This document shows, one piece after another, positions 1-64,000 of a DNA stretch of 64,000 nucleotides. Source of the stretch: Hirschia sp. (GTDB lineage: Bacteria; Pseudomonadota; Alphaproteobacteria; Caulobacterales; Hyphomonadaceae); contig PAQI01000016.1 in the NCBI GenBank assembly GCA_002709235.1, positions 55,868 to 119,867 on the forward strand, given 5' to 3'. A program made the position numbers and the translations under genes. Position 1 is the first letter of the stretch, and every line of letters begins with the position of its first letter. The notes beneath the pieces were generated by a model, which ran no database searches, had not been told where the DNA came from, and worked only from the letters and a program-made list of their open reading frames with translations.

Positions 1-253
1 CTTTCATGCTGGTGTGGAATGGGGGATCTTCACGAGTGACTGCACCGCCGCATCCTTTGATGTTGGCAGATTTGACCCAAGCGCCCTGGAACGTCCCATG
101 GCGACCGGGGCATGCGACAAGGCACCTTTCGTGATATTGGGATTGTCGATGGCCGGATGGAACGCTGTCATCCTGCTGGGGTTGTCATGTGCAAGCTTCT
201 TTGCCGCCTCCGGTGCCATTCATCGTCGTTCCTCCAGCGCGGAGATCTGAACC
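1..253. other. left edge, no gene assigned with confidence
   Basis: Two overlapping open frames compete here. A plus-strand frame open from the window edge stops at 250, just before coq7, and encodes a hydrophobic stretch (KAPFVILGLSMAGWNAVILL). A minus-strand frame runs 219 to 4 and would encode a 71-residue polar peptide divergent from coq7. Neither resembles a family I know and neither has decisive codon use. The plus frame could be the tail of a gene that starts outside the window, which would put coq7 second in an operon. Confidence 0.3.
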
Positions 254-796
254 ATGCCTCGCAAACAGCCTCTTCCCGATCGCATCGAGGAAATGGTCCG
301 CGTGGACCATGCGGGTGAATATGCAGCTGTTGCCATCTACAAGGGCCAGCGCGCCGTTTTCGAAAGGCTGAAAGGCAAGGAAACTATCGTCAGCCAGCTC
401 ACTCACATGGAAGAAGATGAACAGGAGCATCTGGATATCTTCGATGAGATGATCAGCAAGGAAGGCGTGCGCCCCACCGCCATGACCCCGATCTGGGGTG
501 TGGCTGCCTATGGGCTGGGGGTGGCAACGGCCCTGCTGGGCGAGAAAGCCGCACATGCCTGCACCGAAGCCGTCGAAAGCGTCATCGAAGACCATTACGG
601 CGCGCAGGTCAAAGAACTGGAAAACCGAGGCGAGACCGAAAAGGCCGCACTGTTCGCGAAGATCCGCGACGAGGAAATCGCGCACAAGGATATCGCTGTC
701 GATCAGGGGGCCCGCAATGCGCCGGGCTATCCTCTGCTATCGGGTGTGATCAAGGCCGGATGCCGCATGGCAATCAGGATCTCGGAAAAGATCTAG
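254..796 (+). CDS. coq7: 2-nonaprenyl-3-methyl-6-methoxy-1,4-benzoquinol hydroxylase (Coq7/UbiM-type di-iron)
   Basis: This is the di-iron monooxygenase of the Coq7 family, which hydroxylates demethoxyubiquinol late in ubiquinone synthesis at the inner membrane. The 180-residue protein has the expected carboxylate-bridged iron ligands: Glu22 in VDHAGEYAA, the E-x-x-H pair Glu56/His59 in EEDEQEHL, and a second E-x-x-H in the C-terminal RDEEIAHKD. The length fits alphaproteobacterial Coq7 proteins, which lack the mitochondrial targeting extension. The hydrophobic stretch WGVAAYGLGVATALLG is typical of the membrane-associated hairpin. Its stop codon shares the CTAG at 793-796 with the convergent DUF3429 gene. 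A second ubiquinone gene, ubiG, lies about 10 kb away. Confidence 0.95.
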   Translation: MPRKQPLPDRIEEMVRVDHAGEYAAVAIYKGQRAVFERLKGKETIVSQLTHMEEDEQEHLDIFDEMISKEGVRPTAMTPIWGVAAYGLGVATALLGEKAAHACTEAVESVIEDHYGAQVKELENRGETEKAALFAKIRDEEIAHKDIAVDQGARNAPGYPLLSGVIKAGCRMAIRISEKI

Positions 797-1290
797 ACAA
801 ATAGCCAGGCGACGGACAAGAGCGACGCCATCGCTGCAATACTGCCAACAATGCGCAGACGCTTGAACCAGCGCGGCAGGCTGGTGGCACCGATATCCCA
901 GACCAGCAGCAAGGCGAACATCATGGCATAGCCAAGAAAGAGTTTCGCACTCGATTCAACCATCAGCCCGAACAGCGTCGCGCCCCAGCCACCCAGAGGT
1001 GCCAGCACGGAGAAGACCAGTACAGACCCGCGCGGCGTCTGCGGGTTCTCGCCAATCTCCAGCCCCCATCTTATACCGCCCAGGAATGACAGAATCGCTG
1101 CCGCATAGATCAGCAGGCTGGCCAGTGCCAATTGCAGCCGCATGGCAATCCATTCAGCTGCACCTCCCGCGGCCATCGACGGATGTGCGTCCAGCAGGCC
1201 ATCATAGCGATAGATGAAGAGCACACTGACGATGAAGGGGATCATGCCCGTATAAACGAGCAGCGCCGGTGTCAGTCTCAATATTCGCAT
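793..1290 (-). CDS. DUF3429 family inner-membrane protein
   Basis: The 165-residue protein has about five hydrophobic segments and the signature AILSFLGGIRWGLEIG of the DUF3429 family, found in proteobacteria and in mitochondria-related proteins of unknown function. It should sit in the inner membrane. It converges on coq7, and the two stop codons are the two strands of the same CTAG. No function is known; sharing an end with coq7 is not evidence of a joint role. Confidence 0.85.
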   Translation of the reverse strand: MRILRLTPALLVYTGMIPFIVSVLFIYRYDGLLDAHPSMAAGGAAEWIAMRLQLALASLLIYAAAILSFLGGIRWGLEIGENPQTPRGSVLVFSVLAPLGGWGATLFGLMVESSAKLFLGYAMMFALLLVWDIGATSLPRWFKRLRIVGSIAAMASLLSVAWLFV

Positions 1291-1488
1291 GGTCCGCCTT
1301 GTCTATTGCGTGTCGGCTTCCTGCTTTCCTGGCACAGCGCTAGGCCTTTAAGCAGAACGCACGACATCGCATGCGCCCATACGATGCTCTAGCTTGTTTC
1401 ACCTTTCAGTGGAAGCGCGGAACATGTCCTTGTCCGGACGATATGCGATAAGTCGACCGCCGGATGCGCAAACACATCCGACAATCGA

Positions 1489-2052
1489 TCATCCGTCCAG
1501 TTCGACATCCCAGTACAGATAATCCATCCAGGTCTGGTGCAGATGGTTGGGCGGGAACTTACGCCCCACCTGCTGCAACTGGTAGGATGACGGCCGCAAT
1601 GGCGGGCGCGCCGGATGCATGGCCGCTTCGCGCGGCATGCGGCCACCCTTGCGAAGATTGCACGGGCTGCAAGCTGCCACGATATTGTCCCAGCTTGTCC
1701 GCCCGCCCTTGGAGCGTGGGATCACATGGTCGAAGGTCAGATCATCAGGCGATCCGCAATAGGCGCATTTGAACCCGTCCCGCAGAAACACATTGAACCG
1801 CGTAAACGCTGGCGGGCGGTCCTGCTTCACGAATTCGCGCAGCGAGATGACCGATGGCAACCGCATCTTGAAGCTGGGTGAGCGTACGACATGATCATAT
1901 TGCGCGACCACGTCCACGCGTCCCAGGAACACGGCCTTGACGGTTTCCTGCCAGGACCAGAGCGACAATGGGTAATAGGATAGCGGTCGGAAGTCGGCAT
2001 TCAGCACAAGGGCCGGCCAACCCGAAAGCGGTTTCATCAAAACTTCCGCCAT
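1489..2052 (-). CDS. HNH endonuclease family protein
   Basis: The 187-residue protein carries an HNH/beta-beta-alpha metal fold: a Cys-x2-Cys knuckle (CAYCGS), the core DHVIPRSKGG, the Asn of SWDNIVAAC, and a second knuckle CSPCN. The N-terminal ALVLNADFRPLSYYPLS is typical of a chromosomal HNH subfamily common in alphaproteobacteria and cyanobacteria that is not part of restriction systems. The start is placed at 2052 because AGGAAGGGG lies about nine bases upstream; the longer frame to 2148 has no comparable ribosome site. No methyltransferase or toxin partner is adjacent. The natural substrate is unknown. Confidence 0.88.
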   Translation of the reverse strand: MAEVLMKPLSGWPALVLNADFRPLSYYPLSLWSWQETVKAVFLGRVDVVAQYDHVVRSPSFKMRLPSVISLREFVKQDRPPAFTRFNVFLRDGFKCAYCGSPDDLTFDHVIPRSKGGRTSWDNIVAACSPCNLRKGGRMPREAAMHPARPPLRPSSYQLQQVGRKFPPNHLHQTWMDYLYWDVELDG

Positions 2053-2348
2053 GTTCGGTCCCCTTCCTAATGGGGCCATGGCGACCGCGTTTCTTGCGGC
2101 CACCAAGTGCCCGAAACCTTCGTGAGAGCTGATATAGCAACTCTCCACAGGAAAGACACTATGCGATTCTCTGCGACAAATTCATGACCAGCTTGTAAAA
2201 AAGCAGCGGTTCGGAAACCTTTTGCGCAATTGTCACGTTTTCAATTGGTTAACGAAAAACAAATCCCATATACGGGTTTCATCGGCAGTCATCTTCTCCG
2301 ATATCACACATATAAACTTCATCATTCTTCTGCGTGGCTTCCCCGAAC

Positions 2349-2738
2349 ATGCTCGATTTTGAGAATTTCACGAGACCATCGCGTCCCAATCACGCGTTGA
2401 TTGCGCCTGAAGGTTTGTGCCAACAGGCAGATCCAGACCGGATCTCACCTGTCTTCAATCTACCGCTGGAGGATGTAAAAGCAGCATTCCTGCGCATGCT
2501 TGCCAATGAGCCGCGCATACAGATCCAGGATGAGACCGCCCAGGCGCTCGAACTTGTGCAGCGCAGCCGTGTCTTCCGCTTTCCTGACAAGATATCCGTG
2601 CGCTTCATTCCCATAAATGATGGACAGACCACGCTGGCGATCTATTCGCGCGCCGTCTATGGCTATGGCGATATGGGCGTGAACAGCAAACGCGTGGACC
2701 ACTTCATGGACTGCCTTAAACAGGCACTGGCATCTTGA
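2349..2738 (+). CDS. DUF1499 family protein
   Basis: The 129-residue protein matches DUF1499 in the block RFPDKISVRFIPINDG followed by TLAIYSRAVYGYGDMGVN. No function is established for the family. ATG at 2349 gives the start MLDFENF; a GTG at 2334 in the same frame is equally possible because neither has a clear ribosome site. Its TGA overlaps the TTG start of the following transporter (TTGA), so the two are translationally coupled. Confidence 0.8.
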   Translation: MLDFENFTRPSRPNHALIAPEGLCQQADPDRISPVFNLPLEDVKAAFLRMLANEPRIQIQDETAQALELVQRSRVFRFPDKISVRFIPINDGQTTLAIYSRAVYGYGDMGVNSKRVDHFMDCLKQALAS

Positions 2739-3613
2739 GCGCAACAGACAATCAAGCCGCAGCTGAAGGCCATTCCATCCTGAAAGGTGCCCTGTTCGTC
2801 GCATTGGGCGGCATCTTTGTGGGGCTCGCCCCCATCGGATTGCGCTTGTCCGAAATGGGGCCACAGGCCACCGCCTTTTGGCGCTTTGCTTTCGCCCTGC
2901 CGCTACTTTATGTTTTCGCAAAAGCCCGGAACATTCCACTGGGGCGACCGAACTGGCAATCCATTGTCGTCGGGATTGCTTTCGGGTTGGACATCGCACT
3001 CTGGCATGCGGCGCTGACTAAGACCTCTGTGGCGAATGCAACATTCCTGGTCAATCTGGGTTCCGTTTCTGCGGGCCTGATCGCGTGGCTCATCTTCGGC
3101 CAGAGACCGCGTGCGATATGGCCGATTGCAGCATGTTTTGCGATCACAGGTGCCGCCGCAATGAGCTTTGGAAGTAGCGCGGGCGGCAGCGGTGATATTC
3201 ACGGGGATATACTGGCACTGACCGCCGCAATGTCCCTTGCAATCTATTTCGTGATGCTGGGCCCTGCCCGCCGCAACATGAACGCCATTGCCGTACTGTT
3301 CTGGGCAACTATCGCTGAGGCCTGTGTCAGCACTATCGCCTCGCTGACCATGGGCGAATCCATCCTGCCAGCGGAAATGTCCCAACTTGCCGCGCCGCTA
3401 TTTCTTGCGGTTTTCGCGCATGTGCTTGGACAGGGCTTCATCATTTTCGGTGGCGGCATGGCGCCGCCTTCGGTCACTGGCGTTGTCATCATGATGCAAC
3501 CTGTTGTTGCCGGTCTGGTCGCCTGGCCACTGTTCAAGGAACACCTGTCGCCCATGCAACTGGCTGGCGGAGCAGCGATCCTGTTCGGTGTCTGGTTGGC
3601 AGGCAAGCGCTGA
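2735..3613 (+). CDS. EamA/DMT family transporter
   Basis: The 292-residue protein has ten hydrophobic segments in two EamA repeats, the layout of drug/metabolite exporters. The second repeat shows the usual PVVAGLVAWPLFKEHLSPMQ loop, where the Glu-rich turn before the last helices is family-typical. The substrate cannot be told from sequence; relatives export amino acids, nucleobases or polar metabolites. It starts with TTG inside the stop of the DUF1499 gene and ends 13 bases before the convergent membrane gene. Confidence 0.85.
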   Translation: MSATDNQAAAEGHSILKGALFVALGGIFVGLAPIGLRLSEMGPQATAFWRFAFALPLLYVFAKARNIPLGRPNWQSIVVGIAFGLDIALWHAALTKTSVANATFLVNLGSVSAGLIAWLIFGQRPRAIWPIAACFAITGAAAMSFGSSAGGSGDIHGDILALTAAMSLAIYFVMLGPARRNMNAIAVLFWATIAEACVSTIASLTMGESILPAEMSQLAAPLFLAVFAHVLGQGFIIFGGGMAPPSVTGVVIMMQPVVAGLVAWPLFKEHLSPMQLAGGAAILFGVWLAGKR

Positions 3614-3626
3614 TCGTACCAGGAGT

Positions 3627-4229
3627 TTAGTCCGTCGAACCTGACCTGGGATAAGCACGCAACACGTCTGCGCCCTGCCAGATCGCCCCAAAACAGGCAC
3701 CAAACGCAAAAAGCAAAAGGATGGCAGGCGAGACAGACGTAAAGACGATAACAGCAAGACAGCTGAGTGAAATCAGGAACACGCCCAACCTCCCGAACCA
3801 GACTGCTGCTCTGGCCCATAAACTCGATTGTGGAGCAGGTGGAAAGGCTCCACTCCTGCGCATTCCCCAAAACCAGACTGCCAAGGGGACATGCAGTATG
3901 CACAACACTATCCAGGCCAGAACAAAGAACGCAAACAACATGTCCACCTGACCAAGGCCAGCAAGGACACCAAGGCCGAGACAGACAATGATCAGCCAGT
4001 ATCCGATACGGGTGATCTTCCGACCCATAGCCTCCGGTCCTGACATGGATTCGCGATAGCCTGACAGGTCGACAAGCTGACCGATCTTCCAGACGATGAA
4101 TGGACTGATCGCGGTGGTGGCAGCCATAAACAGCGCAGCTCCCCCAAGCCCCTTGGCATGCATGCCAAGAACTTGTCCCCCGCCCACAATCAGAGCGAGG
4201 AAAAACAAGCGTAATCCAAATTTTTCCAC
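3627..4229 (-). CDS. hypothetical membrane protein, five predicted helices
   Basis: I do not recognise this 200-residue protein. Hydrophobic segments lie near residues 5-25, 30-47, 75-95, 97-118 and 145-180, so it is very probably an inner-membrane protein. A charged loop (KITRIG, residues about 70-75) and a basic segment (GMRRSG) lie between them. It stands alone on its strand, convergent with the EamA transporter and followed upstream by a short spacer before ispG, so context gives no clue. Confidence 0.65.
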   Translation of the reverse strand: MEKFGLRLFFLALIVGGGQVLGMHAKGLGGAALFMAATTAISPFIVWKIGQLVDLSGYRESMSGPEAMGRKITRIGYWLIIVCLGLGVLAGLGQVDMLFAFFVLAWIVLCILHVPLAVWFWGMRRSGAFPPAPQSSLWARAAVWFGRLGVFLISLSCLAVIVFTSVSPAILLLFAFGACFGAIWQGADVLRAYPRSGSTD

Positions 4230-4283
4230 GATATCACCTGCGCGCCATCAGCTGTCAGAGCAACTTACGCCAACAGGTTTAAC

Positions 4284-4314
4284 ATCCAGCTAGCCATACA
4301 TCAGTAAGCTGGAT
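4284..4314 (-). terminator. hairpin at the 3' end of ispG
   Basis: ATCCAGCT (4284-4291) and AGCTGGAT (4307-4314) form an 8-bp stem with a 15-base loop, ending on the ispG stop codon. No T-run follows on the minus strand, so it may protect an mRNA end rather than act as an intrinsic terminator. Confidence 0.4.
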
Positions 4315-5438
4315 CACTCCGCCGCTTCCGAGGCCGCGCCGCGCAGGAGCTCGGCACGCTTTTCCACCATCTCTACGATGTGGTCGACCATATCCGCATT
4401 GGAAAGCTTGTGGTCCGGCTTGCCCGATACATACATCATGCCCGCATCCTTGCCGCCGCCGGTAAAGCCCAGATCCGTGCCCAGCGCTTCACCGGGCCCG
4501 TTCACGACACAGCCAATGATGGAAAGCGTGATGGGCTCCACGATATGCGCAAGACGCTCTTCAAGCGTCTGGACCGTGTCGATGACATTGAAGCCCTGCC
4601 GCGCACATGACGGACAGGAAATGATGTTCACACCGCGCGTCCGCAGGCCGAGCGATTTGAGGATGTCATAGCCGACCTTGATCTCCTCCACAGGGTCAGC
4701 CGACAGGGACACGCGAATGGTATCGCCAATACCTGCCCAAAGCAGATTGCCCATACCGATCGCGGATTTCACCGAACCAATGCGCGCCCCGCCCGCTTCG
4801 GTCACACCCAGATGCAAGGGTGCATCGGTCGCCTCGGCCAGGCCATGATAGGCAGCCACGGTCATGAACACGTCTGATGCCTTCACCGAAATCTTGTAGT
4901 CACGGAAATTGTGGTCATCGAGAATGCGCGCATGTTCCAGCGCGCTTTCCACCATCGCCTCGGGGCATGGCTCTCCATATTTTTCCAGCAGGTGTTTTTC
5001 CAGGCTCCCGCCATTGACGCCGATACGGATGGAACACCCATTATCACGCGCCGCATCCACAACTTCACGGACACGGTCAGCCGAGCCGATATTGCCCGGA
5101 TTGATGCGCAGACAGGCTGCGCCCGCCTTGGCCGCTTCTATGCCGCGCTTGTAGTGAAAATGAATATCCGCCACCAGCGGCACATTCACTTCGCGCACAA
5201 TGGTGCTGAAGGCCGCTGTGGACTCTTCATCCGGACAGGAGACGCGTACAATATCCGCACCGGCTTCTTCCAGCCGATGAATCTGTGCGATGGTTGCGCC
5301 AGCATCACTTGTGGGTGTGTTGGTCATGGATTGCACCGAGATCGGTGCATCGCCGCCAACCTCTATATTGCCAACGCGGATCTTGCGGGACTTGCGCCGC
5401 TCAATCGCGCGCCAAGGTCGAATATGGCTGACATCCAT
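4314..5438 (-). CDS. ispG: 4-hydroxy-3-methylbut-2-en-1-yl diphosphate synthase
   Basis: IspG (GcpE) is the [4Fe-4S] enzyme that converts the cyclic MEcPP to HMBPP in the non-mevalonate isoprenoid pathway, using flavodoxin or ferredoxin electrons. The 374-residue protein shows the N-terminal TIM-barrel block [16 protein letters not shown] and the C-terminal cluster ligands Cys275 and Cys278 (SCPSC), Cys310 ([10 protein letters not shown]) and Glu317. The length is that of the two-domain bacterial form. The start is set at 5438 because GGGAG lies seven bases upstream; the in-frame ATG at 5444 would be too close to it. It follows the RodZ-like gene by 117 bases and could be co-transcribed. Confidence 0.96.
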
Positions 5439-5555
5439 GATCATGCTCCCTGTTCGGGCGTGGTTTGGAATGTCCGACTGATGTGGGCCGAAATCGTCTT
5501 TGGGTAAAGGACTGTTTCAAGATAAATCCGCCGCGGAGAACCGCACCGGCTTTTT

Positions 5556-6596
5556 CTATTCAGCCACTTCCACCACTGGCTCACGCAGGACAGCGTTGTC
5601 GACCGATGCAGAATGCACCTGACCACCGCCTTCGGAAACCAAGCCCAGGGATACACCATCACGGCGCCATTCAAAGGCGGCACCATCGGCAACCGTCACT
5701 GTCCAGCCTGCACCGACACGCGGCACATAGACATCACCTGCCAGCATCTGCTTGGACAGATAGACCGTGCCATCCGATCCGCGCACTTCGATCCAGCTGG
5801 TCTTCAGGGCCTTGATCGACAGGTTGGCCGCAACGGTTGGTGCGTTGAATTGCGGAGACGTCGCGACCGATGCACTTTCGATCGGCGCACGTGAAGTCTG
5901 CGCGACAGGGGCGTCATCACTCGACCAGGGACCAAGAAACCAGACAGCAGCACCGACCGCGCCGACCAGGACCAGAGCAGTTGCCAGACCGGCCACAAAC
6001 CCACCCTTGGGACGTGCACTTTCCATGCGCGCATGGGATTGGCCTGTGACAGCCGTTTCAACACTCGCGTGAGATTTGACGGTCGAGCCCGGTGCTTCGG
6101 ACAAACCACATTCGCGCAAATAGCGCTCAACGACCTGATCCAGATCGCTCATCTCGACAAAGCGTGCATAGGCCTTGATCCACGCTCGCAGATAGGTGCG
6201 TGACTGTGGCATGCCCGGCAGGTTCTTCACATACATCTCTTCAATGTCGAGAAGGTATTCCTTGCGGATGCGTGTGGCTTTGGCGACGTCCAGAATGGTG
6301 AGGTTCAGATTTTCACGCGCAGCCTTCAGGCGTGGCCCCATACGATCTGCATTTTCTGCAGTGTTCGAGACAACAACGAGGTGTGGAGCCTTGGATGAAG
6401 GCGCGTCCTGTGGCGGCTGAGTACTCTGAGACGTGATCTGTGATGTTGGAGCAGGTGGCTGATTTACTCGCTCAGCACCATGAGACAGATCGTTCCGGGT
6501 AGAGTCAGCGGTTGTCGGAACATCTCGTTCCGTTTCAGAAAACGCTTTGTTTTCATTATTTTGGCGATTCAATTCGTCTTTTGCAGCACCGCTCAT
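5556..6596 (-). CDS. RodZ-like HTH/DUF4115 membrane protein
   Basis: The protein (about 346 residues) has the RodZ layout: a cytosolic Cro-like helix-turn-helix (RLKAARENLNLTILDVAKAT onward, about residues 85-150), one transmembrane helix (GFVAGLATALVLVGAVGAAV), and a periplasmic DUF4115 domain (SWIEVRGSDGTVYLSKQMLAG). RodZ proteins link MreB to the rod-shape wall-synthesis complex. The N-terminal 80 residues are polar and probably disordered. ATG at 6596 is preferred because AGGATCGG precedes it; an in-frame ATG lies at 6626. The place directly before ispG is known from other alphaproteobacteria. Some family members act as transcription regulators, so the name is a family assignment. Confidence 0.8.
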   Translation of the reverse strand: MSGAAKDELNRQNNENKAFSETERDVPTTADSTRNDLSHGAERVNQPPAPTSQITSQSTQPPQDAPSSKAPHLVVVSNTAENADRMGPRLKAARENLNLTILDVAKATRIRKEYLLDIEEMYVKNLPGMPQSRTYLRAWIKAYARFVEMSDLDQVVERYLRECGLSEAPGSTVKSHASVETAVTGQSHARMESARPKGGFVAGLATALVLVGAVGAAVWFLGPWSSDDAPVAQTSRAPIESASVATSPQFNAPTVAANLSIKALKTSWIEVRGSDGTVYLSKQMLAGDVYVPRVGAGWTVTVADGAAFEWRRDGVSLGLVSEGGGQVHSASVDNAVLREPVVEVAE

Positions 6597-6692
6597 CGAA
6601 TAATCCGATCCTGGGCCGAAACCCACTATACTCTAACACTCCACCCTGCCCGGGTGAATAAAACACTGATTATCAACCGCGATCAAGCATTC

Positions 6693-8966
6693 TCAGCGGT
6701 CGAAGCTTACAGGAACATTCTCCTTCGCAAGGTTTAACAATTCCTCACGAATTTCAGATTTTCCAGAATGCACCAGTTCGACGACTTTCGGAGCTATCAC
6801 TGCAAGATCCATGCTTCGTATCAATCGCTTGATCTGACCGATACGCGCGGCCTGCATTGAAAAGCGTCTATAACCGAGACATGCCAGCACCAGCGCCTCC
6901 AGGGGACGTCCCCCGGCCTCGCCACAGACACTGACGGGGATCTCGGCGCGCGCTGCTGCCTTGACGATATGCTCCATCATCAGCAAGGCGGCTGGCGATA
7001 ATATATCATAGCGGCCCGACACTTTCGGATTGTTGCGATCGGCCGCAAAGAAGAACTGCATCAGGTCATTCGTGCCGACCGACAGGAACTCCGCCCGGCC
7101 CTTCAGCGCATCGATCGAGAACGCGAAACTGGGCGTTTCCACCATCGCGCCGATTTCGATGCGGGAAGGTGTCGCACGATTGAATTTCTGAGCCCATTCC
7201 ACCTCGGCATCCACCAGTTCCCGCGCCGCATCAAACTCGGCGATATTGCAGACCATGGGAAACATCAGCTGCAGGGGTCGCTCACCGGCCGCCCTGATCA
7301 GGGCGCGCAGCTGGCGGCGGAAGAAGAACGGGTGGTCCATCGCCATCCGCAATGCGCGCCAGCCAAGGGCCGGGTTCTCCTCGCGCTCACCACCGATGAA
7401 GGTGGCCACCTTGTCGCCCCCCAGATCCAGCGTGCGAAACACCAGTGGCTTGTCGCCCGAACGGGTGATCGCATTGTCATAGAACTCCACCTGTGTTTCC
7501 AGACTCGGCAATGTCTGCGAGGTCAGGAACTGGAATTCGGTGCGAAACAGGCCAACACCCTCCGCACCCGTTTCTTCCAGATGATCAAGGTCAAAGGAAA
7601 GTCCCGCATTCAGCATCAGCTGGAAGCTCTGGCCATCCTTTGTTTCCGCAGGCAGGTCACGCAGGCGGGCAAGTTCGGCCTTGTGCTCACCAGACAGCAC
7701 AATACGGGCGCGATAATTGGCGACCAATTCCTCTTCAGGTCTCAGATAGGCAATACCGGAATCGGCATCGATGATCATCTGATCACCCGCATCCGAGCGC
7801 GACACCAGACCGGAAACATCCCCAATGGCCGGCAACCCCAGTGCCCGCGCCACGATTGCCGCATGCGACCCTGCACCGCCCTCTTCCAGCAGGACACCCG
7901 CAAGCCCGGCTTCACGATATTCGAGCAATTCGGCAGGGCCCAGTCGACTGGCAATCAGGATAGACCCGGGTTCCGGCCCGGAGATCTCGCCATCTTCCGA
8001 ACCTGACAGATGGCGCAGCAGCCTGTTTTCAAGATCTTCAAGATCATGCAGGCGCTCGCGCAGATAGCCATCGCGTGAACTGGCAATGCGCGCCCTGTGT
8101 TCACGCCGGGCACGGTCCACGGCGGCCTCGGCGGTCAATCCGGCCTTGATGGCGTCATGCAGACGCATTTCCCAGCCCGGATCATGCGCGAAAAGACGAT
8201 AGGTCTCCAGCACGTCACGGCTTTCGCCAAACAGAACCGGTGTGGCCCTGTTGAGCATGGTGTCGATAGACTGGCGAAGCGTATCCAGCGCCACATCCAG
8301 CCGCTGTGATTCCTTCTCGATGTCATAGGCAAAGAAACGCGCCGCCGTCACCACGGGGTCATGAAGATAGACCGGCCCGATCGCCATGCCTTCATTGAGC
8401 GGGCGGCCCTTGAGCTTGACCGAACCGGGCTGGCGCAATTCAAGATCATCATTCTTTTCGCCTGCGGCCGAGAGAATTTCCGCCAGGACCATCGCCACGG
8501 TCTGCAGCTCGTCCATGTCCTCATCGGTGTAAAGGCGCTCGACCATGTTCTGGACGACCAGAACACCCAGCACACGTGCGGCACGCAGGATCGGAACCCC
8601 CAGAAAGCCGTGATAGGGATCTTCACCGGTTTCCGGACGATAGGAAAAGCGCGGATGCGCAGGTGCATTCTTGAGGCGCTTGGGTCGCGCAGTCGACGAA
8701 ATCAGGCCGACAAGACCTTCATTCTCGCCCAATCGGGTGCGGTTCACGGCTTCCTGAGACAGGCCTTCCGTTGCCACAAGCAGCAATGAATTGTCCGGCG
8801 TGCGCACATAGATCGAGCACACATCGGCAACGACGGTATCGGCAATCAGCTTGACGACGCTCTGCAAGCGGTCGGCACCCTGGTCCTCTCCTGCCAGAAG
8901 CTCTCTGAGACGACCGAGAAGGTGACGTGCGTCATGACCGCCGCCGGGTGGGCGCGGCATGCTCAT
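6693..8966 (-). CDS. ptsP: phosphoenolpyruvate-protein phosphotransferase, nitrogen PTS enzyme I
   Basis: EI-Ntr takes phosphate from PEP onto its active-site His and passes it to NPr and EIIA-Ntr, a regulatory relay for nitrogen, potassium and stress. The 757-residue protein has an N-terminal GAF domain (about residues 30-165), the HPr-binding and phospho-His region with His368 in GGAGSHAAIVAR, and the PEP-binding TIM barrel ending in SVCGEAGGRPLEALVLACLG. The length equals that of EI-Ntr proteins and exceeds plain enzyme I because of the GAF domain. A strong GGGGAGG sits before the ATG. It lies 47 bases after lysC, a pairing common in alphaproteobacteria; prfA, often next in that cluster, is not here. 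Confidence 0.95.
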   Translation of the reverse strand: MSMPRPPGGGHDARHLLGRLRELLAGEDQGADRLQSVVKLIADTVVADVCSIYVRTPDNSLLLVATEGLSQEAVNRTRLGENEGLVGLISSTARPKRLKNAPAHPRFSYRPETGEDPYHGFLGVPILRAARVLGVLVVQNMVERLYTDEDMDELQTVAMVLAEILSAAGEKNDDLELRQPGSVKLKGRPLNEGMAIGPVYLHDPVVTAARFFAYDIEKESQRLDVALDTLRQSIDTMLNRATPVLFGESRDVLETYRLFAHDPGWEMRLHDAIKAGLTAEAAVDRARREHRARIASSRDGYLRERLHDLEDLENRLLRHLSGSEDGEISGPEPGSILIASRLGPAELLEYREAGLAGVLLEEGGAGSHAAIVARALGLPAIGDVSGLVSRSDAGDQMIIDADSGIAYLRPEEELVANYRARIVLSGEHKAELARLRDLPAETKDGQSFQLMLNAGLSFDLDHLEETGAEGVGLFRTEFQFLTSQTLPSLETQVEFYDNAITRSGDKPLVFRTLDLGGDKVATFIGGEREENPALGWRALRMAMDHPFFFRRQLRALIRAAGERPLQLMFPMVCNIAEFDAARELVDAEVEWAQKFNRATPSRIEIGAMVETPSFAFSIDALKGRAEFLSVGTNDLMQFFFAADRNNPKVSGRYDILSPAALLMMEHIVKAAARAEIPVSVCGEAGGRPLEALVLACLGYRRFSMQAARIGQIKRLIRSMDLAVIAPKVVELVHSGKSEIREELLNLAKENVPVSFDR

Positions 8967-9013
8967 GGTTTTCCTCCCCTGTTGTCTGGTTGCTTCATCC
9001 GGTCTCCACGACT

Positions 9014-10264
9014 CTATTCAGCATCCAGTCCATAGGCCGTGTGCAAGGCCCGGACCGCAAGCTCCGTATAGGCTGCATCGATGAGCACCGAGATCTTGAT
9101 CTCGGAGGTCGCGATGACGGCGATGTTTATCCCCTTGGCGGACAATGCCTGGAACATGGCCTTGGCTACGCCCGTATGTGACCGCATCCCGACACCAACC
9201 ACCGAAACCTTGGCAACGTCCCGGTTGACTTCCAGTTCCTCAAAGCCAATTTCGGAACGCGCATCCTCCAGCGTCCGGCGTGCAAGTTCAGCGTCGCGGT
9301 CAGGTGCGGTGAACACCATGTTCTGACGGCCCTCGCGGCGCGCATCCGCCTGCACGATCATGTCGACATTGACGCCAGCATCGGCGAGCCGTGCAAATAT
9401 CTCGGCCGCGACACCAGGGTGGTCATCCAGACCCAGCAAGGTGAACTTCGCCTCATCTCGCGAATAGGCGATGCCTGAAACAACCTGTTTTTCCACGATC
9501 TCATCCTCATTGCAGACCAGCGTTCCGGCGTGTGTGTCGCCCGGATCGGCGAAACTCGACAGCACCCGGATTGGTACGTTGTTGTTCATGCCCAGTTCAA
9601 CACAGCGCGTCTGGAGTACTTTTGCACCCAGAGATGCCAGTTCAAGCATCTCCTCATAGGAGATCTTCTCCATGCGCTGGGCCTTGGGCACGATGCGCGG
9701 ATCGGTCGTGTAGACCCCATCCACATCGGTATAAATGGCGCATTCAGATGCACCCAGAGCCGCCGCGGCAGCGACAGCGGATGTGTCCGATCCACCCCGC
9801 CCCAGCGTTGCGATACGGCCATTGTCGTCGACACCCTGAAATCCGGCAATGACGGCGATTTCCCCACCATCGACAGCTTCAGCGAAACCTTCGCCTTCAA
9901 AACCCTTGATGCGTGCCTTGCCATGCGCTTCATCCGTGCGCAGCGCCAATTGCCAGCCGAGCCATGAACGCGCCCTCAGGCCACGTTTACGCAAGGCAAG
10001 CGCCAGCAGGCCGGATGTGACCTGCTCTCCTGAAGAGACAACGACATCATATTCGTCATCATATTCAGCGCCAACCAGGCCATCGCCTGCGGCTTCCTTG
10101 GTCCAGCCGACGAGTTTGTTGGTCTCGCCAGCCATGGCCGAAACAACGACGGCGAAACCGCCACCTTCATTGCGGGCGCGGTGAGCGACAACATCTGCCA
10201 CATGCTCGATGCGTTCGATATTTGCTACCGACGTGCCGCCAAATTTGAGTACCTTGCGAGTCAT
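9014..10264 (-). CDS. lysC: aspartate kinase
   Basis: Aspartate kinase phosphorylates aspartate with ATP in the first step towards lysine, methionine and threonine. The 416-residue protein has the N-terminal KFGGTSVANIERI, the SSGEQVTSGLLALAL loop, the catalytic GRGGSDTSAVAAAAALGA, and two C-terminal ACT domains (FTLLGLDDHPGVAAEIF and VSVVGVGMRSHTGVA) for feedback control. It is followed by ptsP and divergent from ubiG across 180 bases that must hold both promoters. Confidence 0.96.
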   Translation of the reverse strand: MTRKVLKFGGTSVANIERIEHVADVVAHRARNEGGGFAVVVSAMAGETNKLVGWTKEAAGDGLVGAEYDDEYDVVVSSGEQVTSGLLALALRKRGLRARSWLGWQLALRTDEAHGKARIKGFEGEGFAEAVDGGEIAVIAGFQGVDDNGRIATLGRGGSDTSAVAAAAALGASECAIYTDVDGVYTTDPRIVPKAQRMEKISYEEMLELASLGAKVLQTRCVELGMNNNVPIRVLSSFADPGDTHAGTLVCNEDEIVEKQVVSGIAYSRDEAKFTLLGLDDHPGVAAEIFARLADAGVNVDMIVQADARREGRQNMVFTAPDRDAELARRTLEDARSEIGFEELEVNRDVAKVSVVGVGMRSHTGVAKAMFQALSAKGINIAVIATSEIKISVLIDAAYTELAVRALHTAYGLDAE

Positions 10265-10444
10265 AATCTGGATATGCTGTTACCTGTTGGGAGCGCACCT
10301 GCGGCTGCCGAGCGATCAAACGGTCGCGGAGCAGAGACACAGGGTCGCACCAATCGTGACTTGATGTTCGCCGACAAGCGAACGACATGCCTTTTAGGCG
10401 GGAGTTTGCAATGACGCAAACAAAGTTCGAAGGGAAGCCGCACC

Positions 10445-11218
10445 ATGGCGTCTGAAATGAACACGAAAGATGCGTCTCCAAGGCCCACAAGCATCGATCC
10501 GGGCGAAATCGAGAAGTTTCGCGCAATGGCTGCCGAGTGGTGGGACCCGAACGGGAAATTCCGTCCCCTTCACAAATTCAACCCGACCCGGCTGGCCTTT
10601 ATCCGTGACGAGATCATTTCGCACTTCGGACTGGAAACAGCCAGTCGCCATCCGCTGCAAGGATTGCGGGTGCTCGATATCGGTTGCGGCGGCGGACTGG
10701 TATCGGAACCCATGGCCCGCATGGGCGCAAGCATGACATCGGTTGATGCTGGTGAGGCCAATATCAAGACCGCCATGACCCATGCCGAAGAAAACGGCAT
10801 CAAGATCGATTATCGCGTCGGCGCGGTCGAGGGCCTGATCGAGGCTGGCGAAGCCCCATTTGATGTGGTGCTCAATCTCGAAGTCGTCGAGCATGTGGCC
10901 AATCCCGAACAGTTCCTGAAGGACACGGCCAGCCTCGTACGTCCGGGTGGCCTGATGATCCTTGCCACAATCAACCGCACACCCAAGGCCTTTGCCCTGG
11001 CGGTAGTCGCTGCCGAATATGTTCTGGGCTGGCTGCCACGCGGCACTCATGAGTTCGACAAGTTTGTACGTCCGCGCGAGATGGAACGTGCGCTCGCCTC
11101 TGGGGGGATGGATGTGGCGCATTGGCAGGGCGTGACCTATAATCCCCTCGCAGACAAGTGGTCACTGACTCAGGATGTCGCCGTAAACTATCTTTGCGTG
11201 GCAACCCGGCCAGGCTGA
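10445..11218 (+). CDS. ubiG: bifunctional 2-polyprenyl-6-hydroxyphenol methylase / 3-demethylubiquinol 3-O-methyltransferase
   Basis: UbiG performs both O-methylations of ubiquinone synthesis with S-adenosylmethionine. The 257-residue protein begins with the family hallmark [18 protein letters not shown], then [12 protein letters not shown], the SAM motif [20 protein letters not shown], and the post-motif [19 protein letters not shown] lies upstream of the ATG. It is divergent from lysC and is followed at about 27 bases by the DUF924 gene. Confidence 0.96.
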
Positions 11219-11245
11219 CGGCATGTCATGATAAGGGGGATAAAC

Positions 11246-11923
11246 ATGGCAGAAGGCAATGTGATGCAGAATGGTTTTCTCAGCGGTGAGACACGCCTGA
11301 AGAAACACGAAACCCGCGCGCTGCAGACACCCGGCGATGTTCTGGAATTCTGGTATGGCGATGGTGCCACCAATCCCGATACGCTCGGTGCCCGCCAGAA
11401 GATGTGGTTCCAGAAATCAGATGACACAGACCGCCTGATCGCCCGCAAGGGTGTCGACCTACTGGCGCGCCTGGCATCCGGTGAAGCTCATAAATGGGCC
11501 GCTATTGGACCGGCCGAGCGATTGGCCGCAATCATCGCGCTGGACCAGTTTACCCGCAACATCTTCCGCGACAGTGCAGCAGCCTTCGAAAATGACGCGC
11601 TGGCCCTCCAGCTCTGCAAGCAAGGGCTGGATGCAGGCGATGATCAGGCCATCACGCCGGTCAAGCGCGCATTCTTCTACCTGCCGCTGGAGCACTCAGA
11701 GAGCCTTGAGGACCAGGAACGTTGTGTCGGCCTGTTCAAGACGCTGGTGAAGGATGTTGATGACGCCCATCGCGGTCTGGCCGAAAGCTGGCTTGAATAT
11801 GCCCGCAAGCACCGCGAAGTCATCGAAAAATATGAGCGCTTCCCGCACCGCAACGCAGCACTGGACCGGATCTCCACCCGCGCCGAAAACGACTACCTGG
11901 CCAAGCCGGGAGCCGGTTTCTAG
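11246..11923 (+). CDS. DUF924 family protein
   Basis: The 225-residue helical protein matches DUF924 through VLEFWYGDG near the start, PAERLAAIIALDQFTRNIFR, and the YLPLEHSESLEDQERCV block. The fold resembles tetratricopeptide-like helical proteins; no reaction is known. ATG 11246 is used because AAGGGGGA lies five bases upstream; the in-frame ATG at 11228 has none. Its TAG shares CTAG (11920-11923) with the convergent 88-residue gene. Confidence 0.85.
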   Translation: MAEGNVMQNGFLSGETRLKKHETRALQTPGDVLEFWYGDGATNPDTLGARQKMWFQKSDDTDRLIARKGVDLLARLASGEAHKWAAIGPAERLAAIIALDQFTRNIFRDSAAAFENDALALQLCKQGLDAGDDQAITPVKRAFFYLPLEHSESLEDQERCVGLFKTLVKDVDDAHRGLAESWLEYARKHREVIEKYERFPHRNAALDRISTRAENDYLAKPGAGF

Positions 11924-12186
11924 CCGACCGTTTCTTCCCTGAGAGCTTCTTCTTCTGTCACGAAGGGGCGGTCTTCACGTGTACCGCGCATGGCGCGTTC
12001 GGTGGAGTTGACGTCTTCACCATTCTTGATCTCGACATAGTCATCTCCGACAGCCGTCAACACGCCGACAAAAGGCATGCCCTCCAACGATCCACCAACG
12101 CGGTAGCTGACAATGTCGCCGACCTTGAAGGTCGCAGGCTCGAAATTGAATTCAAACGGACAGGATCCGTCACCCATTCCCATCAT
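11920..12186 (-). CDS. hypothetical protein, 88 residues
   Basis: I do not recognise a named family. The protein is acidic and soluble. The central part, FKVGDIVSYRVGG then FVGVLTAVGDDYVEIKNGED, alternates short hydrophobic strands and turns, suggesting a small beta-barrel of SH3/KOW type (inference). GAGGAG lies six bases before the ATG, which supports a real gene. A perfect palindrome at 12222-12240 lies 36 bases upstream of the start and may be its operator. Confidence 0.7.
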   Translation of the reverse strand: MMGMGDGSCPFEFNFEPATFKVGDIVSYRVGGSLEGMPFVGVLTAVGDDYVEIKNGEDVNSTERAMRGTREDRPFVTEEEALREETVG

Positions 12187-12221
12187 GTTCGTCTCCTCTG
12201 ATCTATCTTATGCGGCGTTTC

Positions 12222-12240
12222 ATGCGCTATTGTAGCGCAT
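12222..12240. promoter_or_regulatory. perfect inverted repeat upstream of the 88-residue gene
   Basis: ATGCGCTA (12222-12229), TTG, TAGCGCAT (12233-12240). An 8-bp perfect inverted repeat with a 3-base spacer in the 161-base region between the minus gene starting at 12186 and the plus cupin gene at 12348. Placement fits an operator for a dimeric regulator; a small RNA hairpin is also possible. Confidence 0.45.
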
Positions 12241-12347
12241 TTGTCGGCCCTGCAAAATCCCTTCACCTGGCTATCGCAACGAGGCCCTCATGCAAGCCAA
12301 TGGAATAGATGATATATGGCCCGGATGTGAATGGGGAGACGATCCGG

Positions 12348-12836
12348 ATGAGCAGCGACAGATATCTTGTCAGACGCGATGAAATCGAGGCGAGGGAAGG
12401 TCTGGCCAAGACCCATTTCCTCAATGGCAATGCCAGGCGCATCAACAAGTCATTGGGTGACATGACCGGGCTGACCGGCATCGGCTTTCACATCATCGAG
12501 ATTGAGCCCGGCCATGACTCGACTGAACATCACGCCCATCATTTCGAGGATGAGTGCGTCTATGTCCTGTCTGGAACCGCAACAGCTTTCATCGGTGATG
12601 ACGCGCATGCGATCGGTCCTGGTGACTTCATCGGCTATCGCAAGGGCGGTCTGGCGCATTCGATCACAAATACCGGAAACGAAACCCTGCGATGCATCGT
12701 GGTGGGAGAACGTGGCAGGCATGACATCGGCGATTATCCGCGCCTGGAAAAGCGCGTCTATCGCAATGGCGACCTGCCCTGGGATCTGGTGGATTTCAAG
12801 TCGATCACCCATCCCCAGGCCGGCAAGAAGATCTGA
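12348..12836 (+). CDS. cupin domain-containing protein
   Basis: The 162-residue protein contains one cupin barrel: GHDSTEHHAHHFEDECVYVL holds the metal-binding motif 1 (His-x-His and a Glu), and AIGPGDFIGYRKGGLAHSI holds motif 2 with its His. Such proteins may bind metal-dependent small-molecule substrates or act as isomerases. The C-terminus (YPRLEKRVYRNGDLPWDLVDF) is shared by cupins of unknown substrate. ATG 12348 follows GGGGAG by about ten bases. The gene is monocistronic by spacing. Confidence 0.82.
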   Translation: MSSDRYLVRRDEIEAREGLAKTHFLNGNARRINKSLGDMTGLTGIGFHIIEIEPGHDSTEHHAHHFEDECVYVLSGTATAFIGDDAHAIGPGDFIGYRKGGLAHSITNTGNETLRCIVVGERGRHDIGDYPRLEKRVYRNGDLPWDLVDFKSITHPQAGKKI

Positions 12837-12955
12837 GAATCGCTTCCATAGCGAGAGGCCATGGTGGATTTCCTGAAACGGCAAATGCTATAGGCTCAAA
12901 CCGGACCGGATAAGCAACGCAATGGACCTGGTCACCAGAAAGAAGGAGCACCAGC

Positions 12956-13414
12956 GTGTTTCGCATCCTTGTCGACGCCGATGCCTGCCCCGTGAAGAAC
13001 GAAGTTTACAAGGTCGCTGAACGACATGGCGCTGAAGTAACCCTTGTCTCTGACAGCTGGATCAATGCCCCGCGCTTTCCATTTATCAAGCAGATCGTGG
13101 TCAATCAGGGGGCTGATGCTGCCGATGACTGGATCGCCGAACATTGCGATGCCCTGTGTGTGGTGGTGACGTCGGACATCCCTCTGGCAGAGCGCTGCCT
13201 GAATGCAGGCTCCAAAGTGCTCTCACCGCGTGGCAAGCCCTTCACCCCGGATGACATCGGGTCCGCGATCGCCACCCGCGCCCTGATGGAACAATTGCGC
13301 TCCACAGGTGACCAGATGGGCGGCCCACCGCCCTTTTCCGACCGGGACCGCTCGTCATTCCTGCAGGCCATTCATGAAACCCTCACTCACCTCAAACGCG
13401 AGCATCCGGGCTGA
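12956..13414 (+). CDS. YaiI/YqxD family protein (DUF188)
   Basis: The 152-residue protein starts FRILVDADACPVKNE, the DUF188 signature with conserved acidic residues resembling PIN/NYN-like folds, and continues with VVTSDIPLAERCL and VLSPRGKPFT. The family is widespread and uncharacterised; a metal-dependent nuclease role is only suggested by fold. A GTG start at 12956 follows AAGGAG by eight bases. The stop TGA abuts the stop of the next, convergent gene (TGATCA). Confidence 0.9.
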   Translation: MFRILVDADACPVKNEVYKVAERHGAEVTLVSDSWINAPRFPFIKQIVVNQGADAADDWIAEHCDALCVVVTSDIPLAERCLNAGSKVLSPRGKPFTPDDIGSAIATRALMEQLRSTGDQMGGPPPFSDRDRSSFLQAIHETLTHLKREHPG

Positions 13415-14218
13415 TCAGTTCATCCTGAGACGCCCAAAGGCCAGGCCTCTGCTATTGGTCATTTCCGGAACAAAGGTCTCGATGTGAAGACCGACAAGCC
13501 CCATATGATCAGGGGTCAGATGTTCGTCATCCAGCATTTCCACCGACCCGCTTTCAGTGATCGCGAATCTGGCAGAATGCGCATGCCCCTTGTGCGCGAC
13601 AACCGCCGTTACAGCCATGCGATCATCCTCCATACGCGTTGCCTGCCGGATCTTGCGCGGCGGACAAGCACGGCAGAATGATGAGCGATAAAATGATTCA
13701 AGGACCTCGCGCGCCACCTTGGCATCCGCATCATCGTCTTCAGCCATCTGAGCGCCAAATGCGGGCATTCGAAAATCCTGAGCATTGCGTGGCAATGTGA
13801 AGGGTGCCCTGTCGCTGGTGACGAAAGAGCAGAAAAAATCGAGATAATCAAAACAGCTGCGCTGGTCGAGCTGAAGGCCAGACATGTCATTGGCCTCATG
13901 GATCGGGCGTGCCGTGCCATCCAGGTGCAGCACATCACCATCCGCATCGATCAGATAGAACACCGCAGCCATGTCATAGCGGCTGCGTTCCTCTGAATTG
14001 AGACGAGGTACCACCCGCACCAGCCTGTAGATCTCTTCACCATCCCAGCCTTGCGCCTCGGCTGCCAGCGCTTCCATATCGTCCCGATCTTCGTCGCGGT
14101 AAAAGGAAATGGGTGCCCATTCCACACGTTCGGGCGCATCGCGCCAGTCCAGCCATGGCAGTTTGCCAGCGCCCTCAATGCGTCTGATATCTGTGAACGA
14201 ACAGCTGTCCCAAAACAT
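13415..14218 (-). CDS. hypothetical protein
   Basis: I do not recognise this protein of about 267 residues. It is soluble and acidic, without signal peptide. A segment FDYLDFFCSFVTSDRAPF followed later by FCRACPPRK shows clustered aromatics and two nearby Cys that could bind metal, but the pattern is incomplete. ATG 14218 is used; a GTG at 14230 in frame is an alternative. It lies 114 bases after DUF1178 on the same strand and may be the last gene of the comF-grxC-DUF1178 unit. Confidence 0.6.
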   Translation of the reverse strand: MFWDSCSFTDIRRIEGAGKLPWLDWRDAPERVEWAPISFYRDEDRDDMEALAAEAQGWDGEEIYRLVRVVPRLNSEERSRYDMAAVFYLIDADGDVLHLDGTARPIHEANDMSGLQLDQRSCFDYLDFFCSFVTSDRAPFTLPRNAQDFRMPAFGAQMAEDDDADAKVAREVLESFYRSSFCRACPPRKIRQATRMEDDRMAVTAVVAHKGHAHSARFAITESGSVEMLDDEHLTPDHMGLVGLHIETFVPEMTNSRGLAFGRLRMN

Positions 14219-14344
14219 TATGAAACTCACACAAGCTCATATGCGCTTTCATCAAGCACACTGTGTCGTCCCCCGGCCTGTCCTGATTATATGGGCTTTC
14301 TGACCTAGAATTGAAAGGTCTTAAAACGCTCCTGTGCCCGCCCC

Positions 14345-14809
14345 CTAGTTCACATCCTTGGGTTTGACCGGCGGTTTTGGCGCAAAGGGAGTGGGCAGAG
14401 GCGCAGCTGGAACGCCTTCCTCAACGAGTGATTTTGCCTCTTCGGCAGTGGTCTCACCCCAGACAGGACGATGTTCCTGCTCGCCATAAAACATTGACCG
14501 CGCCTCATCGGCAAAACGGTCACCCACATAATCATGGGTGGACGCAATATGTTCACGCACCTTGCCCGCCATGCGCGCAAAGTCTTCCGGTGTGGGTGTG
14601 GAGTCGCTGTTGGGCTTGCTCGGCATCCTGCCGGATTTTTCACCTGATGTACGAACAGATGGTGCCATGATCTGCTTGGACACATCCGTGATGCCACAGA
14701 TCGGACACTCGACCAGTCCACGCGCCTTTTGATCATCAAACGCGTCAGAGCCGGAAAACCAGCCTTCAAATTCATGGTCCGCTGCACAGACCAATGCATA
14801 TTTGATCAT
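14345..14809 (-). CDS. DUF1178 family protein
   Basis: The 154-residue protein begins MIKYALVCAADHEFEGWFSG and has the CPICG knuckle typical of DUF1178, a probable zinc-binding protein of unknown role. The C-terminus ends in a proline-rich run. The start MIKYAL at 14809 is fixed by family alignment; the frame is open further upstream but runs into grxC. It follows grxC after only 13 bases. In many alphaproteobacteria a carbon-nitrogen hydrolase gene sits between these two; here there is no room for it. Confidence 0.88.
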   Translation of the reverse strand: MIKYALVCAADHEFEGWFSGSDAFDDQKARGLVECPICGITDVSKQIMAPSVRTSGEKSGRMPSKPNSDSTPTPEDFARMAGKVREHIASTHDYVGDRFADEARSMFYGEQEHRPVWGETTAEEAKSLVEEGVPAAPLPTPFAPKPPVKPKDVN

Positions 14810-14822
14810 GTCGCTACCAGTG

Positions 14823-15089
14823 TCAGCTGCCACCTGCTGCGAGCAGGGCATCCAGCTTGCCTTTGCGTTCCAGCATCATCAGGTCATCGCATCCGCCAAT
14901 ATGCATGTCATCGATGAAGATCTGCGGATAGGTCGAGGCCCCATTGGCGCGCTTGATCATTTCCTCGCGCTTGGGTGTGCCATGTGCCGCATCGATCTGA
15001 TCGAACTTGACGCCTTTTTCCGTCAGCAGACGGAGGGCTGCCGCGCAATAACCGCAGAAATCACGCGTATAGATAGTGACTGACGCCAT
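14823..15089 (-). CDS. grxC: glutaredoxin 3
   Basis: The 88-residue dithiol glutaredoxin has the active site Cys12-Gly-Tyr-Cys15 (RDFCGYC), the cis-proline in STYPQIFIDD, and the GGCDDLM glutathione-binding block. It reduces disulfides and glutathione mixed disulfides in the cytosol. The start at 15089 is supported by AAAGGAG and by homology. It lies 19 bases after comF and is co-transcribed with it. Confidence 0.93.
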   Translation of the reverse strand: MASVTIYTRDFCGYCAAALRLLTEKGVKFDQIDAAHGTPKREEMIKRANGASTYPQIFIDDMHIGGCDDLMMLERKGKLDALLAAGGS

Positions 15090-15108
15090 GAAAATACTCC
15101 TTTGTCTC

Positions 15109-15897
15109 TCATATAGTCGGATCGACCGGTCTTGCAACGCGTGCAAGTGTAAGCACATCGACGCGGTCCGCACCGGCCTGCCTGAGAATTCGGGTGACTG
15201 CCTCGACCGTGGCTCCGGTCGTGTAGACGTCATCGACCAGCACAATGCGTGCGTCCTTCAACCTGCCCCGCCCCAGCCGCGACACACCAAATGCGCCCGC
15301 CACATTGCGCCGTCGTCCGTTTGCCGATTTGCCAGCCTGTGTCGGTGTCGCCCGCAGCCGCTTGACCGCATGCGCTGCGAGGGGTTTGTCTGCCAACCGC
15401 GAAATGGCGGCGGCCAGATAAAGCGACTGGTTGAACCCGCGCGAGACCAGTCGGGTATAGTGCAGGGGAATTGGCACGATCAACGTGCTGTTCGCCACCA
15501 TATCGGGGGCTGCTGCAATCATCCACCGGGCCAGAAGGTTCAGGCCGGAGCGGTCACCGCCATATTTGAGACGCAGGATGATGTCGCGCGACAGATCATC
15601 ATAGATCAGCGCAGCGCGGGCGCGGTCAAAGACAGGGCGATGCGCCATGCAGGCTGCGCATGTCTGTTCGGCCACCAGATCAAAATGCAGAGCCGGGTCC
15701 AGCCCCTGTCCACAGCAATGGCAGATCGGACCGCCTGCAAATGTCAGCTTGGCCCAGATATGAGGTTCGATCTGTCCGGGCCCCTGCAAATGCTGGCCAG
15801 TTGCGATAGATCTCGGCGGAAACAAAATGTGCTGCGCCTGACGCCCCCATTGGCGCAGGTTCTTGTTCAACCCGGCAAGATAGTCATATTGCCCCAC
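15109..15897 (-). CDS. ComF family phosphoribosyltransferase-like protein
   Basis: The 262-residue protein has an N-terminal Cys cluster (CHCCGQG at about 59-65 and CAAC at 80-83), as in the zinc ribbon of ComF, and a C-terminal type I PRTase domain with the PRPP loop RIVLVDDVYTTGATVE (about 217-232). ComF proteins act with the ComEA/ComEC/PriA DNA-uptake and recombination machinery in naturally competent bacteria; here no other competence gene is nearby. It heads the leftward comF-grxC-DUF1178 operon, divergent from the methyltransferase. Confidence 0.88.
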   Translation of the reverse strand: MGQYDYLAGLNKNLRQWGRQAQHILFPPRSIATGQHLQGPGQIEPHIWAKLTFAGGPICHCCGQGLDPALHFDLVAEQTCAACMAHRPVFDRARAALIYDDLSRDIILRLKYGGDRSGLNLLARWMIAAAPDMVANSTLIVPIPLHYTRLVSRGFNQSLYLAAAISRLADKPLAAHAVKRLRATPTQAGKSANGRRRNVAGAFGVSRLGRGRLKDARIVLVDDVYTTGATVEAVTRILRQAGADRVDVLTLARVARPVDPTI

Positions 15898-15945
15898 AGC
15901 GCCCCACAGTCTTCACCCGGGCTTTGAATAAAGACCATCCTGATC

Positions 15946-16860
15946 ATGTCGTCATCCCCCTTCGTCTTTGACCGCCGCCTGCATCGCCTGCACCGCGACC
16001 GGGCTGCTGGCAGGTTCGAGAGCTTCAGCTTCCTCAAGGACAATGCTGCAGACGACCTCGCCGAGAGCCTGGAGGCTGTCACACGCAGCTTTGACCTGGC
16101 GCTGGACCTTGGCGCGCATGGCGGTCAGACGCGTGCGGCGATCATGGCGCGTCCCACACTGGCTAGCCGAATTGGGCACTGGATCAGCTCGGATCTGTCA
16201 CCTGCTTTCGCATCCCGTCTGGGTACCGGAGCTGTCGTGGCAAGTGAAGAACAGCTGCCCTTTGCACCACAAAGCTTCGACCTGGTCACCTCCACCCTCG
16301 CCCTGCACTGGGTCAATGACCTGCCCGGTGCCCTGATCCAGATCCGGATGGTACTCAGGCCCGACGGATTCTTCATCGGTCAGCTGCTGGGCGGGGCCAC
16401 GCTGAATGAATTGCGTAGCTGCCTGATTGATGCCGAAACCGAAATCCGCGGCGGCGCAGCGATGCGCGTGTCACCCTTTGCCGATGTTCAGGACATGGCA
16501 GGCCTGATGCAGCGCGCAGGATTTGCCTTGCCCGTGGCCGACACACAGACGCTGACCGTGCGCTATTCCAATCCATTTCGCCTGTTTGAAGATCTGCGCG
16601 GCATGGGTGAGACATCCGCCCCGGCTGACAGCAATGCACCACCTCTGACACGCGCAATCCTGATGCGGGCGATGTCGCTTTACCAGCAGCGCCACAGCGA
16701 CCCGGATGGCCGGATGCGCGCGACTTTTGAAATTCTCACAGTTTCAGGGTGGGCACCCGCACCGGACCAACCAAAACCGCTACGGCCCGGCAGTGCAAAA
16801 TCAAGATTATCAGATGCTTTGGGTGTGCCCGAGCACAAGGCCGGGGACAAGGCGGGCTGA
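15946..16860 (+). CDS. NDUFAF5-like SAM-dependent enzyme
   Basis: The 304-residue protein starts with VFDRRLHRLHRDRAA, the amphipathic motif seen in NDUFAF5 and its alphaproteobacterial relatives, followed by a class I methyltransferase fold (ALDLGAHGGQTRAAI, then SFDLVTSTLALHWVNDLPGA and a VLRPDGFFIGQ strand). Human NDUFAF5 hydroxylates an Arg of complex I subunit NDUFS7, so a role in respiratory complex I assembly is plausible (inference). BioC-type malonyl methyltransferase is the main alternative. It is divergent from comF, a known neighbourhood. Confidence 0.82.
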   Translation: MSSSPFVFDRRLHRLHRDRAAGRFESFSFLKDNAADDLAESLEAVTRSFDLALDLGAHGGQTRAAIMARPTLASRIGHWISSDLSPAFASRLGTGAVVASEEQLPFAPQSFDLVTSTLALHWVNDLPGALIQIRMVLRPDGFFIGQLLGGATLNELRSCLIDAETEIRGGAAMRVSPFADVQDMAGLMQRAGFALPVADTQTLTVRYSNPFRLFEDLRGMGETSAPADSNAPPLTRAILMRAMSLYQQRHSDPDGRMRATFEILTVSGWAPAPDQPKPLRPGSAKSRLSDALGVPEHKAGDKAG

Positions 16861-16861
16861 T

Positions 16862-17107
16862 CTAGTCGAGCGTTGCTGGCGCGTCGAGGTCTCCATTGGC
16901 GTCCAGATCCTCAAGGCTATCACCCCAGGTGTTGGATAGGCCGTTATAGGTTCCACGCAAATGGTCGCCAGAGGCCGCCATGCCGACAATCAGGAGAATG
17001 GTGATCAGCGCGGCAATCAGGCCATATTCAATGGCTTCACCTGACTCACAGCGCGCAAAGCGAGCGAGGGCGGACTTTAATTTTCCTCTTCCTGCGCGCG
17101 CGACCAC
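16862..17107 (-). CDS. Flp-family type IVb pilin-like protein
   Basis: The 81-residue protein has a basic leader followed by ESGEAIEYGLIAALITILLIVG, the type IVb pilin pattern of processing site plus hydrophobic helix. Compared with the usual Gly-cut-x4-Glu-Tyr, the spacing between Gly and Glu-Tyr is shorter by one residue, so processing would have to occur after Ser or not at all. The tail (LEDLDANGDLDAP) is unusually acidic. The GTG start at 17107 lies 31 bases inside mutT. No tad assembly genes are in the window. It could be a minor pilin or pseudopilin. Confidence 0.75.
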   Translation of the reverse strand: MVARAGRGKLKSALARFARCESGEAIEYGLIAALITILLIVGMAASGDHLRGTYNGLSNTWGDSLEDLDANGDLDAPATLD

Positions 17108-17517
17108 TCTTCAAACCTCTTCATCAAACCCACATCCGCTGGCGGTGTGGGATAGTCGTTCATCGTTTCAAGACCGACCCATGCAAGTGCCTGGCCCTCT
17201 CTTCCCGTCATCTCTCCGCGCCACTGACGACACAGATAGACCGGCATCATCAGGTGGAAGGTGTCATAGCCATGAGACGCGAAAGAGAAAGGCTCCAGAT
17301 CGGCTTCATCAACCGTGATCCCCAGCTCTTCATCAAGTTCCCGAACCAGAGCTGATTCAGGACTTTCTCCCGGTTCGACCTTGCCACCGGGAAATTCCCA
17401 GAGCCCGGCCATCGACTTGCCTTCCGGTCGTTGTGCCAGCAATAGCCTGCCATCCTCGCGCACAAGCGCGACAGCAGACACCAGTACAAGTGACCTTCCC
17501 GGTTTCATCCTTGGCAT
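17077..17517 (-). CDS. mutT: (deoxy)nucleoside triphosphate pyrophosphohydrolase, MutT-type Nudix
   Basis: The 146-residue protein carries a complete Nudix box GGKVEPGESPESALVRELDE followed by ELGI, and the surrounding LLAQRPEGKSMAGLWEFPGG is typical of MutT/8-oxo-dGTP hydrolases, which clean the nucleotide pool of oxidised guanine. The start at 17517 is chosen because GGAG lies just upstream; the longer frame overlaps the end of argJ. It follows argJ after 31 bases in the foldase-argJ-mutT operon. Confidence 0.92.
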   Translation of the reverse strand: MPRMKPGRSLVLVSAVALVREDGRLLLAQRPEGKSMAGLWEFPGGKVEPGESPESALVRELDEELGITVDEADLEPFSFASHGYDTFHLMMPVYLCRQWRGEMTGREGQALAWVGLETMNDYPTPPADVGLMKRFEEWSRAQEEEN

Positions 17518-17548
17518 ATCTCCGTGAATTTCACGTTTGTGCACGTGA

Positions 17549-18790
17549 TCAAGTTCGGTACGCCCCGTTAATATCGACGTAAGCATGGGTAAGATCGCAG
17601 GTCCAAACGGTCGCTTTTCCCTCACCTACGCCAACATCGACAAGAATCGAGATTTCCTGTCTGGCGCATTCCGCCGAAGCCGCTTCCTCGGAATAGTCCG
17701 GTGCACGCATACCCTTGCGGGCAACCTCGACATCGCCAAATCGGATGGACAACGAATCGGGATCTATCGCCTCACCTGCTTTGCCAACGGCCATGACAAT
17801 GCGCCCCCAGTTCGCATCCGATGCCGCCAGCGCGGTCTTGACCAAAGGAGAATTGGCGATGGATGCAGCAATGGTCTTCGCTGCCTTGTCTGATTTTGCC
17901 CCCGTAACCGTGATCTCGATCAGCTTGGTGGCTCCTTCGCCGTCACGCACGATCTGCAGGGCAAGATCTTTCAACACGCTTTTCAGGGCTGCTGCAAAAC
18001 CGGCAAGATCCGGATCATCCAGTGACGTGATCTGAGGACCGCCAACGGCCCCTGTCGCAAACACCATCAGCGAATCCGATGTCGAGGTGTCACCATCAAC
18101 GGTGATGCAGTTGAAGGTCTGGTCAGCATAATCTGCAACCAGCGCCTGAAGTACGGATGGGGCAATATTCGCATCGGTGAACACATAGGACAGCATGGTC
18201 GCCATATTCGGCGCGATCATGCCCGACCCTTTGGCGATGCCTGCGATCTGGACCTGCCCGACGGTCATGCTTGCAGTCGTGCAGGCAGTCTTCATGAAAG
18301 TATCCGTTGTCATGAAGGCTCTGGCAGCATCGGCAATTGCGCCCTTGCCAAGGTCTGGCCAACGGGCCTCGACACCCTCGGCGAGCTGCTCTGCACGCAT
18401 TGGTACGCCGATCACACCCGTTGCTGCCAGGAAGACCTGTGACGGCTGACACCCGGCCAGACGGCTGGCAGCAGCGACAGTCGCAGCGTTCTTCGCCTCA
18501 CCTGCACGCCCGGTAAAGGCATTGGAATTTCCTGCATTCACCACCAGTGCATGCGCAACACCCTGACTTTCAGAAAGGCTCTTGCGACACCACAAAACGT
18601 CAGCCGACGCGGTGGCTGATGTCGTGAAGACACCCGCTGCGGATGCGCCTGCGGGAAAATGAGCGATGAAGAAATCATCGCGCTGACCATAAAGCCCCAT
18701 CGACCCGGAAATGATCTCAACACCCGCAATGGCGGGAAGGTCTGGAGTATGTGTCGGGGCCAGAGGCGAGCGTTTGAAGGCGTGAGCCAT
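17549..18790 (-). CDS. argJ: bifunctional glutamate N-acetyltransferase / N-acetylglutamate synthase
   Basis: ArgJ recycles the acetyl group from N-acetylornithine to glutamate, and in bifunctional forms also uses acetyl-CoA, in the cyclic arginine pathway. The 413-residue precursor has the autoprocessing site KGSGMIAPNMATML, where Thr198 becomes the N-terminal nucleophile of the beta chain. ALVVNAGNSNAFTG and the C-terminal AYVDINGAYRT are family hallmarks. Its ATG directly abuts the stop of the foldase gene. Confidence 0.95.
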   Translation of the reverse strand: MAHAFKRSPLAPTHTPDLPAIAGVEIISGSMGLYGQRDDFFIAHFPAGASAAGVFTTSATASADVLWCRKSLSESQGVAHALVVNAGNSNAFTGRAGEAKNAATVAAASRLAGCQPSQVFLAATGVIGVPMRAEQLAEGVEARWPDLGKGAIADAARAFMTTDTFMKTACTTASMTVGQVQIAGIAKGSGMIAPNMATMLSYVFTDANIAPSVLQALVADYADQTFNCITVDGDTSTSDSLMVFATGAVGGPQITSLDDPDLAGFAAALKSVLKDLALQIVRDGEGATKLIEITVTGAKSDKAAKTIAASIANSPLVKTALAASDANWGRIVMAVGKAGEAIDPDSLSIRFGDVEVARKGMRAPDYSEEAASAECARQEISILVDVGVGEGKATVWTCDLTHAYVDINGAYRT

Positions 18791-19771
18791 TTATTGCGAT
18801 TCCTGTCCTTCCGGACTGGCGTCGACTGTCTGGTCTGCAGGCTCGTCCGGGTTGTCTTCGATGATTTCAGCGTCCTTGAAGGCGTCGATTTCCGCGGCAG
18901 GTTCGACTTCCTCGAAATTGCGTATGATCGTCGCATCGCGGTGCAGCTTCTTAAGCAGGCGCTCAAGTTCGGATGCGACGAGGAAATCGCGGATCTGTGG
19001 GCGCAGCTCTTCCAGCTTTGGCGGCGGCTCGTCTCGTTTTTCCTCAACCTTGATCACATGCCACCCCAAATTGGTTTCAAACGGGTCTGAAACTCCGCCG
19101 ATTGGTGTCGTACGAATGGCGTTGGCATATTGCGAATTTGCATCATCCGGATTGATCCAGCCAAGATCGCCGCCCTCAAGCCGGGTGCGCTCGTCAATGG
19201 ACCGATTGGAAGCCAATACCGCAAAATCAGTATCCGATGTCATCTGCTTCAGCAGCGATTCAGCGGTTGCACGTGAAGGCAGGACGATTTCCCGCACGCG
19301 ATATTCCACTCCCAGTTCAAGTTTTTGCAGATTGACCGCTGTCTCATAATATTTCTGGATCGCCTGCTCGTCGACGGCACGGTTCAACAAGGCGTTGCCC
19401 AGCAGTCTGTTGGTCAGCACGTCCACACGATGCTGAACGAAGGGGTCCTTGTGCAACCCCTCTGCCTGCGCTTCGCGGGCAAGCAACCTGTCATCGATGA
19501 GGCTGTTCAGAACACGCGTGAAGAGAGCCGAATCAGTCGCCAGCGGCTCTCCGGGGGAAACCAGGCCCTGAGCTTCAGCTTCCAGTTGAACATCAGAGAC
19601 ATATATGGCCTGGCCATTTATGGTTGCCGCGACGACTTCGCCGACTGGTGCAGCAACGGGAGATGACGAGCTGATCGGAGTGGGCGGAGCATCCTCGCAG
19701 CCGAAAAGCGACATTGCCGCAATGAAGACGCAAACAATCTTGATCCCGCCCAAACTGTTGCCAAAAGCCAT
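18791..19771 (-). CDS. SurA/PpiC-type peptidylprolyl isomerase lipoprotein
   Basis: The 326-residue protein has a lipoprotein signal (VCVFIAAMSLFGC, Cys about residue 25), an N-terminal SurA-like chaperone segment (INGQAIYVSDVQLEAEAQGL, SLIDDRLLAREAQ), and a parvulin domain with GGDLGWINPDD and FETNLGWHVIKVEEKR. The tail is acidic and low-complexity. It probably helps fold exported proteins from the periplasmic face of the membrane. ATG 19771 is chosen because GGAGG lies ten bases upstream; the longer frame would break the signal peptide. It is divergent from secA, which suits a shared export role. Confidence 0.88.
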   Translation of the reverse strand: MAFGNSLGGIKIVCVFIAAMSLFGCEDAPPTPISSSSPVAAPVGEVVAATINGQAIYVSDVQLEAEAQGLVSPGEPLATDSALFTRVLNSLIDDRLLAREAQAEGLHKDPFVQHRVDVLTNRLLGNALLNRAVDEQAIQKYYETAVNLQKLELGVEYRVREIVLPSRATAESLLKQMTSDTDFAVLASNRSIDERTRLEGGDLGWINPDDANSQYANAIRTTPIGGVSDPFETNLGWHVIKVEEKRDEPPPKLEELRPQIRDFLVASELERLLKKLHRDATIIRNFEEVEPAAEIDAFKDAEIIEDNPDEPADQTVDASPEGQESQ

Positions 19772-19812
19772 CACAACAAACCTCCATGCACATAGCAGCG
19801 CTGCAGTTCGGA

Positions 19813-19887
19813 TTGACACTTACAGGGGCGGTCCTTACGTGTCCTGAGTAATCAAGTCGAGTGTTTACTTTGATTTGAACACTTACA
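19813..19887. promoter_or_regulatory. repeated TTGA(A)CACTTACA motif in the foldase/secA divergent region
   Basis: TTGACACTTACA (19813-19824) and TTGAACACTTACA (19875-19887) recur 62 bases apart in the only spacer between the divergent genes. Each begins with a -35-like TTGACA/TTGAAC. The second also forms half of an inverted repeat with AGTGTT (19860-19865). They may be duplicated promoter or operator elements. Confidence 0.4.
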
Positions 19888-19977
19888 TTCAGGCTGCGCT
19901 CAATTGCGATGAGGGGGCTGCGGACGTTTATCTGTTCCGCGGTTCATGGAGCAGGCCACTCATATTGGTGTTTATTG

Positions 19978-22674
19978 ATGTTTGGAATCGCCAAGAAGAT
20001 CTTTGGTTCGGTCAATGACCGAAAGCTGCGTCCTTTCAGGACACGGGTACAGCAGATCAACGCTCTTGAATCCGTCACTGAAGCGCTGTCCGATGATGCG
20101 CTCCGTGAGCGGACGGCGGAGTTTCGTCAGAAGATCGCCAATGGTGCATTGCTGGACGACATTCTCGTCGAAGCGTTTGCAACCGTTCGAGAGGCGGCAA
20201 AACGTTCGATTGGCCTGCGCCATTTCGACACACAGCTGATCGGCGGCATGGTGCTGCATTCCGGCAAGATCTCCGAGATGCGTACCGGTGAAGGTAAGAC
20301 CCTGGTTGCCACCTGCCCTGTTTATCTGAATGCGCTTGAAGGCAAGGGTGTTCACGTCATCACGGTGAACGATTATCTGGCCTCGCGTGATGCCGAATGG
20401 ATGGGCGAAGTCTACAAGTTCCTCGGACTTTCCATCGGCGCTATCGTGCATGGCATGGACGACAATGAACGTCGCAATGCCTATGCCTGCGATGTGACCT
20501 ACGGGACCAATAACGAATTCGGGTTCGACTATCTTCGCGACAACATGAAATATTCGCTGGCTGAAATGGTCCAGCGCGGCCACCGCTATTGTATCGTCGA
20601 CGAGGTGGACTCCATCCTGATTGATGAAAGCCGTACCCCGCTGATCATCTCGGGACCGACCGACGACCGCACGGAACTTTACCAGACTCTCGACGCCATC
20701 ATTCCACAACTGGATGAAGGCGATTATGAGATCGACGAGAAACAGCGCTCATGTGTCTTCACCGAAGAAGGCAATGAGAAACTCGAAGACCTGCTGGAAG
20801 CTGGTGGCCTGCTGGAAGGTTCCCTTTACGAGCCTTCCAATGTGACGCTGGTCCACCACGCCAACCAGGCGCTGCGTGCCCATAAGCTGTTTCACCGCGA
20901 CAAGGATTATATCGTCAAGAACGCCGAAGTGGTCCTGATCGACGAATTCACAGGCCGCATGATGCCGGGTCGCCGTCTCTCAGAGGGTCTGCACCAGGCC
21001 ATCGAGGCGAAGGAAAAATCGAAGATCCAGCCTGAAAACCAGACATTGGCCTCGATCACCTTCCAGAACTATTTCCGTCTGTATGACAAGCTTTCCGGGA
21101 TGACCGGAACGGCCTCCACTGAAGCGGCCGAATTCCAGGACATCTACAAGCTGGATGTCATCGAGATCCCAACCAACAAGCCAGTTCAGCGGATCGACGA
21201 AGATGATGTCGTCTATCGAACGGCAAAGGAAAAATTCGACGCGATCATCGAAGACCTCGAAGATTGCGCCAAGCGCGGCCAGCCCGTGCTTGTTGGAACG
21301 GTCTCGATCGAGAAATCAGAGCTGCTCTCCACCCTGCTCGCCAGCAAGGGCGTCAAGCACCAGGTGCTAAATGCGCGCCACCACGAACAGGAAGCCCAGA
21401 TCGTTGCACAAGCCGGTGTGCCCGGAGCCATCACGGTCGCCACCAACATGGCCGGCCGTGGTACCGACATCCAGTTGGGCGGCAATCTGGACATGCGCTT
21501 TGAAGTCGAAAGTGCTGAAAAAGCTGAAAAGCTTGGCCGTGAACTGTCCGAACTGGAGCTCGACGCGCTCAGATCCGAAATCAAGGCAGATATCGAGGTC
21601 AAGAAAAAAGCCGCGCTTGAAGCTGGCGGGCTCTATGTCCTGGCAACTGAGCGCCATGAAAGCCGCCGGATCGACAACCAGCTGCGCGGTCGGACTGGCC
21701 GTCAGGGTGACCCCGGCCGGTCGAAATTCTATATCTGCCTTGAGGATGATCTGCTGCGTATCTTCGCGGCTGAGCGGCTTGATTCCATCATGCGCCATCT
21801 TGGTATCAAGGAAGGTGAAGCCATTGTTCACCCCTGGATGAACAAGGCTCTGGAAACCTCCCAGCGCCGGGTCGAGCAACGCAATTTCGAGATCCGCAAG
21901 AATCTCCTGAAATATGACGATGTCACCAATGACCAGCGCAAGGCGATTTTCGAGCAACGCATCGAATTCATGCGCGCTGCCGATGTGTCCGAAACCATTC
22001 AGGAAATGCGTGAAGACACGGTCGAAAGCATCGTCTTGCGGCACATGCCGGAAAAATCCTATGCCGAGCAATGGAACATTGAAGGGCTGATCGAAGAGGT
22101 TGACGAAAGCCTCGGCATTCGCCCCCCAATCGCTGAATGGGCGGCTGCTGAAGGTGTTGCCTCTGCAGAGGTCATCGAAAAGCTTACCGACGCTGCAAAT
22201 GAGGCCTATCGCGCCAAGATGGCTGTCGCTGGTGACGAGCGCATGCACTGGATCGAAAAACAGGTCTTGTTGCAGGAAGTCGATCTGCGCTGGCGTGAAC
22301 ACTTGTCTCAGCTGGACCAGCTACGGTCGGTCATTCACCTGCGTGGATACGCCCAGCGTGACCCGTTGAATGAATTCAAGTCGGAAGCCTTCGCCCTTTT
22401 CGAAACCCTGCTCAATGATCTGCGGTCAGGTGTCTCACGCATCCTGATGCGGTTGCAGTTTACTGGCGAGCCTCAACAGGTGGAACAAGCCCAGCCCCCC
22501 GAAGAGACGATCGAAACCCATATCGACCCGCAAACCGGTGAAAACGAAGTGGCTGACCAGGAGGTCATGCCAGAGAGCTGGGCACGGACGCCGCGCAATG
22601 CACCCTGCCCATGTGGCTCAGGCGCAAAGTTCAAACATTGCCACGGAAAAGTGTCCGCCGGAGTCGATGTATGA
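19978..22674 (+). CDS. secA: preprotein translocase ATPase subunit SecA
   Basis: SecA drives unfolded preproteins through SecYEG at the inner membrane. The 898-residue protein has Walker A GEGKT (104-108), the DEAD-type [17 protein letters not shown], the long-helix and helicase motifs [15 protein letters not shown] and [13 protein letters not shown], and the C-terminal SEC-C zinc site [15 protein letters not shown]. It starts MFGIAKKIF at 19978; the frame is open 69 bases further up, but those residues are not family-like. Transcription ends at the hairpin at 22711. Confidence 0.98.
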
Positions 22675-22710
22675 CCATGCGAACCATGTAACTGCACAGC
22701 ATTTCAACAC

Positions 22711-22735
22711 AGCGCCGGGCAACCGGCGCTGTTTT
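22711..22735 (+). terminator. intrinsic terminator of secA
   Basis: AGCGCCGG (22711-22718), loop GCAA, CCGGCGCT (22723-22730), then GTTTTC. A perfect 8-bp GC-rich stem with a GNRA-type loop and a short T-run, 37 bases after the secA stop. Confidence 0.85.
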
Positions 22736-22924
22736 CATATTTGGTGCGTGCGCGAAAGCTCGCAAAATGTTAACGTTAACGCTCTAATTCAAAATTAGCC
22801 CTGAAGACTCTTGAATTGTTCAAGTTGATCGATCAGGACCCGTGGAGCGCTGCGAAACACCCGCAAGTAAACAGGCACAGTGCGGCGCATAAATTGACTA
22901 ATCCTCACTAGAAAGGATGACCCC

Positions 22925-23659
22925 TTGTTGCGTTCCGTTTGCCTCCTCGCCCTCACAGCCAGTTTTGGCGTCAGCTCAGCTCATGCGAATGACTGGACTG
23001 GAGAGGGGTCGCTGTCAGCGGGACTTTCATCAGGTAATTCGCAAACCAGTGATGCAGGCGTGGGCTTCAAGTCAAACCGTGACGGTTATGACTGGCGTAC
23101 AGCCTTGGAAGGCAAGGTCGATTACGGCAAGACAAATGGTATAGAATCCAAGAACCGCAGCTACATGTCCGCGCAGGCCGACAGGAAAATGCCCAATAAT
23201 GCCTGGTCCGCCTATGGCCGCACATCCTATGAGCAGGATGAGATAGCCGGGCTTAACAGCCGCGTCTTTCTAGGCATGGGAATTGGCTATGTCGCTCTGG
23301 ATGAAGGACCGCTGCGCTGGTCTCTGGAGAGCAGCCCAGGACTGAAGATGGAAAGCCGGCGTGTACGCCTTCCCGATACAACGCACACAGTGGTTGATGA
23401 TGACAATTTCGCCGTTCAGGCAGGCTCAAGACTGAGCCTCGCCCTCAATGAGAGCGTTAAGGTCGCGAACAATACCAATGTCGTCTATGCAGAAGAATCC
23501 ACGCAGATCGTCAATGACCTGTCTCTCACGGCAGCGCTGATCGAGAACATCTCGGCACGTATATCCTTTGATGTTCGTCATGACACTGCGCCACTGGAAA
23601 ATGTCGAGCCGACTGACACGACGACGCGCATTTCACTGGTCTATGGTTTTGGCGGCTGA
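22925..23659 (+). CDS. DUF481 outer-membrane protein (first of a tandem pair)
   Basis: The 244-residue protein has a signal peptide ending SSAHA-ND and the DUF481 (YdiY-like, salt-induced) beta-barrel pattern: WTGEGSLSAGLSSGNSQTSD, alternating strands, and the C-terminal TTTRISLVYGFGG with the terminal aromatic strand expected for BAM-assembled barrels. It starts with TTG at 22925, with AAAGGA upstream. It is clearly paralogous to the next gene (shared GEGSLSAG..GN..T.DAG, AYGR.SYE.DE, VYAE.STQ). Function unknown; family members are small outer-membrane barrels. Confidence 0.88.
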   Translation: MLRSVCLLALTASFGVSSAHANDWTGEGSLSAGLSSGNSQTSDAGVGFKSNRDGYDWRTALEGKVDYGKTNGIESKNRSYMSAQADRKMPNNAWSAYGRTSYEQDEIAGLNSRVFLGMGIGYVALDEGPLRWSLESSPGLKMESRRVRLPDTTHTVVDDDNFAVQAGSRLSLALNESVKVANNTNVVYAEESTQIVNDLSLTAALIENISARISFDVRHDTAPLENVEPTDTTTRISLVYGFGG

Positions 23660-23835
23660 CGCGCGCCACATCATTACAAAAATGACATTATGTATCTGAA
23701 GGATCACACTTTTTCCTGACTTGCAGTGCAAATGTCGCTTCGCCTTGAGATATTTTGGGTTTGTCCCTAATTCGCCAGCATGGGCGCAGTCTTGTGCCTG
23801 CATGAATGCTCAAACCGACATCAAGGACTTATTTC

Positions 23836-24579
23836 ATGAAGCTCATCGCATTCGCCACGATTGGCACCGCGGCACTGCTCTCCGCTCCTGCAGCTATTGC
23901 TCAGGCTGAATGGTCTGGCGAGGGATCGCTTTCTGCTGGATACACCACCGGTAACACCGAAACCACTGATGCAGGCGCGGGCCTGAAGGCAACTCGAGAT
24001 GCCCTCAACTGGCGCCAGAGCGGCGAGTTCTCATTCGATTATGGTGAGACAGATGGCGCAGAAAACAAGAACCGCCTCTACGTTGCCGGACAATTGGACC
24101 GCAAGTTCGAAAATCCACGCTGGACCGCCTATGGCCGTTCCTCCTATGAAAAAGATGAGTTTTCCGGCTATGAAAACCGGATCTTTGTGGGTGGCGGTGT
24201 CGGTTACAAGGTGTTGATGGGCGACATCGTGACCTGGACGCTGGAAGGCGGCCCCGGCTACAAGATCGACGAAGTTCGCGACCGGACCGTAAACGGCTTG
24301 TTTATTCCTGGCCAGACCGAGGAAAGCGTTGCCTTCCGGGCGGGCTCGCGTTTCGCATATAACATCAATGACAATGTCACTCTCTCCAACGACACCGACA
24401 TTGTTTATGCTGAAGTCTCCACGCAGCTTGAAAACACACTGGCGCTGACCGCAACGCTCTACGAGAAATTCTCCGTTCGCTTTTCCTATGATGTGCGCCA
24501 CGAAACCGAAGCTCCTGTCGGCACTGAAGACACCGACACAGCGACCCGCATTTCGCTGGTTTACGGCTTCGGAAAATAA
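23836..24579 (+). CDS. DUF481 outer-membrane protein (second of a tandem pair)
   Basis: The 247-residue paralogue has a signal peptide (MKLIAFATIGTAALLSAPAA, cut before QAEW) and the DUF481 barrel, beginning EWSGEGSLSAGYTTGNTETT and ending TATRISLVYGFGK. AAGGA before ATG 23836 fixes the start. A 176-base spacer separates it from the first copy, so it may have its own promoter, and a very strong terminator follows. Codon use is more biased to C/G-ending codons than in the first copy, suggesting higher expression (inference by eye). Confidence 0.9.
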   Translation: MKLIAFATIGTAALLSAPAAIAQAEWSGEGSLSAGYTTGNTETTDAGAGLKATRDALNWRQSGEFSFDYGETDGAENKNRLYVAGQLDRKFENPRWTAYGRSSYEKDEFSGYENRIFVGGGVGYKVLMGDIVTWTLEGGPGYKIDEVRDRTVNGLFIPGQTEESVAFRAGSRFAYNINDNVTLSNDTDIVYAEVSTQLENTLALTATLYEKFSVRFSYDVRHETEAPVGTEDTDTATRISLVYGFGK

Positions 24580-24601
24580 GTCTCATTTCGCAAGACTGGA
24601 C

Positions 24602-24650
24602 AAGGGCCCGTCCTTCGTGTTTCCAACGAAGGGCGGGCCCTTTGCCTTTC
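24602..24650 (+). terminator. strong intrinsic terminator after the DUF481 pair
   Basis: AAGGGCCCG (24602-24610) pairs with CGGGCCCTT (24634-24642), and CCTTCGT (24612-24618) with ACGAAGG (24626-24632), joined by a single U-G wobble: a 17-bp stem closed by a 7-base loop, followed by TTGCCTTTC. It is the longest hairpin terminator in the window. Confidence 0.9.
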
Positions 24651-24681
24651 CGATGTCTCCAACCTTTTGATCGACACCCTC

Positions 24682-26031
24682 ATGCGCGCCCGACCAGATG
24701 CACCCCTTCGCGACCACGCACATGAAAACGCCCCGCTGAAACCCGGGACGTTTGCGGGCTATCGCAAGGTTATCACACTCATTATCAGCCTGACCTTGCT
24801 ACAGGCGGCACTGGCCAGCCTGACGTTGGTGGTCGCCCTGCATCTGCGTGCAGCAGGCGCGTCCAACCTCGCCCTGGGATTGGTTGGATCCTGCTTTGCC
24901 ACTGGCTTGTTCATGGGAGCCCTGTTCGCACCTCGGGAGATAACCCGGGTCGGCCATATCCGCGCATTCTCCCTGTTCGCTGCGTCAGCCATCATCGTCT
25001 CGCTGGCATTCACGCTTTCGGTTGAAGTTGCTGCCTTTGCTGTCCTTCAGGTGTTTGTGGGTTTCTGCTTTTCCGGTCTGTGGGCAGCAGGAGATGGCTG
25101 GATCACCAGAGCTGCCCCCGATCACATGCGCGGTGCAATCGTCAGTTTCTACCATGTCGTCAACAAGCTGGGATCGATCAGTGGCCCCTTCATCGTGTTG
25201 GGCCTGAAGGGCGATGCGGATGGCTTCCTGCTCGCCGCAGCGCTGATTGCTGCAGCGATCCTGCCTGTGGCCGCAACCAGTAACCCCCAGCCGGAAACCT
25301 CCCACACTGCCCCGTTCGGACCAGCGAGAATATTCAAGCTTGCGCCTGCTGCTGCTGTCGCTGCGTTTACCGCCGGTGCAGTCAACACCGCTGTCGGCCA
25401 GCTATATCCAGTGTATGTCGCCGGTCTGAACCATCCCGATCCACTTAAACTGTCCGCTCAGTTCAACGGCGCATTGCTGGCCGGATCCATGATTGCCCTC
25501 TGGCCTGCGGGCTTGTTGTCCGATCGGATTGATCGCCGCTTGGTCATGGGCGGGCTGGGTGCTGTGGGTGCCATTGCGGCCTTCATACTGGCTTTGCTGG
25601 GCAATGTGCTGCCGCTGGGGGCCTTTGTCTTTGTGGTGGGGCTCTATGGTGCAGGCGCGCTCAGCCATTACGCGCTGGCCGTTGCGCACGCTGCTGACAA
25701 GACAGAGACACACCAGATGACCGCCATGATGGCTGGCATTCTGATCATCTGGAGCATGGGCTCAATCATTGGTCCACTGGCGGGAGGTGCCGTCATGAGC
25801 CTTGGCCTGGGGCCACGCGGATTGTTCATCTATGCCGGGATTGGAATGGCTCTGATGACCATATTCGTGCTTGCCCGCTCACGCGTTAGCGACGCCGTGC
25901 CTGTAGAGGACAAGGGACCCTTCGTGCCCACCCAGACAACAAGCCTCGTGCTGGCAGAAATGGATATCCGCGGCGATGACGAACAATTTGATCTGTTCGA
26001 TGATACAGATGCATCTGTCGACAGATCCTGA
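24682..26031 (+). CDS. MFS transporter
   Basis: The protein (about 449 residues) has twelve hydrophobic segments in two six-helix halves, with the MFS loop LLSDRIDRRLVMGGLGAVG between helices 8 and 9 and GSCFATGLFMGALFAPREITR in the first half. The GWITRAAPDHMRGAIVSFY segment resembles YcaD/YfkF-type carriers of unknown substrate. The acidic tail (DDEQFDLFDDTDAS) is unusual and cytosolic. ATG 24682 is chosen over the in-frame TTG 24667; neither has a clear ribosome site. It converges on accA. Confidence 0.87.
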   Translation: MRARPDAPLRDHAHENAPLKPGTFAGYRKVITLIISLTLLQAALASLTLVVALHLRAAGASNLALGLVGSCFATGLFMGALFAPREITRVGHIRAFSLFAASAIIVSLAFTLSVEVAAFAVLQVFVGFCFSGLWAAGDGWITRAAPDHMRGAIVSFYHVVNKLGSISGPFIVLGLKGDADGFLLAAALIAAAILPVAATSNPQPETSHTAPFGPARIFKLAPAAAVAAFTAGAVNTAVGQLYPVYVAGLNHPDPLKLSAQFNGALLAGSMIALWPAGLLSDRIDRRLVMGGLGAVGAIAAFILALLGNVLPLGAFVFVVGLYGAGALSHYALAVAHAADKTETHQMTAMMAGILIIWSMGSIIGPLAGGAVMSLGLGPRGLFIYAGIGMALMTIFVLARSRVSDAVPVEDKGPFVPTQTTSLVLAEMDIRGDDEQFDLFDDTDASVDRS

Positions 26032-26045
26032 GAGGTTCGAACCTC
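26032..26045. terminator. short palindrome between the MFS gene and accA
   Basis: GAGGTTCGAACCTC is a perfect 14-bp palindrome lying in the 26-base gap between two convergent stops. As RNA it gives a 5-bp stem with a TCGA loop on either strand. It may be a weak bidirectional terminator. Confidence 0.35.
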
Positions 26046-26057
26046 GGTAAAAGCGCT

Positions 26058-27023
26058 CTAGTTCAGACCTTCGCGGCCAATGGCATAGAACCGCTCCTTG
26101 CGCTGTTTACGCAACTCGGCAGTGCCCATGCCTTCAAATGCCTTGAGAGCGCGCTCGACAGCATCACCAACCCGCGTCATGGCTTCGCGTGGATCGCGAT
26201 GCGCCCCGCCCATGGGTTCCTTGATGATGTCATCGACGATCATGAATTTGTGCAGATCCTGAGCTGTGATCTTCATCGCATCAGCTGCATCCTTGGCGCG
26301 CGAGGAATCCCGGTAAAGGATCGAGGCAGCCCCCTCAGGAGAGATCACCGAATAGATGGCATGCTCCAGCATCAAGACCTTGTTGCCAGATGCCAGTGCC
26401 ACTGCACCGCCAGATCCACCCTCGCCAACTATGACCGATACCAATGGCGTTTTCAGCGTCAGGCACTTTTCGATGGACCTCGCCAGAGCTTCTGCCTGTC
26501 CACGCTCTTCACCCCCACGGCCGGGAAACGCCCCAGCGGTGTCTATCAGGGCAATGACGGGGAGGTTGAAACGCTCTGCCAGTTCAAACAGACGATAGGT
26601 CTTGCGGTATCCTTCAGGCCGCGCGAGGCCGAAATTGTGCTTCAGGCGTTCATTGGTGGTGCGCCCTTTTTCGTGCCCCACAACCACGCAAGCCACGCCA
26701 CGAAACCGCGCAAGCCCACCCATCAGGGCGTCATCATTCATGTATTTGCGGTCGCCTGCGAGCTCAACAAAATCATCAAACAAGGCGTCGACATAGTTCA
26801 GAAAATGGGGGCGGTCCGGATGACGCGCAACCTGCGTTTTCTGCCAGGCATTCAAGTTGGCGTAGATCTCCTTGAGTTGCTTGTCGGCCTTGTCGCGCAG
26901 TCGGCGCAACTCATCATCGATGGATGCGCCCCCCTCATCGGCAGCAGCTTCCAGCGCCGCGATCTTGCCTTCCATCTCTGACATGGGCTTTTCGAAATCG
27001 AGATAGGTCGTGGGCGCGGTCAT
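26058..27023 (-). CDS. accA: acetyl-CoA carboxylase carboxyltransferase subunit alpha
   Basis: AccA with AccD transfers the carboxyl group from carboxybiotin to acetyl-CoA, the first committed step of fatty-acid synthesis. The 321-residue protein shows YLDFEKPMSEMEGKI at the start, RHPDRPHFLNYVD, the oxyanion/CoA block VIALIDTAGAFPGRGGEERG, IVGEGGSGGAVALASGN, and ISPEGAASILYRDSSRA. GGAGAG precedes the ATG. It is monocistronic here; accD is not in the window. Confidence 0.97.
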   Translation of the reverse strand: MTAPTTYLDFEKPMSEMEGKIAALEAAADEGGASIDDELRRLRDKADKQLKEIYANLNAWQKTQVARHPDRPHFLNYVDALFDDFVELAGDRKYMNDDALMGGLARFRGVACVVVGHEKGRTTNERLKHNFGLARPEGYRKTYRLFELAERFNLPVIALIDTAGAFPGRGGEERGQAEALARSIEKCLTLKTPLVSVIVGEGGSGGAVALASGNKVLMLEHAIYSVISPEGAASILYRDSSRAKDAADAMKITAQDLHKFMIVDDIIKEPMGGAHRDPREAMTRVGDAVERALKAFEGMGTAELRKQRKERFYAIGREGLN

Positions 27024-27114
27024 GTTCTCTCCGGACTCAACTCTTGCAACTGAATCGATAACTAGGGGCTGTCAGGCGTCAAGGCAAGTTCGACGCCGCT
27101 CAGTTCAGTATATC

Positions 27115-28275
27115 TCAGCTGCCTGTCACTTCGAATATGTATAGCAGCGTGCGCTGGCTTTTCGAGAAATTATCATCAGAGATGATGTAAAGCCGCGTCT
27201 TTCCCTCAGGCGTTCTCAAGGCCGCAATGCCTTCGAAATTATCGACAGGTGCGGGCAGATTCAACCGCAGGAGACTGCGCGTCTCCCCGAGGAGCCAGCC
27301 TTCCACAAAATGTTCTGCGGGCGTGGCCTGAAGAATGATGCGTGGTCCGGTCAGGGGATTGAATGCCCGATGCAGGGAATACAGCATGCCCGTGCCGTCA
27401 TAGCTGCTGTAAAAGTCCATACCAGTCAGACGAAAGCCGTCCGCCTGAGGCAAGGAGCGCTTGAACGCCGCCGCTGAATTTTCAGGTGCTAATGATAAAG
27501 GTGCCATGCCTTTTCTGGGTGTTTCCAGACCGATCACCAATCCACCATTTGGCGACAAGGCCAATGCTTCCGGTCCACCATTCTCGCTGATACGCGGCAT
27601 ATCCAGAGCATCGTCCAGAGACAGGACTGGCGCAGCCCGCGCCGCGGCTCCACAACTGGCCAGGTCAAAGGCTTCAATGCGGTGATTACGTTCGAAACTC
27701 ACCAGCGCCAGACCATCGCGCAGGGCCAGGCCTTCCGCATCGCCATCCTGCTTGCCAGAAAGAGGCTGGCCATCTGCCCCGCGCATGGTCGCAATCGACG
27801 CCTGCAAGGGCGCGGTGGCCGTTTGCTCATCCAGTGTCAGCCAGACAAAATCACCCTGGTCTGAAATTGTCAGCAATTGGCCCCAATGCGGCGCAGCTAT
27901 GCCCGACAAGCCGCCAAAACGCGGATCGCTGCTGGTCAGGTGATAACCTGCGATAAATGTGAGCCCCGCTATCTCGACACCCGGAAGGCTCTCAAACGCG
28001 CCAGCTCCTTCGCCCGGCACTTTTCGTGATTCGATGGCAATGCCTTCAGGCGCGAGGAATTCTTCATCGGCCGGACAGGATGCCGAATAAAGCGCACCGG
28101 ATTTCCGGGTAAACTCCCAGGGTGCCTTCTTCTGCGGTTTGTCGGCCTGGCTCGTTTCAGAGGACGCTGTTATCGCGGTCTGCTTCGGAGCGCATGACGC
28201 TGTCGCCAACAGCGATAAAGCTGCCAACGCAAAAACAGTGACCAATCGGCCCTTGTCAGCCAGAAGTCGACCCAC
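27115..28275 (-). CDS. esterase-like activity of phytase (phytase-like) family lipoprotein
   Basis: The 386-residue protein has an export signal ([17 protein letters not shown], possible lipid-anchored Cys) and a phytase-like beta-propeller domain with the typical [43 protein letters not shown] and FEGIAAL blocks. Relatives hydrolyse phosphate or ester bonds or have no known substrate. Its start overlaps the end of cobT by 20 bases, an arrangement conserved in alphaproteobacteria and not explained. Confidence 0.83.
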
Positions 28276-30223
28276 GTTTCACCTCCCGAAAGATCGGTCG
28301 TGACTTTCCGGTCCGACCAGCGCTGGATGCTGTTTCGCGCGCAGACTTACCACCACCGGCTCGATTCGCCGATCTTGATTGTGCCGGTTCTTCCTCGAAA
28401 AGTTCTGCCAGCTTGTCCGTCATGGCACCGCCAAGCTGTTCGGCATCCACCAGCGTGACGGCGCGGCGATAATAGCGGGTGACATCATGCCCGATGCCGA
28501 TCGCCAGCAGCTCAACAGGGGATTTGGTTTCGACATATTTGATGACCTGGCGCAGGTGGCGCTCAAGGCAATTGCCGGAATTGACCGACAGGGTGGAATC
28601 ATCCACCGGCGCACCATCGGAAATCACCATCAGGATACGGCGCTGTTCAGGCCGCGCCATCAGGCGATCATGCGCCCACATCAGCGCTTCACCATCGATA
28701 TTCTCTTTCAGCAGGCCCTCTCGCATCATCAGGCCTAGGTTGCGCCGCACGCGCCGCCATGGCGCATCCGCACTTTTGTAAACGATGTGACGCAGATCAT
28801 TGAGCCGCCCAGGCGAGACAGGCTTGCCATTCTTGATCCAGTCTTCACGCGACAAGCCGCCCTTCCAGGCCTTTGTGGTGAAGCCCAGGATTTCCACCTT
28901 CACACCACAACGTTCCAGCGTACGCGCAAGGATGTCTGCACACAGCGCCGCGACCATGATCGGACGGCCGCGCATGGACCCGGAATTATCCAGCAGCAAG
29001 GTCACGACGGTGTCTCGGAAATTGGAGTCGTCCTCCTGCATGAAAGAGAGCGGCGATGTCGGATCAACCACAACCCGCGTCAGGCGCGCTGTATCCAGAA
29101 CACCTTCTTCCAGATCGAACTGCCAGGACCGGTTCTGCTGCGCCATGAGGCGGCGTTGCAGGCGGTTGGCGAGACGCGAAACCGCCCCCTGAAGGCCCTG
29201 CAACTGGGTGTCCAGATAGGCCCGCAAGCGTGTCAGTTCTTCTGGATCACAGAGCGTTTCGGCATTCGCCAACTCGTCGAACTTCGTCGTGTAAGGCTGA
29301 TAGTTGAGATTGGGATCATCATCGGATTCACGGAAATTGGGGCGCAGCGGATTGCTCCCCTCCTCCATGTCCATGCCATCCTGATCGGATGACATGTCGA
29401 TATCGGCATCCATGGCCGCGCCGACTTCGGTATCCTCGGAGTCTCCGTTCTCCTCGGCGTCCATGTCCTGGGATGCATCACCTTCGGATGGCTGGTTTTC
29501 ATCGTCCTGATTGTCGTTCTCGGAGTCTTCCGGCTCGTCAGGCGCGTCCTCATCCTGATCGTCGCTGTCGTCCGGTGTATCTTCAACAGGCACTTCTTCG
29601 CCAAGCTCAAGTTTACGGATCAAAGATCGAACAGCATCACCAAATGCTTTCTGGTCGTCGATAGTGCTTTCGATCTCATCCAGAGCGCCAGCAGCACGCG
29701 CTTCCAGCTCCTCCCTCCAGAAGGCAGCAATGTGCTCGGCGGCAGCTGGTAATGGACGTCCCGTCAGCTTTTCACGAAGCACCATTTCCAGCGCTTCATC
29801 CATCGGGACTGCTCCACGGTCTTCCATCCGCAGATAGCCCGCCCGCTCGCAGCGATATTCCAGCGCAGCATCGAGATTGTCCGCCACACCATCCATTGCA
29901 CGCGCACCGATGGACTCAATCCTGGCGCGTTCAGCAGCCTCGAAGACATTTCGCGCATCATCGCCCTGAGGCAGATTTCGCGCAAATGCCTTGGGATCAT
30001 GATGGGCAAGACGCAGCGCCATAGCGTCCGATTCACCACGCACACGCGCAGCTTCCTTCGCCGTCATCTTCCGCGGCGGTGCCGGCAAGTTGATACGCTT
30101 GCCGGATGCCCAGCCACCATCACTGGAGAACGAGACTTCCAGATCGCGCTCTCCCGACAGCGCCTGCGTGGTAATCGCCAGCGCGTTGCGGAAGATATCC
30201 GTGGTGTTCTCAGGCTTCGGCAT
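28256..30223 (-). CDS. cobT: cobaltochelatase subunit CobT
   Basis: CobT forms with CobS the AAA+/VWA chaperone that inserts cobalt into hydrogenobyrinate a,c-diamide together with CobN. The 655-residue protein has an N-terminal helical domain, an acidic low-complexity linker (about 205-295), and a C-terminal von Willebrand A domain with the [14 protein letters not shown] (Ser414, Ser416). The tail beyond residue 630 is basic. It follows cobS by 39 bases. No cobN is in the window; CobST pairs without CobN may serve other metalloenzymes. Confidence 0.94.
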
Positions 30224-30262
30224 TCAGATGTCCGTTCACGGCCCCCAAGCCGGGCAGTCGTA

Positions 30263-31249
30263 TTATTGAGCTGCGCTGGCGAAAGCAGCGCTTTCGGGTA
30301 ATTCCTCACCAAAGGCACGCTGATAGAACTCGGCAACAACCGGGCGTTCCAGCTCGTCACACTTGTTGACAAATGTCAGGCGGAAGGCCTGCCCGATATC
30401 GCCGAAAATCTGCGCATTTTCAGCCCATGTAATGACGGTCCGCGGACTCATGACCGTGGAAATATCACCATTCATGAAGGCCTGACGCGACAGATCCGCA
30501 ACATGCACCATCTTGGACAGAATTTCCTTGTTCATATCCGGTGCCTTCGCGGCGATGATATCGGTTTCTGCATCATGCTCCAGATAGTTCAGCGTTGTAA
30601 CGATCGACCAGCGGTCCATCTGTCCCTGATTGAGCTGTTGTGTGCCGTGATAAAGCCCCGTCGTGTCACCCAGTCCGACAGTATTGGTGGTTGCAAACAG
30701 GCGGAACCATGGGTTCGGGCGCATGACGCGGTTCTGGTCGAGTAGGGTCAACTGCCCGGATGCTTCCAGCACACGTTGGATCACGAACATCACATCCGGG
30801 CGCCCGGCATCATATTCATCGAACACAAGTGCGACGGGACGCTGTAAAGCCCATGGCAGAATACCTTCGCGAAATTCGGTGATCTGCTTGCCATCCTTCA
30901 GGACAATCGCATCTTTACCGACCAGATCGATCCGCGAAACATGGCTGTCCAGATTGACCCGGATGAGCGGCCAGTTCAGGCGGGCCGCGACCTGCTCGAT
31001 ATGGGTCGACTTACCGGTTCCGTGATAGCCCTGGATCATCACCCGGCGATTATATTTGAAGCCAGCCAGGATCGCACGCGTCGTCTGCGGATCGAACTGA
31101 TAGCTGTTATCAAGATCCGGCGCATAAGATGACGCTTCGGAGAAAGCCGGCACCGTTCCATCCATGTCGAGGCCGAACGTGTCGCGAATGGACATCTCGG
31201 AATCGGGCGCGTGGGAAATCAGGTCTTCATTGGCGTCAATAACGGACAT
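30263..31249 (-). CDS. cobS: cobaltochelatase subunit CobS (AAA+ ATPase)
   Basis: The 328-residue AAA+ protein has Walker A GYHGTGKS (74-81), Walker [11 protein letters not shown], sensor [11 protein letters not shown], and the CobS-typical C-terminus [20 protein letters not shown]. It powers metal insertion with CobT. The first 40 residues include the CobS-specific [21 protein letters not shown]. It is first of the cobS-cobT-phytase-like unit. Confidence 0.95.
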
Positions 31250-31386
31250 GGGAGAATTTGCTTCTTGTTACTGTGTACAGCGATCAAATCGTGGGCACTC
31301 TAGCCAATCACGCCTTCGAATGACAAATGGTAATTCGTCGCTGGCACGATGAAGTTCAGCGGACACACTCACAGATCATGAAAAGA

Positions 31387-32049
31387 TCAGGCGAGTCCGG
31401 CGGCTTTCAATGTCTTGAAGGCGCGAATGACAGACGTCAACCTGTGTTCCATGGAACGATCACCACCATTGGAATCCGGGTGGAATTCCTTGATCAGGCG
31501 AGAATAGGTCTGACGCACCTGCTCAGCTGTCGCATCATGCGGAAGGCTGAGTTCATCCAGCGCCTTGGTCTGCAAGCGTGTACGACCGGGCTTGTTGGTG
31601 TCCGGCTTGTCTATGCGCTCGCCATTGGCATCGAAGAAATGACGGCCACGCCAGCGGTTCGGATCATGGCTCTGCGAAGCACGTGCGCCGCCCATTGGTC
31701 CTTGCCCCATGCGCCATGTCTTCTTGTGACCATAGGCCTCGCTGGCCTGGAACGCGGCATATTCCGCCTCGGTCATGCTATCGAAGAAATTATAGCCCTT
31801 GTTGAACTCGGCAGCGTGACGCTCACAGAACCAGTGAAAATCCTCGTCCCGCTTACGCTTGCGACGCAAGGCTTCTGCTGTCTGCTTGGGAGCACGGCAG
31901 TCACCGACCAGATCACAGGAATTATGCTCGCAGACGCGAATCTCGTCTACGGGCCGCCTTTTCTGGTTCTTTCGGGAACCAGGCGGTTTAACACGAATGT
32001 CCACGAACTTGACGCGGAACTCGTCGGGGTCTTCACCAGTATGTGTCAT
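31387..32049 (-). CDS. J-domain protein with N-terminal Cys/His region
   Basis: The 220-residue protein ends in a J-domain (ELSLPHDATAEQVRQTYSRL, with the HPD of KEFHPDSNGG), which would stimulate a DnaK ATPase. Before it lies a Cys/His-rich part (CEHNSCDLVGDC then FCERHAAEFNKGYNFF) that may bind zinc. This architecture, next to bolA and cobS, is conserved in alphaproteobacteria and suggests a specialised co-chaperone. ATG 32049 gives the usual MTHT-type start and overlaps no gene; the frame upstream is not conserved. Confidence 0.87.
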   Translation of the reverse strand: MTHTGEDPDEFRVKFVDIRVKPPGSRKNQKRRPVDEIRVCEHNSCDLVGDCRAPKQTAEALRRKRKRDEDFHWFCERHAAEFNKGYNFFDSMTEAEYAAFQASEAYGHKKTWRMGQGPMGGARASQSHDPNRWRGRHFFDANGERIDKPDTNKPGRTRLQTKALDELSLPHDATAEQVRQTYSRLIKEFHPDSNGGDRSMEHRLTSVIRAFKTLKAAGLA

Positions 32050-32089
32050 GACGCTACAACATGGACTGTACAAGTTAAAGGAGCAAGAA

Positions 32090-32368
32090 TTGACAAACCG
32101 GCAAGAGCGTATTCGCAGCACATTAAACGCAGTTTTTTCGCCTTCCCTACTGGAAATTGTCGATGACTCAGCTCGCCATGCTGGCCATGCAGGTGCCAGC
32201 GCCGAAGGAGAGTCTCACTACACAGTGCGAATAGCCGCCGATTCATTGTCAGAACTGGGACGTATTGGCGCGCACAGGGCGGTCAACGATGCCCTGAAGA
32301 ATGAATTTGAAACCGGTTTGCATGCTCTGTCTATCCGAATTCTTCCTCCGGATTTCGTTAATGGCTGA
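32090..32368 (+). CDS. BolA family protein
   Basis: The 92-residue BolA-type protein has the family core LLEIVDDSARHAGHAGA followed by HYTVRIAADSL and the tail ALSIRILPP. BolA proteins partner with monothiol glutaredoxins in iron sensing or Fe-S trafficking. It begins with TTG at 32090, preceded by AAAGGAG; the longer open frame to 31859 is only antisense to the J-domain gene. His in SARHAGH is the expected cluster ligand region. It is divergent from the J-domain gene with 40 bases between starts. Confidence 0.93.
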   Translation: MTNRQERIRSTLNAVFSPSLLEIVDDSARHAGHAGASAEGESHYTVRIAADSLSELGRIGAHRAVNDALKNEFETGLHALSIRILPPDFVNG

Positions 32369-32389
32369 CTTTTGTGTGAAAAAGCGTGA

Positions 32390-33145
32390 TCAGCCTGTCT
32401 TGTCGAGATTCTGGAACACACCGCGTTCAATTGCAATACGCACAGCCTCCCATCCATTACGAGCACCCAGCCGCTGCTTGATATCCTTGACGTGAACTTC
32501 AACCGTTCGTGGTGATATACTCAACTTGCGGGCAATGACCTTCTGGCTGTCGCCTTCCATCAGCAACAACAGGACATTCAATTGCTGCTGGGTGATCGGC
32601 GCATCATTGTCAAACTCCGTGGGTTCACTGAGCAATCGCAAACCTTCTTCGAGAAACACCTGCCCGGCCATGTTGAAGAGACGTGACGCCTGGGGATCGG
32701 TATCAATCTTCTCGCCCTGCAGGCACAACATGAAGCGCCCGCCCCGGCTCGATCCCAGGAAGCGCGTAAACCCGTCCTTGATATTGAAATCGCGAGCATC
32801 CGACATGACGCGATCACCTTCCGGCGTAATCGGTAGCCCATCAAGATGTTTGGCCCAAAGCCCTTCAGTATTACGCAGGCGCAGGCTGCGAAATACCGGA
32901 TCATCGGCCAGATAGTTGCGCTCCATGTAGATGGTCGTCCATTCCATGTCGAGCAGACCAAACCCATCGGTGATCACACGCTCAGGCTTTGAAATGACCG
33001 CAATGGAACTGCCAGTCACACCATGTGGCGCAAGCAGATTCTGGAAACGCGTCGACAGCTCATCAATGCTGGCAGCATTTTCAGCCGCCTCTGTGAATGA
33101 CCAGAGTTTTTCGGAAATCAAAAGCGCCATACCATTCCGCAACAC
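32390..33145 (-). CDS. LuxR family regulator with autoinducer-binding domain
   Basis: The 251-residue protein joins an acyl-homoserine-lactone-binding domain to a LuxR helix-turn-helix (ISPRTVEVHVKDIKQRLGA). The ligand-pocket residues of TraR are matched in spacing: Trp69, Tyr73, Asp82 (before Pro83) and Trp97 correspond to TraR Trp57, Tyr61, Asp70 and Trp85. No luxI-type synthase is in the window, so it is a solo receptor here. GTG 33145 is taken as start; ATG 33130 in frame is possible. It converges on bolA. Confidence 0.92.
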   Translation of the reverse strand: MLRNGMALLISEKLWSFTEAAENAASIDELSTRFQNLLAPHGVTGSSIAVISKPERVITDGFGLLDMEWTTIYMERNYLADDPVFRSLRLRNTEGLWAKHLDGLPITPEGDRVMSDARDFNIKDGFTRFLGSSRGGRFMLCLQGEKIDTDPQASRLFNMAGQVFLEEGLRLLSEPTEFDNDAPITQQQLNVLLLLMEGDSQKVIARKLSISPRTVEVHVKDIKQRLGARNGWEAVRIAIERGVFQNLDKTG

Positions 33146-33278
33146 CCTGTTTGAGCACTGTCCCCATTGAAGCCACTATACTGCCTTCCGTTCAAACTAG
33201 AGCCATGAGCGCAAAAGCGCCACGACCCAGAGTTGCGGGGTTACGGTATTTCCCGTGGGTGAGTTCACAAAAAGTTGA

Positions 33279-34553
33279 TCAGCTTCCGCCGACCGATTCA
33301 TCCTTGCGCACCCGAAGCCCCATGATCTGGTTTCGGTGCTTTCTCAGAATATCGAACACATAGCCATGAAAGGCGAAACGACGCCCGGGTTCAGGAATGG
33401 TCTGGGTTTCGTGAATCACAAGTCCGGCCACGGTGACAGCTTCATCATCCGGCAGATTCCAGTTCATCGCGCGGTTCAGATCCCTGATCGGAGCCCAGCC
33501 ATCCACAAAGACAGACCCATCTGGCTGTGGACGCACACCAGGAACAGCAATGTCATGCTCATCATGAATATCGCCGACAATCTCTTCGAGAATATCTTCC
33601 AGCGTGACCAGACCCATGATCGCGCCATATTCATCCACGACCAGTGCAAAATGGTTCCGGGTCTTCAGGAATACATCGAGTTGGTCCTGAAGACCCGTGG
33701 TTTCCGGCGTGAACACTGCCTCCTTGGAGACGTCATCAATCACGAGCTGGGAAAAATCACCGGAGGCTTCAGCAATGGCGCGCAACAGATCCTTGGCGTG
33801 CAAAATGCCAACAACCTCTTCCTTGTCGCCCTTGAACAGGGGGTGACGGGTATGAGGGCTTTCCAGCGCCAGCCGGATGACTTCTTCTGGTGGCAGGTCG
33901 ACATCGATCATCATGATCGACTTGCGGTGGATCATGATGTCCGCAACTGTCAATTCCCGCAGGTCGAGCACGCCGCCCAGCCTGTGACGGTCTTCAGCCT
34001 CCACCGCGCCCTCTTCAGCATGCAGATCGATCGCCCCGCGGATCTCATCAAGGACGGCCAGCGGGTCGGCCTCTGTCTTGACCCCAAAGGCCGACAAGGT
34101 CCCACGCACCACGAATTGCACCGCCATCACCGCAGGTTTGAGTATCGACACCAACAGCCCGACAGGTCCGGATACAGCCATGGCAAACTTGTCGGCATTG
34201 TTGATGGCATAGGTCTTGGGCAGCACTTCGGCGAAGACCAGCACCAATAGCGTCATGGCCGCTGTGGCAATCGCCACACCGCTTTCACCCACCACCCGCA
34301 AGAGATAGCTGGTTGCCAGTGAGGTGGCGAGAATATTGACGAGGTTGTTTCCCAACAGGATCGACCCGATCAGCCCTTCCTGATCGGAAATCAGCCGGTT
34401 CACCCGCTTCGCATCTGCACGCCCATCCTTTTCCATGGAATGCATTCGCGCCCGCGATGCTGCCGTCAGTGCCGTCTCAGACCCGGAAAAAAATGCCGAC
34501 ATTGCGAGCAATATGACGATGCCGATTGGCGTTCCGTACAGCGAAAAATCCAT
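33279..34553 (-). CDS. CNNM/HlyC-CorC family transporter (DUF21-CBS-CorC_HlyC)
   Basis: The protein (about 424 residues) has an N-terminal DUF21 membrane domain (GIVILLAMSAFFSGSETALT and GLIGSILLGNNLVNILATS), two CBS domains (ADIMIHRKSIMMIDVDLPPE; NHFALVVDEYGAIMGLVTLE) and a C-terminal transporter-associated domain (VFVDGWAPIRDLNRAMNW). The family includes magnesium/cobalt efflux and Mg transport proteins. The start MDFSLYGTP at 34553, four bases after the aroB stop, fits the family; the longer frame overlaps aroB. Third in the aroK-aroB operon. Confidence 0.92.
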   Translation of the reverse strand: MDFSLYGTPIGIVILLAMSAFFSGSETALTAASRARMHSMEKDGRADAKRVNRLISDQEGLIGSILLGNNLVNILATSLATSYLLRVVGESGVAIATAAMTLLVLVFAEVLPKTYAINNADKFAMAVSGPVGLLVSILKPAVMAVQFVVRGTLSAFGVKTEADPLAVLDEIRGAIDLHAEEGAVEAEDRHRLGGVLDLRELTVADIMIHRKSIMMIDVDLPPEEVIRLALESPHTRHPLFKGDKEEVVGILHAKDLLRAIAEASGDFSQLVIDDVSKEAVFTPETTGLQDQLDVFLKTRNHFALVVDEYGAIMGLVTLEDILEEIVGDIHDEHDIAVPGVRPQPDGSVFVDGWAPIRDLNRAMNWNLPDDEAVTVAGLVIHETQTIPEPGRRFAFHGYVFDILRKHRNQIMGLRVRKDESVGGS

Positions 34554-34557
34554 AATG

Positions 34558-35685
34558 TCAGACAGTGTCCGTTTCAGCGCAGAGGAAAGAACGCAGATTG
34601 TCTGCATCCACCTGTTTTTCAATGAATGACTGACCGATACCCCGACTGAGGATCAATGTCAGCTTTCCACCGGATGTCTTCTTGTCGTGCATCATGTGAT
34701 CCAGAAGGCTGGCCCCTTCATAAGGTCCACCCGCCAGTTTGCGAATATTGGTCTCGAGGCCCAACGCCCTGATCGCACGTTCGGCGCGCTCACAATCCTG
34801 CCCCGGACATATCCCCAGATGATGTGAATAGCGATAGGCCATCGCCATGCCACATCCGACCGCCTCCCCATGCAGGAGCGCCGGACCGAACCCATTGGCG
34901 CGCTCAAGTGCATGCGCGAATGTGTGCCCCAGATTGAGCAGAGCCCGCTTGTCCTGTTCGGTTTCGTCTTCCGCCACGATACGGGCCTTGGCCTCGCATG
35001 ACACCTGAACCGCATAGGCCAGTGCATTGATATCACCCGAACCAAGTCCGTCGGCATTGGCTTCGATAAAGTCAAAGAATTCCGGGTCGTCGATCAATCC
35101 ATATTTGATGACTTCCGCCAGACCTGCGCGCAATTCGCGTTTCGGCAACGTGTTCAGCACATCCAGATCTGCAATCACCATTTCGGGCTGATTGAACAGG
35201 CCGATCAAATTCTTGCCGAGACCAGAGTTCACAGCTGTCTTGCCACCGACCGAGCTATCGACCTGTGCCAGCAGGGTTGTGGGCAATTGTATGAATTTCA
35301 TGCCACGCTTGAGCAGGCCAGCTGCCAGGCCGGTGAGATCACCAATGACACCGCCCCCCAGGGCCAGCACCACATCCTTGCGGTCAGCGCCGCGCGCCAT
35401 CATCGCGTCGATGACTGTTTCCAGCTGACGCATGTTCTTGGTGCCCTCGCCCGCAGGCAGGATTTCAGCGAATGCACGCACGCCCTCCGCAGACAATGAA
35501 TGTGTCACCGTCTCCAGATGCAGGGGAGCAACATTGTCATCAGTGATGATGAAAACACGATTATGGTGCAGATGCGGGCGAATAATCGCACCCACACGCG
35601 GCAATAGCCCCTGTCCGATCAGGATGTCATAGCTGCGCGTACCCAGTTCAACGCGCACATAGCGTTCGGTTTTTGCTGGCGTCAT
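34558..35685 (-). CDS. aroB: 3-dehydroquinate synthase
   Basis: AroB cyclises DAHP to 3-dehydroquinate, the second step of the shikimate pathway, using NAD and a divalent metal. The 375-residue protein has VLALGGGVIGDLTGLAAG, QLPTTLLAQVDSSVGGKTAVN, IKYGLIDDPEFF with the metal Glu/His set, and LLNLGHTFAHALE with the metal His and GEAVGCGMAMA. Its ATG overlaps the aroK stop by four bases. Confidence 0.96.
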   Translation of the reverse strand: MTPAKTERYVRVELGTRSYDILIGQGLLPRVGAIIRPHLHHNRVFIITDDNVAPLHLETVTHSLSAEGVRAFAEILPAGEGTKNMRQLETVIDAMMARGADRKDVVLALGGGVIGDLTGLAAGLLKRGMKFIQLPTTLLAQVDSSVGGKTAVNSGLGKNLIGLFNQPEMVIADLDVLNTLPKRELRAGLAEVIKYGLIDDPEFFDFIEANADGLGSGDINALAYAVQVSCEAKARIVAEDETEQDKRALLNLGHTFAHALERANGFGPALLHGEAVGCGMAMAYRYSHHLGICPGQDCERAERAIRALGLETNIRKLAGGPYEGASLLDHMMHDKKTSGGKLTLILSRGIGQSFIEKQVDADNLRSFLCAETDTV

Positions 35686-36284
35686 CGTTTGATCGCTTTT
35701 CTGATGGCGTCGACCGTCATCATATGCGGCCCGTCTTTCGATTGCACTGTGAAATCGGCTTCCGCATAAACCGGCTCACGCTCTTTCAACAAGTCGGAAA
35801 GCACTTTTTTCGGATTGGGCTGCTTGAGAAGCGGACGGCCCCCACGCCGGGAAACCCGCCGCCAGAGCAGATCCAGATCTGCTTTGAGCCAGACGGTCAC
35901 TGACCTGGCTTTCATCAGGGCGCGTGTCTGCTCGTCCATATAGGCACCGCCACCGGTTGCCAGCACCATCTCGCCCTGCCCCAGCAGGCGCTCTATCACA
36001 CGCCTTTCAACGCGGCGAAACTCAGGCTCTCCATGCGCGTCGAATATTTCCTGTACAGTCATATCAGCGGCGGCTTCGATTTCGTGATCACTGTCGAAGA
36101 AAGGAAGACCCAGCGACAATGCGAGTTGTTTTCCCACAGTCGACTTTCCCGCGCCCATGATCCCCACAAGCACAATAGGCAGACGCCCGCATGTTTCTTT
36201 TTCAAGACATGCAGCTTCCGCCGCCTTTTGGTCGTTTTCAGAATCTAAACGGTTATTCAACGTTAACGCTCTTTGCCGAAACAA
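35682..36284 (-). CDS. aroK: shikimate kinase
   Basis: AroK phosphorylates shikimate at the 3-hydroxyl. The 200-residue frame has Walker A GIMGAGKSTVG (41-51), the shikimate-binding FFDSDHEIE and FRRVE, the GGGAYMDE glycine strip and the LID Arg region WRRVSRRGGRPLL. The N-terminal 30 residues are not conserved; the start is TTG at 36284 in the longest form, and another TTG at 36260 is possible. It heads the aroK-aroB-CNNM operon and is divergent from the small membrane gene. Confidence 0.94.
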   Translation of the reverse strand: MFRQRALTLNNRLDSENDQKAAEAACLEKETCGRLPIVLVGIMGAGKSTVGKQLALSLGLPFFDSDHEIEAAADMTVQEIFDAHGEPEFRRVERRVIERLLGQGEMVLATGGGAYMDEQTRALMKARSVTVWLKADLDLLWRRVSRRGGRPLLKQPNPKKVLSDLLKEREPVYAEADFTVQSKDGPHMMTVDAIRKAIKR

Positions 36285-36363
36285 TCGGAAGATGATTATA
36301 CCTCGGTGTGATCTGGATCAAACGGTTCGGTGATCCAATACAGGATTTCTTTGGGAGACTGGT

Positions 36364-36504
36364 ATGAAACGGATGCTCATCCTCATTCTGATCGCAGGAC
36401 TGGCTATCGCTGGCGGCGGCTTTTATTTTATTCAAAAGGCTGAAAAATCTGCACCAGAACAAACAGTTACCCGCGTGGAGGCGACGAATGTCGGTCCGTA
36501 TTAA
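36364..36504 (+). CDS. 46-residue single-pass membrane peptide
   Basis: A short frame starting ATG 36364, with GGGAG about six bases upstream, encodes MKRMLILILIAGLAIAGGGF plus a 26-residue polar tail ending NVGPY. The hydrophobic stretch is long enough for one membrane helix. It overlaps the next gene by 17 bases in another frame, and that gene's ribosome site (GGAG at 36477) lies inside it, which argues for co-translation. I recognise no family. Confidence 0.6.
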   Translation: MKRMLILILIAGLAIAGGGFYFIQKAEKSAPEQTVTRVEATNVGPY

Positions 36505-38236
36505 GTTTCTGGCGAGCGCCGCAATTGCGGCCATGAGCCTCACATTGACCGCACAGGCGCAGATTTCCAGTTCCGGCCCATTAGGAGGTGTAAACCCCTG
36601 GGGCGTCGGCTGGTTGGGCTCGAATGAGCATGCATTGCCATCGGATTTCTGGGGCGACAGCCGAAAAAGTGACCTGACTCCCCTGTTTCAATCAATTTCA
36701 CCTGATCGCCTGTCTCCGGCGGAGCTGATGCTGCTCAAACGCGTGCTGATGTCATCTTCCAAGGCCCCTGAGGGCGATAGTGACGAGATGATTCACCAAC
36801 GCATCAGACTGCTGAATGCCATTGGTGGTGAAGACAAGGTGCTGGATCTTTATCGGCGCTTCCCCGCTGCGGAATGGGCACGCCCTGTTGATGAGATCGA
36901 GGTTGATCAAGACCTGACAGCTGGCGAAAACTCCAATGCATGCGCCGCCGTCAATGCCGCAACCGAACTTGTGGATTTCTGGCTGCGCGCCCGCATTGCC
37001 TGTCTTGTCATGGCCGATGATCTGGAAGGCGCACAGCTTGCCGCCGAACTGGCGCGCTCCAGCGGTGTGGATGATCCGTGGCTGTTTTCCATCGTCGATT
37101 CTCTTCAGGATGAAACCGATGCCCGCCCTCCGGCACGATTTGATACCGGGATTGCGACCGCCATCTCACTGAGTGCCGGACTGGTGCCCCCGGTGAATGG
37201 ATTTTCTGATGTATCTCCCTATCGCGCCACCATCATCGCCCAACGCAAGGATGCACCAGACATGGTGCGTGTCATGGCGACCCAACGCGCCGCGATATCA
37301 GGTGGGCTGACACCGGAAGCTGAACGTGCCGCCCTGATACCGCGCGCAAACACATCAGAAGAAGAGAGCGAACCTACAGGACTGCGCACGCCCCTGCAGG
37401 ATGCTGTTGCAAGCGTTGCAAACCCCGAGATTGATCTGGCAGGCAAGGCAAAATCTGTTGATCGTGCCCTCGCAACCGCCGAAAAAGACCCGCGTATCTT
37501 CCAACTGCATGCGCGCGCCCTGAACGCCGAAATCAGCTCGATACCAGTCGATTACACGACCATCGCGTTTGCTCCGCGCTTCATCCGTGCCTTCATTTCA
37601 AACAATGATCTGGAGCGTGCTCGCAAATGGCGCGCAGCCATGGATCAGGATTTGAGACCAGCCCCGCCTGAGCCCACGCCTGCCCCTGTCATAGATGGGC
37701 CGACCGTGTTGGATCCAATGGCAGAAGCGCCGCCAGAACCGGTTGCAACACCTGAACCAGAACCCACTTTCGAACCGCTCCCGGATATCACCTTCAGTGA
37801 CGAGGTCACAGCCGGGCTCGATGCTCTGCTCGCCCTGGCAGGTGATGATTCTGCCATCAGACAATCTCGCCTGACGGCTAGCACACTCGCCGGTGCGACC
37901 AAGAAGAGCGATGCCAGCCGCCTGCTCTACCTGATGAACGGCATGGGTCTCGCCCTGCCCGCCGAAGCACGTCAGATGCTGGCAGATGAGCGCCGATCCA
38001 ATCCACGCGAATCCACTCCGATCAATGAAGCTGCTACCCAGATGGATATAACGGCCAGCTCCGGCGCTATCGGAGAGGCCATGATGCATGCCATCCATGT
38101 CCTGCGGATGGACCGCGAAGGTCAGCGGGATGCTATCGCTGTTGCCCATGCGCTGGATATGCTTCGGACCAATGGTCAGGCCGATATTGCGCGTGAGGCT
38201 GCATTGGAGGCCGCAGGGCTCTGGTCGGCAGATTAA
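36488..38236 (+). CDS. hypothetical exported protein, alanine/proline-rich
   Basis: The 582-residue protein has a signal peptide (FLASAAIAAMSLTLTAQAQ). The mature part is mostly alpha-helical by composition and includes two Cys pairs (NACAAV and RIACLV), and a proline-rich segment APPEPVATPEPEPTFEPLP near residues 415-435. It ends 4 bases before xerD. Similar large exported proteins next to xerD are annotated in other alphaproteobacteria without function. A periplasmic role is inferred from the signal only. Confidence 0.75.
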   Translation: MSVRIKFLASAAIAAMSLTLTAQAQISSSGPLGGVNPWGVGWLGSNEHALPSDFWGDSRKSDLTPLFQSISPDRLSPAELMLLKRVLMSSSKAPEGDSDEMIHQRIRLLNAIGGEDKVLDLYRRFPAAEWARPVDEIEVDQDLTAGENSNACAAVNAATELVDFWLRARIACLVMADDLEGAQLAAELARSSGVDDPWLFSIVDSLQDETDARPPARFDTGIATAISLSAGLVPPVNGFSDVSPYRATIIAQRKDAPDMVRVMATQRAAISGGLTPEAERAALIPRANTSEEESEPTGLRTPLQDAVASVANPEIDLAGKAKSVDRALATAEKDPRIFQLHARALNAEISSIPVDYTTIAFAPRFIRAFISNNDLERARKWRAAMDQDLRPAPPEPTPAPVIDGPTVLDPMAEAPPEPVATPEPEPTFEPLPDITFSDEVTAGLDALLALAGDDSAIRQSRLTASTLAGATKKSDASRLLYLMNGMGLALPAEARQMLADERRSNPRESTPINEAATQMDITASSGAIGEAMMHAIHVLRMDREGQRDAIAVAHALDMLRTNGQADIAREAALEAAGLWSAD

Positions 38237-38239
38237 CCC

Positions 38240-39163
38240 ATGGATGATCGCCGCATCGACGCCTTTCTGGAAACCCTGTTCGGAGGCGGCAGCGGTTCAG
38301 CACATACGCGTGACGCCTATCGCCGGGATCTGGAGGACGCCTCGCGTTTCCTGCGGCACACACGCTGTGGCGGGCTATGTGCAGCGGCATCAGATGATCT
38401 TGGCGGATGGATGCATGACCTGAAGGATCGAGGGCTTGCCCCTGCGACCATCGCCCGCAAGCTTGCTGCCCTTCGATCCTTCTACAAGTTCGAACTTGGC
38501 GCAGGCATGCGCGAGGACAATCCGACAGACCGCCTGGACGGCCCGAAAATCACGCGTGCGCCACCTGATGTTCTCAACCGCGAAGAGGTCGCTCGCCTGA
38601 TCGAGGCAGCTTCGGGTGACAGTCCGACGCACAAACGCGACCTTTGCCTGATCGAAATCATCTATGGTGCAGGATTACGCGCATCTGAAGCCTGCGAATT
38701 GCGTGTGAACAAGCTGCCGCGCGGTCGCAACGCCGCGCTGATGATACGCGGCAAGGGCGGCAAGGACAGGCTGGCCCCGCTGGGCGGTCCGGCCCGTCTT
38801 GCATTGGCCGACTGGATGGAAGTGCGCGAAGAATTCCTGCCCAGAGGAGCCAATCGCAAGACTGCCGAAGGCTATGTCTTTCCCTCACGCGGCAAGACCG
38901 GTCATATCACCCGCCGCAGACTGGCGCAGATTCTGGAAGATGTCGCGGTGAAGGCGGGCATCAGCCCCAAACGCGTGACCCCACACGCCTTTCGCCATGC
39001 CTTTGCAACCCATCTTCTCAATGGCGGTGCCGACCTGCGCGCCGTGCAGATGCTGCTGGGCCATGAAGACATCTCCACCACCCAGATCTACACCCATGTC
39101 ATGACCGACGAACTCACCCGCCTGCTGGAATCCGCCCACCCGATGGCGAATGGTCAGGACTGA
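38240..39163 (+). CDS. xerD: site-specific tyrosine recombinase XerD
   Basis: XerD with XerC resolves chromosome dimers at dif during FtsK-driven segregation. The 307-residue protein has the N-terminal SAM-like core-binding domain and the catalytic set Arg147 (GAGLRASEACEL), Lys172 (GKGGKDR), His249 and Arg252 (PHAFRHAFATHL), His275 (LLGHEDISTTQ) and Tyr284 (IYTHV). No integrase-type att sites or cargo are around it, so it is the housekeeping recombinase. ATG at 38240 follows the upstream stop at once. Confidence 0.94.
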   Translation: MDDRRIDAFLETLFGGGSGSAHTRDAYRRDLEDASRFLRHTRCGGLCAAASDDLGGWMHDLKDRGLAPATIARKLAALRSFYKFELGAGMREDNPTDRLDGPKITRAPPDVLNREEVARLIEAASGDSPTHKRDLCLIEIIYGAGLRASEACELRVNKLPRGRNAALMIRGKGGKDRLAPLGGPARLALADWMEVREEFLPRGANRKTAEGYVFPSRGKTGHITRRRLAQILEDVAVKAGISPKRVTPHAFRHAFATHLLNGGADLRAVQMLLGHEDISTTQIYTHVMTDELTRLLESAHPMANGQD

Positions 39164-39200
39164 CTTCATCCCTTGACCCTCTTGCGTACCGTGTTCAAGA

Positions 39201-41270
39201 ATGAAGTCGGGTACGAGCCGGGGGGACAGGATCATTTTCAGACATTTGATTTTCTGGGCTATTTCGACCTGTGTGCTGTTAGCTTCCGCGCAGGATACCA
39301 CTTCCTCTGCCGTTCAGGCTCCAATCGCCCTGCCGAGTATCGAGGATCTGATTGCCGACTCCGACATTGGCGGCATGGATCTGTCGCCGAGTGGACGTCA
39401 CCTTGCTGGCATTCGTCGAATGGAAGACAGGTCCATCGTCTTCGTTATCGACCTGCAAAACCGTCAGGACGCACCGACCTATATTCCCATAACGGATGCC
39501 TGGGTCGACTGGATTGAATGGGCGAATGACGACCGCGTTCTGTTTGCCCTCAGCACATGGATTACCCCACGAAACAATTCAATTGTTCCGCTTGAAGAAG
39601 TCGAAGACACACCATCCTTCCGGTTCCGGCGTATGTTTGCGATGAACCGCGACGGATCGAACATGCTGCAGTTCTTCGCGGATGACCGAAAATTCAAGCG
39701 CAATTTCAACCTGAGCCGCATTACGGATTTCCTGCCGCAGGACCCTGACCACATCCTGGTCCCTGCCTATATTCGCGGTGACATGGACCTCTTCAAAGTC
39801 GATGTGAATTCAGGTGACTATCAGCTCGTCGCGTCCGGTGGTGAAGGCACATTTGCATGGTACACAGACAGTACGGGGGTTCCGGCCTTCCGGCTGGACC
39901 TCAATCGCTTCGGAAGTGCAGTCGTCATTCGTGCGCGCATTGACAAGGACAATGGCAAATATCGCTGGCGCCCTGTCAAAAAGATCAAGCTTCGAGGCGA
40001 ACAGGACAAATCCGCACCGGATTTCTATCCACTGGCATCCGGCCCTACACCCAACAGCTATTACGTCACAGCCCGTCCCAATGACGAAGATAAGGCAGGC
40101 ATTTACCTCTATGATTTTATCGAGGACAAATATATCGAGACTTTGAAGATCCATCCGAAAGTGGATGTTGAAAACGTACTGGTCGATGCTGAAACCCGCG
40201 AATTTCTGGGCACCTACTATTATGAAGACCGGCTGGTGATCGATTTCGTCGATGAGGAACTCGCCGCGCACATAAAGGCACTGGATGCCTATTTCGGTGA
40301 AGAATGTGATGTCGTCCCGATCGATCAGGATGATAGTGGAACGGTCTGGTTGCTCTATGCCAGCGGAGCAAATGACGCAGGCAGCTATCATGTCTACGAT
40401 ACCAAGATATATCACGCAGAAGCGATGGGTAACCGGCTGACCGGACTGGATCGCAACACGCTGGCCGCAACACAAGCGGTTAGGTACGCCGCACGCGACG
40501 GCGTTGAAATCATGGGATATCTCACGCGCCCACCAACAGCAAAGGCGGGCGACAAACCACCATTGATCATGATGCCACATGGCGGGCCGGAAGTACGCGA
40601 CACCAATGATTTTGATCCCTTGGTGCAGCTGTTGGCAACAAGAGGGTATCAGGTCTTTCAACCCAATTTCCGCGGTTCATCGGGTTTCGGAAAGGCGTTC
40701 GCCGAAGCAGGCTATGGCAAATGGGGTACTGCGATGCAGCATGACCTGACGGACGGCCATGCATACCTTGTGGCCGAAGGCCTCGCAGATCCGTCGAACG
40801 CATGCATCATTGGTGGATCATATGGCGGCTATGCTGCACTAGCGGCTGCGACCATGTCACCGGAAGAATATCGCTGCGTGGTATCCATCGCCGGTATCAG
40901 CGACCTTCTGGAACAGCTGAAACATGATCAACGAACATGGGGAGAGGATGTCTGGGATTATCTGGTCAAACAGATTGGACATCCCCGAAAGGACAAGGAT
41001 TCCCTTGCAGCCAGATCCCCCGCCAATCTCGCTGAAAATGTTACATCACCGATCCTGCTGATCCATGGCAAGAATGACAATGTTGTGCCGTTTGAACAGT
41101 CCGAATTGATGGTCGAAGCCCTGCAGAATGCCGGTAAGTCTTACGAGTTTCTGGAACTGGAAGAAGCCGGACACAGCTATCGCGCAGATGGTGAACGACA
41201 AAAGGAGCTGGAAACCATTCTGGCATTTGTTCAGAAATATCTGCCGGTTTCGCAGATGCAGGACCCCTGA
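39201..41270 (+). CDS. S9 family (prolyl oligopeptidase-like) exported peptidase
   Basis: The 689-residue protein has an N-terminal signal peptide (LIFWAISTCVLLASA), a beta-propeller-like part (about 40-420) and a C-terminal alpha/beta-hydrolase with PPLIMMPHGGPEVRD, the nucleophile Ser540 in IGGSYGGYAAL, Asp in LLIHGKNDNVVPFEQ, and His in EEAGHSYRA. It fits the acylaminoacyl-peptidase/dipeptidyl-peptidase group that trims short peptides in the periplasm. It stands alone and converges on the HdeD-type gene. Confidence 0.9.
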   Translation: MKSGTSRGDRIIFRHLIFWAISTCVLLASAQDTTSSAVQAPIALPSIEDLIADSDIGGMDLSPSGRHLAGIRRMEDRSIVFVIDLQNRQDAPTYIPITDAWVDWIEWANDDRVLFALSTWITPRNNSIVPLEEVEDTPSFRFRRMFAMNRDGSNMLQFFADDRKFKRNFNLSRITDFLPQDPDHILVPAYIRGDMDLFKVDVNSGDYQLVASGGEGTFAWYTDSTGVPAFRLDLNRFGSAVVIRARIDKDNGKYRWRPVKKIKLRGEQDKSAPDFYPLASGPTPNSYYVTARPNDEDKAGIYLYDFIEDKYIETLKIHPKVDVENVLVDAETREFLGTYYYEDRLVIDFVDEELAAHIKALDAYFGEECDVVPIDQDDSGTVWLLYASGANDAGSYHVYDTKIYHAEAMGNRLTGLDRNTLAATQAVRYAARDGVEIMGYLTRPPTAKAGDKPPLIMMPHGGPEVRDTNDFDPLVQLLATRGYQVFQPNFRGSSGFGKAFAEAGYGKWGTAMQHDLTDGHAYLVAEGLADPSNACIIGGSYGGYAALAAATMSPEEYRCVVSIAGISDLLEQLKHDQRTWGEDVWDYLVKQIGHPRKDKDSLAARSPANLAENVTSPILLIHGKNDNVVPFEQSELMVEALQNAGKSYEFLELEEAGHSYRADGERQKELETILAFVQKYLPVSQMQDP

Positions 41271-41284
41271 TTGATCCTTCTGCT

Positions 41285-41836
41285 TCAGATATCGATCACG
41301 TCCTGCGCATCAGGCGGCGGACTAGCGGTTTCGAAGCGCGAGACGAGCATTGCAACACCGAGGACGATCAGGTTGATCCCCGCCAAAACGCCGACAATCC
41401 AGTTGCCGCTGGCCGGCCAGTTGGCGAGCAGAAGAATGCCTGCCAACACACCGACCACGCCGGATATCAATGCCATGTGCTTCCAGCTCTTGCCGGAGAA
41501 TATGCCGGTATAGATCAGCACGCCGCCCTGGATGATGAACACTAGCGCCAGCAAGAGCGTGAAGGCTGCAATCCCGATCATCGGCACGAAGATCAGTAAA
41601 AGGCCGATCAGCGCAAAAACTGCGGCAAGCCCCAGATGACCCCAGCGATTGCGGACCTCTCCGGCTCTGTAGCTGCCGACAAAATGCGTCGCCCCCGCTA
41701 TTGCCAGCACCACACCGAAAAACAGGTTCAGCGTGAACCCGGTCGTCAGCGGGAACAACAACGCCAACACGCCCAGTATGATCAGGACGATTCCGGTGAC
41801 TTTCATGGTCGGTTTTGTCGGGCTTACATTTCTCAT
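41285..41836 (-). CDS. HdeD-family (DUF308) membrane protein
   Basis: The 183-residue protein has six hydrophobic helices with two DUF308 repeats (VTGIVLIILGVLALLFP and WKHMALISGVVGVLAGILLL), as in HdeD, linked in enterobacteria to acid resistance. Here the role is unknown. ATG 41836 is used; MKVTG at 41806 would also give a full protein. It is divergent from the lyase gene. Confidence 0.85.
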   Translation of the reverse strand: MRNVSPTKPTMKVTGIVLIILGVLALLFPLTTGFTLNLFFGVVLAIAGATHFVGSYRAGEVRNRWGHLGLAAVFALIGLLLIFVPMIGIAAFTLLLALVFIIQGGVLIYTGIFSGKSWKHMALISGVVGVLAGILLLANWPASGNWIVGVLAGINLIVLGVAMLVSRFETASPPPDAQDVIDI

Positions 41837-41945
41837 GCTGTGAATGTAGTCGATCCTTGCAAAAAATTCACGCCCTAAAGCACAATTGACGCAGTGCAGC
41901 ATAAAAACTAACGTCTCGACGAGAAAAAATCTTCGGGGAGCCCTC

Positions 41946-43004
41946 ATGTCCACCTACAAACCGCCGCGTTCATTCTTCAAGCCACTCGCCATCGGAGCAC
42001 CTGCACCGTTTCGCGAACTGCCGGTGCGCGTTGAGCGGATGATCCATTTCGTGCCCCCACATCTGGAAAAAGTACGCGCCAAGATTCCCGGCATGGCAAA
42101 ACAGGCGGATGTGATCCTCGCCAATCTTGAAGACGCCATCGCTGCAGATGCGAAAGAAGCCGCGCGCGCAGGTGCATTGGAGATCGCGCGCGATAATGAT
42201 TTTGCCGCAACCGGCACAGGGTTCTGGGCCCGTGTGAACTGTTTGAACTCACCCTGGTTTCTTGATGATGTCACACAGCTGGTCCTTGAAGCAGGCGACA
42301 AGCTGGATGTGCTGATGATCCCCAAGGTCGAAGGTCCCTGGGACATCCACTATGTCGACCAGCTGGTCGCACAACTGGAAGCCAAGGCGAGCGTGACGCG
42401 TCCGATCATGCTGCATGCCATTCTGGAAACGGCTGAAGGCGTGAAGAATGTCGAGGAAATCTGCCTCGCCTCACCCCGCATGCACGGAATCTCGCTGGGC
42501 CCGGCAGACCTTGCGGCCTCTCGCGCGATGAAAACCACACGGGTTGGCGGCGGCCACCCTTTCTATCGCGTCATCGAAGACCCCAAGGAAGACGGTTCAG
42601 ACCGGACCGGAGCCCAGCAGGACCTATGGCACTACACGGTCGCCAAAATGGTCGATGCCTGCTGCACGGCCGGGATCAAGGCTTTCTATGGTCCGTTCGG
42701 CGACATTGCCGATCTGGAAGCCTGCGAACAGCAATTCAAGAACGCCTTCCTGATGGGCTGTGCCGGCGCATGGTCGCTGCACCCCAACCAGATCGCCGTT
42801 GCCAAGAAGGTGTTCTCGCCAGATGTGGATGAAGTGAAGTTTGCACAGAAGATCCTGGAATCGATGCCCGATGGCACCGGCGTTCACATGATCGACGGCA
42901 AGATGCAGGACGATGCCAGTTGGAAACAGGCAAAGGTGATGGTCGACCTGGCAAGGCAGGTCGCCGAAAAAGATCCTGACCTGGCATCCGCTTACGGGTT
43001 CTGA
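41946..43004 (+). CDS. HpcH/HpaI aldolase/citrate lyase family protein, malyl-CoA lyase-like
   Basis: The 352-residue protein belongs to the CoA-ester lyase branch of the HpcH/HpaI superfamily: [20 protein letters not shown] carries the acidic metal ligand, [13 protein letters not shown] the CoA-binding Arg, [18 protein letters not shown] the second ligand, and [19 protein letters not shown] the CoA-proximal segment. Such enzymes cleave malyl-, beta-methylmalyl- or citramalyl-CoA. Substrate is not decided by sequence alone. GGGGAG before ATG 41946 fixes the start over the longer frame. Confidence 0.87.
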
Positions 43005-43020
43005 AAAAACGCATCGCCTG

Positions 43021-43057
43021 CCCTTACGTCAGGGATTGAAGCGCGCTGACGTAAGGG
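43021..43057. repeat. 12-bp perfect inverted repeat between lyase and thioesterase genes
   Basis: CCCTTACGTCAG (43021-43032) and CTGACGTAAGGG (43046-43057) are perfect inverted arms around a 13-base spacer. It starts 17 bases after the lyase stop and ends 36 bases before the thioesterase start. There is no T-run on either side, so an operator or an mRNA-end hairpin is as likely as a terminator. Confidence 0.55.
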
Positions 43058-43093
43058 TCACGTTGCAATTGAACATTGCAAGGCAGGCCCGTC

Positions 43094-43888
43094 ATGAACT
43101 TCACAGCCCTTATAGATTCCATGCGCCAGGATGGTGACTCGCTGATATGTGACGTCCCTGAGAACTGGAAACAAGGCCGTACTGTCTATGGCGGCACGAC
43201 TGCCGGATTGTGCCTCGCCACTGCACGCAAGTTGACCGGCGAAACCCGCGCCTTGCGCTCGGCCATGATATCTTTCGTAGGCCCTTCGACCGGCCAGTTA
43301 CGCCTGACAGCCGAACCAATCAGAGCTGGTCGCACGACAAGTACAGTACGCGCAAAATTGACGAGTAACGGCGCGCCCGCCACGGAAGTGATCTTTGCCT
43401 TTGCTGATCAAAGAGAAGATTCTCAAATCAGCATTCCTGCTGCTGGCTGGCCCGAAGGCACACGGCCACCGACCTCCAGCGAAGCCCAGACCATACCTGC
43501 CGGCATGGGACCGAAATTCACCCAGAACTTTGAATATTGCTATGGTTTTGGCGCGCTGCCTTATTCCGGATCAGATACAGCGGATATGGGCCTGTGGATA
43601 CGCCATATCGCCCCTGAAGCACGCGTGGGCGAATTGTCGCTCATGTGTATCGCCGACGCCATGCCGCCCGCATTGGTCACAAGGATGAAAGGCCCTGCGC
43701 CGCTCTCATCAATGAGCTGGCAGGCCAATTTCCTCACCGATGCCCCCACTACAGATGATGGCTGGTGGCTCCTGCGCGCTCGGGCACACAATCTGGCTGG
43801 CGGATTCTCAAGCCAGGAAATGACCATCTGGAATACCGCCGGAGACTGCGTTGTCAGCGGATTTCAACTGGTCACGGTATTCGCCTGA
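43094..43888 (+). CDS. acyl-CoA thioesterase family protein (double hot-dog)
   Basis: The 264-residue protein resembles TesB/thioesterase II-like double hot-dog proteins: VYGGTTAGLCLATARKLTG matches the first helix with HGG replaced by YGG, LRSAMISFVGPSTGQLRL the first sheet, and HNLAGGFSSQEMTIWNTAGDCV the second domain. It would hydrolyse acyl-CoA thioesters in the cytosol. ATG 43094 follows AGGCAGG; the TTG at 43076 is in frame. It lies 89 bases after the lyase and converges on the ligase-hydrolase fusion gene with a 4-base gap. Confidence 0.8.
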   Translation: MNFTALIDSMRQDGDSLICDVPENWKQGRTVYGGTTAGLCLATARKLTGETRALRSAMISFVGPSTGQLRLTAEPIRAGRTTSTVRAKLTSNGAPATEVIFAFADQREDSQISIPAAGWPEGTRPPTSSEAQTIPAGMGPKFTQNFEYCYGFGALPYSGSDTADMGLWIRHIAPEARVGELSLMCIADAMPPALVTRMKGPAPLSSMSWQANFLTDAPTTDDGWWLLRARAHNLAGGFSSQEMTIWNTAGDCVVSGFQLVTVFA

Positions 43889-43892
43889 TCTT

Positions 43893-46076
43893 TTAGACGC
43901 TGGCCGAAAAAGCATTGTCCCAGGCTGTTGCGTGATCGCGGTTCTCGATCTCGGTGCGCACGATCAACCGTTCTTTGCGTTCTTGCGCTGCCTCGACCAG
44001 AGATTTGAAAATGTTGCGTGCAAAGGCATGGTGCAGCAGGAATTCCGGGTGGAACTGAACGCCGACAAAGAAGCTACGCTCTGTGTGTTCTATCGCCTGG
44101 ACAAGTCCATTGGCCTCACGCGCCGTAATACGAAAATCATCGCCCACCTTCTCGATGGCCTGGGTATGAATTGAATTCACTTCAAGCCGGGTTTCATCGG
44201 CTACACCCGCCAGCCAGCTATCAGGCTCGATGATGATATCCTTGCGATAGAAGATGCGGCGCATGAATGTGGTTGGATAATCCTCATCCTTGTAATGCGA
44301 CAGATCGGGAAGCAGCGTTCCGCCTCCCAGGACATTGATCATCTGCATGCCTCGGCACACGCCAAGCACGGGGATGTCATGGCGCATGGCGGATTCAGCC
44401 CAGCTCGCCTCCATGTCGTCTCGAGCGATATCATAGGTGTAGCCCTGCTTTGCAGCGCCTTCATAGCGTTCCGGAAAGACATCTGCGCCGCCTCCGAAAA
44501 TCAGGCCATCGACAGATCGTGGATCGCGCGGGGCCTTTGCGGTGATTTTCACCGCCTTGCCTCCCGCCAGGTGAACGGCGAGTTTCATCGCCTGATAGGC
44601 CATCCAGTCACCCTCCTCCGGCTTTGTAATGCCGATTATTGGTCTGGCATCCGGATCAAATCGGTCCGACAGGGCGACAGGCTTTGTGCCTCGTGGCGCG
44701 TCTTCATCGCGTTTTCCAGCCTCGAACTTGAATTCCGGCGGGAGCTCTCCGTGACGCATCAAATGGGATACGGCGAATAGGACACCCAATCCTACGGCGG
44801 GATCACTGTCGGAATTGAACTCCGATGACAGCCCCTTGTGTGATTCCAGCTTCTTGCCCAGAGACCGGACCATGCCCGCACCCAGGGCCGCTTCTCCAGC
44901 TGATTTCATGAAATGGGATGCCATGGAAAGGATATCGGCACTGGATGCGCTGGACTTCATCTTTCGCCATTCATCGGCAGCCTGCTGTAGATGCTCGTCA
45001 TTCTGCGCAATGTCCTGCGCGGCCGAGAGTATCCAGGCACCCGGCGTACGTGTACGAAGACCGACATTCGCGACATCGTCTGCAAGCGGGGCAATTTTCC
45101 GGCCTGCTGCCAGCAGGAAGTTCAGCCATGGAAAATCAACGCCGGCTTCCATGGAGTGATGCAATCCCGCCCAGAAGCGCGGATTCATCTCAAGCATTTT
45201 GGGTTCGACAGCGTGATCGCCATTCCAGCGATAGTCGATTTCACCCACCCCATGCCAGTTGGTTGCCTTGAGTAGTTGACGTGTCGAGGCAAGGAATGGT
45301 CTGGCATCAATCGTCTCGCGGACCGCTCCGGCTCCCGCATCAACGGGAAACTGTGTGATATTGCGATAGGCAACCGCACCAATCAGTTCGCCTCGATCAG
45401 CAATGATCGACATGCAGTAATCGACACCATCGACCAGATCCTGAAGCAATACGGGCTGACGATTGTCAGCCTCCTTCAGATAGGTCTCCAGCTCCTGCGC
45501 ATCATCGATCTTGCTGACGCCCCGCCCACCGACGCCATCAGCAGGCTTGGCAATCATGGGAAATTCAAGTCCGTCTGGTACATCTTTGATGGATGAATCT
45601 GCTGGCAATATGCGCGTGCCCGGACCTGGCAAATCCTCATCCTTGAGAAATTTCGCAAAATGATCCTTGGGATGAATTTTTTCAATTGAAGACCAATCCG
45701 GGGCCGCAATCTGGATCATCGGCTCGAAACGGTCCCGGTGACGCGAGAAGATCCGTGCATCCCGAAAAGCAGGAATGAGGACATAGGGGCGGTCATCATC
45801 GGGGGCATGTTTTCGGATGTTTTCGGCAAAATCCAGTAATGCCGCTTCTTCATCTTCTTCAAAATCAGCATGGGTAAAGGTGGATGTCACATGCTTTGAG
45901 AAAGACAAGACCGTCATGTCGACGCTGTCACAGCCAATGACCTCCACGCCCTGCTCGCTCAAGCTACGGGCGATGACCAGGGCCATCAGGCTGCGCCCAT
46001 AGGTGACGATTGCCCGCCCGGCAGGCGGATCACCTGCAAGAGCAGACGTATGATCACTTTCAGGCTTGGTATTCAT
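43893..46076 (-). CDS. ATP-grasp ligase / PuuD-type gamma-glutamyl hydrolase fusion
   Basis: The 727-residue protein joins two enzymes. Residues about 20-330 form an ATP-grasp ligase: a Rossmann-like start (AIVTYGRSLMALVIARSL), ATP-binding Lys177 (FPMIAKPADGVGGRGVSK), QDLVDGVDYCMSII, and the metal residues Glu296/Asn298 (MLEMNPRFWAG). Residues about 475-700 form a class I glutamine-amidotransferase-like peptidase C26: Cys574 (LGVCRGMQMINVLGGGTL), EVNSIHTQAI, and His676/Glu678 (GVQFHPEF). About 140 helical residues link them. The ligase half resembles carbamoyl-phosphate-synthase-like ligases, the other half PuuD. A bifunctional synthetase/amidase making and breaking a gamma-glutamyl or similar amide is inferred; ammonia transfer between halves is an alternative. 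It stands alone on its strand. Confidence 0.88.
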   Translation of the reverse strand: MNTKPESDHTSALAGDPPAGRAIVTYGRSLMALVIARSLSEQGVEVIGCDSVDMTVLSFSKHVTSTFTHADFEEDEEAALLDFAENIRKHAPDDDRPYVLIPAFRDARIFSRHRDRFEPMIQIAAPDWSSIEKIHPKDHFAKFLKDEDLPGPGTRILPADSSIKDVPDGLEFPMIAKPADGVGGRGVSKIDDAQELETYLKEADNRQPVLLQDLVDGVDYCMSIIADRGELIGAVAYRNITQFPVDAGAGAVRETIDARPFLASTRQLLKATNWHGVGEIDYRWNGDHAVEPKMLEMNPRFWAGLHHSMEAGVDFPWLNFLLAAGRKIAPLADDVANVGLRTRTPGAWILSAAQDIAQNDEHLQQAADEWRKMKSSASSADILSMASHFMKSAGEAALGAGMVRSLGKKLESHKGLSSEFNSDSDPAVGLGVLFAVSHLMRHGELPPEFKFEAGKRDEDAPRGTKPVALSDRFDPDARPIIGITKPEEGDWMAYQAMKLAVHLAGGKAVKITAKAPRDPRSVDGLIFGGGADVFPERYEGAAKQGYTYDIARDDMEASWAESAMRHDIPVLGVCRGMQMINVLGGGTLLPDLSHYKDEDYPTTFMRRIFYRKDIIIEPDSWLAGVADETRLEVNSIHTQAIEKVGDDFRITAREANGLVQAIEHTERSFFVGVQFHPEFLLHHAFARNIFKSLVEAAQERKERLIVRTEIENRDHATAWDNAFSASV

Positions 46077-46160
46077 GTCGTTCCCTCCTCAGTCAGAGAA
46101 AAGAACGCTCAGGAACCGGATTAGTTCGATGTCTGTTGCGCCAGGCATGTCGCTACAATG

Positions 46161-46192
46161 AAAAAAGCGCGCTCCAGATGATGGAACGCGCT
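46161..46192 (-). terminator. intrinsic terminator of rpmB
   Basis: On the minus strand AGCGCGTTCCA and TGGAGCGCGCT (46192-46182 and 46176-46166) pair over 11 positions with one G-U wobble around a 5-base loop, followed by TTTTTT (46166-46161). It lies about 30 bases after the rpmB stop. Confidence 0.88.
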
Positions 46193-46221
46193 CTTCAATG
46201 TGTTTTCAGGCCGCTGAAAGA

Positions 46222-46506
46222 TCAGGCAGCGTTTTTCTTGGCAACTTCGCGCTTGATCTTCAGGACGCGCGCGGAAAGTTCTTCATCGCGTGCCTTGGCA
46301 AGGAATGCATCAAGACCGCCGCGCTTGTCCACGGTACGCAGGGCGTGAGCCGCAATGCGCAATTGATAGTCCTGACCCAGTGCGTCGGAACGCAGCGTAA
46401 CCTTCACCAGGTTGGGAAGGAAACGACGCTTGGTCTTGATATTGGAGTGGGACACCTTGTGACCGACCATTGGCTTGGTGCCGGTAAGCTCGCATTCGCG
46501 GGACAT
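46222..46506 (-). CDS. rpmB: 50S ribosomal protein L28
   Basis: The 94-residue protein has the L28 start [20 protein letters not shown] followed by [12 protein letters not shown], and the tail [17 protein letters not shown] typical of alphaproteobacterial L28. The Cys4 is not part of a CxxC pair, so it is the zinc-free type. It is monocistronic with its own terminator; rpmG is not adjacent. Confidence 0.97.
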
Positions 46507-46878
46507 GATACCTGTCTCTTTTAATCTGCTGCGCCGGCAGCGGGCGCGGTAGGTTGGAAATTGGAAGCGCGGGAACTACACGCCACAGCCTCACGCGTCA
46601 AGGCGAAACTGAAGCTTTTCCCGCAGTGATGGGTATGTCGGATGACCAATACAGCTCTTACGCGTGAGGCAAACCCCTATTCACCCCGCATTCAACTTTC
46701 AGGAGATTTATTTCACATTATGACACGGAGTTGATCGCTTCTGCGGTCTCATCACATTTTAACCCGGTGAAAAGGCCAGATTTCGCCGCTATCTTGGCGC
46801 AACGATCTCAAGCAGCCCGCACTATATATGTGTCTTTGAATAATCGGGGATCTATCGGGTCGACAGGGAGATGAGCAA
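46507..46878. other. intergenic region between divergent rpmB and the DUF3108 gene
   Basis: No credible gene is visible in these 372 bases. The region must contain the rpmB promoter on the minus strand and the DUF3108 promoter on the plus strand. A GGGAG at 46866-46870 is the ribosome site of the DUF3108 gene. I see no strong hairpin. Confidence 0.6.
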
Positions 46879-47847
46879 ATGAAGTCAGTGTTGAATTCCG
46901 CAGCAGCCCTTCGCTTCGCAGCTTTGAGCGCGGGTATTGCAGCCGCAACCTTCGGTGTTTCTCTTGCCGAGCCAAACTCTGCTTCGAAGGACACCTCAGC
47001 AACAGCCCAGCAACACGCCCGTGCACTGGACACGATACGCTCGGGCGAAGCGCGCAAGTTCCGCGTCGAGCTTGACGGCTATGTGCCGCCTACCAGCTGG
47101 CTTCCCCAGATTCTGGGTGGCCGCGCCGTGATCGAGGCGCGCGTCACACCTGAAAGCTATTCCATTGACAGCCGCGTACGCGCAGCGGGTATTCTTGACT
47201 GGTTTGTCGATTATTCCTCCACGCTGAATTCACGCGGACGCATCACCAGCAATGGTGTTACCCCGGTCTTCTACCAGGCGTTGGATGATGAAGGCCGCAA
47301 GAACCGCCAGACCCGAATTACCCATGAGGATGATCGCGTGGATGTTACGGTCACCCCACCACATGGCAATCTTGGTGATCCACCTGCCACGATGGAACAG
47401 AAGCTGGAGGCAATGGACCCCATGTCCGCGCTAATGGCCCTGTCGATGAACCCGGACGCCACGATTGAAAACCCTTGCCAGGGCGTGATGCGCATCTTCG
47501 ACGGCAAGGGACGTTACAACCTGCACCTGTCCCTGAACCAGCACCTCGACAAGATGGATGCACCCGGCTGGAAAGGCCCTGCCTTTGTCTGCAATGTCCG
47601 TTATGAAGAGCTTGCGGGCTACAAGAAGAAGACTCCTGAAGAAATCGCGGCTCAAAAGCGCGATCTGAAATGGGTAAATATCGTGCTGGCTGATTTGGGA
47701 CCGGGTGAACCCCGCGTGCCAATCAAGATCGAAGCGCGTTCCGGCAAGCGCGGCAAGATTACCCTCGTCGCCCGTAATTTCTCGATCGAGACCATTGACG
47801 TGGATCGGGCTGAAATTGACGATCTCTCTGCCTTGAAGGGCGGCTAA
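46879..47847 (+). CDS. DUF3108 domain-containing exported protein
   Basis: The 322-residue protein has a signal peptide (AALSAGIAAATFGVSLA) and a DUF3108 domain: RKFRVELDGYVPPTSWLP, VIEARVTPESYSIDSRVRAA, and MSALMALS near the middle, ending GPAFVCNVRYEELAGYKKKT. The family is periplasmic or outer-membrane linked with unknown role. The order rpmB / DUF3108 / SUV3-like helicase recurs in alphaproteobacteria. A terminator follows at once. Confidence 0.85.
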   Translation: MKSVLNSAAALRFAALSAGIAAATFGVSLAEPNSASKDTSATAQQHARALDTIRSGEARKFRVELDGYVPPTSWLPQILGGRAVIEARVTPESYSIDSRVRAAGILDWFVDYSSTLNSRGRITSNGVTPVFYQALDDEGRKNRQTRITHEDDRVDVTVTPPHGNLGDPPATMEQKLEAMDPMSALMALSMNPDATIENPCQGVMRIFDGKGRYNLHLSLNQHLDKMDAPGWKGPAFVCNVRYEELAGYKKKTPEEIAAQKRDLKWVNIVLADLGPGEPRVPIKIEARSGKRGKITLVARNFSIETIDVDRAEIDDLSALKGG

Positions 47848-47857
47848 GCGACAAAAG

Positions 47858-47885
47858 AGCAAGGGTGCCCAGCCCTTGCTTTTCC
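47858..47885 (+). terminator. intrinsic terminator of the DUF3108 gene
   Basis: AGCAAGGG (47858-47865), loop TGCCCAG, CCCTTGCT (47873-47880), then TTTCC: a perfect 8-bp stem 11 bases after the stop. Confidence 0.85.
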
Positions 47886-48050
47886 ACAAGGGGCGCACTG
47901 TCGACCGTTGATCCGTCAGGTGCAAGTGCCCATAGTTGATTCACCAAGAACCAAAACCGGAACATTCCGGGTTTAGCGATTCGTGCACGGTCTGTTTCCG
48001 ACTCGTTTCCATTGAACCGGGATTTCCAGCCTGAACGGGAGGCCCGACCG

Positions 48051-50822
48051 ATGAGCAATGTGCGCGCGGTTCTCGGCCCAACCAATACCGGAAAGACCCA
48101 TCTGGCTGTCGAGCGCATGCTGGCGCATCCATCTGGCATGATCGGTCTGCCACTGCGTCTTCTGGCGCGCGAGGTCTATGACCGCATCGTCAAGGCACGC
48201 GGGCGCCAATATGCAGCGCTGGTCACGGGTGAAGAACGCATCATCCCGACCAATGCCCGCTATTTCGCCTGCACCGTGGAAGCCATGCCGCTGTCACGAC
48301 AGGTCTCCTTCATGGCGATTGACGAGATCCAGCTCGCAGGCGATCCGGACCGTGGTCATATCTTCACTGACCGTATCCTCAATGCACGCGGAATGAATGA
48401 AACCCTGCTGCTGGGGGCCGAAACCATGCGTCAGGCCCTCGCTGCACTGGATCTCAAGGTCGATGCCGAGCAACGCGCCCGCATGTCAGACCTTTCCTAT
48501 ACCGGCCCGATCAAGCTGACCAAGCTACCCAAGCGATCAGCTATCGTGGCGTTCTCCGCAGAGGAGGTCTACGCCATCGCCGAACTGCTCAAACGCCAAC
48601 GCGGTGGAGCAGCTGTGGTCATGGGTGCCCTGTCACCGCGTACGCGCAATGCACAGGTGGAGCTCTACCAGTCTGGGGAGGTCGATTACATCGTCGCGAC
48701 CGACGCGATTGGAATGGGACTGAACATGGATGTGCGCCATGTTGCCTTTGCCAGTCGCCGCAAGTTCGATGGACACAAGCGCCGCCTCCTTCGGCCGGAC
48801 GAAGCTGCCCAGATCGCAGGACGCGCAGGACGTTTCCAGGATGATGGCACATTTGGCGAGACCGCCGACTGCAACGTCTTTGAAGAGGAAATGGTCCAGC
48901 GCATCGAAAACCACAATTTCGAGCCCGTGCAAAAGCTCAACTGGCGCTCTTCTACGCTGGACTTTGACAGCGTCGAGGCACTTTACAAAAGCCTCAACCG
49001 CCCAGCGCCCCACCCAAGACTCGCCCGATGCCCCGATGCAATTGACGAGATAACGCTCAACATGCTGCGCAATGATCTGAGCCTCATGGACCGCATCACA
49101 AGCCCCGCCCATGTGCGCAGGCTCTGGGAAATCTGTTCCCTTCCCGATTTTCGCAAGCATGGTGCAGACGCCCATGTGCGCCTGGTTCACAGCTTTGCTG
49201 AAAAGCTGGCTGAACCGGATGCTCGCCTGCCTGATCAGTGGGTTCATGGCCAGGTCGTGAAGCTTGATAGCGATGCCGGAGACATTGATGTCTTGCAGTC
49301 CAGGCTGGCTGCTGTACGCACCTGGACCTACATTGCCCACCGCGAAGACTGGCTAAGGCATGCAAAACAATGGCAAACACGCACACGAGAGATTGAGGAC
49401 AAGCTGTCAGATGCGCTACATGATCGCCTGATGCTGCGATTTGTGGATCGCAGGACATCAGCGCTGCTCAAGCGATTGAACTCGGAGGACGATATGGACG
49501 CAGGTGTTGAAGCAGGTGGCGACGTGATGGTCGAAGGCCACCATGTCGGCCGTCTGGAGGGACTGACCTTCAACCCCGCTGTCGATAGTCAGACGCTGGA
49601 AGGCCGCGCCATTCGTCAGGCCGCATTCAAGGCGCTGAAGCCACTGATCGAAACAAAGCTGCAGAATATCTGCGCCGCGGAAGATCCATCCTTCTCCCTC
49701 AATGATGAGGGCCGCGTGACATTCAATGGCGACATAATCGGCAAGATCCAGGCGGGCCCTCACTGGCTGACCCCGACCGCTGAACTGATCGGCGCACCCG
49801 ATGCCGATGGCCCTCTGCGTAGTGCCGCCGAACAGCGCGTACAACGCTGGGTGACCTATTTTGTCGGGCGCACACTGAAGCCGATCTTCGATCTGCAAAA
49901 AAGCCTGAAAGCCGGTGTGCTGAGCGGGCTTGCACGTGGTGTCGCCAATCAGATCATCGATTCCGGCGCGGCCATTGATCGTCGCAAGGATGAGGTCGCT
50001 TCCGCCCTCACCCGTGAAGACCGTGAAGCACTCAAGGGTGTTGGCGTGCGCACAGGCCGCATTGCAGCCTATATGCCCGGCCTGCTCAAGCCTGCCCAGT
50101 CAGGCCTCTGCCTTCGCCTGCGGGCACTGATGGATGACAAGCCGGTCCTGCCACCGCCAGGATCTGCATCCTTTCGCACCGAACGTGGTTGGTCAAACGA
50201 GATGCTGAATGCCGCCGGTTATGTGCGACTAGGGCCCCGTGGCGTACGTGCTGACATGGCCGAGCGCCTGTCCTGGACACTGGGCCAGACGCGCAAGGAG
50301 GCCAATGCCTCTGCTTTTGCCGTCCCACCGGAACATGCAGCCCTTGTGGGCGCACCGGCGGATGATTTCGTGGAAATCATGAAAGCCATGGGCATGATCC
50401 CCGCCCAGCGTGACAAGGAAACCAATGCTGTCACGCAATGGCGTTTTGCCTCACGCAAGACCCAGGAGCGCAAACAGCACAAGCAGATCGAGAAAGTGAA
50501 GATCGACGCCGACAGTCCCTTCGCGGCGCTGGCGGGATTGTCGATCATGTCTGAACCTGAACCCGCAAAACCAAAGAAGAAAAAACGTCGTAAGCCGAAG
50601 AAGAAGACCGAAGGCGACATTTCAGCCACACCGCCAACAACCGATGCGGCAGATACCTCCATGGCTGCGGCGCTCTTGCAGGCTGTCGAAGGTGACACGC
50701 CCGTCGCGAATGCGGACGCGGACGCGACAGACGCAAACGAAAGCCCGGCTCCGACATCACCTGAAACCCAGCCCCAGGCTAACCAGGATGCGGTTAAAGT
50801 TGAAAAACCGGAAAGCGAATGA
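48051..50822 (+). CDS. SUV3-like ATP-dependent RNA helicase
   Basis: The 923-residue protein matches mitochondrial SUV3 and its alphaproteobacterial relatives: Walker A GPTNTGKTH (9-17), DEIQLAGD in place of DEAD, LLGAETMR, ALSPRTRNAQVELYQSGEVD, and motif VI QIAGRAGRFQDDGTFG. SUV3 unwinds RNA with polynucleotide phosphorylase in RNA decay; a similar partnership is inferred. The C-terminal 100 residues hold the basic run KPKKKKRRKPKKKTEG, then an acidic Ala/Asp-rich tail. ATG 48051 follows GGGAGG. It begins the helicase-S4-fdxA-carD-rpoH cluster. Confidence 0.92.
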   Translation: MSNVRAVLGPTNTGKTHLAVERMLAHPSGMIGLPLRLLAREVYDRIVKARGRQYAALVTGEERIIPTNARYFACTVEAMPLSRQVSFMAIDEIQLAGDPDRGHIFTDRILNARGMNETLLLGAETMRQALAALDLKVDAEQRARMSDLSYTGPIKLTKLPKRSAIVAFSAEEVYAIAELLKRQRGGAAVVMGALSPRTRNAQVELYQSGEVDYIVATDAIGMGLNMDVRHVAFASRRKFDGHKRRLLRPDEAAQIAGRAGRFQDDGTFGETADCNVFEEEMVQRIENHNFEPVQKLNWRSSTLDFDSVEALYKSLNRPAPHPRLARCPDAIDEITLNMLRNDLSLMDRITSPAHVRRLWEICSLPDFRKHGADAHVRLVHSFAEKLAEPDARLPDQWVHGQVVKLDSDAGDIDVLQSRLAAVRTWTYIAHREDWLRHAKQWQTRTREIEDKLSDALHDRLMLRFVDRRTSALLKRLNSEDDMDAGVEAGGDVMVEGHHVGRLEGLTFNPAVDSQTLEGRAIRQAAFKALKPLIETKLQNICAAEDPSFSLNDEGRVTFNGDIIGKIQAGPHWLTPTAELIGAPDADGPLRSAAEQRVQRWVTYFVGRTLKPIFDLQKSLKAGVLSGLARGVANQIIDSGAAIDRRKDEVASALTREDREALKGVGVRTGRIAAYMPGLLKPAQSGLCLRLRALMDDKPVLPPPGSASFRTERGWSNEMLNAAGYVRLGPRGVRADMAERLSWTLGQTRKEANASAFAVPPEHAALVGAPADDFVEIMKAMGMIPAQRDKETNAVTQWRFASRKTQERKQHKQIEKVKIDADSPFAALAGLSIMSEPEPAKPKKKKRRKPKKKTEGDISATPPTTDAADTSMAAALLQAVEGDTPVANADADATDANESPAPTSPETQPQANQDAVKVEKPESE

Positions 50823-51258
50823 TCAGCCAGCCTGGCGCATAGATCGCGCAGGCGCGCATGACCTGCCTCAATGTGTGTCGATCTATAATCGCGCCCGTGC
50901 GCGCTCAGATTGCTTTGACGGACCTGACATTGATCTGACTCAGTTCCTGACACTAACTCAGGATGAGGCGCTGTTTATCGCAATCCATACGGATGGACAG
51001 ATCGGAGGATTTGCCAGCGTTTTCGAACCGGCGAGCTTCATTCATCATCTCTATATTGATCCCGAGGTCCAAAGATCCGGGCTCGCGACCTTGTTGACAA
51101 ATGTCGCCTGCCAGCATTGCGCGTCTCCTCCTCGCCTCAAATGCCTGATCGTCAACCATGCCGCGCGGGCATTCTACAGATCCCTTGGATGGCACGAATC
51201 AGAAAACCCCGAATTTTCTCATGAAGGGGACTGGATCTGGATCACAGCCAGGTCCTAA
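50788..51258 (+). CDS. GNAT family N-acetyltransferase
   Basis: The protein (about 156 residues) has a GNAT core: DLPQCVSIYNRARARSD, the strand EALFIAIHTDGQIGGFASVF, the acetyl-CoA loop HHLYIDPEVQRSGLATLL (Q-x-x-G-x-A), and CLIVNHAARAFYRSLGWHES. Substrate unknown. The start is uncertain: ATG 50788 overlaps the helicase tail by 35 bases in another frame, and TTG 50800 is an alternative. It is inserted between the helicase and S4 genes, which are direct neighbours in many relatives. Confidence 0.82.
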   Translation: MRLKLKNRKANDQPAWRIDRAGAHDLPQCVSIYNRARARSDCFDGPDIDLTQFLTLTQDEALFIAIHTDGQIGGFASVFEPASFIHHLYIDPEVQRSGLATLLTNVACQHCASPPRLKCLIVNHAARAFYRSLGWHESENPEFSHEGDWIWITARS

Positions 51259-51302
51259 CCTATCTGAAATTATGGATCAGGAGATTAGCAGATCATGAAC
51301 GC

Positions 51303-51599
51303 ATGAACGACAACGCACTTACCCACCAGCTACGCATCGACAAGTTTCTGTTCTTTGCGCGCTTCTACAAAACCCGCAGCGGCGCAGGTCGTGCAATATC
51401 CGATCATGGTGCACGCATCACGCGAAACGGCCTCACACGCCGCATAGACAAACCGTCCACCACAGTTGAAATCGGCGATATTCTCAGTTTCACCTGCGGT
51501 CGAGGCGTCATCGCGCTGACCATCATGACCATGCCTCAGCGGCGCGGTCCACCCGTCGAAGCGCAAGCCTGTTATCAACTCGCGGAAGGTGCCGCTTGA
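51303..51599 (+). CDS. S4 domain RNA-binding protein (Hsp15-like)
   Basis: The 98-residue protein is mostly an S4 domain: LRIDKFLFFARFYKTRSGAG then AISDHGARITRNGLTRRIDKP and VEIGDILSFTCGRGVIAL. Hsp15-like proteins bind rRNA on stalled or free 50S subunits. The place after the SUV3-like helicase and before fdxA is conserved in alphaproteobacteria. The heat-shock sigma gene lies three genes downstream. Confidence 0.88.
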   Translation: MNDNALTHQLRIDKFLFFARFYKTRSGAGRAISDHGARITRNGLTRRIDKPSTTVEIGDILSFTCGRGVIALTIMTMPQRRGPPVEAQACYQLAEGAA

Positions 51600-51705
51600 A
51601 CATCATGCTGTACTGTGACTAAACGTGGCTTGAAGCGCAGCTGAATTGACATGCGCGCCCAAATCTCACATGTCGCTCACTGACTTGAAGATCGGAGCTT
51701 GAGCC

Positions 51706-52050
51706 TTGACCTACATCGTCCTCGATGGATGCATCAAATGTAAGTATACAGACTGCGTTGAAGTCTGCCCTGTAGACTGCTTCTACGAGGGCGAGAACAT
51801 GCTCGTCATCGACCCGGAAGAATGCATCGACTGCGGCGTCTGCGAACCGGAATGCCCGGCGGAAGCGATCGTGCCTGATACCGAAGACACTCCGGATGGC
51901 AAATGGCTGAAGATCAATACGGACTTCGCCAAGCAATGGCCAAACATCACCTTGCGTAAGGATCCGCCAGGAGACGCGGATAAATTTGCGCAGGAAAAGG
52001 ATAAATTTGAAAAATACTTTTCCGAAAAGCCCGGAACCGGCGACGAATAG
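51706..52050 (+). CDS. fdxA: 7Fe ferredoxin FdxA
   Basis: The 114-residue ferredoxin has the [3Fe-4S]/[4Fe-4S] pattern: Cys9-x2-Cys12-x4-Cys17-x3-Cys21-Pro near the N-terminus and [12 protein letters not shown] in the second half. The long C-terminus ([20 protein letters not shown]) is typical of alphaproteobacterial FdxA. TTG 51706 gives the canonical start MTYIV and follows GGAG by eight bases. It carries electrons for unknown partners; ispG in this window is one possible consumer (inference). Confidence 0.95.
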
Positions 52051-52314
52051 TCAAAGCAGATCAACGCCCGGTTGGCCTGTATTCATGGGGGGACGCGCGA
52101 GCTGAAGAGCAGCGCGTTCACTGTCCCGTTTAGAGATTATACGCAGAGTTGCGACATTCTCTTGAACAAAACCTTACTTTTATGCTAATGTTATGCCGCT
52201 GGCGTTGCGTAGACGCCATTCCATTGAAGGGTCAATAGGGGCAGCTCGCTGGCTTGCGTTAGCGTGGTAGTCGTTTTGACCCTGTGTTGAGTGTATCAAG
52301 GATACGTGCAGAAA

Positions 52315-52833
52315 ATGACGAAATTGGCAAAACCCGAGGCGATGAATTTCGAAATCGGTCAACACATTGTGTACCCGGCTCATGGTGTTGGTTGCATCAC
52401 TGGGGTCGAAACGCAAGAGGTCGCTGACATGACCCTCGAAGTTTACGTCGTTTCTTTCGAACAAGACAAGCTGATCCTTCGCGTTCCCACAGCCCGCGCC
52501 GCCGCTTCCGGCATGCGCCCACTCGCGACAACCAAGGTTGTTGGCGATGCACTGAAGACCCTTGGTGGCCGTGCACGTATCAAACGCACCATGTGGTCGC
52601 GCCGTGCTCAGGAATATGAAGCCAAGATCAATTCCGGCGACCTGATCTCCATCGCGGAAGTTGTGCGTGACCTTCACCGTGCCGAAGACCAGCCAGACCA
52701 GTCCTATTCCGAGCGTCAGCTTTATGAATCGGCCCTGGACCGCATGGCCCGCGAACTGGCTGCTGTCGAAAACATCGAACACTCAGAAGCTGTGGAGCGT
52801 CTCTCCACATCACTGGCCCAAAAAGCCGCCTGA
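52315..52833 (+). CDS. carD: CarD family transcription factor
   Basis: The protein (about 172 residues) has the CarD/CdnL RNA-polymerase-interacting domain: EIGQHIVYPAHGVGCITGVE, LEVYVVSFEQDKLILRVP, followed by the helical DNA-contacting part (TMWSRRAQEYEAKINSGDL, YSERQLYESALDRMARELA). CarD stabilises the open promoter complex, notably at rRNA genes. ATG 52315 follows AAGGA; an in-frame GTG lies at 52291. A 264-base spacer from fdxA should hold its promoter, and it has its own terminator. Confidence 0.95.
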   Translation: MTKLAKPEAMNFEIGQHIVYPAHGVGCITGVETQEVADMTLEVYVVSFEQDKLILRVPTARAAASGMRPLATTKVVGDALKTLGGRARIKRTMWSRRAQEYEAKINSGDLISIAEVVRDLHRAEDQPDQSYSERQLYESALDRMARELAAVENIEHSEAVERLSTSLAQKAA

Positions 52834-52872
52834 GCGTCAGACGACTAAATAGATAAAGCCCGCAAGCGTACC

Positions 52873-52909
52873 AAAAGACGCCGCCATCACATCGATGGCG
52901 GCGTCTTTT
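52873..52909. terminator. bidirectional-type terminator after carD
   Basis: AAAAGACGCCGCCAT (52873-52887), loop CACATCG, ATGGCGGCGTCTTTT (52895-52909): a perfect 15-bp stem with A and T flanks that work on both strands. It insulates carD from the sigma-factor gene. Confidence 0.92.
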
Positions 52910-53029
52910 CATTCGACAGACACATGATCCGCAACAGCACTGCGTGCGTAGAACAAGAATGCCCAATCAATGTTGAGCCAGCTCAGGCGGCCAGCACGGC
53001 GTCAGTTCAGGAAAGCCGCAAGTCAAACC

Positions 53030-53899
53030 GTGTCCGAAAATACTCGCCTTGATCAGAATTTTGTACGCAGCGCCATGGAGGCTGATCTCCTTGATGCCAC
53101 CCATGAGCTCGACCTTGCCCGCCGCTGGCGTGACGAGCAGGACGAGAAGGCGCTGCATGAGCTGACTTCAGCCTATATGCGGCTGGTCATATCGGTCGCC
53201 AAGCGCTTCAAGACCTATGGACTACCATTTCCAGACCTCATCCAGGAAGGGAATGTCGGGCTGATGCAGGCCGCCGCACGTTTTGATCCTGAACGCGGCT
53301 TCAGATTTTCCACCTATGCGACGTGGTGGATCCGCTCATCGATACAGGATTATGTGTTGCGAAACTGGTCCATCGTACGCGCAGGAGCCACTGTCGCGCA
53401 CAAATCACTGTTCTTCTCGCTCAAACGCCTGCGCGCCCGTATCCAGGACTTTGACGAGACACTCAGCCCCGAAGCGCGCAGCTGGATCGCCACACAACTC
53501 AAAGTGCGAGAGATTGATGTCGACCACATGAATGCCCGCCTGTCGGGCTCTGACAGGTCTCTGAATGCTCCCCTTAAACAGCAAGGCGACATGCAATGGC
53601 AGGACCTACTGCCAGCTGAAAGCGCAACACCTGAAGAAGAGGTCATGGAACGCCGTGATGCTGGCACACGATCGGCCCTCCTCATGTCTGCACTGGATGT
53701 GCTCACATCACGCGAGCGACATGTGATCACAGCCCGCCAGCTTGGTGAGAACAAGGAAACGCTTGAATCCATCGGTAACCAACTGGGTGTTTCCAAGGAA
53801 AGGATCAGACAGATCGAAAACGCGGCCCTGCTCAAACTGCGTGCTGAAATAGAACGGCTGACAGGCGGAGACATGGACGCCTATGGCATGGTCCCCTGA
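53030..53899 (+). CDS. RNA polymerase sigma-32 family factor, RpoH-type
   Basis: The protein (about 289 residues) has sigma region 2 (LHELTSAYMRLVISVAKRF, LPFPDLIQEGNVGLMQAAAR, FSTYATWWIRSSIQDYVLRN) and region 4 (LTSRERHVITARQLGENKET, LESIGNQLGVSKERIRQIE). The RpoH-box area reads HKSLFFSLKRLRA, diverged from the classic QRKLFFNLR. It is the second RpoH-like type that follows carD in many alphaproteobacteria (RpoH2), tied to heat and oxidative stress. GTG 53030 is chosen; TTG 52970 is in frame. Confidence 0.9.
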   Translation: MSENTRLDQNFVRSAMEADLLDATHELDLARRWRDEQDEKALHELTSAYMRLVISVAKRFKTYGLPFPDLIQEGNVGLMQAAARFDPERGFRFSTYATWWIRSSIQDYVLRNWSIVRAGATVAHKSLFFSLKRLRARIQDFDETLSPEARSWIATQLKVREIDVDHMNARLSGSDRSLNAPLKQQGDMQWQDLLPAESATPEEEVMERRDAGTRSALLMSALDVLTSRERHVITARQLGENKETLESIGNQLGVSKERIRQIENAALLKLRAEIERLTGGDMDAYGMVP

Positions 53900-53903
53900 G
53901 CGA

Positions 53904-54698
53904 TTACAGCTCCAGCGCTTCAAACTGCGCCCAGTGGTCCGGCCTGATATCCATATGCCCATCCAGCTCCGAAGCATATCCGCGCAATCGAACATGATCT
54001 CCGGGTGCAAGCGGTATGCGGTCTGGTGCGCGGGCCAACCCATAACCAAGCCTCACCGCCAACCCGCCGCTCGCCGTACCTGCAACACGCGACTGGCCAT
54101 CGGCAATCTCTGCAATCTCGTCTATGCGGCCTTCCACAATGCAGAACCCTCGCCTCGTCTGCGACAGATCATCAGGTGTTCGCACGTTATATCCCTGATG
54201 CGTCCACAATCCCCTGTTCAGCTGCCTGGCTTCGCTTTCAAGCGGATAGAGTGCACGCGCCCTGGCACAATTGTCCGAATAGCTGCGCACACGCGCGCCC
54301 CCCTGATGCACCATATAGCCATTGAGCCAGATGTCCTTTCCGGTCTCATCCTCCACCAGGACATGCGCCAGCGCCCTGTCATATCGATCGCGAGACAATC
54401 CGCCATAATACAATCTGGCGACCCGACCCAGAGCGATATATTCCAGCATCTCGAAGGACTGTTCGCCAAATGGGTCCTGCGGCCTATCATTCCAGGCCAG
54501 ACGCGGAGCCTCTATTTCCGCCAGACGCACACTAAGGCCACTATCAAGCGTCAGAGCATCCCCATCCCGGATCTTGACCACGCGCCCGCTTTCACCCGCA
54601 ACCAGCCCATCCGTCCGTTGAGACGAACCGCATCCCAACACCACCGCAAAACTGCTGAAAAGCACCGCTCGTCGACTGAACTTACTGCAATCGACCAT
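53904..54698 (-). CDS. thermonuclease (SNase)-fold lipoprotein
   Basis: The protein (about 264 residues) has a lipoprotein-type signal (RAVLFSSFAVVLGC) and a staphylococcal-nuclease-like domain: VVKIRDGDALTLDSG with the calcium Asp, SVRLAEIEAP with the Arg35 equivalent, and SRDRYDRALAHVLV with the Arg87 equivalent. The position of catalytic Glu43 is Arg (EAPRL), so nuclease activity is doubtful. A C-terminal OB-like extension (DHVRLRGYASELDGHMDIRP) follows. ATG 54698 keeps the signal intact. It converges on the sigma gene. Confidence 0.84.
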   Translation of the reverse strand: MVDCSKFSRRAVLFSSFAVVLGCGSSQRTDGLVAGESGRVVKIRDGDALTLDSGLSVRLAEIEAPRLAWNDRPQDPFGEQSFEMLEYIALGRVARLYYGGLSRDRYDRALAHVLVEDETGKDIWLNGYMVHQGGARVRSYSDNCARARALYPLESEARQLNRGLWTHQGYNVRTPDDLSQTRRGFCIVEGRIDEIAEIADGQSRVAGTASGGLAVRLGYGLARAPDRIPLAPGDHVRLRGYASELDGHMDIRPDHWAQFEALEL

Positions 54699-54881
54699 GT
54701 GTAAGACTCGATTCACACCCATATTAGACAGATGATGCAACAAGACGGAACGACTCGCCATCACTCAGCAACATTCTGGCAATGCTGTTGCAGGACAATG
54801 GCAAATGGACATGCCCCGAACGCTTTGACAATGAAAAGACACGTTTAGAGTTTGACGCACGATTTATCCAAATCGATCAGC

Positions 54882-56633
54882 ATGCGCGCGACCTGGCTCG
54901 TTGCAGCAGCGCTGATATCACCCGCTGCATTGGCGCAGACAGTTTCTCTGGAAAACACCGGAGAACCACTGCCCGAAGCTGTGCGTGAACGTATCAATAG
55001 CCTGCTGGCTGAAGAAGATACTGCAGATACCCGCTTTGAAGCCAGGCGTCAGGCACGTCGTGCAGCAGACATCGTGCTCAAGGTTCTCAATTCGGAAGGA
55101 TATTTCGACGCGGATGCCGAAATCTCTGTCGAGCTCGAGCCAAAGATTACACCAAAGGTGATCCTCAACGCTGGGGAGCTTTTTCGCTTTAGTGACGTCT
55201 CAGTGCTGCTGGAATCGAAAAACGGTACAATACGCGACGATGTGAATGTGGACCTCGTTCCCCGTATGGGCAAAGGCGACCCGGCACGCGCAGATCAGAT
55301 CATCAGCGAAGAACGCCGCATGTTCAGCCAGTTGCGGGATGCAGGTTATCCTGAAGCTCGCATCCTTGATCGGGCCCTGATCGGTGACCGCGAGAACACC
55401 AGTATTGATCTGACCTATCGCTACCAGCCCGGAGCACTGGTCTGCATGGGTGATATCACCCTGAAGAACAAAGGCGTCACACGCCCAGTCATGATCAATC
55501 GACTGTCCGAAATCGAACCCGGCCAGGCCTATGATGCCGACAAGCTGGCGACACTGGAACGCAGGCTGGTTCAGACCCGCATGTTCGATCTGGCCAATGT
55601 CGAGCTGGCAACCAGCAGTGAGGACCGCGGTGAAAGTGGATGTCAGATCCGCGAGATCATCATCGATCTTGACGATGCACCGCGCCAATCGGTCGGGCTT
55701 GGTGCAAGTTATTCCACATCCGAAGGCATGGGTTTCCAGGGCGACTGGCAACGCCGCAACTTTACCGGACGTCTCGACACTCTGCGTACTTCGCTATTGG
55801 TCGCCGAACTCGAACGCGAATTCGAGCTGGCCTGGGAACAACCGGTTTTTGGCGGATATGGCCGCACATTGACGTTCGCGCTCACCGCGACGGATGAGGA
55901 AACAGATGCCTATGACCGCAGCGCCCTCGGCATTTCTGCGGATTATGATTATCGCTGGACAGATCGACTGACCCTCTCGACCGGCGCGAGCCTTGAACAT
56001 TCCCGAGAGGATGACGGTGAGACCGAGCGCGATATCAATCTCATCTCCGGTCTGCTCGGCGGGACATGGGACGGGACCGACTCGGCCCTGGATCCGACAC
56101 AGGGGTTCCGGGTCTATCTGCAGGGCGAGCCATCCTATGCCATTGGCGATACGGAAGGCGCATTCATCCGAACAACTTCCGAAGTGCGTGGATATACCGG
56201 CATCAATTCGGACCGCTTCGTGCTGGCAGGTCGTTTCAAGATGGGTTCGGTCTATGGTGCAGAGCAGGCAGAGCTTCCCGTCGACAGGCGTTTCTTTGCG
56301 GGTGGCGGCGGCTCGGTACGCGGATATGGCTATCAGGCTTTGGGACCGGAAGATGATGAGGGCGACCCGATTGGCGGGCGCAGCCTGATCGAGACAAGCA
56401 TTGAAGGCCGCTGGCGCATTCGCGACAAATATGGCGCTGTCCTGTTTGTTGATGCCGGTGAAGCAACCAAGCAAGAGTTACCCAGGTTTTCCGATCTGCG
56501 CGCAGGCGTAGGCGTGGGATTTCGATATTTCACCCAGTTCGGCCCCCTGCGCCTGGATATCGCAACCCCGCTGGACAAGCGTGAGGATGACGATCCTGTG
56601 CAGGTCTATATCTCTATCGGGCAGGCATTCTGA
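54882..56633 (+). CDS. tamA: TamA-like outer-membrane Omp85 protein
   Basis: TamA is the Omp85 half of the translocation and assembly module. The protein (about 583 residues) has a signal peptide (ATWLVAAALISPAALAQ), POTRA-like repeats (about 30-270, for example SEGYFDADAEISVELEP and RMFSQLRDAGYPEARI), and a 16-strand barrel with the Omp85 lid motif FAGGGGSVRGYGYQ and a closing strand ending IGQAF. ATG 54882 gives the clean signal peptide; TTG 54852 is in frame. Its stop overlaps the tamB start (TGATG). Confidence 0.92.
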   Translation: MRATWLVAAALISPAALAQTVSLENTGEPLPEAVRERINSLLAEEDTADTRFEARRQARRAADIVLKVLNSEGYFDADAEISVELEPKITPKVILNAGELFRFSDVSVLLESKNGTIRDDVNVDLVPRMGKGDPARADQIISEERRMFSQLRDAGYPEARILDRALIGDRENTSIDLTYRYQPGALVCMGDITLKNKGVTRPVMINRLSEIEPGQAYDADKLATLERRLVQTRMFDLANVELATSSEDRGESGCQIREIIIDLDDAPRQSVGLGASYSTSEGMGFQGDWQRRNFTGRLDTLRTSLLVAELEREFELAWEQPVFGGYGRTLTFALTATDEETDAYDRSALGISADYDYRWTDRLTLSTGASLEHSREDDGETERDINLISGLLGGTWDGTDSALDPTQGFRVYLQGEPSYAIGDTEGAFIRTTSEVRGYTGINSDRFVLAGRFKMGSVYGAEQAELPVDRRFFAGGGGSVRGYGYQALGPEDDEGDPIGGRSLIETSIEGRWRIRDKYGAVLFVDAGEATKQELPRFSDLRAGVGVGFRYFTQFGPLRLDIATPLDKREDDDPVQVYISIGQAF

Positions 56634-59600
56634 TGAGCAATGCACCCGAAACTCCGCAGCAAATGAGACGAGGCCGCTTTGCCGTCAAATGGCCCAGAGG
56701 CTGGCTCCGTATCGGGCTGATCGTTATCGGTGTCCTGCTGGCACTGATATTCATTGCACGTCTGCTGATCGGTGCAGCTCCCGGTCGGGCCATGCTTGAA
56801 CGTATCGTTGAAGGTCAGTCCTTCAACGGCCAGTCAATCGCCATGGAAAATCTCGAAGGCGACATTCTAGACGATGCACGCATTGGTGAAATTCGTATCT
56901 CTGATGCTGAAGGCGACTGGCTGATCATCGAGGATGCAAGGCTGGACTGGTCGTTCCTGTCACTATTGCGAAAACAGGTGATCATCACCGAACTCGCAGC
57001 ATCGAAAATTCACATGCTGCGCGATCCACTGATTGAACCCTCCGAACCAAAACCAGACAAGAAAAGCAGTGGCGGCAGTTTCATCAAACACTTCGAACTG
57101 ACGAAACTCTCTCTGCCTGACATACAGATCGACGAAACCGAGCAACGCCCATACATGGCTCTGCAACTTGCCGGAGCCGCTGAGGCAGGCAATGATGGTG
57201 GGCGGTTGGTGCTGGACCTCAACAGCAAGGATATGTCGGCCAGCGACAGCGCCGAAATTGATATCCGCTGGACCCAGGCTTTCATTCTCACCGGCCAGGC
57301 CGATGTGAATGCGCCACAGGGCGGGATCGTCCAGACGCTTTTGCCGATCAAGCCAGATGGCGACATCACCCTGCATTTTGAAGGCGAAGGTGATGCCGAC
57401 AAGTGGACGGCTGCTGGCCAGCTCAGCGATGCCGGTCGCGAAGCCTTGCGCTTCTGGGGCGATGCCGCTTCCAATCAGATCGAAGCACATATCGAGATTG
57501 TTCCGGCAGCATCCTCCCTGCTGACAAACATCGGCGACAGGCTCGGCGAGATGGTGCGCGCCGATGTCACAATGAATATCGCACAGCTGGATCAGTCCGA
57601 TGTGTCGCTTGACCTGCGATCAGACCATCTGAGCGCCCGCATTTACGGGCCGGTGGATATTGAAGACAGAGCTTTGGCTGGCACTCTGGCGGTAATTGCA
57701 CGCACGCGTGACCTTTCGACGCTTTCAGGCGTTCCGGACCTGACTGCGCAGATGCTGTCTGTGAGCGGAGAACTGACACAGGACAAACAGGATTTTCGAT
57801 TTGCAGGCGATGTATCGGCAGATAAGCTGGCTTATGGCGACACGGTAACCTTTGGTGCATTGTTGAGCCGCGTCGATGCACGATATGGGGATAACAAGCT
57901 TGCCACTCTGATCGACCTTGATGCGTCATCTCCTACCTTTTCGACCCCCCAGCTGAATGCACTGGTTGGGGATCGCCTCACTCTATTGGGCGATTTCTCA
58001 ATGGATGTCAGCGACCAGTCCATCAAGATCAGCCAGTTGGATGCACGCGGACATACTGTACGCCTGACGGCTACCGGAGACCTGTCACCAGAAGAGCCGT
58101 TCAATCTGAAGGGGGATCTCGCACTAAAAGACCTCTCACGAGTAACAGATCAGGTTACGGGTAGCGCAACGCTGGATTGGCGCGTGCAAAGACGCAGTGC
58201 AGATGCTCCTATTGCCGCCAATGTCAAAGGCCGGACAAAAGCCCTCAAGGCTCTTGATCCCACACTCAGGGATTTGCTGGGTGAACGTCTTGATTTTGAC
58301 GCCACGGCGAGCATCGCCCCCGATGGCAGCGCAAATTGGAATATGGCGGCATCGTCTGCCGGGATCTCGGTGAAAAGCGTTGGCGATTACAGCGACAAGG
58401 GCGTGGACGCAAATATCGATGCCAAACTGGACGCGATTTCAGTGTCAGGTGTGTCCGCAAGTTCTCTCGCCCTCCGTGCCTCCGCCAAGGGCCCCGTGGA
58501 CGCTGTCAGGATCAATGCCAGATCCTCCCTGGAATCCGTTGAAACGGGCTCTGTGACGCTGAGTGATCTTGCTCTCGCCTTCGATGGCCGCCGCACCGAT
58601 ACAGGAATGGCCGGTGATCTGGCGCTGGATGGCGCAGCCAATGGCGAACCGATCAGCCTGCGCTCATTGGTCGACACCTCAAACGGTGTGGGTCTTGAAA
58701 CGATCACCGCCAGCTGGGCCGACCTCAAGCTGACCGGCGATGTCTCCAAGCCGCCGGGTGAGGACGTAACTGCCGAGTTCGCGCTGAGCGGTCCCATCCC
58801 GCTCGAAGACATGACCGGGGATCTGGATATCACCGGCACGCTTGTCGGTGAGCGCATTGATGTCGCTGGACGCATTGATGAGTTGTCAACCGATACCATC
58901 GCGCTGGATGACGCCCGGTTTACCATCGCCGGTGTTCCTGCCGACCTTAAAATCACGGCAAACGCAAAGGGCACGCAAGCCTCAGGACTACGCAGGGTTC
59001 CACTGGCGCTGGCGCTGAATGCAGATGTGAAACAGGAGGAAACGGCACGCATCATCACGGCAAGCCTGGATGGTAGTTATGATCGCGAGCCTGTACGCAC
59101 TCTCTCCCCTCTCACCTTGCAACTGACCGATACCGGGCTGGAAGCAGAAACCCGGCTGGATATTCTCAATGGTGAGATCGCCCTTACCGTGGAGCGTAAC
59201 AGTGAAACCTCTGGCCTTACAGCCCAACTCCAGGCCACCGGCATTGATATTCAGCGCGCTGCCGCATTGGCCGGGCGCAACGATGTAAAGGGAAATGCAG
59301 CCATCAATGCAGAATGGCGCGGACAGGCTGATCAGGGCGAAGGAACGGTCACGATCAAGCTGGATGGGTTGGAGCGCGTCACCGAAGGCTCGCCGGTCAT
59401 GCAGATCGCCATCAATGCCGCTACGCGTGACAATCAATGGGCACTCGACCTGAATCTTACCGGCGAGGATGATCTGTCGATCACCGGAAATGCCACCGTG
59501 CCGCTTCGAGTCGCCAATGGTCTTCCCCAGTTTGACGCCGAACAGGATGCCATTGCCTATGCCATTGACGGCAAAGGGCATCTTGGACCGTTATGGACGC

Positions 59601-60835
59601 TGGTCGGTATTGAAACCGTGGAACTGGATGGCGATTTCGAACTGGTCGCCCGCGATGATGCCATCATATCGGCCATGCGCCCCACAGGCCGATTGACCTT
59701 CGAGAATGGTGAATTCGAACATGCCGGCATAGGCGTAGGACTGCGCGACATCTCATTGGCAGCCGATTTCAACAGCCAGGCACTGACTCTGGATAGTGTA
59801 ACCGCTCGCGGTGTCGATGGCGGTAGCATTTCCGGGCGTGGCTCCATGAATCTCGACCAGATCGGTGCATCATCCCTGTATCTCGATTTCAAGGATTTCG
59901 TGGCGATCAAGCGCAATGGCCAGGAATTGCAACTGGCTGGCCGGGCGAAGATGGAGAAAACGGAAAAAGGTGCAGCAATCACAGGTGAACTGACCGCTGA
60001 GCGTGCCCTGCTCGATATCACCACCCTGACTGCCGGCACCCAGATCCCGACCGTCAACGTGACCTTCCCGGACAAAGAAGAGAAACAGGCCACACCAGAA
60101 GAGGAAGCGCCGCCAGAACGCACCTTCCCCGTCACCATCGACCTCAAGCTGAAAGCCCCCAACAAGGCCTATATCCAGGGCATGGGTCTGGATGTCGAAA
60201 TGTCTGCGGATATCGCAGTGCGTGGCCGCATGTCGGATCTGGCACTGATCGGACAGGCCAATGTTGTACGTGGAGGCTTTGAACTGGCCGGACAGCGTTT
60301 CGACTTCGACAAGGGTTCAGTCAATTTCAAGGGAAAACCGAAAAACGCCTTGCTGGATTTTGAGGCCACGCGGTCTTCTGATGGGGTAACGTCATATCTG
60401 CGCATTGGCGGCACGGTCACCAACCCTGAACTGATCCTCAGCTCAAGCCCATCCCTGCCCGAAGATGAGATCCTGGCGCGTCTGTTGTTTGGACGTTCAG
60501 CTGCGGAACTGTCCGCACTGGAAGCAGCTCAATTGGCAGCTGCCCTCGCCACGATGACGGGCGGCGGTGGTGGCCTGAACCCCTTGGGTGAAATCCGCAA
60601 TGCAGTCGGGCTGGACCGCTTGACTGTCTCATCCAATGCCGAGGGCAATGCCAGCGTCGGTGCCGGGCGCTATCTGGCTGATGATGTCTATCTGGAATTT
60701 CGCACCAGCCCCGGCAGTGTCGCAGATATCGCCGTGGAATGGACCCCGCGTGACAATATCGAGATCGGCACTGAATTCCAGCAGGACGGCGACGCCCGCG
60801 TCACGGTGCAATGGAAGAAGGATTATGGGGAATAG
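56633..60835 (+). CDS. tamB: TamB-like inner-membrane-anchored assembly protein
   Basis: The 1400-residue protein has one N-terminal membrane helix (RIGLIVIGVLLALIFIARLL), a very long beta-rich periplasmic body of repeated AsmA/DUF490-like strands (the bridge-type hydrophobic groove), and the C-terminal TamB domain with GGFELAGQRFDFDKGSVNFK, SYLRIGGTVTNPELILSSSP, EDEILARLLFGRSAAELSAL and a terminal strand. TamB spans the periplasm, working with TamA and in lipid transport between membranes. It is translationally coupled to tamA. Confidence 0.95.
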   Translation: MSNAPETPQQMRRGRFAVKWPRGWLRIGLIVIGVLLALIFIARLLIGAAPGRAMLERIVEGQSFNGQSIAMENLEGDILDDARIGEIRISDAEGDWLIIEDARLDWSFLSLLRKQVIITELAASKIHMLRDPLIEPSEPKPDKKSSGGSFIKHFELTKLSLPDIQIDETEQRPYMALQLAGAAEAGNDGGRLVLDLNSKDMSASDSAEIDIRWTQAFILTGQADVNAPQGGIVQTLLPIKPDGDITLHFEGEGDADKWTAAGQLSDAGREALRFWGDAASNQIEAHIEIVPAASSLLTNIGDRLGEMVRADVTMNIAQLDQSDVSLDLRSDHLSARIYGPVDIEDRALAGTLAVIARTRDLSTLSGVPDLTAQMLSVSGELTQDKQDFRFAGDVSADKLAYGDTVTFGALLSRVDARYGDNKLATLIDLDASSPTFSTPQLNALVGDRLTLLGDFSMDVSDQSIKISQLDARGHTVRLTATGDLSPEEPFNLKGDLALKDLSRVTDQVTGSATLDWRVQRRSADAPIAANVKGRTKALKALDPTLRDLLGERLDFDATASIAPDGSANWNMAASSAGISVKSVGDYSDKGVDANIDAKLDAISVSGVSASSLALRASAKGPVDAVRINARSSLESVETGSVTLSDLALAFDGRRTDTGMAGDLALDGAANGEPISLRSLVDTSNGVGLETITASWADLKLTGDVSKPPGEDVTAEFALSGPIPLEDMTGDLDITGTLVGERIDVAGRIDELSTDTIALDDARFTIAGVPADLKITANAKGTQASGLRRVPLALALNADVKQEETARIITASLDGSYDREPVRTLSPLTLQLTDTGLEAETRLDILNGEIALTVERNSETSGLTAQLQATGIDIQRAAALAGRNDVKGNAAINAEWRGQADQGEGTVTIKLDGLERVTEGSPVMQIAINAATRDNQWALDLNLTGEDDLSITGNATVPLRVANGLPQFDAEQDAIAYAIDGKGHLGPLWTLVGIETVELDGDFELVARDDAIISAMRPTGRLTFENGEFEHAGIGVGLRDISLAADFNSQALTLDSVTARGVDGGSISGRGSMNLDQIGASSLYLDFKDFVAIKRNGQELQLAGRAKMEKTEKGAAITGELTAERALLDITTLTAGTQIPTVNVTFPDKEEKQATPEEEAPPERTFPVTIDLKLKAPNKAYIQGMGLDVEMSADIAVRGRMSDLALIGQANVVRGGFELAGQRFDFDKGSVNFKGKPKNALLDFEATRSSDGVTSYLRIGGTVTNPELILSSSPSLPEDEILARLLFGRSAAELSALEAAQLAAALATMTGGGGGLNPLGEIRNAVGLDRLTVSSNAEGNASVGAGRYLADDVYLEFRTSPGSVADIAVEWTPRDNIEIGTEFQQDGDARVTVQWKKDYGE

Positions 60836-60871
60836 CGAGTAAGCATCCCTTCCCCGCACGACATTCCACAC

Positions 60872-60912
60872 AAAAAAGCGCGCTCTTCCTAAAATGCAAG
60901 AGCACGCTTTTT
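60872..60912. terminator. bidirectional terminator between tamB and dps
   Basis: AAAAAGCGCGCTCTT (ending 60887) and AAGAGCACGCTTTTT (from 60898) pair over about 15 positions with one mismatch around a 10-base loop. A and T flanks allow it to stop both tamB (plus) and dps (minus) transcripts. Confidence 0.88.
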
Positions 60913-60929
60913 GCGTTGTAACGGAAACC

Positions 60930-61388
60930 TTATTTCAAATGAGCGCGCATCATCCATGCGGATTTTTCGAGCACGGCAACGCGCTGTGTCATCAGATCGG
61001 CGGTGGCGTCATCGCCCTTGTCAGCGGCCAGTTGCAGCGCCTTGCGCGCAGTGCGGATAACGGTCTCGCTGTCAGACACCAGATTGGACATCATCTGAAG
61101 CGCTTCCGGGACGTCATTATCGGCCTTGATCGTTGCGCCACTATAGATGGCCGCCCCCGATGGTGCGAAAAAGCCCAGTGAACGGATCCGCTCGGCAATC
61201 TCGTCAAGCGAGTTCCAGAGATCTGTATATTGCGTCATGAAAAGAGCGTGAAAGGTCGAAAATTGCGGGCCTTCTACATTCCAGTGATAACCGTGTGTCT
61301 TGATATAAAGCGCATAGGTCTCGGTGAGCACGTCCGAGAGTGCGTCTGCGATTTCCTTGCGGTCAGGTTCGGGAATTCCAATGTCCAT
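60930..61388 (-). CDS. dps: Dps family DNA-protection/ferritin-like protein
   Basis: Dps dodecamers oxidise and store iron and shield DNA from peroxide. The 152-residue four-helix protein has the family stretch LYIKTHGYHWNVEGPQFSTF, with His35 and His47 as expected inter-subunit ferroxidase ligands, and DEIAERIRSLG with the acidic partners. The acidic residue normally four after the second His is Met51 here, which may weaken the site. AAGGAG precedes the ATG, and a perfect iron-control-type palindrome overlaps the predicted promoter. Confidence 0.95.
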   Translation of the reverse strand: MDIGIPEPDRKEIADALSDVLTETYALYIKTHGYHWNVEGPQFSTFHALFMTQYTDLWNSLDEIAERIRSLGFFAPSGAAIYSGATIKADNDVPEALQMMSNLVSDSETVIRTARKALQLAADKGDDATADLMTQRVAVLEKSAWMMRAHLK

Positions 61389-61403
61389 GTTATATGCTCC
61401 TTG

Positions 61404-61445
61404 TTTAGAAGGTTTCTAAATTGGGTAATGAATGCCGGATTTCAA
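61404..61445 (-). promoter_or_regulatory. dps promoter with an iron-control-element (Irr-type) palindrome
   Basis: TTTAGAA (61404-61410), GGT, TTCTAAA (61414-61420) form a perfect 7-3-7 palindrome matching the ICE pattern bound by Irr in alphaproteobacteria. On the minus strand, TTGAAA (61445-61440) and AATTTA (61422-61417) with 17-base spacing form a sigma-70-like promoter whose -10 box lies in the palindrome. This geometry implies repression. Confidence 0.75.
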
Positions 61446-61523
61446 TAGACTAGCACAAAATGTCGCGCCCGCCTCGAACAAACGAAGCGGGCGCATTGTG
61501 GTTCCAAGGACTGAAATCGTCGG

Positions 61524-63062
<1,539 letters not shown>

Positions 63063-63335
63063 ATGGCACAGACCATTCAGACCACACCGCGAGACCTGGC
63101 CGCCATGAAAGGCGACCAAATGCTCAAGCCGGTAGTCTTCAGGCCAAACGCAGAAGCGCCCATCGCGCATGCCCGGCCCTTCTCCCTATTTTCCAGTCAC
63201 CCCAATTCAGGAATGCTCAGCTTTGCCGACCGGCTCGCTGGCTTCCTGAAGCGTCCCGCAGCCTTATTGACAGCCCCAAACCGGGTTGCGGGACGCACTG
63301 CTTCACAGGATCTCTCCCTTCCGGGTGAGAACTGA
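63063..63335 (+). CDS. hypothetical protein, 90 residues
   Basis: I do not recognise this protein. It is basic and soluble, starts MAQTIQTTPRDLAAMKGDQM, and has a Pro/Phe-rich middle (RPFSLFSSHPN) and a helical segment FADRLAGFLKRPAALL. AAGGGG about eight bases upstream of the ATG and ordinary codon use favour a real gene. It stands between two hairpin-rich spacers. Confidence 0.5.
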   Translation: MAQTIQTTPRDLAAMKGDQMLKPVVFRPNAEAPIAHARPFSLFSSHPNSGMLSFADRLAGFLKRPAALLTAPNRVAGRTASQDLSLPGEN

Positions 63336-63668
63336 TCGTCTGGTGTGACGAGCCGCGCGGAAGGCCCTCTCTCTTCATCTGCGCGGTCAACAGGCTGTTT
63401 TGTGTGTGTAAGCCTGATCGTCCCGGAAAGCGGCGTTCGCGGCGGGCCTGATCGAATGCGGCATGAGTGCGGATTGACGTGCTGTCGCATCCATCAGGAG
63501 CAACCGTCCGGGGACGGGACGCCGCAACTGCCTGCCTGTCATCCGGAGGGGACGCCAGATGACAGGCAGGTTCCCCTTTGAAGTGCATCTGCTGGCCCAG
63601 TTCTCGCATTACACGAGTATGAGAGCTTGAGACGCGCCAGATTGGTGCATCGAATGGAAAGGGCCGTC
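63336..63668. other. gene-poor spacer with a long hairpin
   Basis: These 333 bases hold no convincing frame on either strand. CCTGCCTGTCAT (63531-63542) and ATGACAGGCAGG (63559-63570) form a perfect 12-bp stem with a 16-base loop, followed by TTCCCCTTT on the plus strand. The loop carries GGAGGGG, so the opposite strand displays a CCCCTCC anti-ribosome-site sequence. It may be a terminator or the end of a small RNA. Confidence 0.5.
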
Positions 63669-63947
63669 ATGACTGTTTACGAACAAGCCGTACACGATAC
63701 ACGGCATTACCTCATGGATCTGTTCGAACGCGTATCCGCACAGGTTTACGCACCATTCGCAGATTGGACAGACCTACAGAAACTCGTATTGATTCTAGGG
63801 CTTATTGTTTTTCTGGGGTATCTAGCAGCCCGCCCACCACGCACCCGCCGCCGTTATGCCGCCGCGCAGACCAATCACGGTCTTGTCATGCTGTGCATGG
63901 TTGTCGTGGGAAGCTTTACGGCCGGTCTGGTGTTCATCACACCATAG
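63669..63947 (+). CDS. hypothetical small membrane protein
   Basis: The 92-residue protein has two probable membrane helices, VLILGLIVFLGYLAA (about 43-57) and VMLCMVVVGSFTAGLVFI (about 72-89), joined by a basic loop PPRTRRRYAAAQ. By the positive-inside rule the loop is cytosolic, so both ends are periplasmic. GAAAGGG precedes ATG 63669; the frame is open to 63627. No family recognised. Confidence 0.6.
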   Translation: MTVYEQAVHDTRHYLMDLFERVSAQVYAPFADWTDLQKLVLILGLIVFLGYLAARPPRTRRRYAAAQTNHGLVMLCMVVVGSFTAGLVFITP

Positions 63948-64000
63948 TCAATCAGTCAGTCGATGAAGCAACCGGAATCCCGCACCTCACGGCGCTCATT

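Follow-up and report, generated by a model that had tools for sequence, protein, structure and literature searches.

In the 64,000-nucleotide stretch of Hirschia sp. DNA analysed here (the window), a single polypeptide joins an ATP-grasp ligase to a hydrolase of the C26 family (Table 1). We propose, with a probability of roughly one half, that this protein is a bifunctional synthetase/hydrolase which, as part of the stress response, both forms a gamma-glutamyl-type amide and takes it apart again. The ATP-grasp half would activate a carboxylate as an acyl phosphate and couple it to an amine; the likeliest carboxylate is the gamma-carboxyl group of glutamate or a glutamyl compound. The C26 half would hydrolyse this gamma-glutamyl amide, or one closely akin to it, by way of a thioester on Cys574. 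Together, they would control how much of a small gamma-glutamylated metabolite (or of a protected amine) is present during stress and give it back once the stress is over, with the net flux between synthesis and release set by stress. We infer the gamma-glutamyl chemistry, the action of both halves on the same bond and the stress control in the window strain, and likewise the substrate and the reversibility.

The fusion gene and its surroundings

The reading frame opens with ATG, preceded a few bases 5' by GAGGAGG, and it encodes the ligase first and the hydrolase second, in agreement with the initial annotation. That annotation placed the gene alone on its strand, with thioesterase and rpmB genes around it. 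Both neighbours are present, but rpmB (46222-46506, PF00830) is co-directional with the fusion gene and lies 145 bases upstream of it, so the gene is not alone; the thioesterase gene (43076-43888, plus strand, 4HBT_3) is convergent. A GC-rich inverted repeat with a T run was noticed by eye 3' of rpmB (46157-46192, minus strand; the scan did not report it) and could insulate the fusion gene from rpmB transcription. Recent pseudogenization of the window copy was ruled out by its intact reading frame and conserved sites.

Table 1. Features of the fusion gene and its upstream region (window coordinates).
Feature	Position	Strand	Remarks
ATP-grasp/C26 fusion gene (P0001)	43893..46076	-	intact ORF, 727 aa; Pfam; 15 further fusions aligned
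ATP-grasp ligase half	44727..46025	-	about residues 18-450; K177, GGRG 183-186, D281, E296, N298
Low-confidence joint between halves	44664..44723	-	residues 452-471; pLDDT <50
C26 (PuuD/SpuA-type) hydrolase half	43962..44648	-	about residues 477-705; C574, H676, E678
EcfG-like promoter candidate CGAAC-N17-GTT	46104..46128	-	one mismatch, 52 bases before ATG; weak

Both halves resemble complete enzymes

Seven Pfam families matched the window protein at E values up to 0.1, four of them over their curated cut-offs. Two of the four fall in the N-terminal half (ATPgrasp_Ter, residues 207-326, E 4.6e-11; ATP-grasp_3, residues 137-301, E 1.8e-7) and two in the C-terminal half (Peptidase_C26, PF07722, residues 500-678, E 1.2e-42, 146.6 bits; GATase, PF00117, residues 560-695, E 1.3e-14, 54.7 bits against a cut-off of 22.8), and the remaining three are ATP-grasp-type models which matched below their cut-offs. 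All four families were also matched in each of the 16 fusions, the window protein included. An AlphaFold2 (AF2) model built on a 60-row alignment reached a mean pLDDT of 85.9 and a pTM of 0.77; the joint is the sole internal stretch below 50, and residues 361-400 are weak (54-61). In structure comparisons, the N-terminal half of the model was closest among ATP-grasp rows to 2pn1 (Z 26.9) and also aligned with PylC (4ffr, Z 25.0). The C-terminal half aligned with E. coli PuuD (6vtv, Z 31.5, rmsd 2.0 over 228 residues) and SpuA (7d53, Z 31.0), both at 24-31% identity, while the CTP synthase and ADC synthase rows gave Z scores of only 22.7 and 22.3. The structure prediction, proposed earlier as a check, puts each half alongside solved structures.

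The catalytic residues are conserved. In the 60-row alignment, K177 and the GGRG loop are invariant in all 37 rows with a letter there, as are C574, H676 and E678 (37/37), and E296 and N298 are kept in 38 of 39 rows, the odd letters being taken to come from a misplaced C26-only row. The six residues named in the initial annotation (K177, E296, N298, C574, H676, E678) do not vary among the 16 fusions, which bears out its view that both catalytic sets are intact. Likewise, the outcome which it had listed as contrary, namely that only one half is a real enzyme fold, was not observed, since both halves match Pfam families and solved folds. The N-terminal half shares its fold, ATP-binding lysine, glycine loop and Glu/Asn metal site with the ATP-grasp carboxylate-amine ligases, and the C-terminal half shares the class I glutaminase-like fold and the catalytic triad with Peptidase_C26. 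A further residue of the ATP-grasp half, Cys221 (in GxDYC), is invariant in 37/37 rows and could be a redox or structural site.

Gamma-glutamyl amide hydrolysis or glutamine-dependent synthesis

MfnD has the ATP-grasp fold. Since this enzyme makes a gamma-glutamyl amine, such a bond would be within reach of an ATP-grasp ligase; the product is gamma-glutamyltyramine (PMC8141765). As for the hydrolase, we read the C26 half as a gamma-glutamyl amide hydrolase because its fold is nearest to PuuD and SpuA and because its PF07722 match exceeds that to PF00117 in bits. The Cys-His-Glu triad was found in all 30 unfused C26 proteins aligned, 15 of them paired with ATP-grasp ligases and 15 with amidoligases (see below).

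The main alternative is a glutamine-dependent amide synthase, in which the C26-like half would act as a class I glutaminase and supply ammonia to the ATP-grasp half, yielding an amidated carboxylate or a carbamoyl-type compound in the manner of carbamoyl phosphate synthetase. It would be consistent with the GATase match over its cut-off, which recurs in 30/30 unfused C26 proteins, and with several traits of the ligase half: in a profile search against solved structures, its best matches were carbamoyl phosphate synthetase large chains (1.1e-18), 2pn1 heads its ATP-grasp fold comparisons, and 21/21 unfused ATP-grasp members match the carbamoyl phosphate synthase-like NCBI models PRK12767.1-4 and 1-3, with scores far below the cut-offs in the one member inspected. 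Moreover, fusion and operon pairing with unrelated synthases are typical of class I glutamine amidotransferases, so that these enzymes would leave the same signature as the one on which the synthetase/hydrolase reading draws. A ligase and a hydrolase acting on one bond would also waste ATP unless regulation separates them. On the other hand, C26 prevails over GATase in bit score both in the window protein and in an unfused member (161.2 vs 59.8), the Z scores stand at about 31 for C26 enzymes and about 22 for amidotransferase rows, and the C26 enzymes of established activity hydrolyse gamma-glutamyl amines. The variable, low-confidence joint is unlike a fixed tunnel, though compatible with one. 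On balance, we consider glutamine-dependent synthesis unlikely, yet serious enough to be kept in view.

Distribution of fused and split forms

Long matches to the window protein were found in 12 of 105 genomes of its family: the window genome itself, seven genomes of genus g7 (all fused), G077 (in two frames) and three genomes in which the halves are encoded by adjacent genes (G038, G042 and G064). At E 1e-30 or better, 44 of 398 genomes matched in the sample of the order, 23 of 385 in that of the class and 21 of 398 in that of the phylum. For the class and phylum samples, where scoring covered the top two candidates of each genome, the ATP-grasp half was present, besides the window, only in G653 (class) and G121 (phylum, already in the order set). 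Beyond the phylum, one contig scan returned a single distant ATP-grasp match. The search for the same two-domain order, an earlier suggestion, recovered 15 further intact fusions in related genomes, and the fused form is present in four families of the order. A chance or assembly join was ruled out, as these 15 align end to end.

At 23 other loci, the two halves are adjacent genes, with -11 to +33 nt between the ligase stop and the C26 start. The position of the joint corresponds to the intergenic gap of these split forms, and its length varies among the fusions. Relatives also occur on plasmids: one in Xanthobacter autotrophicus Py2 (pXAUT01, 62.6% identity, frameshifted) and one, as two adjacent genes, in Phenylobacterium zucineum. 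The latter pair resides on a conjugative plasmid, surrounded by genes for Hsp20, Lon, TrxC and a ZIP transporter, a setting that looks like a mobile stress island. Frame changes break two fused relatives at different places, namely those of G077 and of the Xanthobacter plasmid, which may reflect either real decay or sequencing error. Among the loci analysed for pairing, only one C26 gene (L136, in G121) had no ligase on its contig, where the contig ends split the halves.

When 41 ATP-grasp halves were placed on a tree, a single branch (support 94) separated all 17 fused rows from the 24 split ones; the tree was built with a quick method, several of its long branches were flagged, and the frameshifted Xanthobacter row was counted as fused. 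A single fusion event would be the simplest account of this tree. The closest ATP-grasp relative of the window on it is the Xanthobacter plasmid copy. As for the genus mates, a search of G033 at E 0.001 came back empty, and G034 yielded just a remote ATP-grasp match. Because both lack the gene and its nearest kin is plasmid-borne, the fusion gene was likely acquired by transfer into the window lineage. A phage origin was set aside: six short patterns based solely on the window protein, with a reach limited to close relatives, had zero matches in IMG/VR, and none of the 19 matching phage records covered 80% of the query, the ten best matching one half only.

The two halves might also have been joined by an ordinary fusion while doing independent jobs with uncoupled chemistry. 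This seems very improbable to us, as they adjoin in 23/23 split pairs, the fusion is found across four families, and hydrolases of the same C26 subfamily have a ligase neighbour in 37 other loci.

The hydrolase occurs with two unrelated ligases

These 37 loci came from a selection of C26 relatives outside the ATP-grasp group, chosen solely by similarity to the window protein. In every one of them, a relative of Amidoligase_2 (PF12224) is located directly upstream of the C26 gene; 36 are class and phylum loci matched at E 1e-30 or better, from 36 genomes of these samples, and one is a Dinoroseobacter plasmid locus. The gaps range from -119 to +73 nt, and the genes overlap in 33 of 37 pairs. The Dinoroseobacter ligase, which served as query for the amidoligase relatives, matched PF12224 at 3.7e-40. 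A PF12224 search was positive in 11/11 amidoligase-type genomes (of the 36 found) versus 3/46 of the ATP-grasp type, the latter with much weaker scores. Three g7 genomes (G079, G081 and G085) carry the fusion together with a divergent Amidoligase_2 elsewhere in the genome (E about 1e-23). The window ligase is an ATP-grasp protein and falls outside PF12224. Hence, a C26 gene directly downstream of an amide ligase was seen in 23/23 split pairs and 37/37 amidoligase pairs, and in the window the two are fused. L015 and L016, two weaker C26 relatives that the family search had turned up, had neither ligase within about 1.5 kb on each side.

From the 23 ATP-grasp and 37 Amidoligase_2 pairings, it follows that the hydrolase keeps an amide ligase as its partner while the ligase differs. 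On the C26 tree, the rows paired with the one or the other ligase need two changes, and a single ATP-grasp-paired clade is compatible with the data (p-AU 0.66). The presumed exchange could have proceeded from Amidoligase_2 to ATP-grasp or in reverse, since the tree fits either direction. The window protein would then have originated by fusion of a two-gene operon, its ATP-grasp ligase occupying the slot held elsewhere by Amidoligase_2. A gene pair of Amidoligase_2 and a C26 thiol hydrolase was reportedly described by Iyer et al. in 2009 and in the Pfam text as well; we know of no established product for such pairs.

Four more distant C26 relatives are plasmid-borne. Two of them are near a ligase of the glutamine synthetase (GS) type and oxidoreductases, one of these ligases being annotated as ipuC, i.e. 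gamma-glutamylisopropylamide synthetase. The other two are in GABA/semialdehyde contexts (transaminase, succinate-semialdehyde dehydrogenase), with no ligase in view. Judged by sequence and context, C26 enzymes of this kind associate with gamma-glutamyl amide metabolism.

The catabolic setting of these four relatives is what might be expected if the gamma-glutamyl group gave transient protection, with the ligase glutamylating an amine, an enzyme encoded elsewhere altering it and the C26 half removing the glutamate. Parallels are the Puu route and BtrJ/BtrG of butirosin biosynthesis. The neighbours of the ATP-grasp-type loci, however, point in another direction. Of 28 neighbour clusters found in at least four loci, several of them common only within one genus, representatives of 19 were compared with Pfam, along with two proteins from smaller clusters or other loci. 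The 19 comprise, among others, stress-locus genes, small membrane or lipoprotein-like genes, MlaC, enoyl-CoA hydratase (four loci), a response regulator, glycosyltransferases and threonyl-tRNA synthetase; amine oxidase, aldehyde dehydrogenase and transaminase were absent from these 19. Glycerol-3-phosphate dehydrogenase recurs in two split-pair loci. As no such modifying enzyme is among the annotated recurring neighbours, we favour a two-enzyme cycle over a catabolic route. Besides, in our judgement the first and last steps of a pathway seldom fuse, and transient protection appears improbable.

Association of relatives with the general stress response

The initial annotation held that the context does not give the substrate. 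Some relatives, however, have the gene near the general stress-response locus, which offers a clue. Among the 41 loci of the ATP-grasp type (L034-L044, L065, L066 and L108-L135), PhyR and a HisKA_2/HWE kinase were encoded within the 16-kb stretch in nine (L037-L040, L121, L122, L128, L129 and L132, of which L037-L039 are near-identical), and an EcfG-type sigma factor was present in eight of the nine. These families were tested against Pfam on the L037 members and assigned in the remaining loci by clustering.

In Sphingomonas melonis Fr1, the EcfG motif is GGAAC-N17-20-GTT, and the targets include first-base variants such as CGAAC as well as a PRC-barrel gene (PMC6599016). The words amidotransferase, ATP-grasp, ligase and hydrolase are all absent from the main text of that regulon paper (PMC6599016). 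We scanned spacings of 15-18, against the published 17-20, from -120 to +50 of the start. The strict motif GGAAC-N15-18-GTT preceded 14 of 38 ATP-grasp or fusion ORFs versus 29 of the 505 remaining ORFs in these loci (Fisher p 1.1e-7, relatedness of the loci being ignored), and 23 of the 29 control matches fall in the nine PhyR loci. In the stretch scanned, 24 of the 38 relatives lack it. Three loci (L118, L119 and L127) were left unscored, since gene calling had dropped the ATP-grasp ORF; the ORFs behind the promoter and neighbour counts were picked with a greedy length/GC rule and include spurious ones. When a longer stretch was compared with shuffled sequences, 15 matches in 39 were seen against 0.83 expected, and the amidoligase pairs had 1 in 12. 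By eye, the matches are spread over about eleven groups on the ATP-grasp tree. A PRC-barrel gene with the strict motif is found near the pair in L121, L128, L129 and L132. Another gene with a strict motif, small and encoding a glycine zipper, immediately precedes the fusion in the same orientation in L037 (9179-9514), L038 and L039, and these fusions may be transcribed from its promoter.

On this evidence, expression of the relatives appears to go along with the EcfG general stress response. In the window, the gap upstream of the fusion gene contains only one-mismatch sites directed toward it, the better placed being that of Table 1, and by shuffling the probability of at least one such site is 0.064. 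The same gap has a strict GGAAC-N18-GTT at 46112 on the plus strand, which points toward rpmB and away from the fusion. PhyR is encoded on another contig of the window genome, with strict motifs nearby. By kinship, stress control is likely in the window strain, too.

Comparison with known systems

The nearest counterpart is the Amidoligase_2/C26 pair, in which the same C26 subfamily also stands directly behind an ATP-dependent amide ligase; the window protein differs in that its ligase is of the ATP-grasp fold, both enzymes form one polypeptide and there is a link, among its relatives, to the EcfG stress response. PuuD and SpuA, hydrolases of gamma-glutamyl-GABA and gamma-glutamylspermidine, share the fold and the Cys-His-Glu triad with the C26 half. 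They work, however, as individual proteins in polyamine degradation, alongside GS-type ligases, and their sequences are distant from that of the fused C26 half. Carbamoyl phosphate synthetase and other synthases with class I amidotransferases likewise unite an ATP-grasp synthase with a glutaminase fold of class I, but the hydrolase half of the window protein scores higher as C26 than as GATase, in sequence and in fold, and the protein has a single ATP-grasp unit.

Two bifunctional proteins offer parallels in design. The E. coli glutathionylspermidine synthetase/amidase carries an amide synthetase and an amidase in one chain, and its product is a stress-linked reversible conjugate, though the domain order and the folds are different. 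Neither of its domains (CHAP amidase and glutathionylspermidine synthase) is among the seven Pfam families matched in the window protein at E up to 0.1, and the earlier comparison with this enzyme, as an analogue assembled from other folds, seems reasonable. Aspergillus FluG is proposed to join a hydrolase to a gamma-glutamyl ligase in one polypeptide, as part of a pathway that runs through a gamma-glutamylated intermediate (PMC6478659); it differs in consisting of a metal-dependent amidohydrolase and a GS-type ligase, in the order hydrolase-ligase and in its role in fungal development.

A limited search of the literature, mostly at the level of titles and abstracts, revealed neither the ATP-grasp/C26 version nor its fusion nor the EcfG link, and no characterised enzyme of this build, as had been supposed at the outset. 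The two-gene amidoligase/C26 pair was reportedly noted before, and the ATP-grasp version, the fusion and the link to EcfG are apparently new within the scope of this search.

Biological meaning

The fusion implies that the two activities are used together, and the pairing of one and the same hydrolase with ligases of two unrelated folds suggests that the bond, not the ligase, is conserved. In E. coli, the amidase cysteine of the glutathionylspermidine enzyme is silenced by oxidation under stress. By extension, the alphaproteobacterial protein might be a stress-controlled switch for reversible conjugation, in which one protein makes and unmakes a gamma-glutamyl amide, Cys574 is possibly silenced by oxidation so that net synthesis results, and both ligase folds were recruited to the hydrolase for the same molecule; we regard this as speculative and, in its full form, doubtful. 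The PhyR/EcfG link provides a concrete condition, general stress, under which the metabolite could be sought in a culturable alphaproteobacterium.
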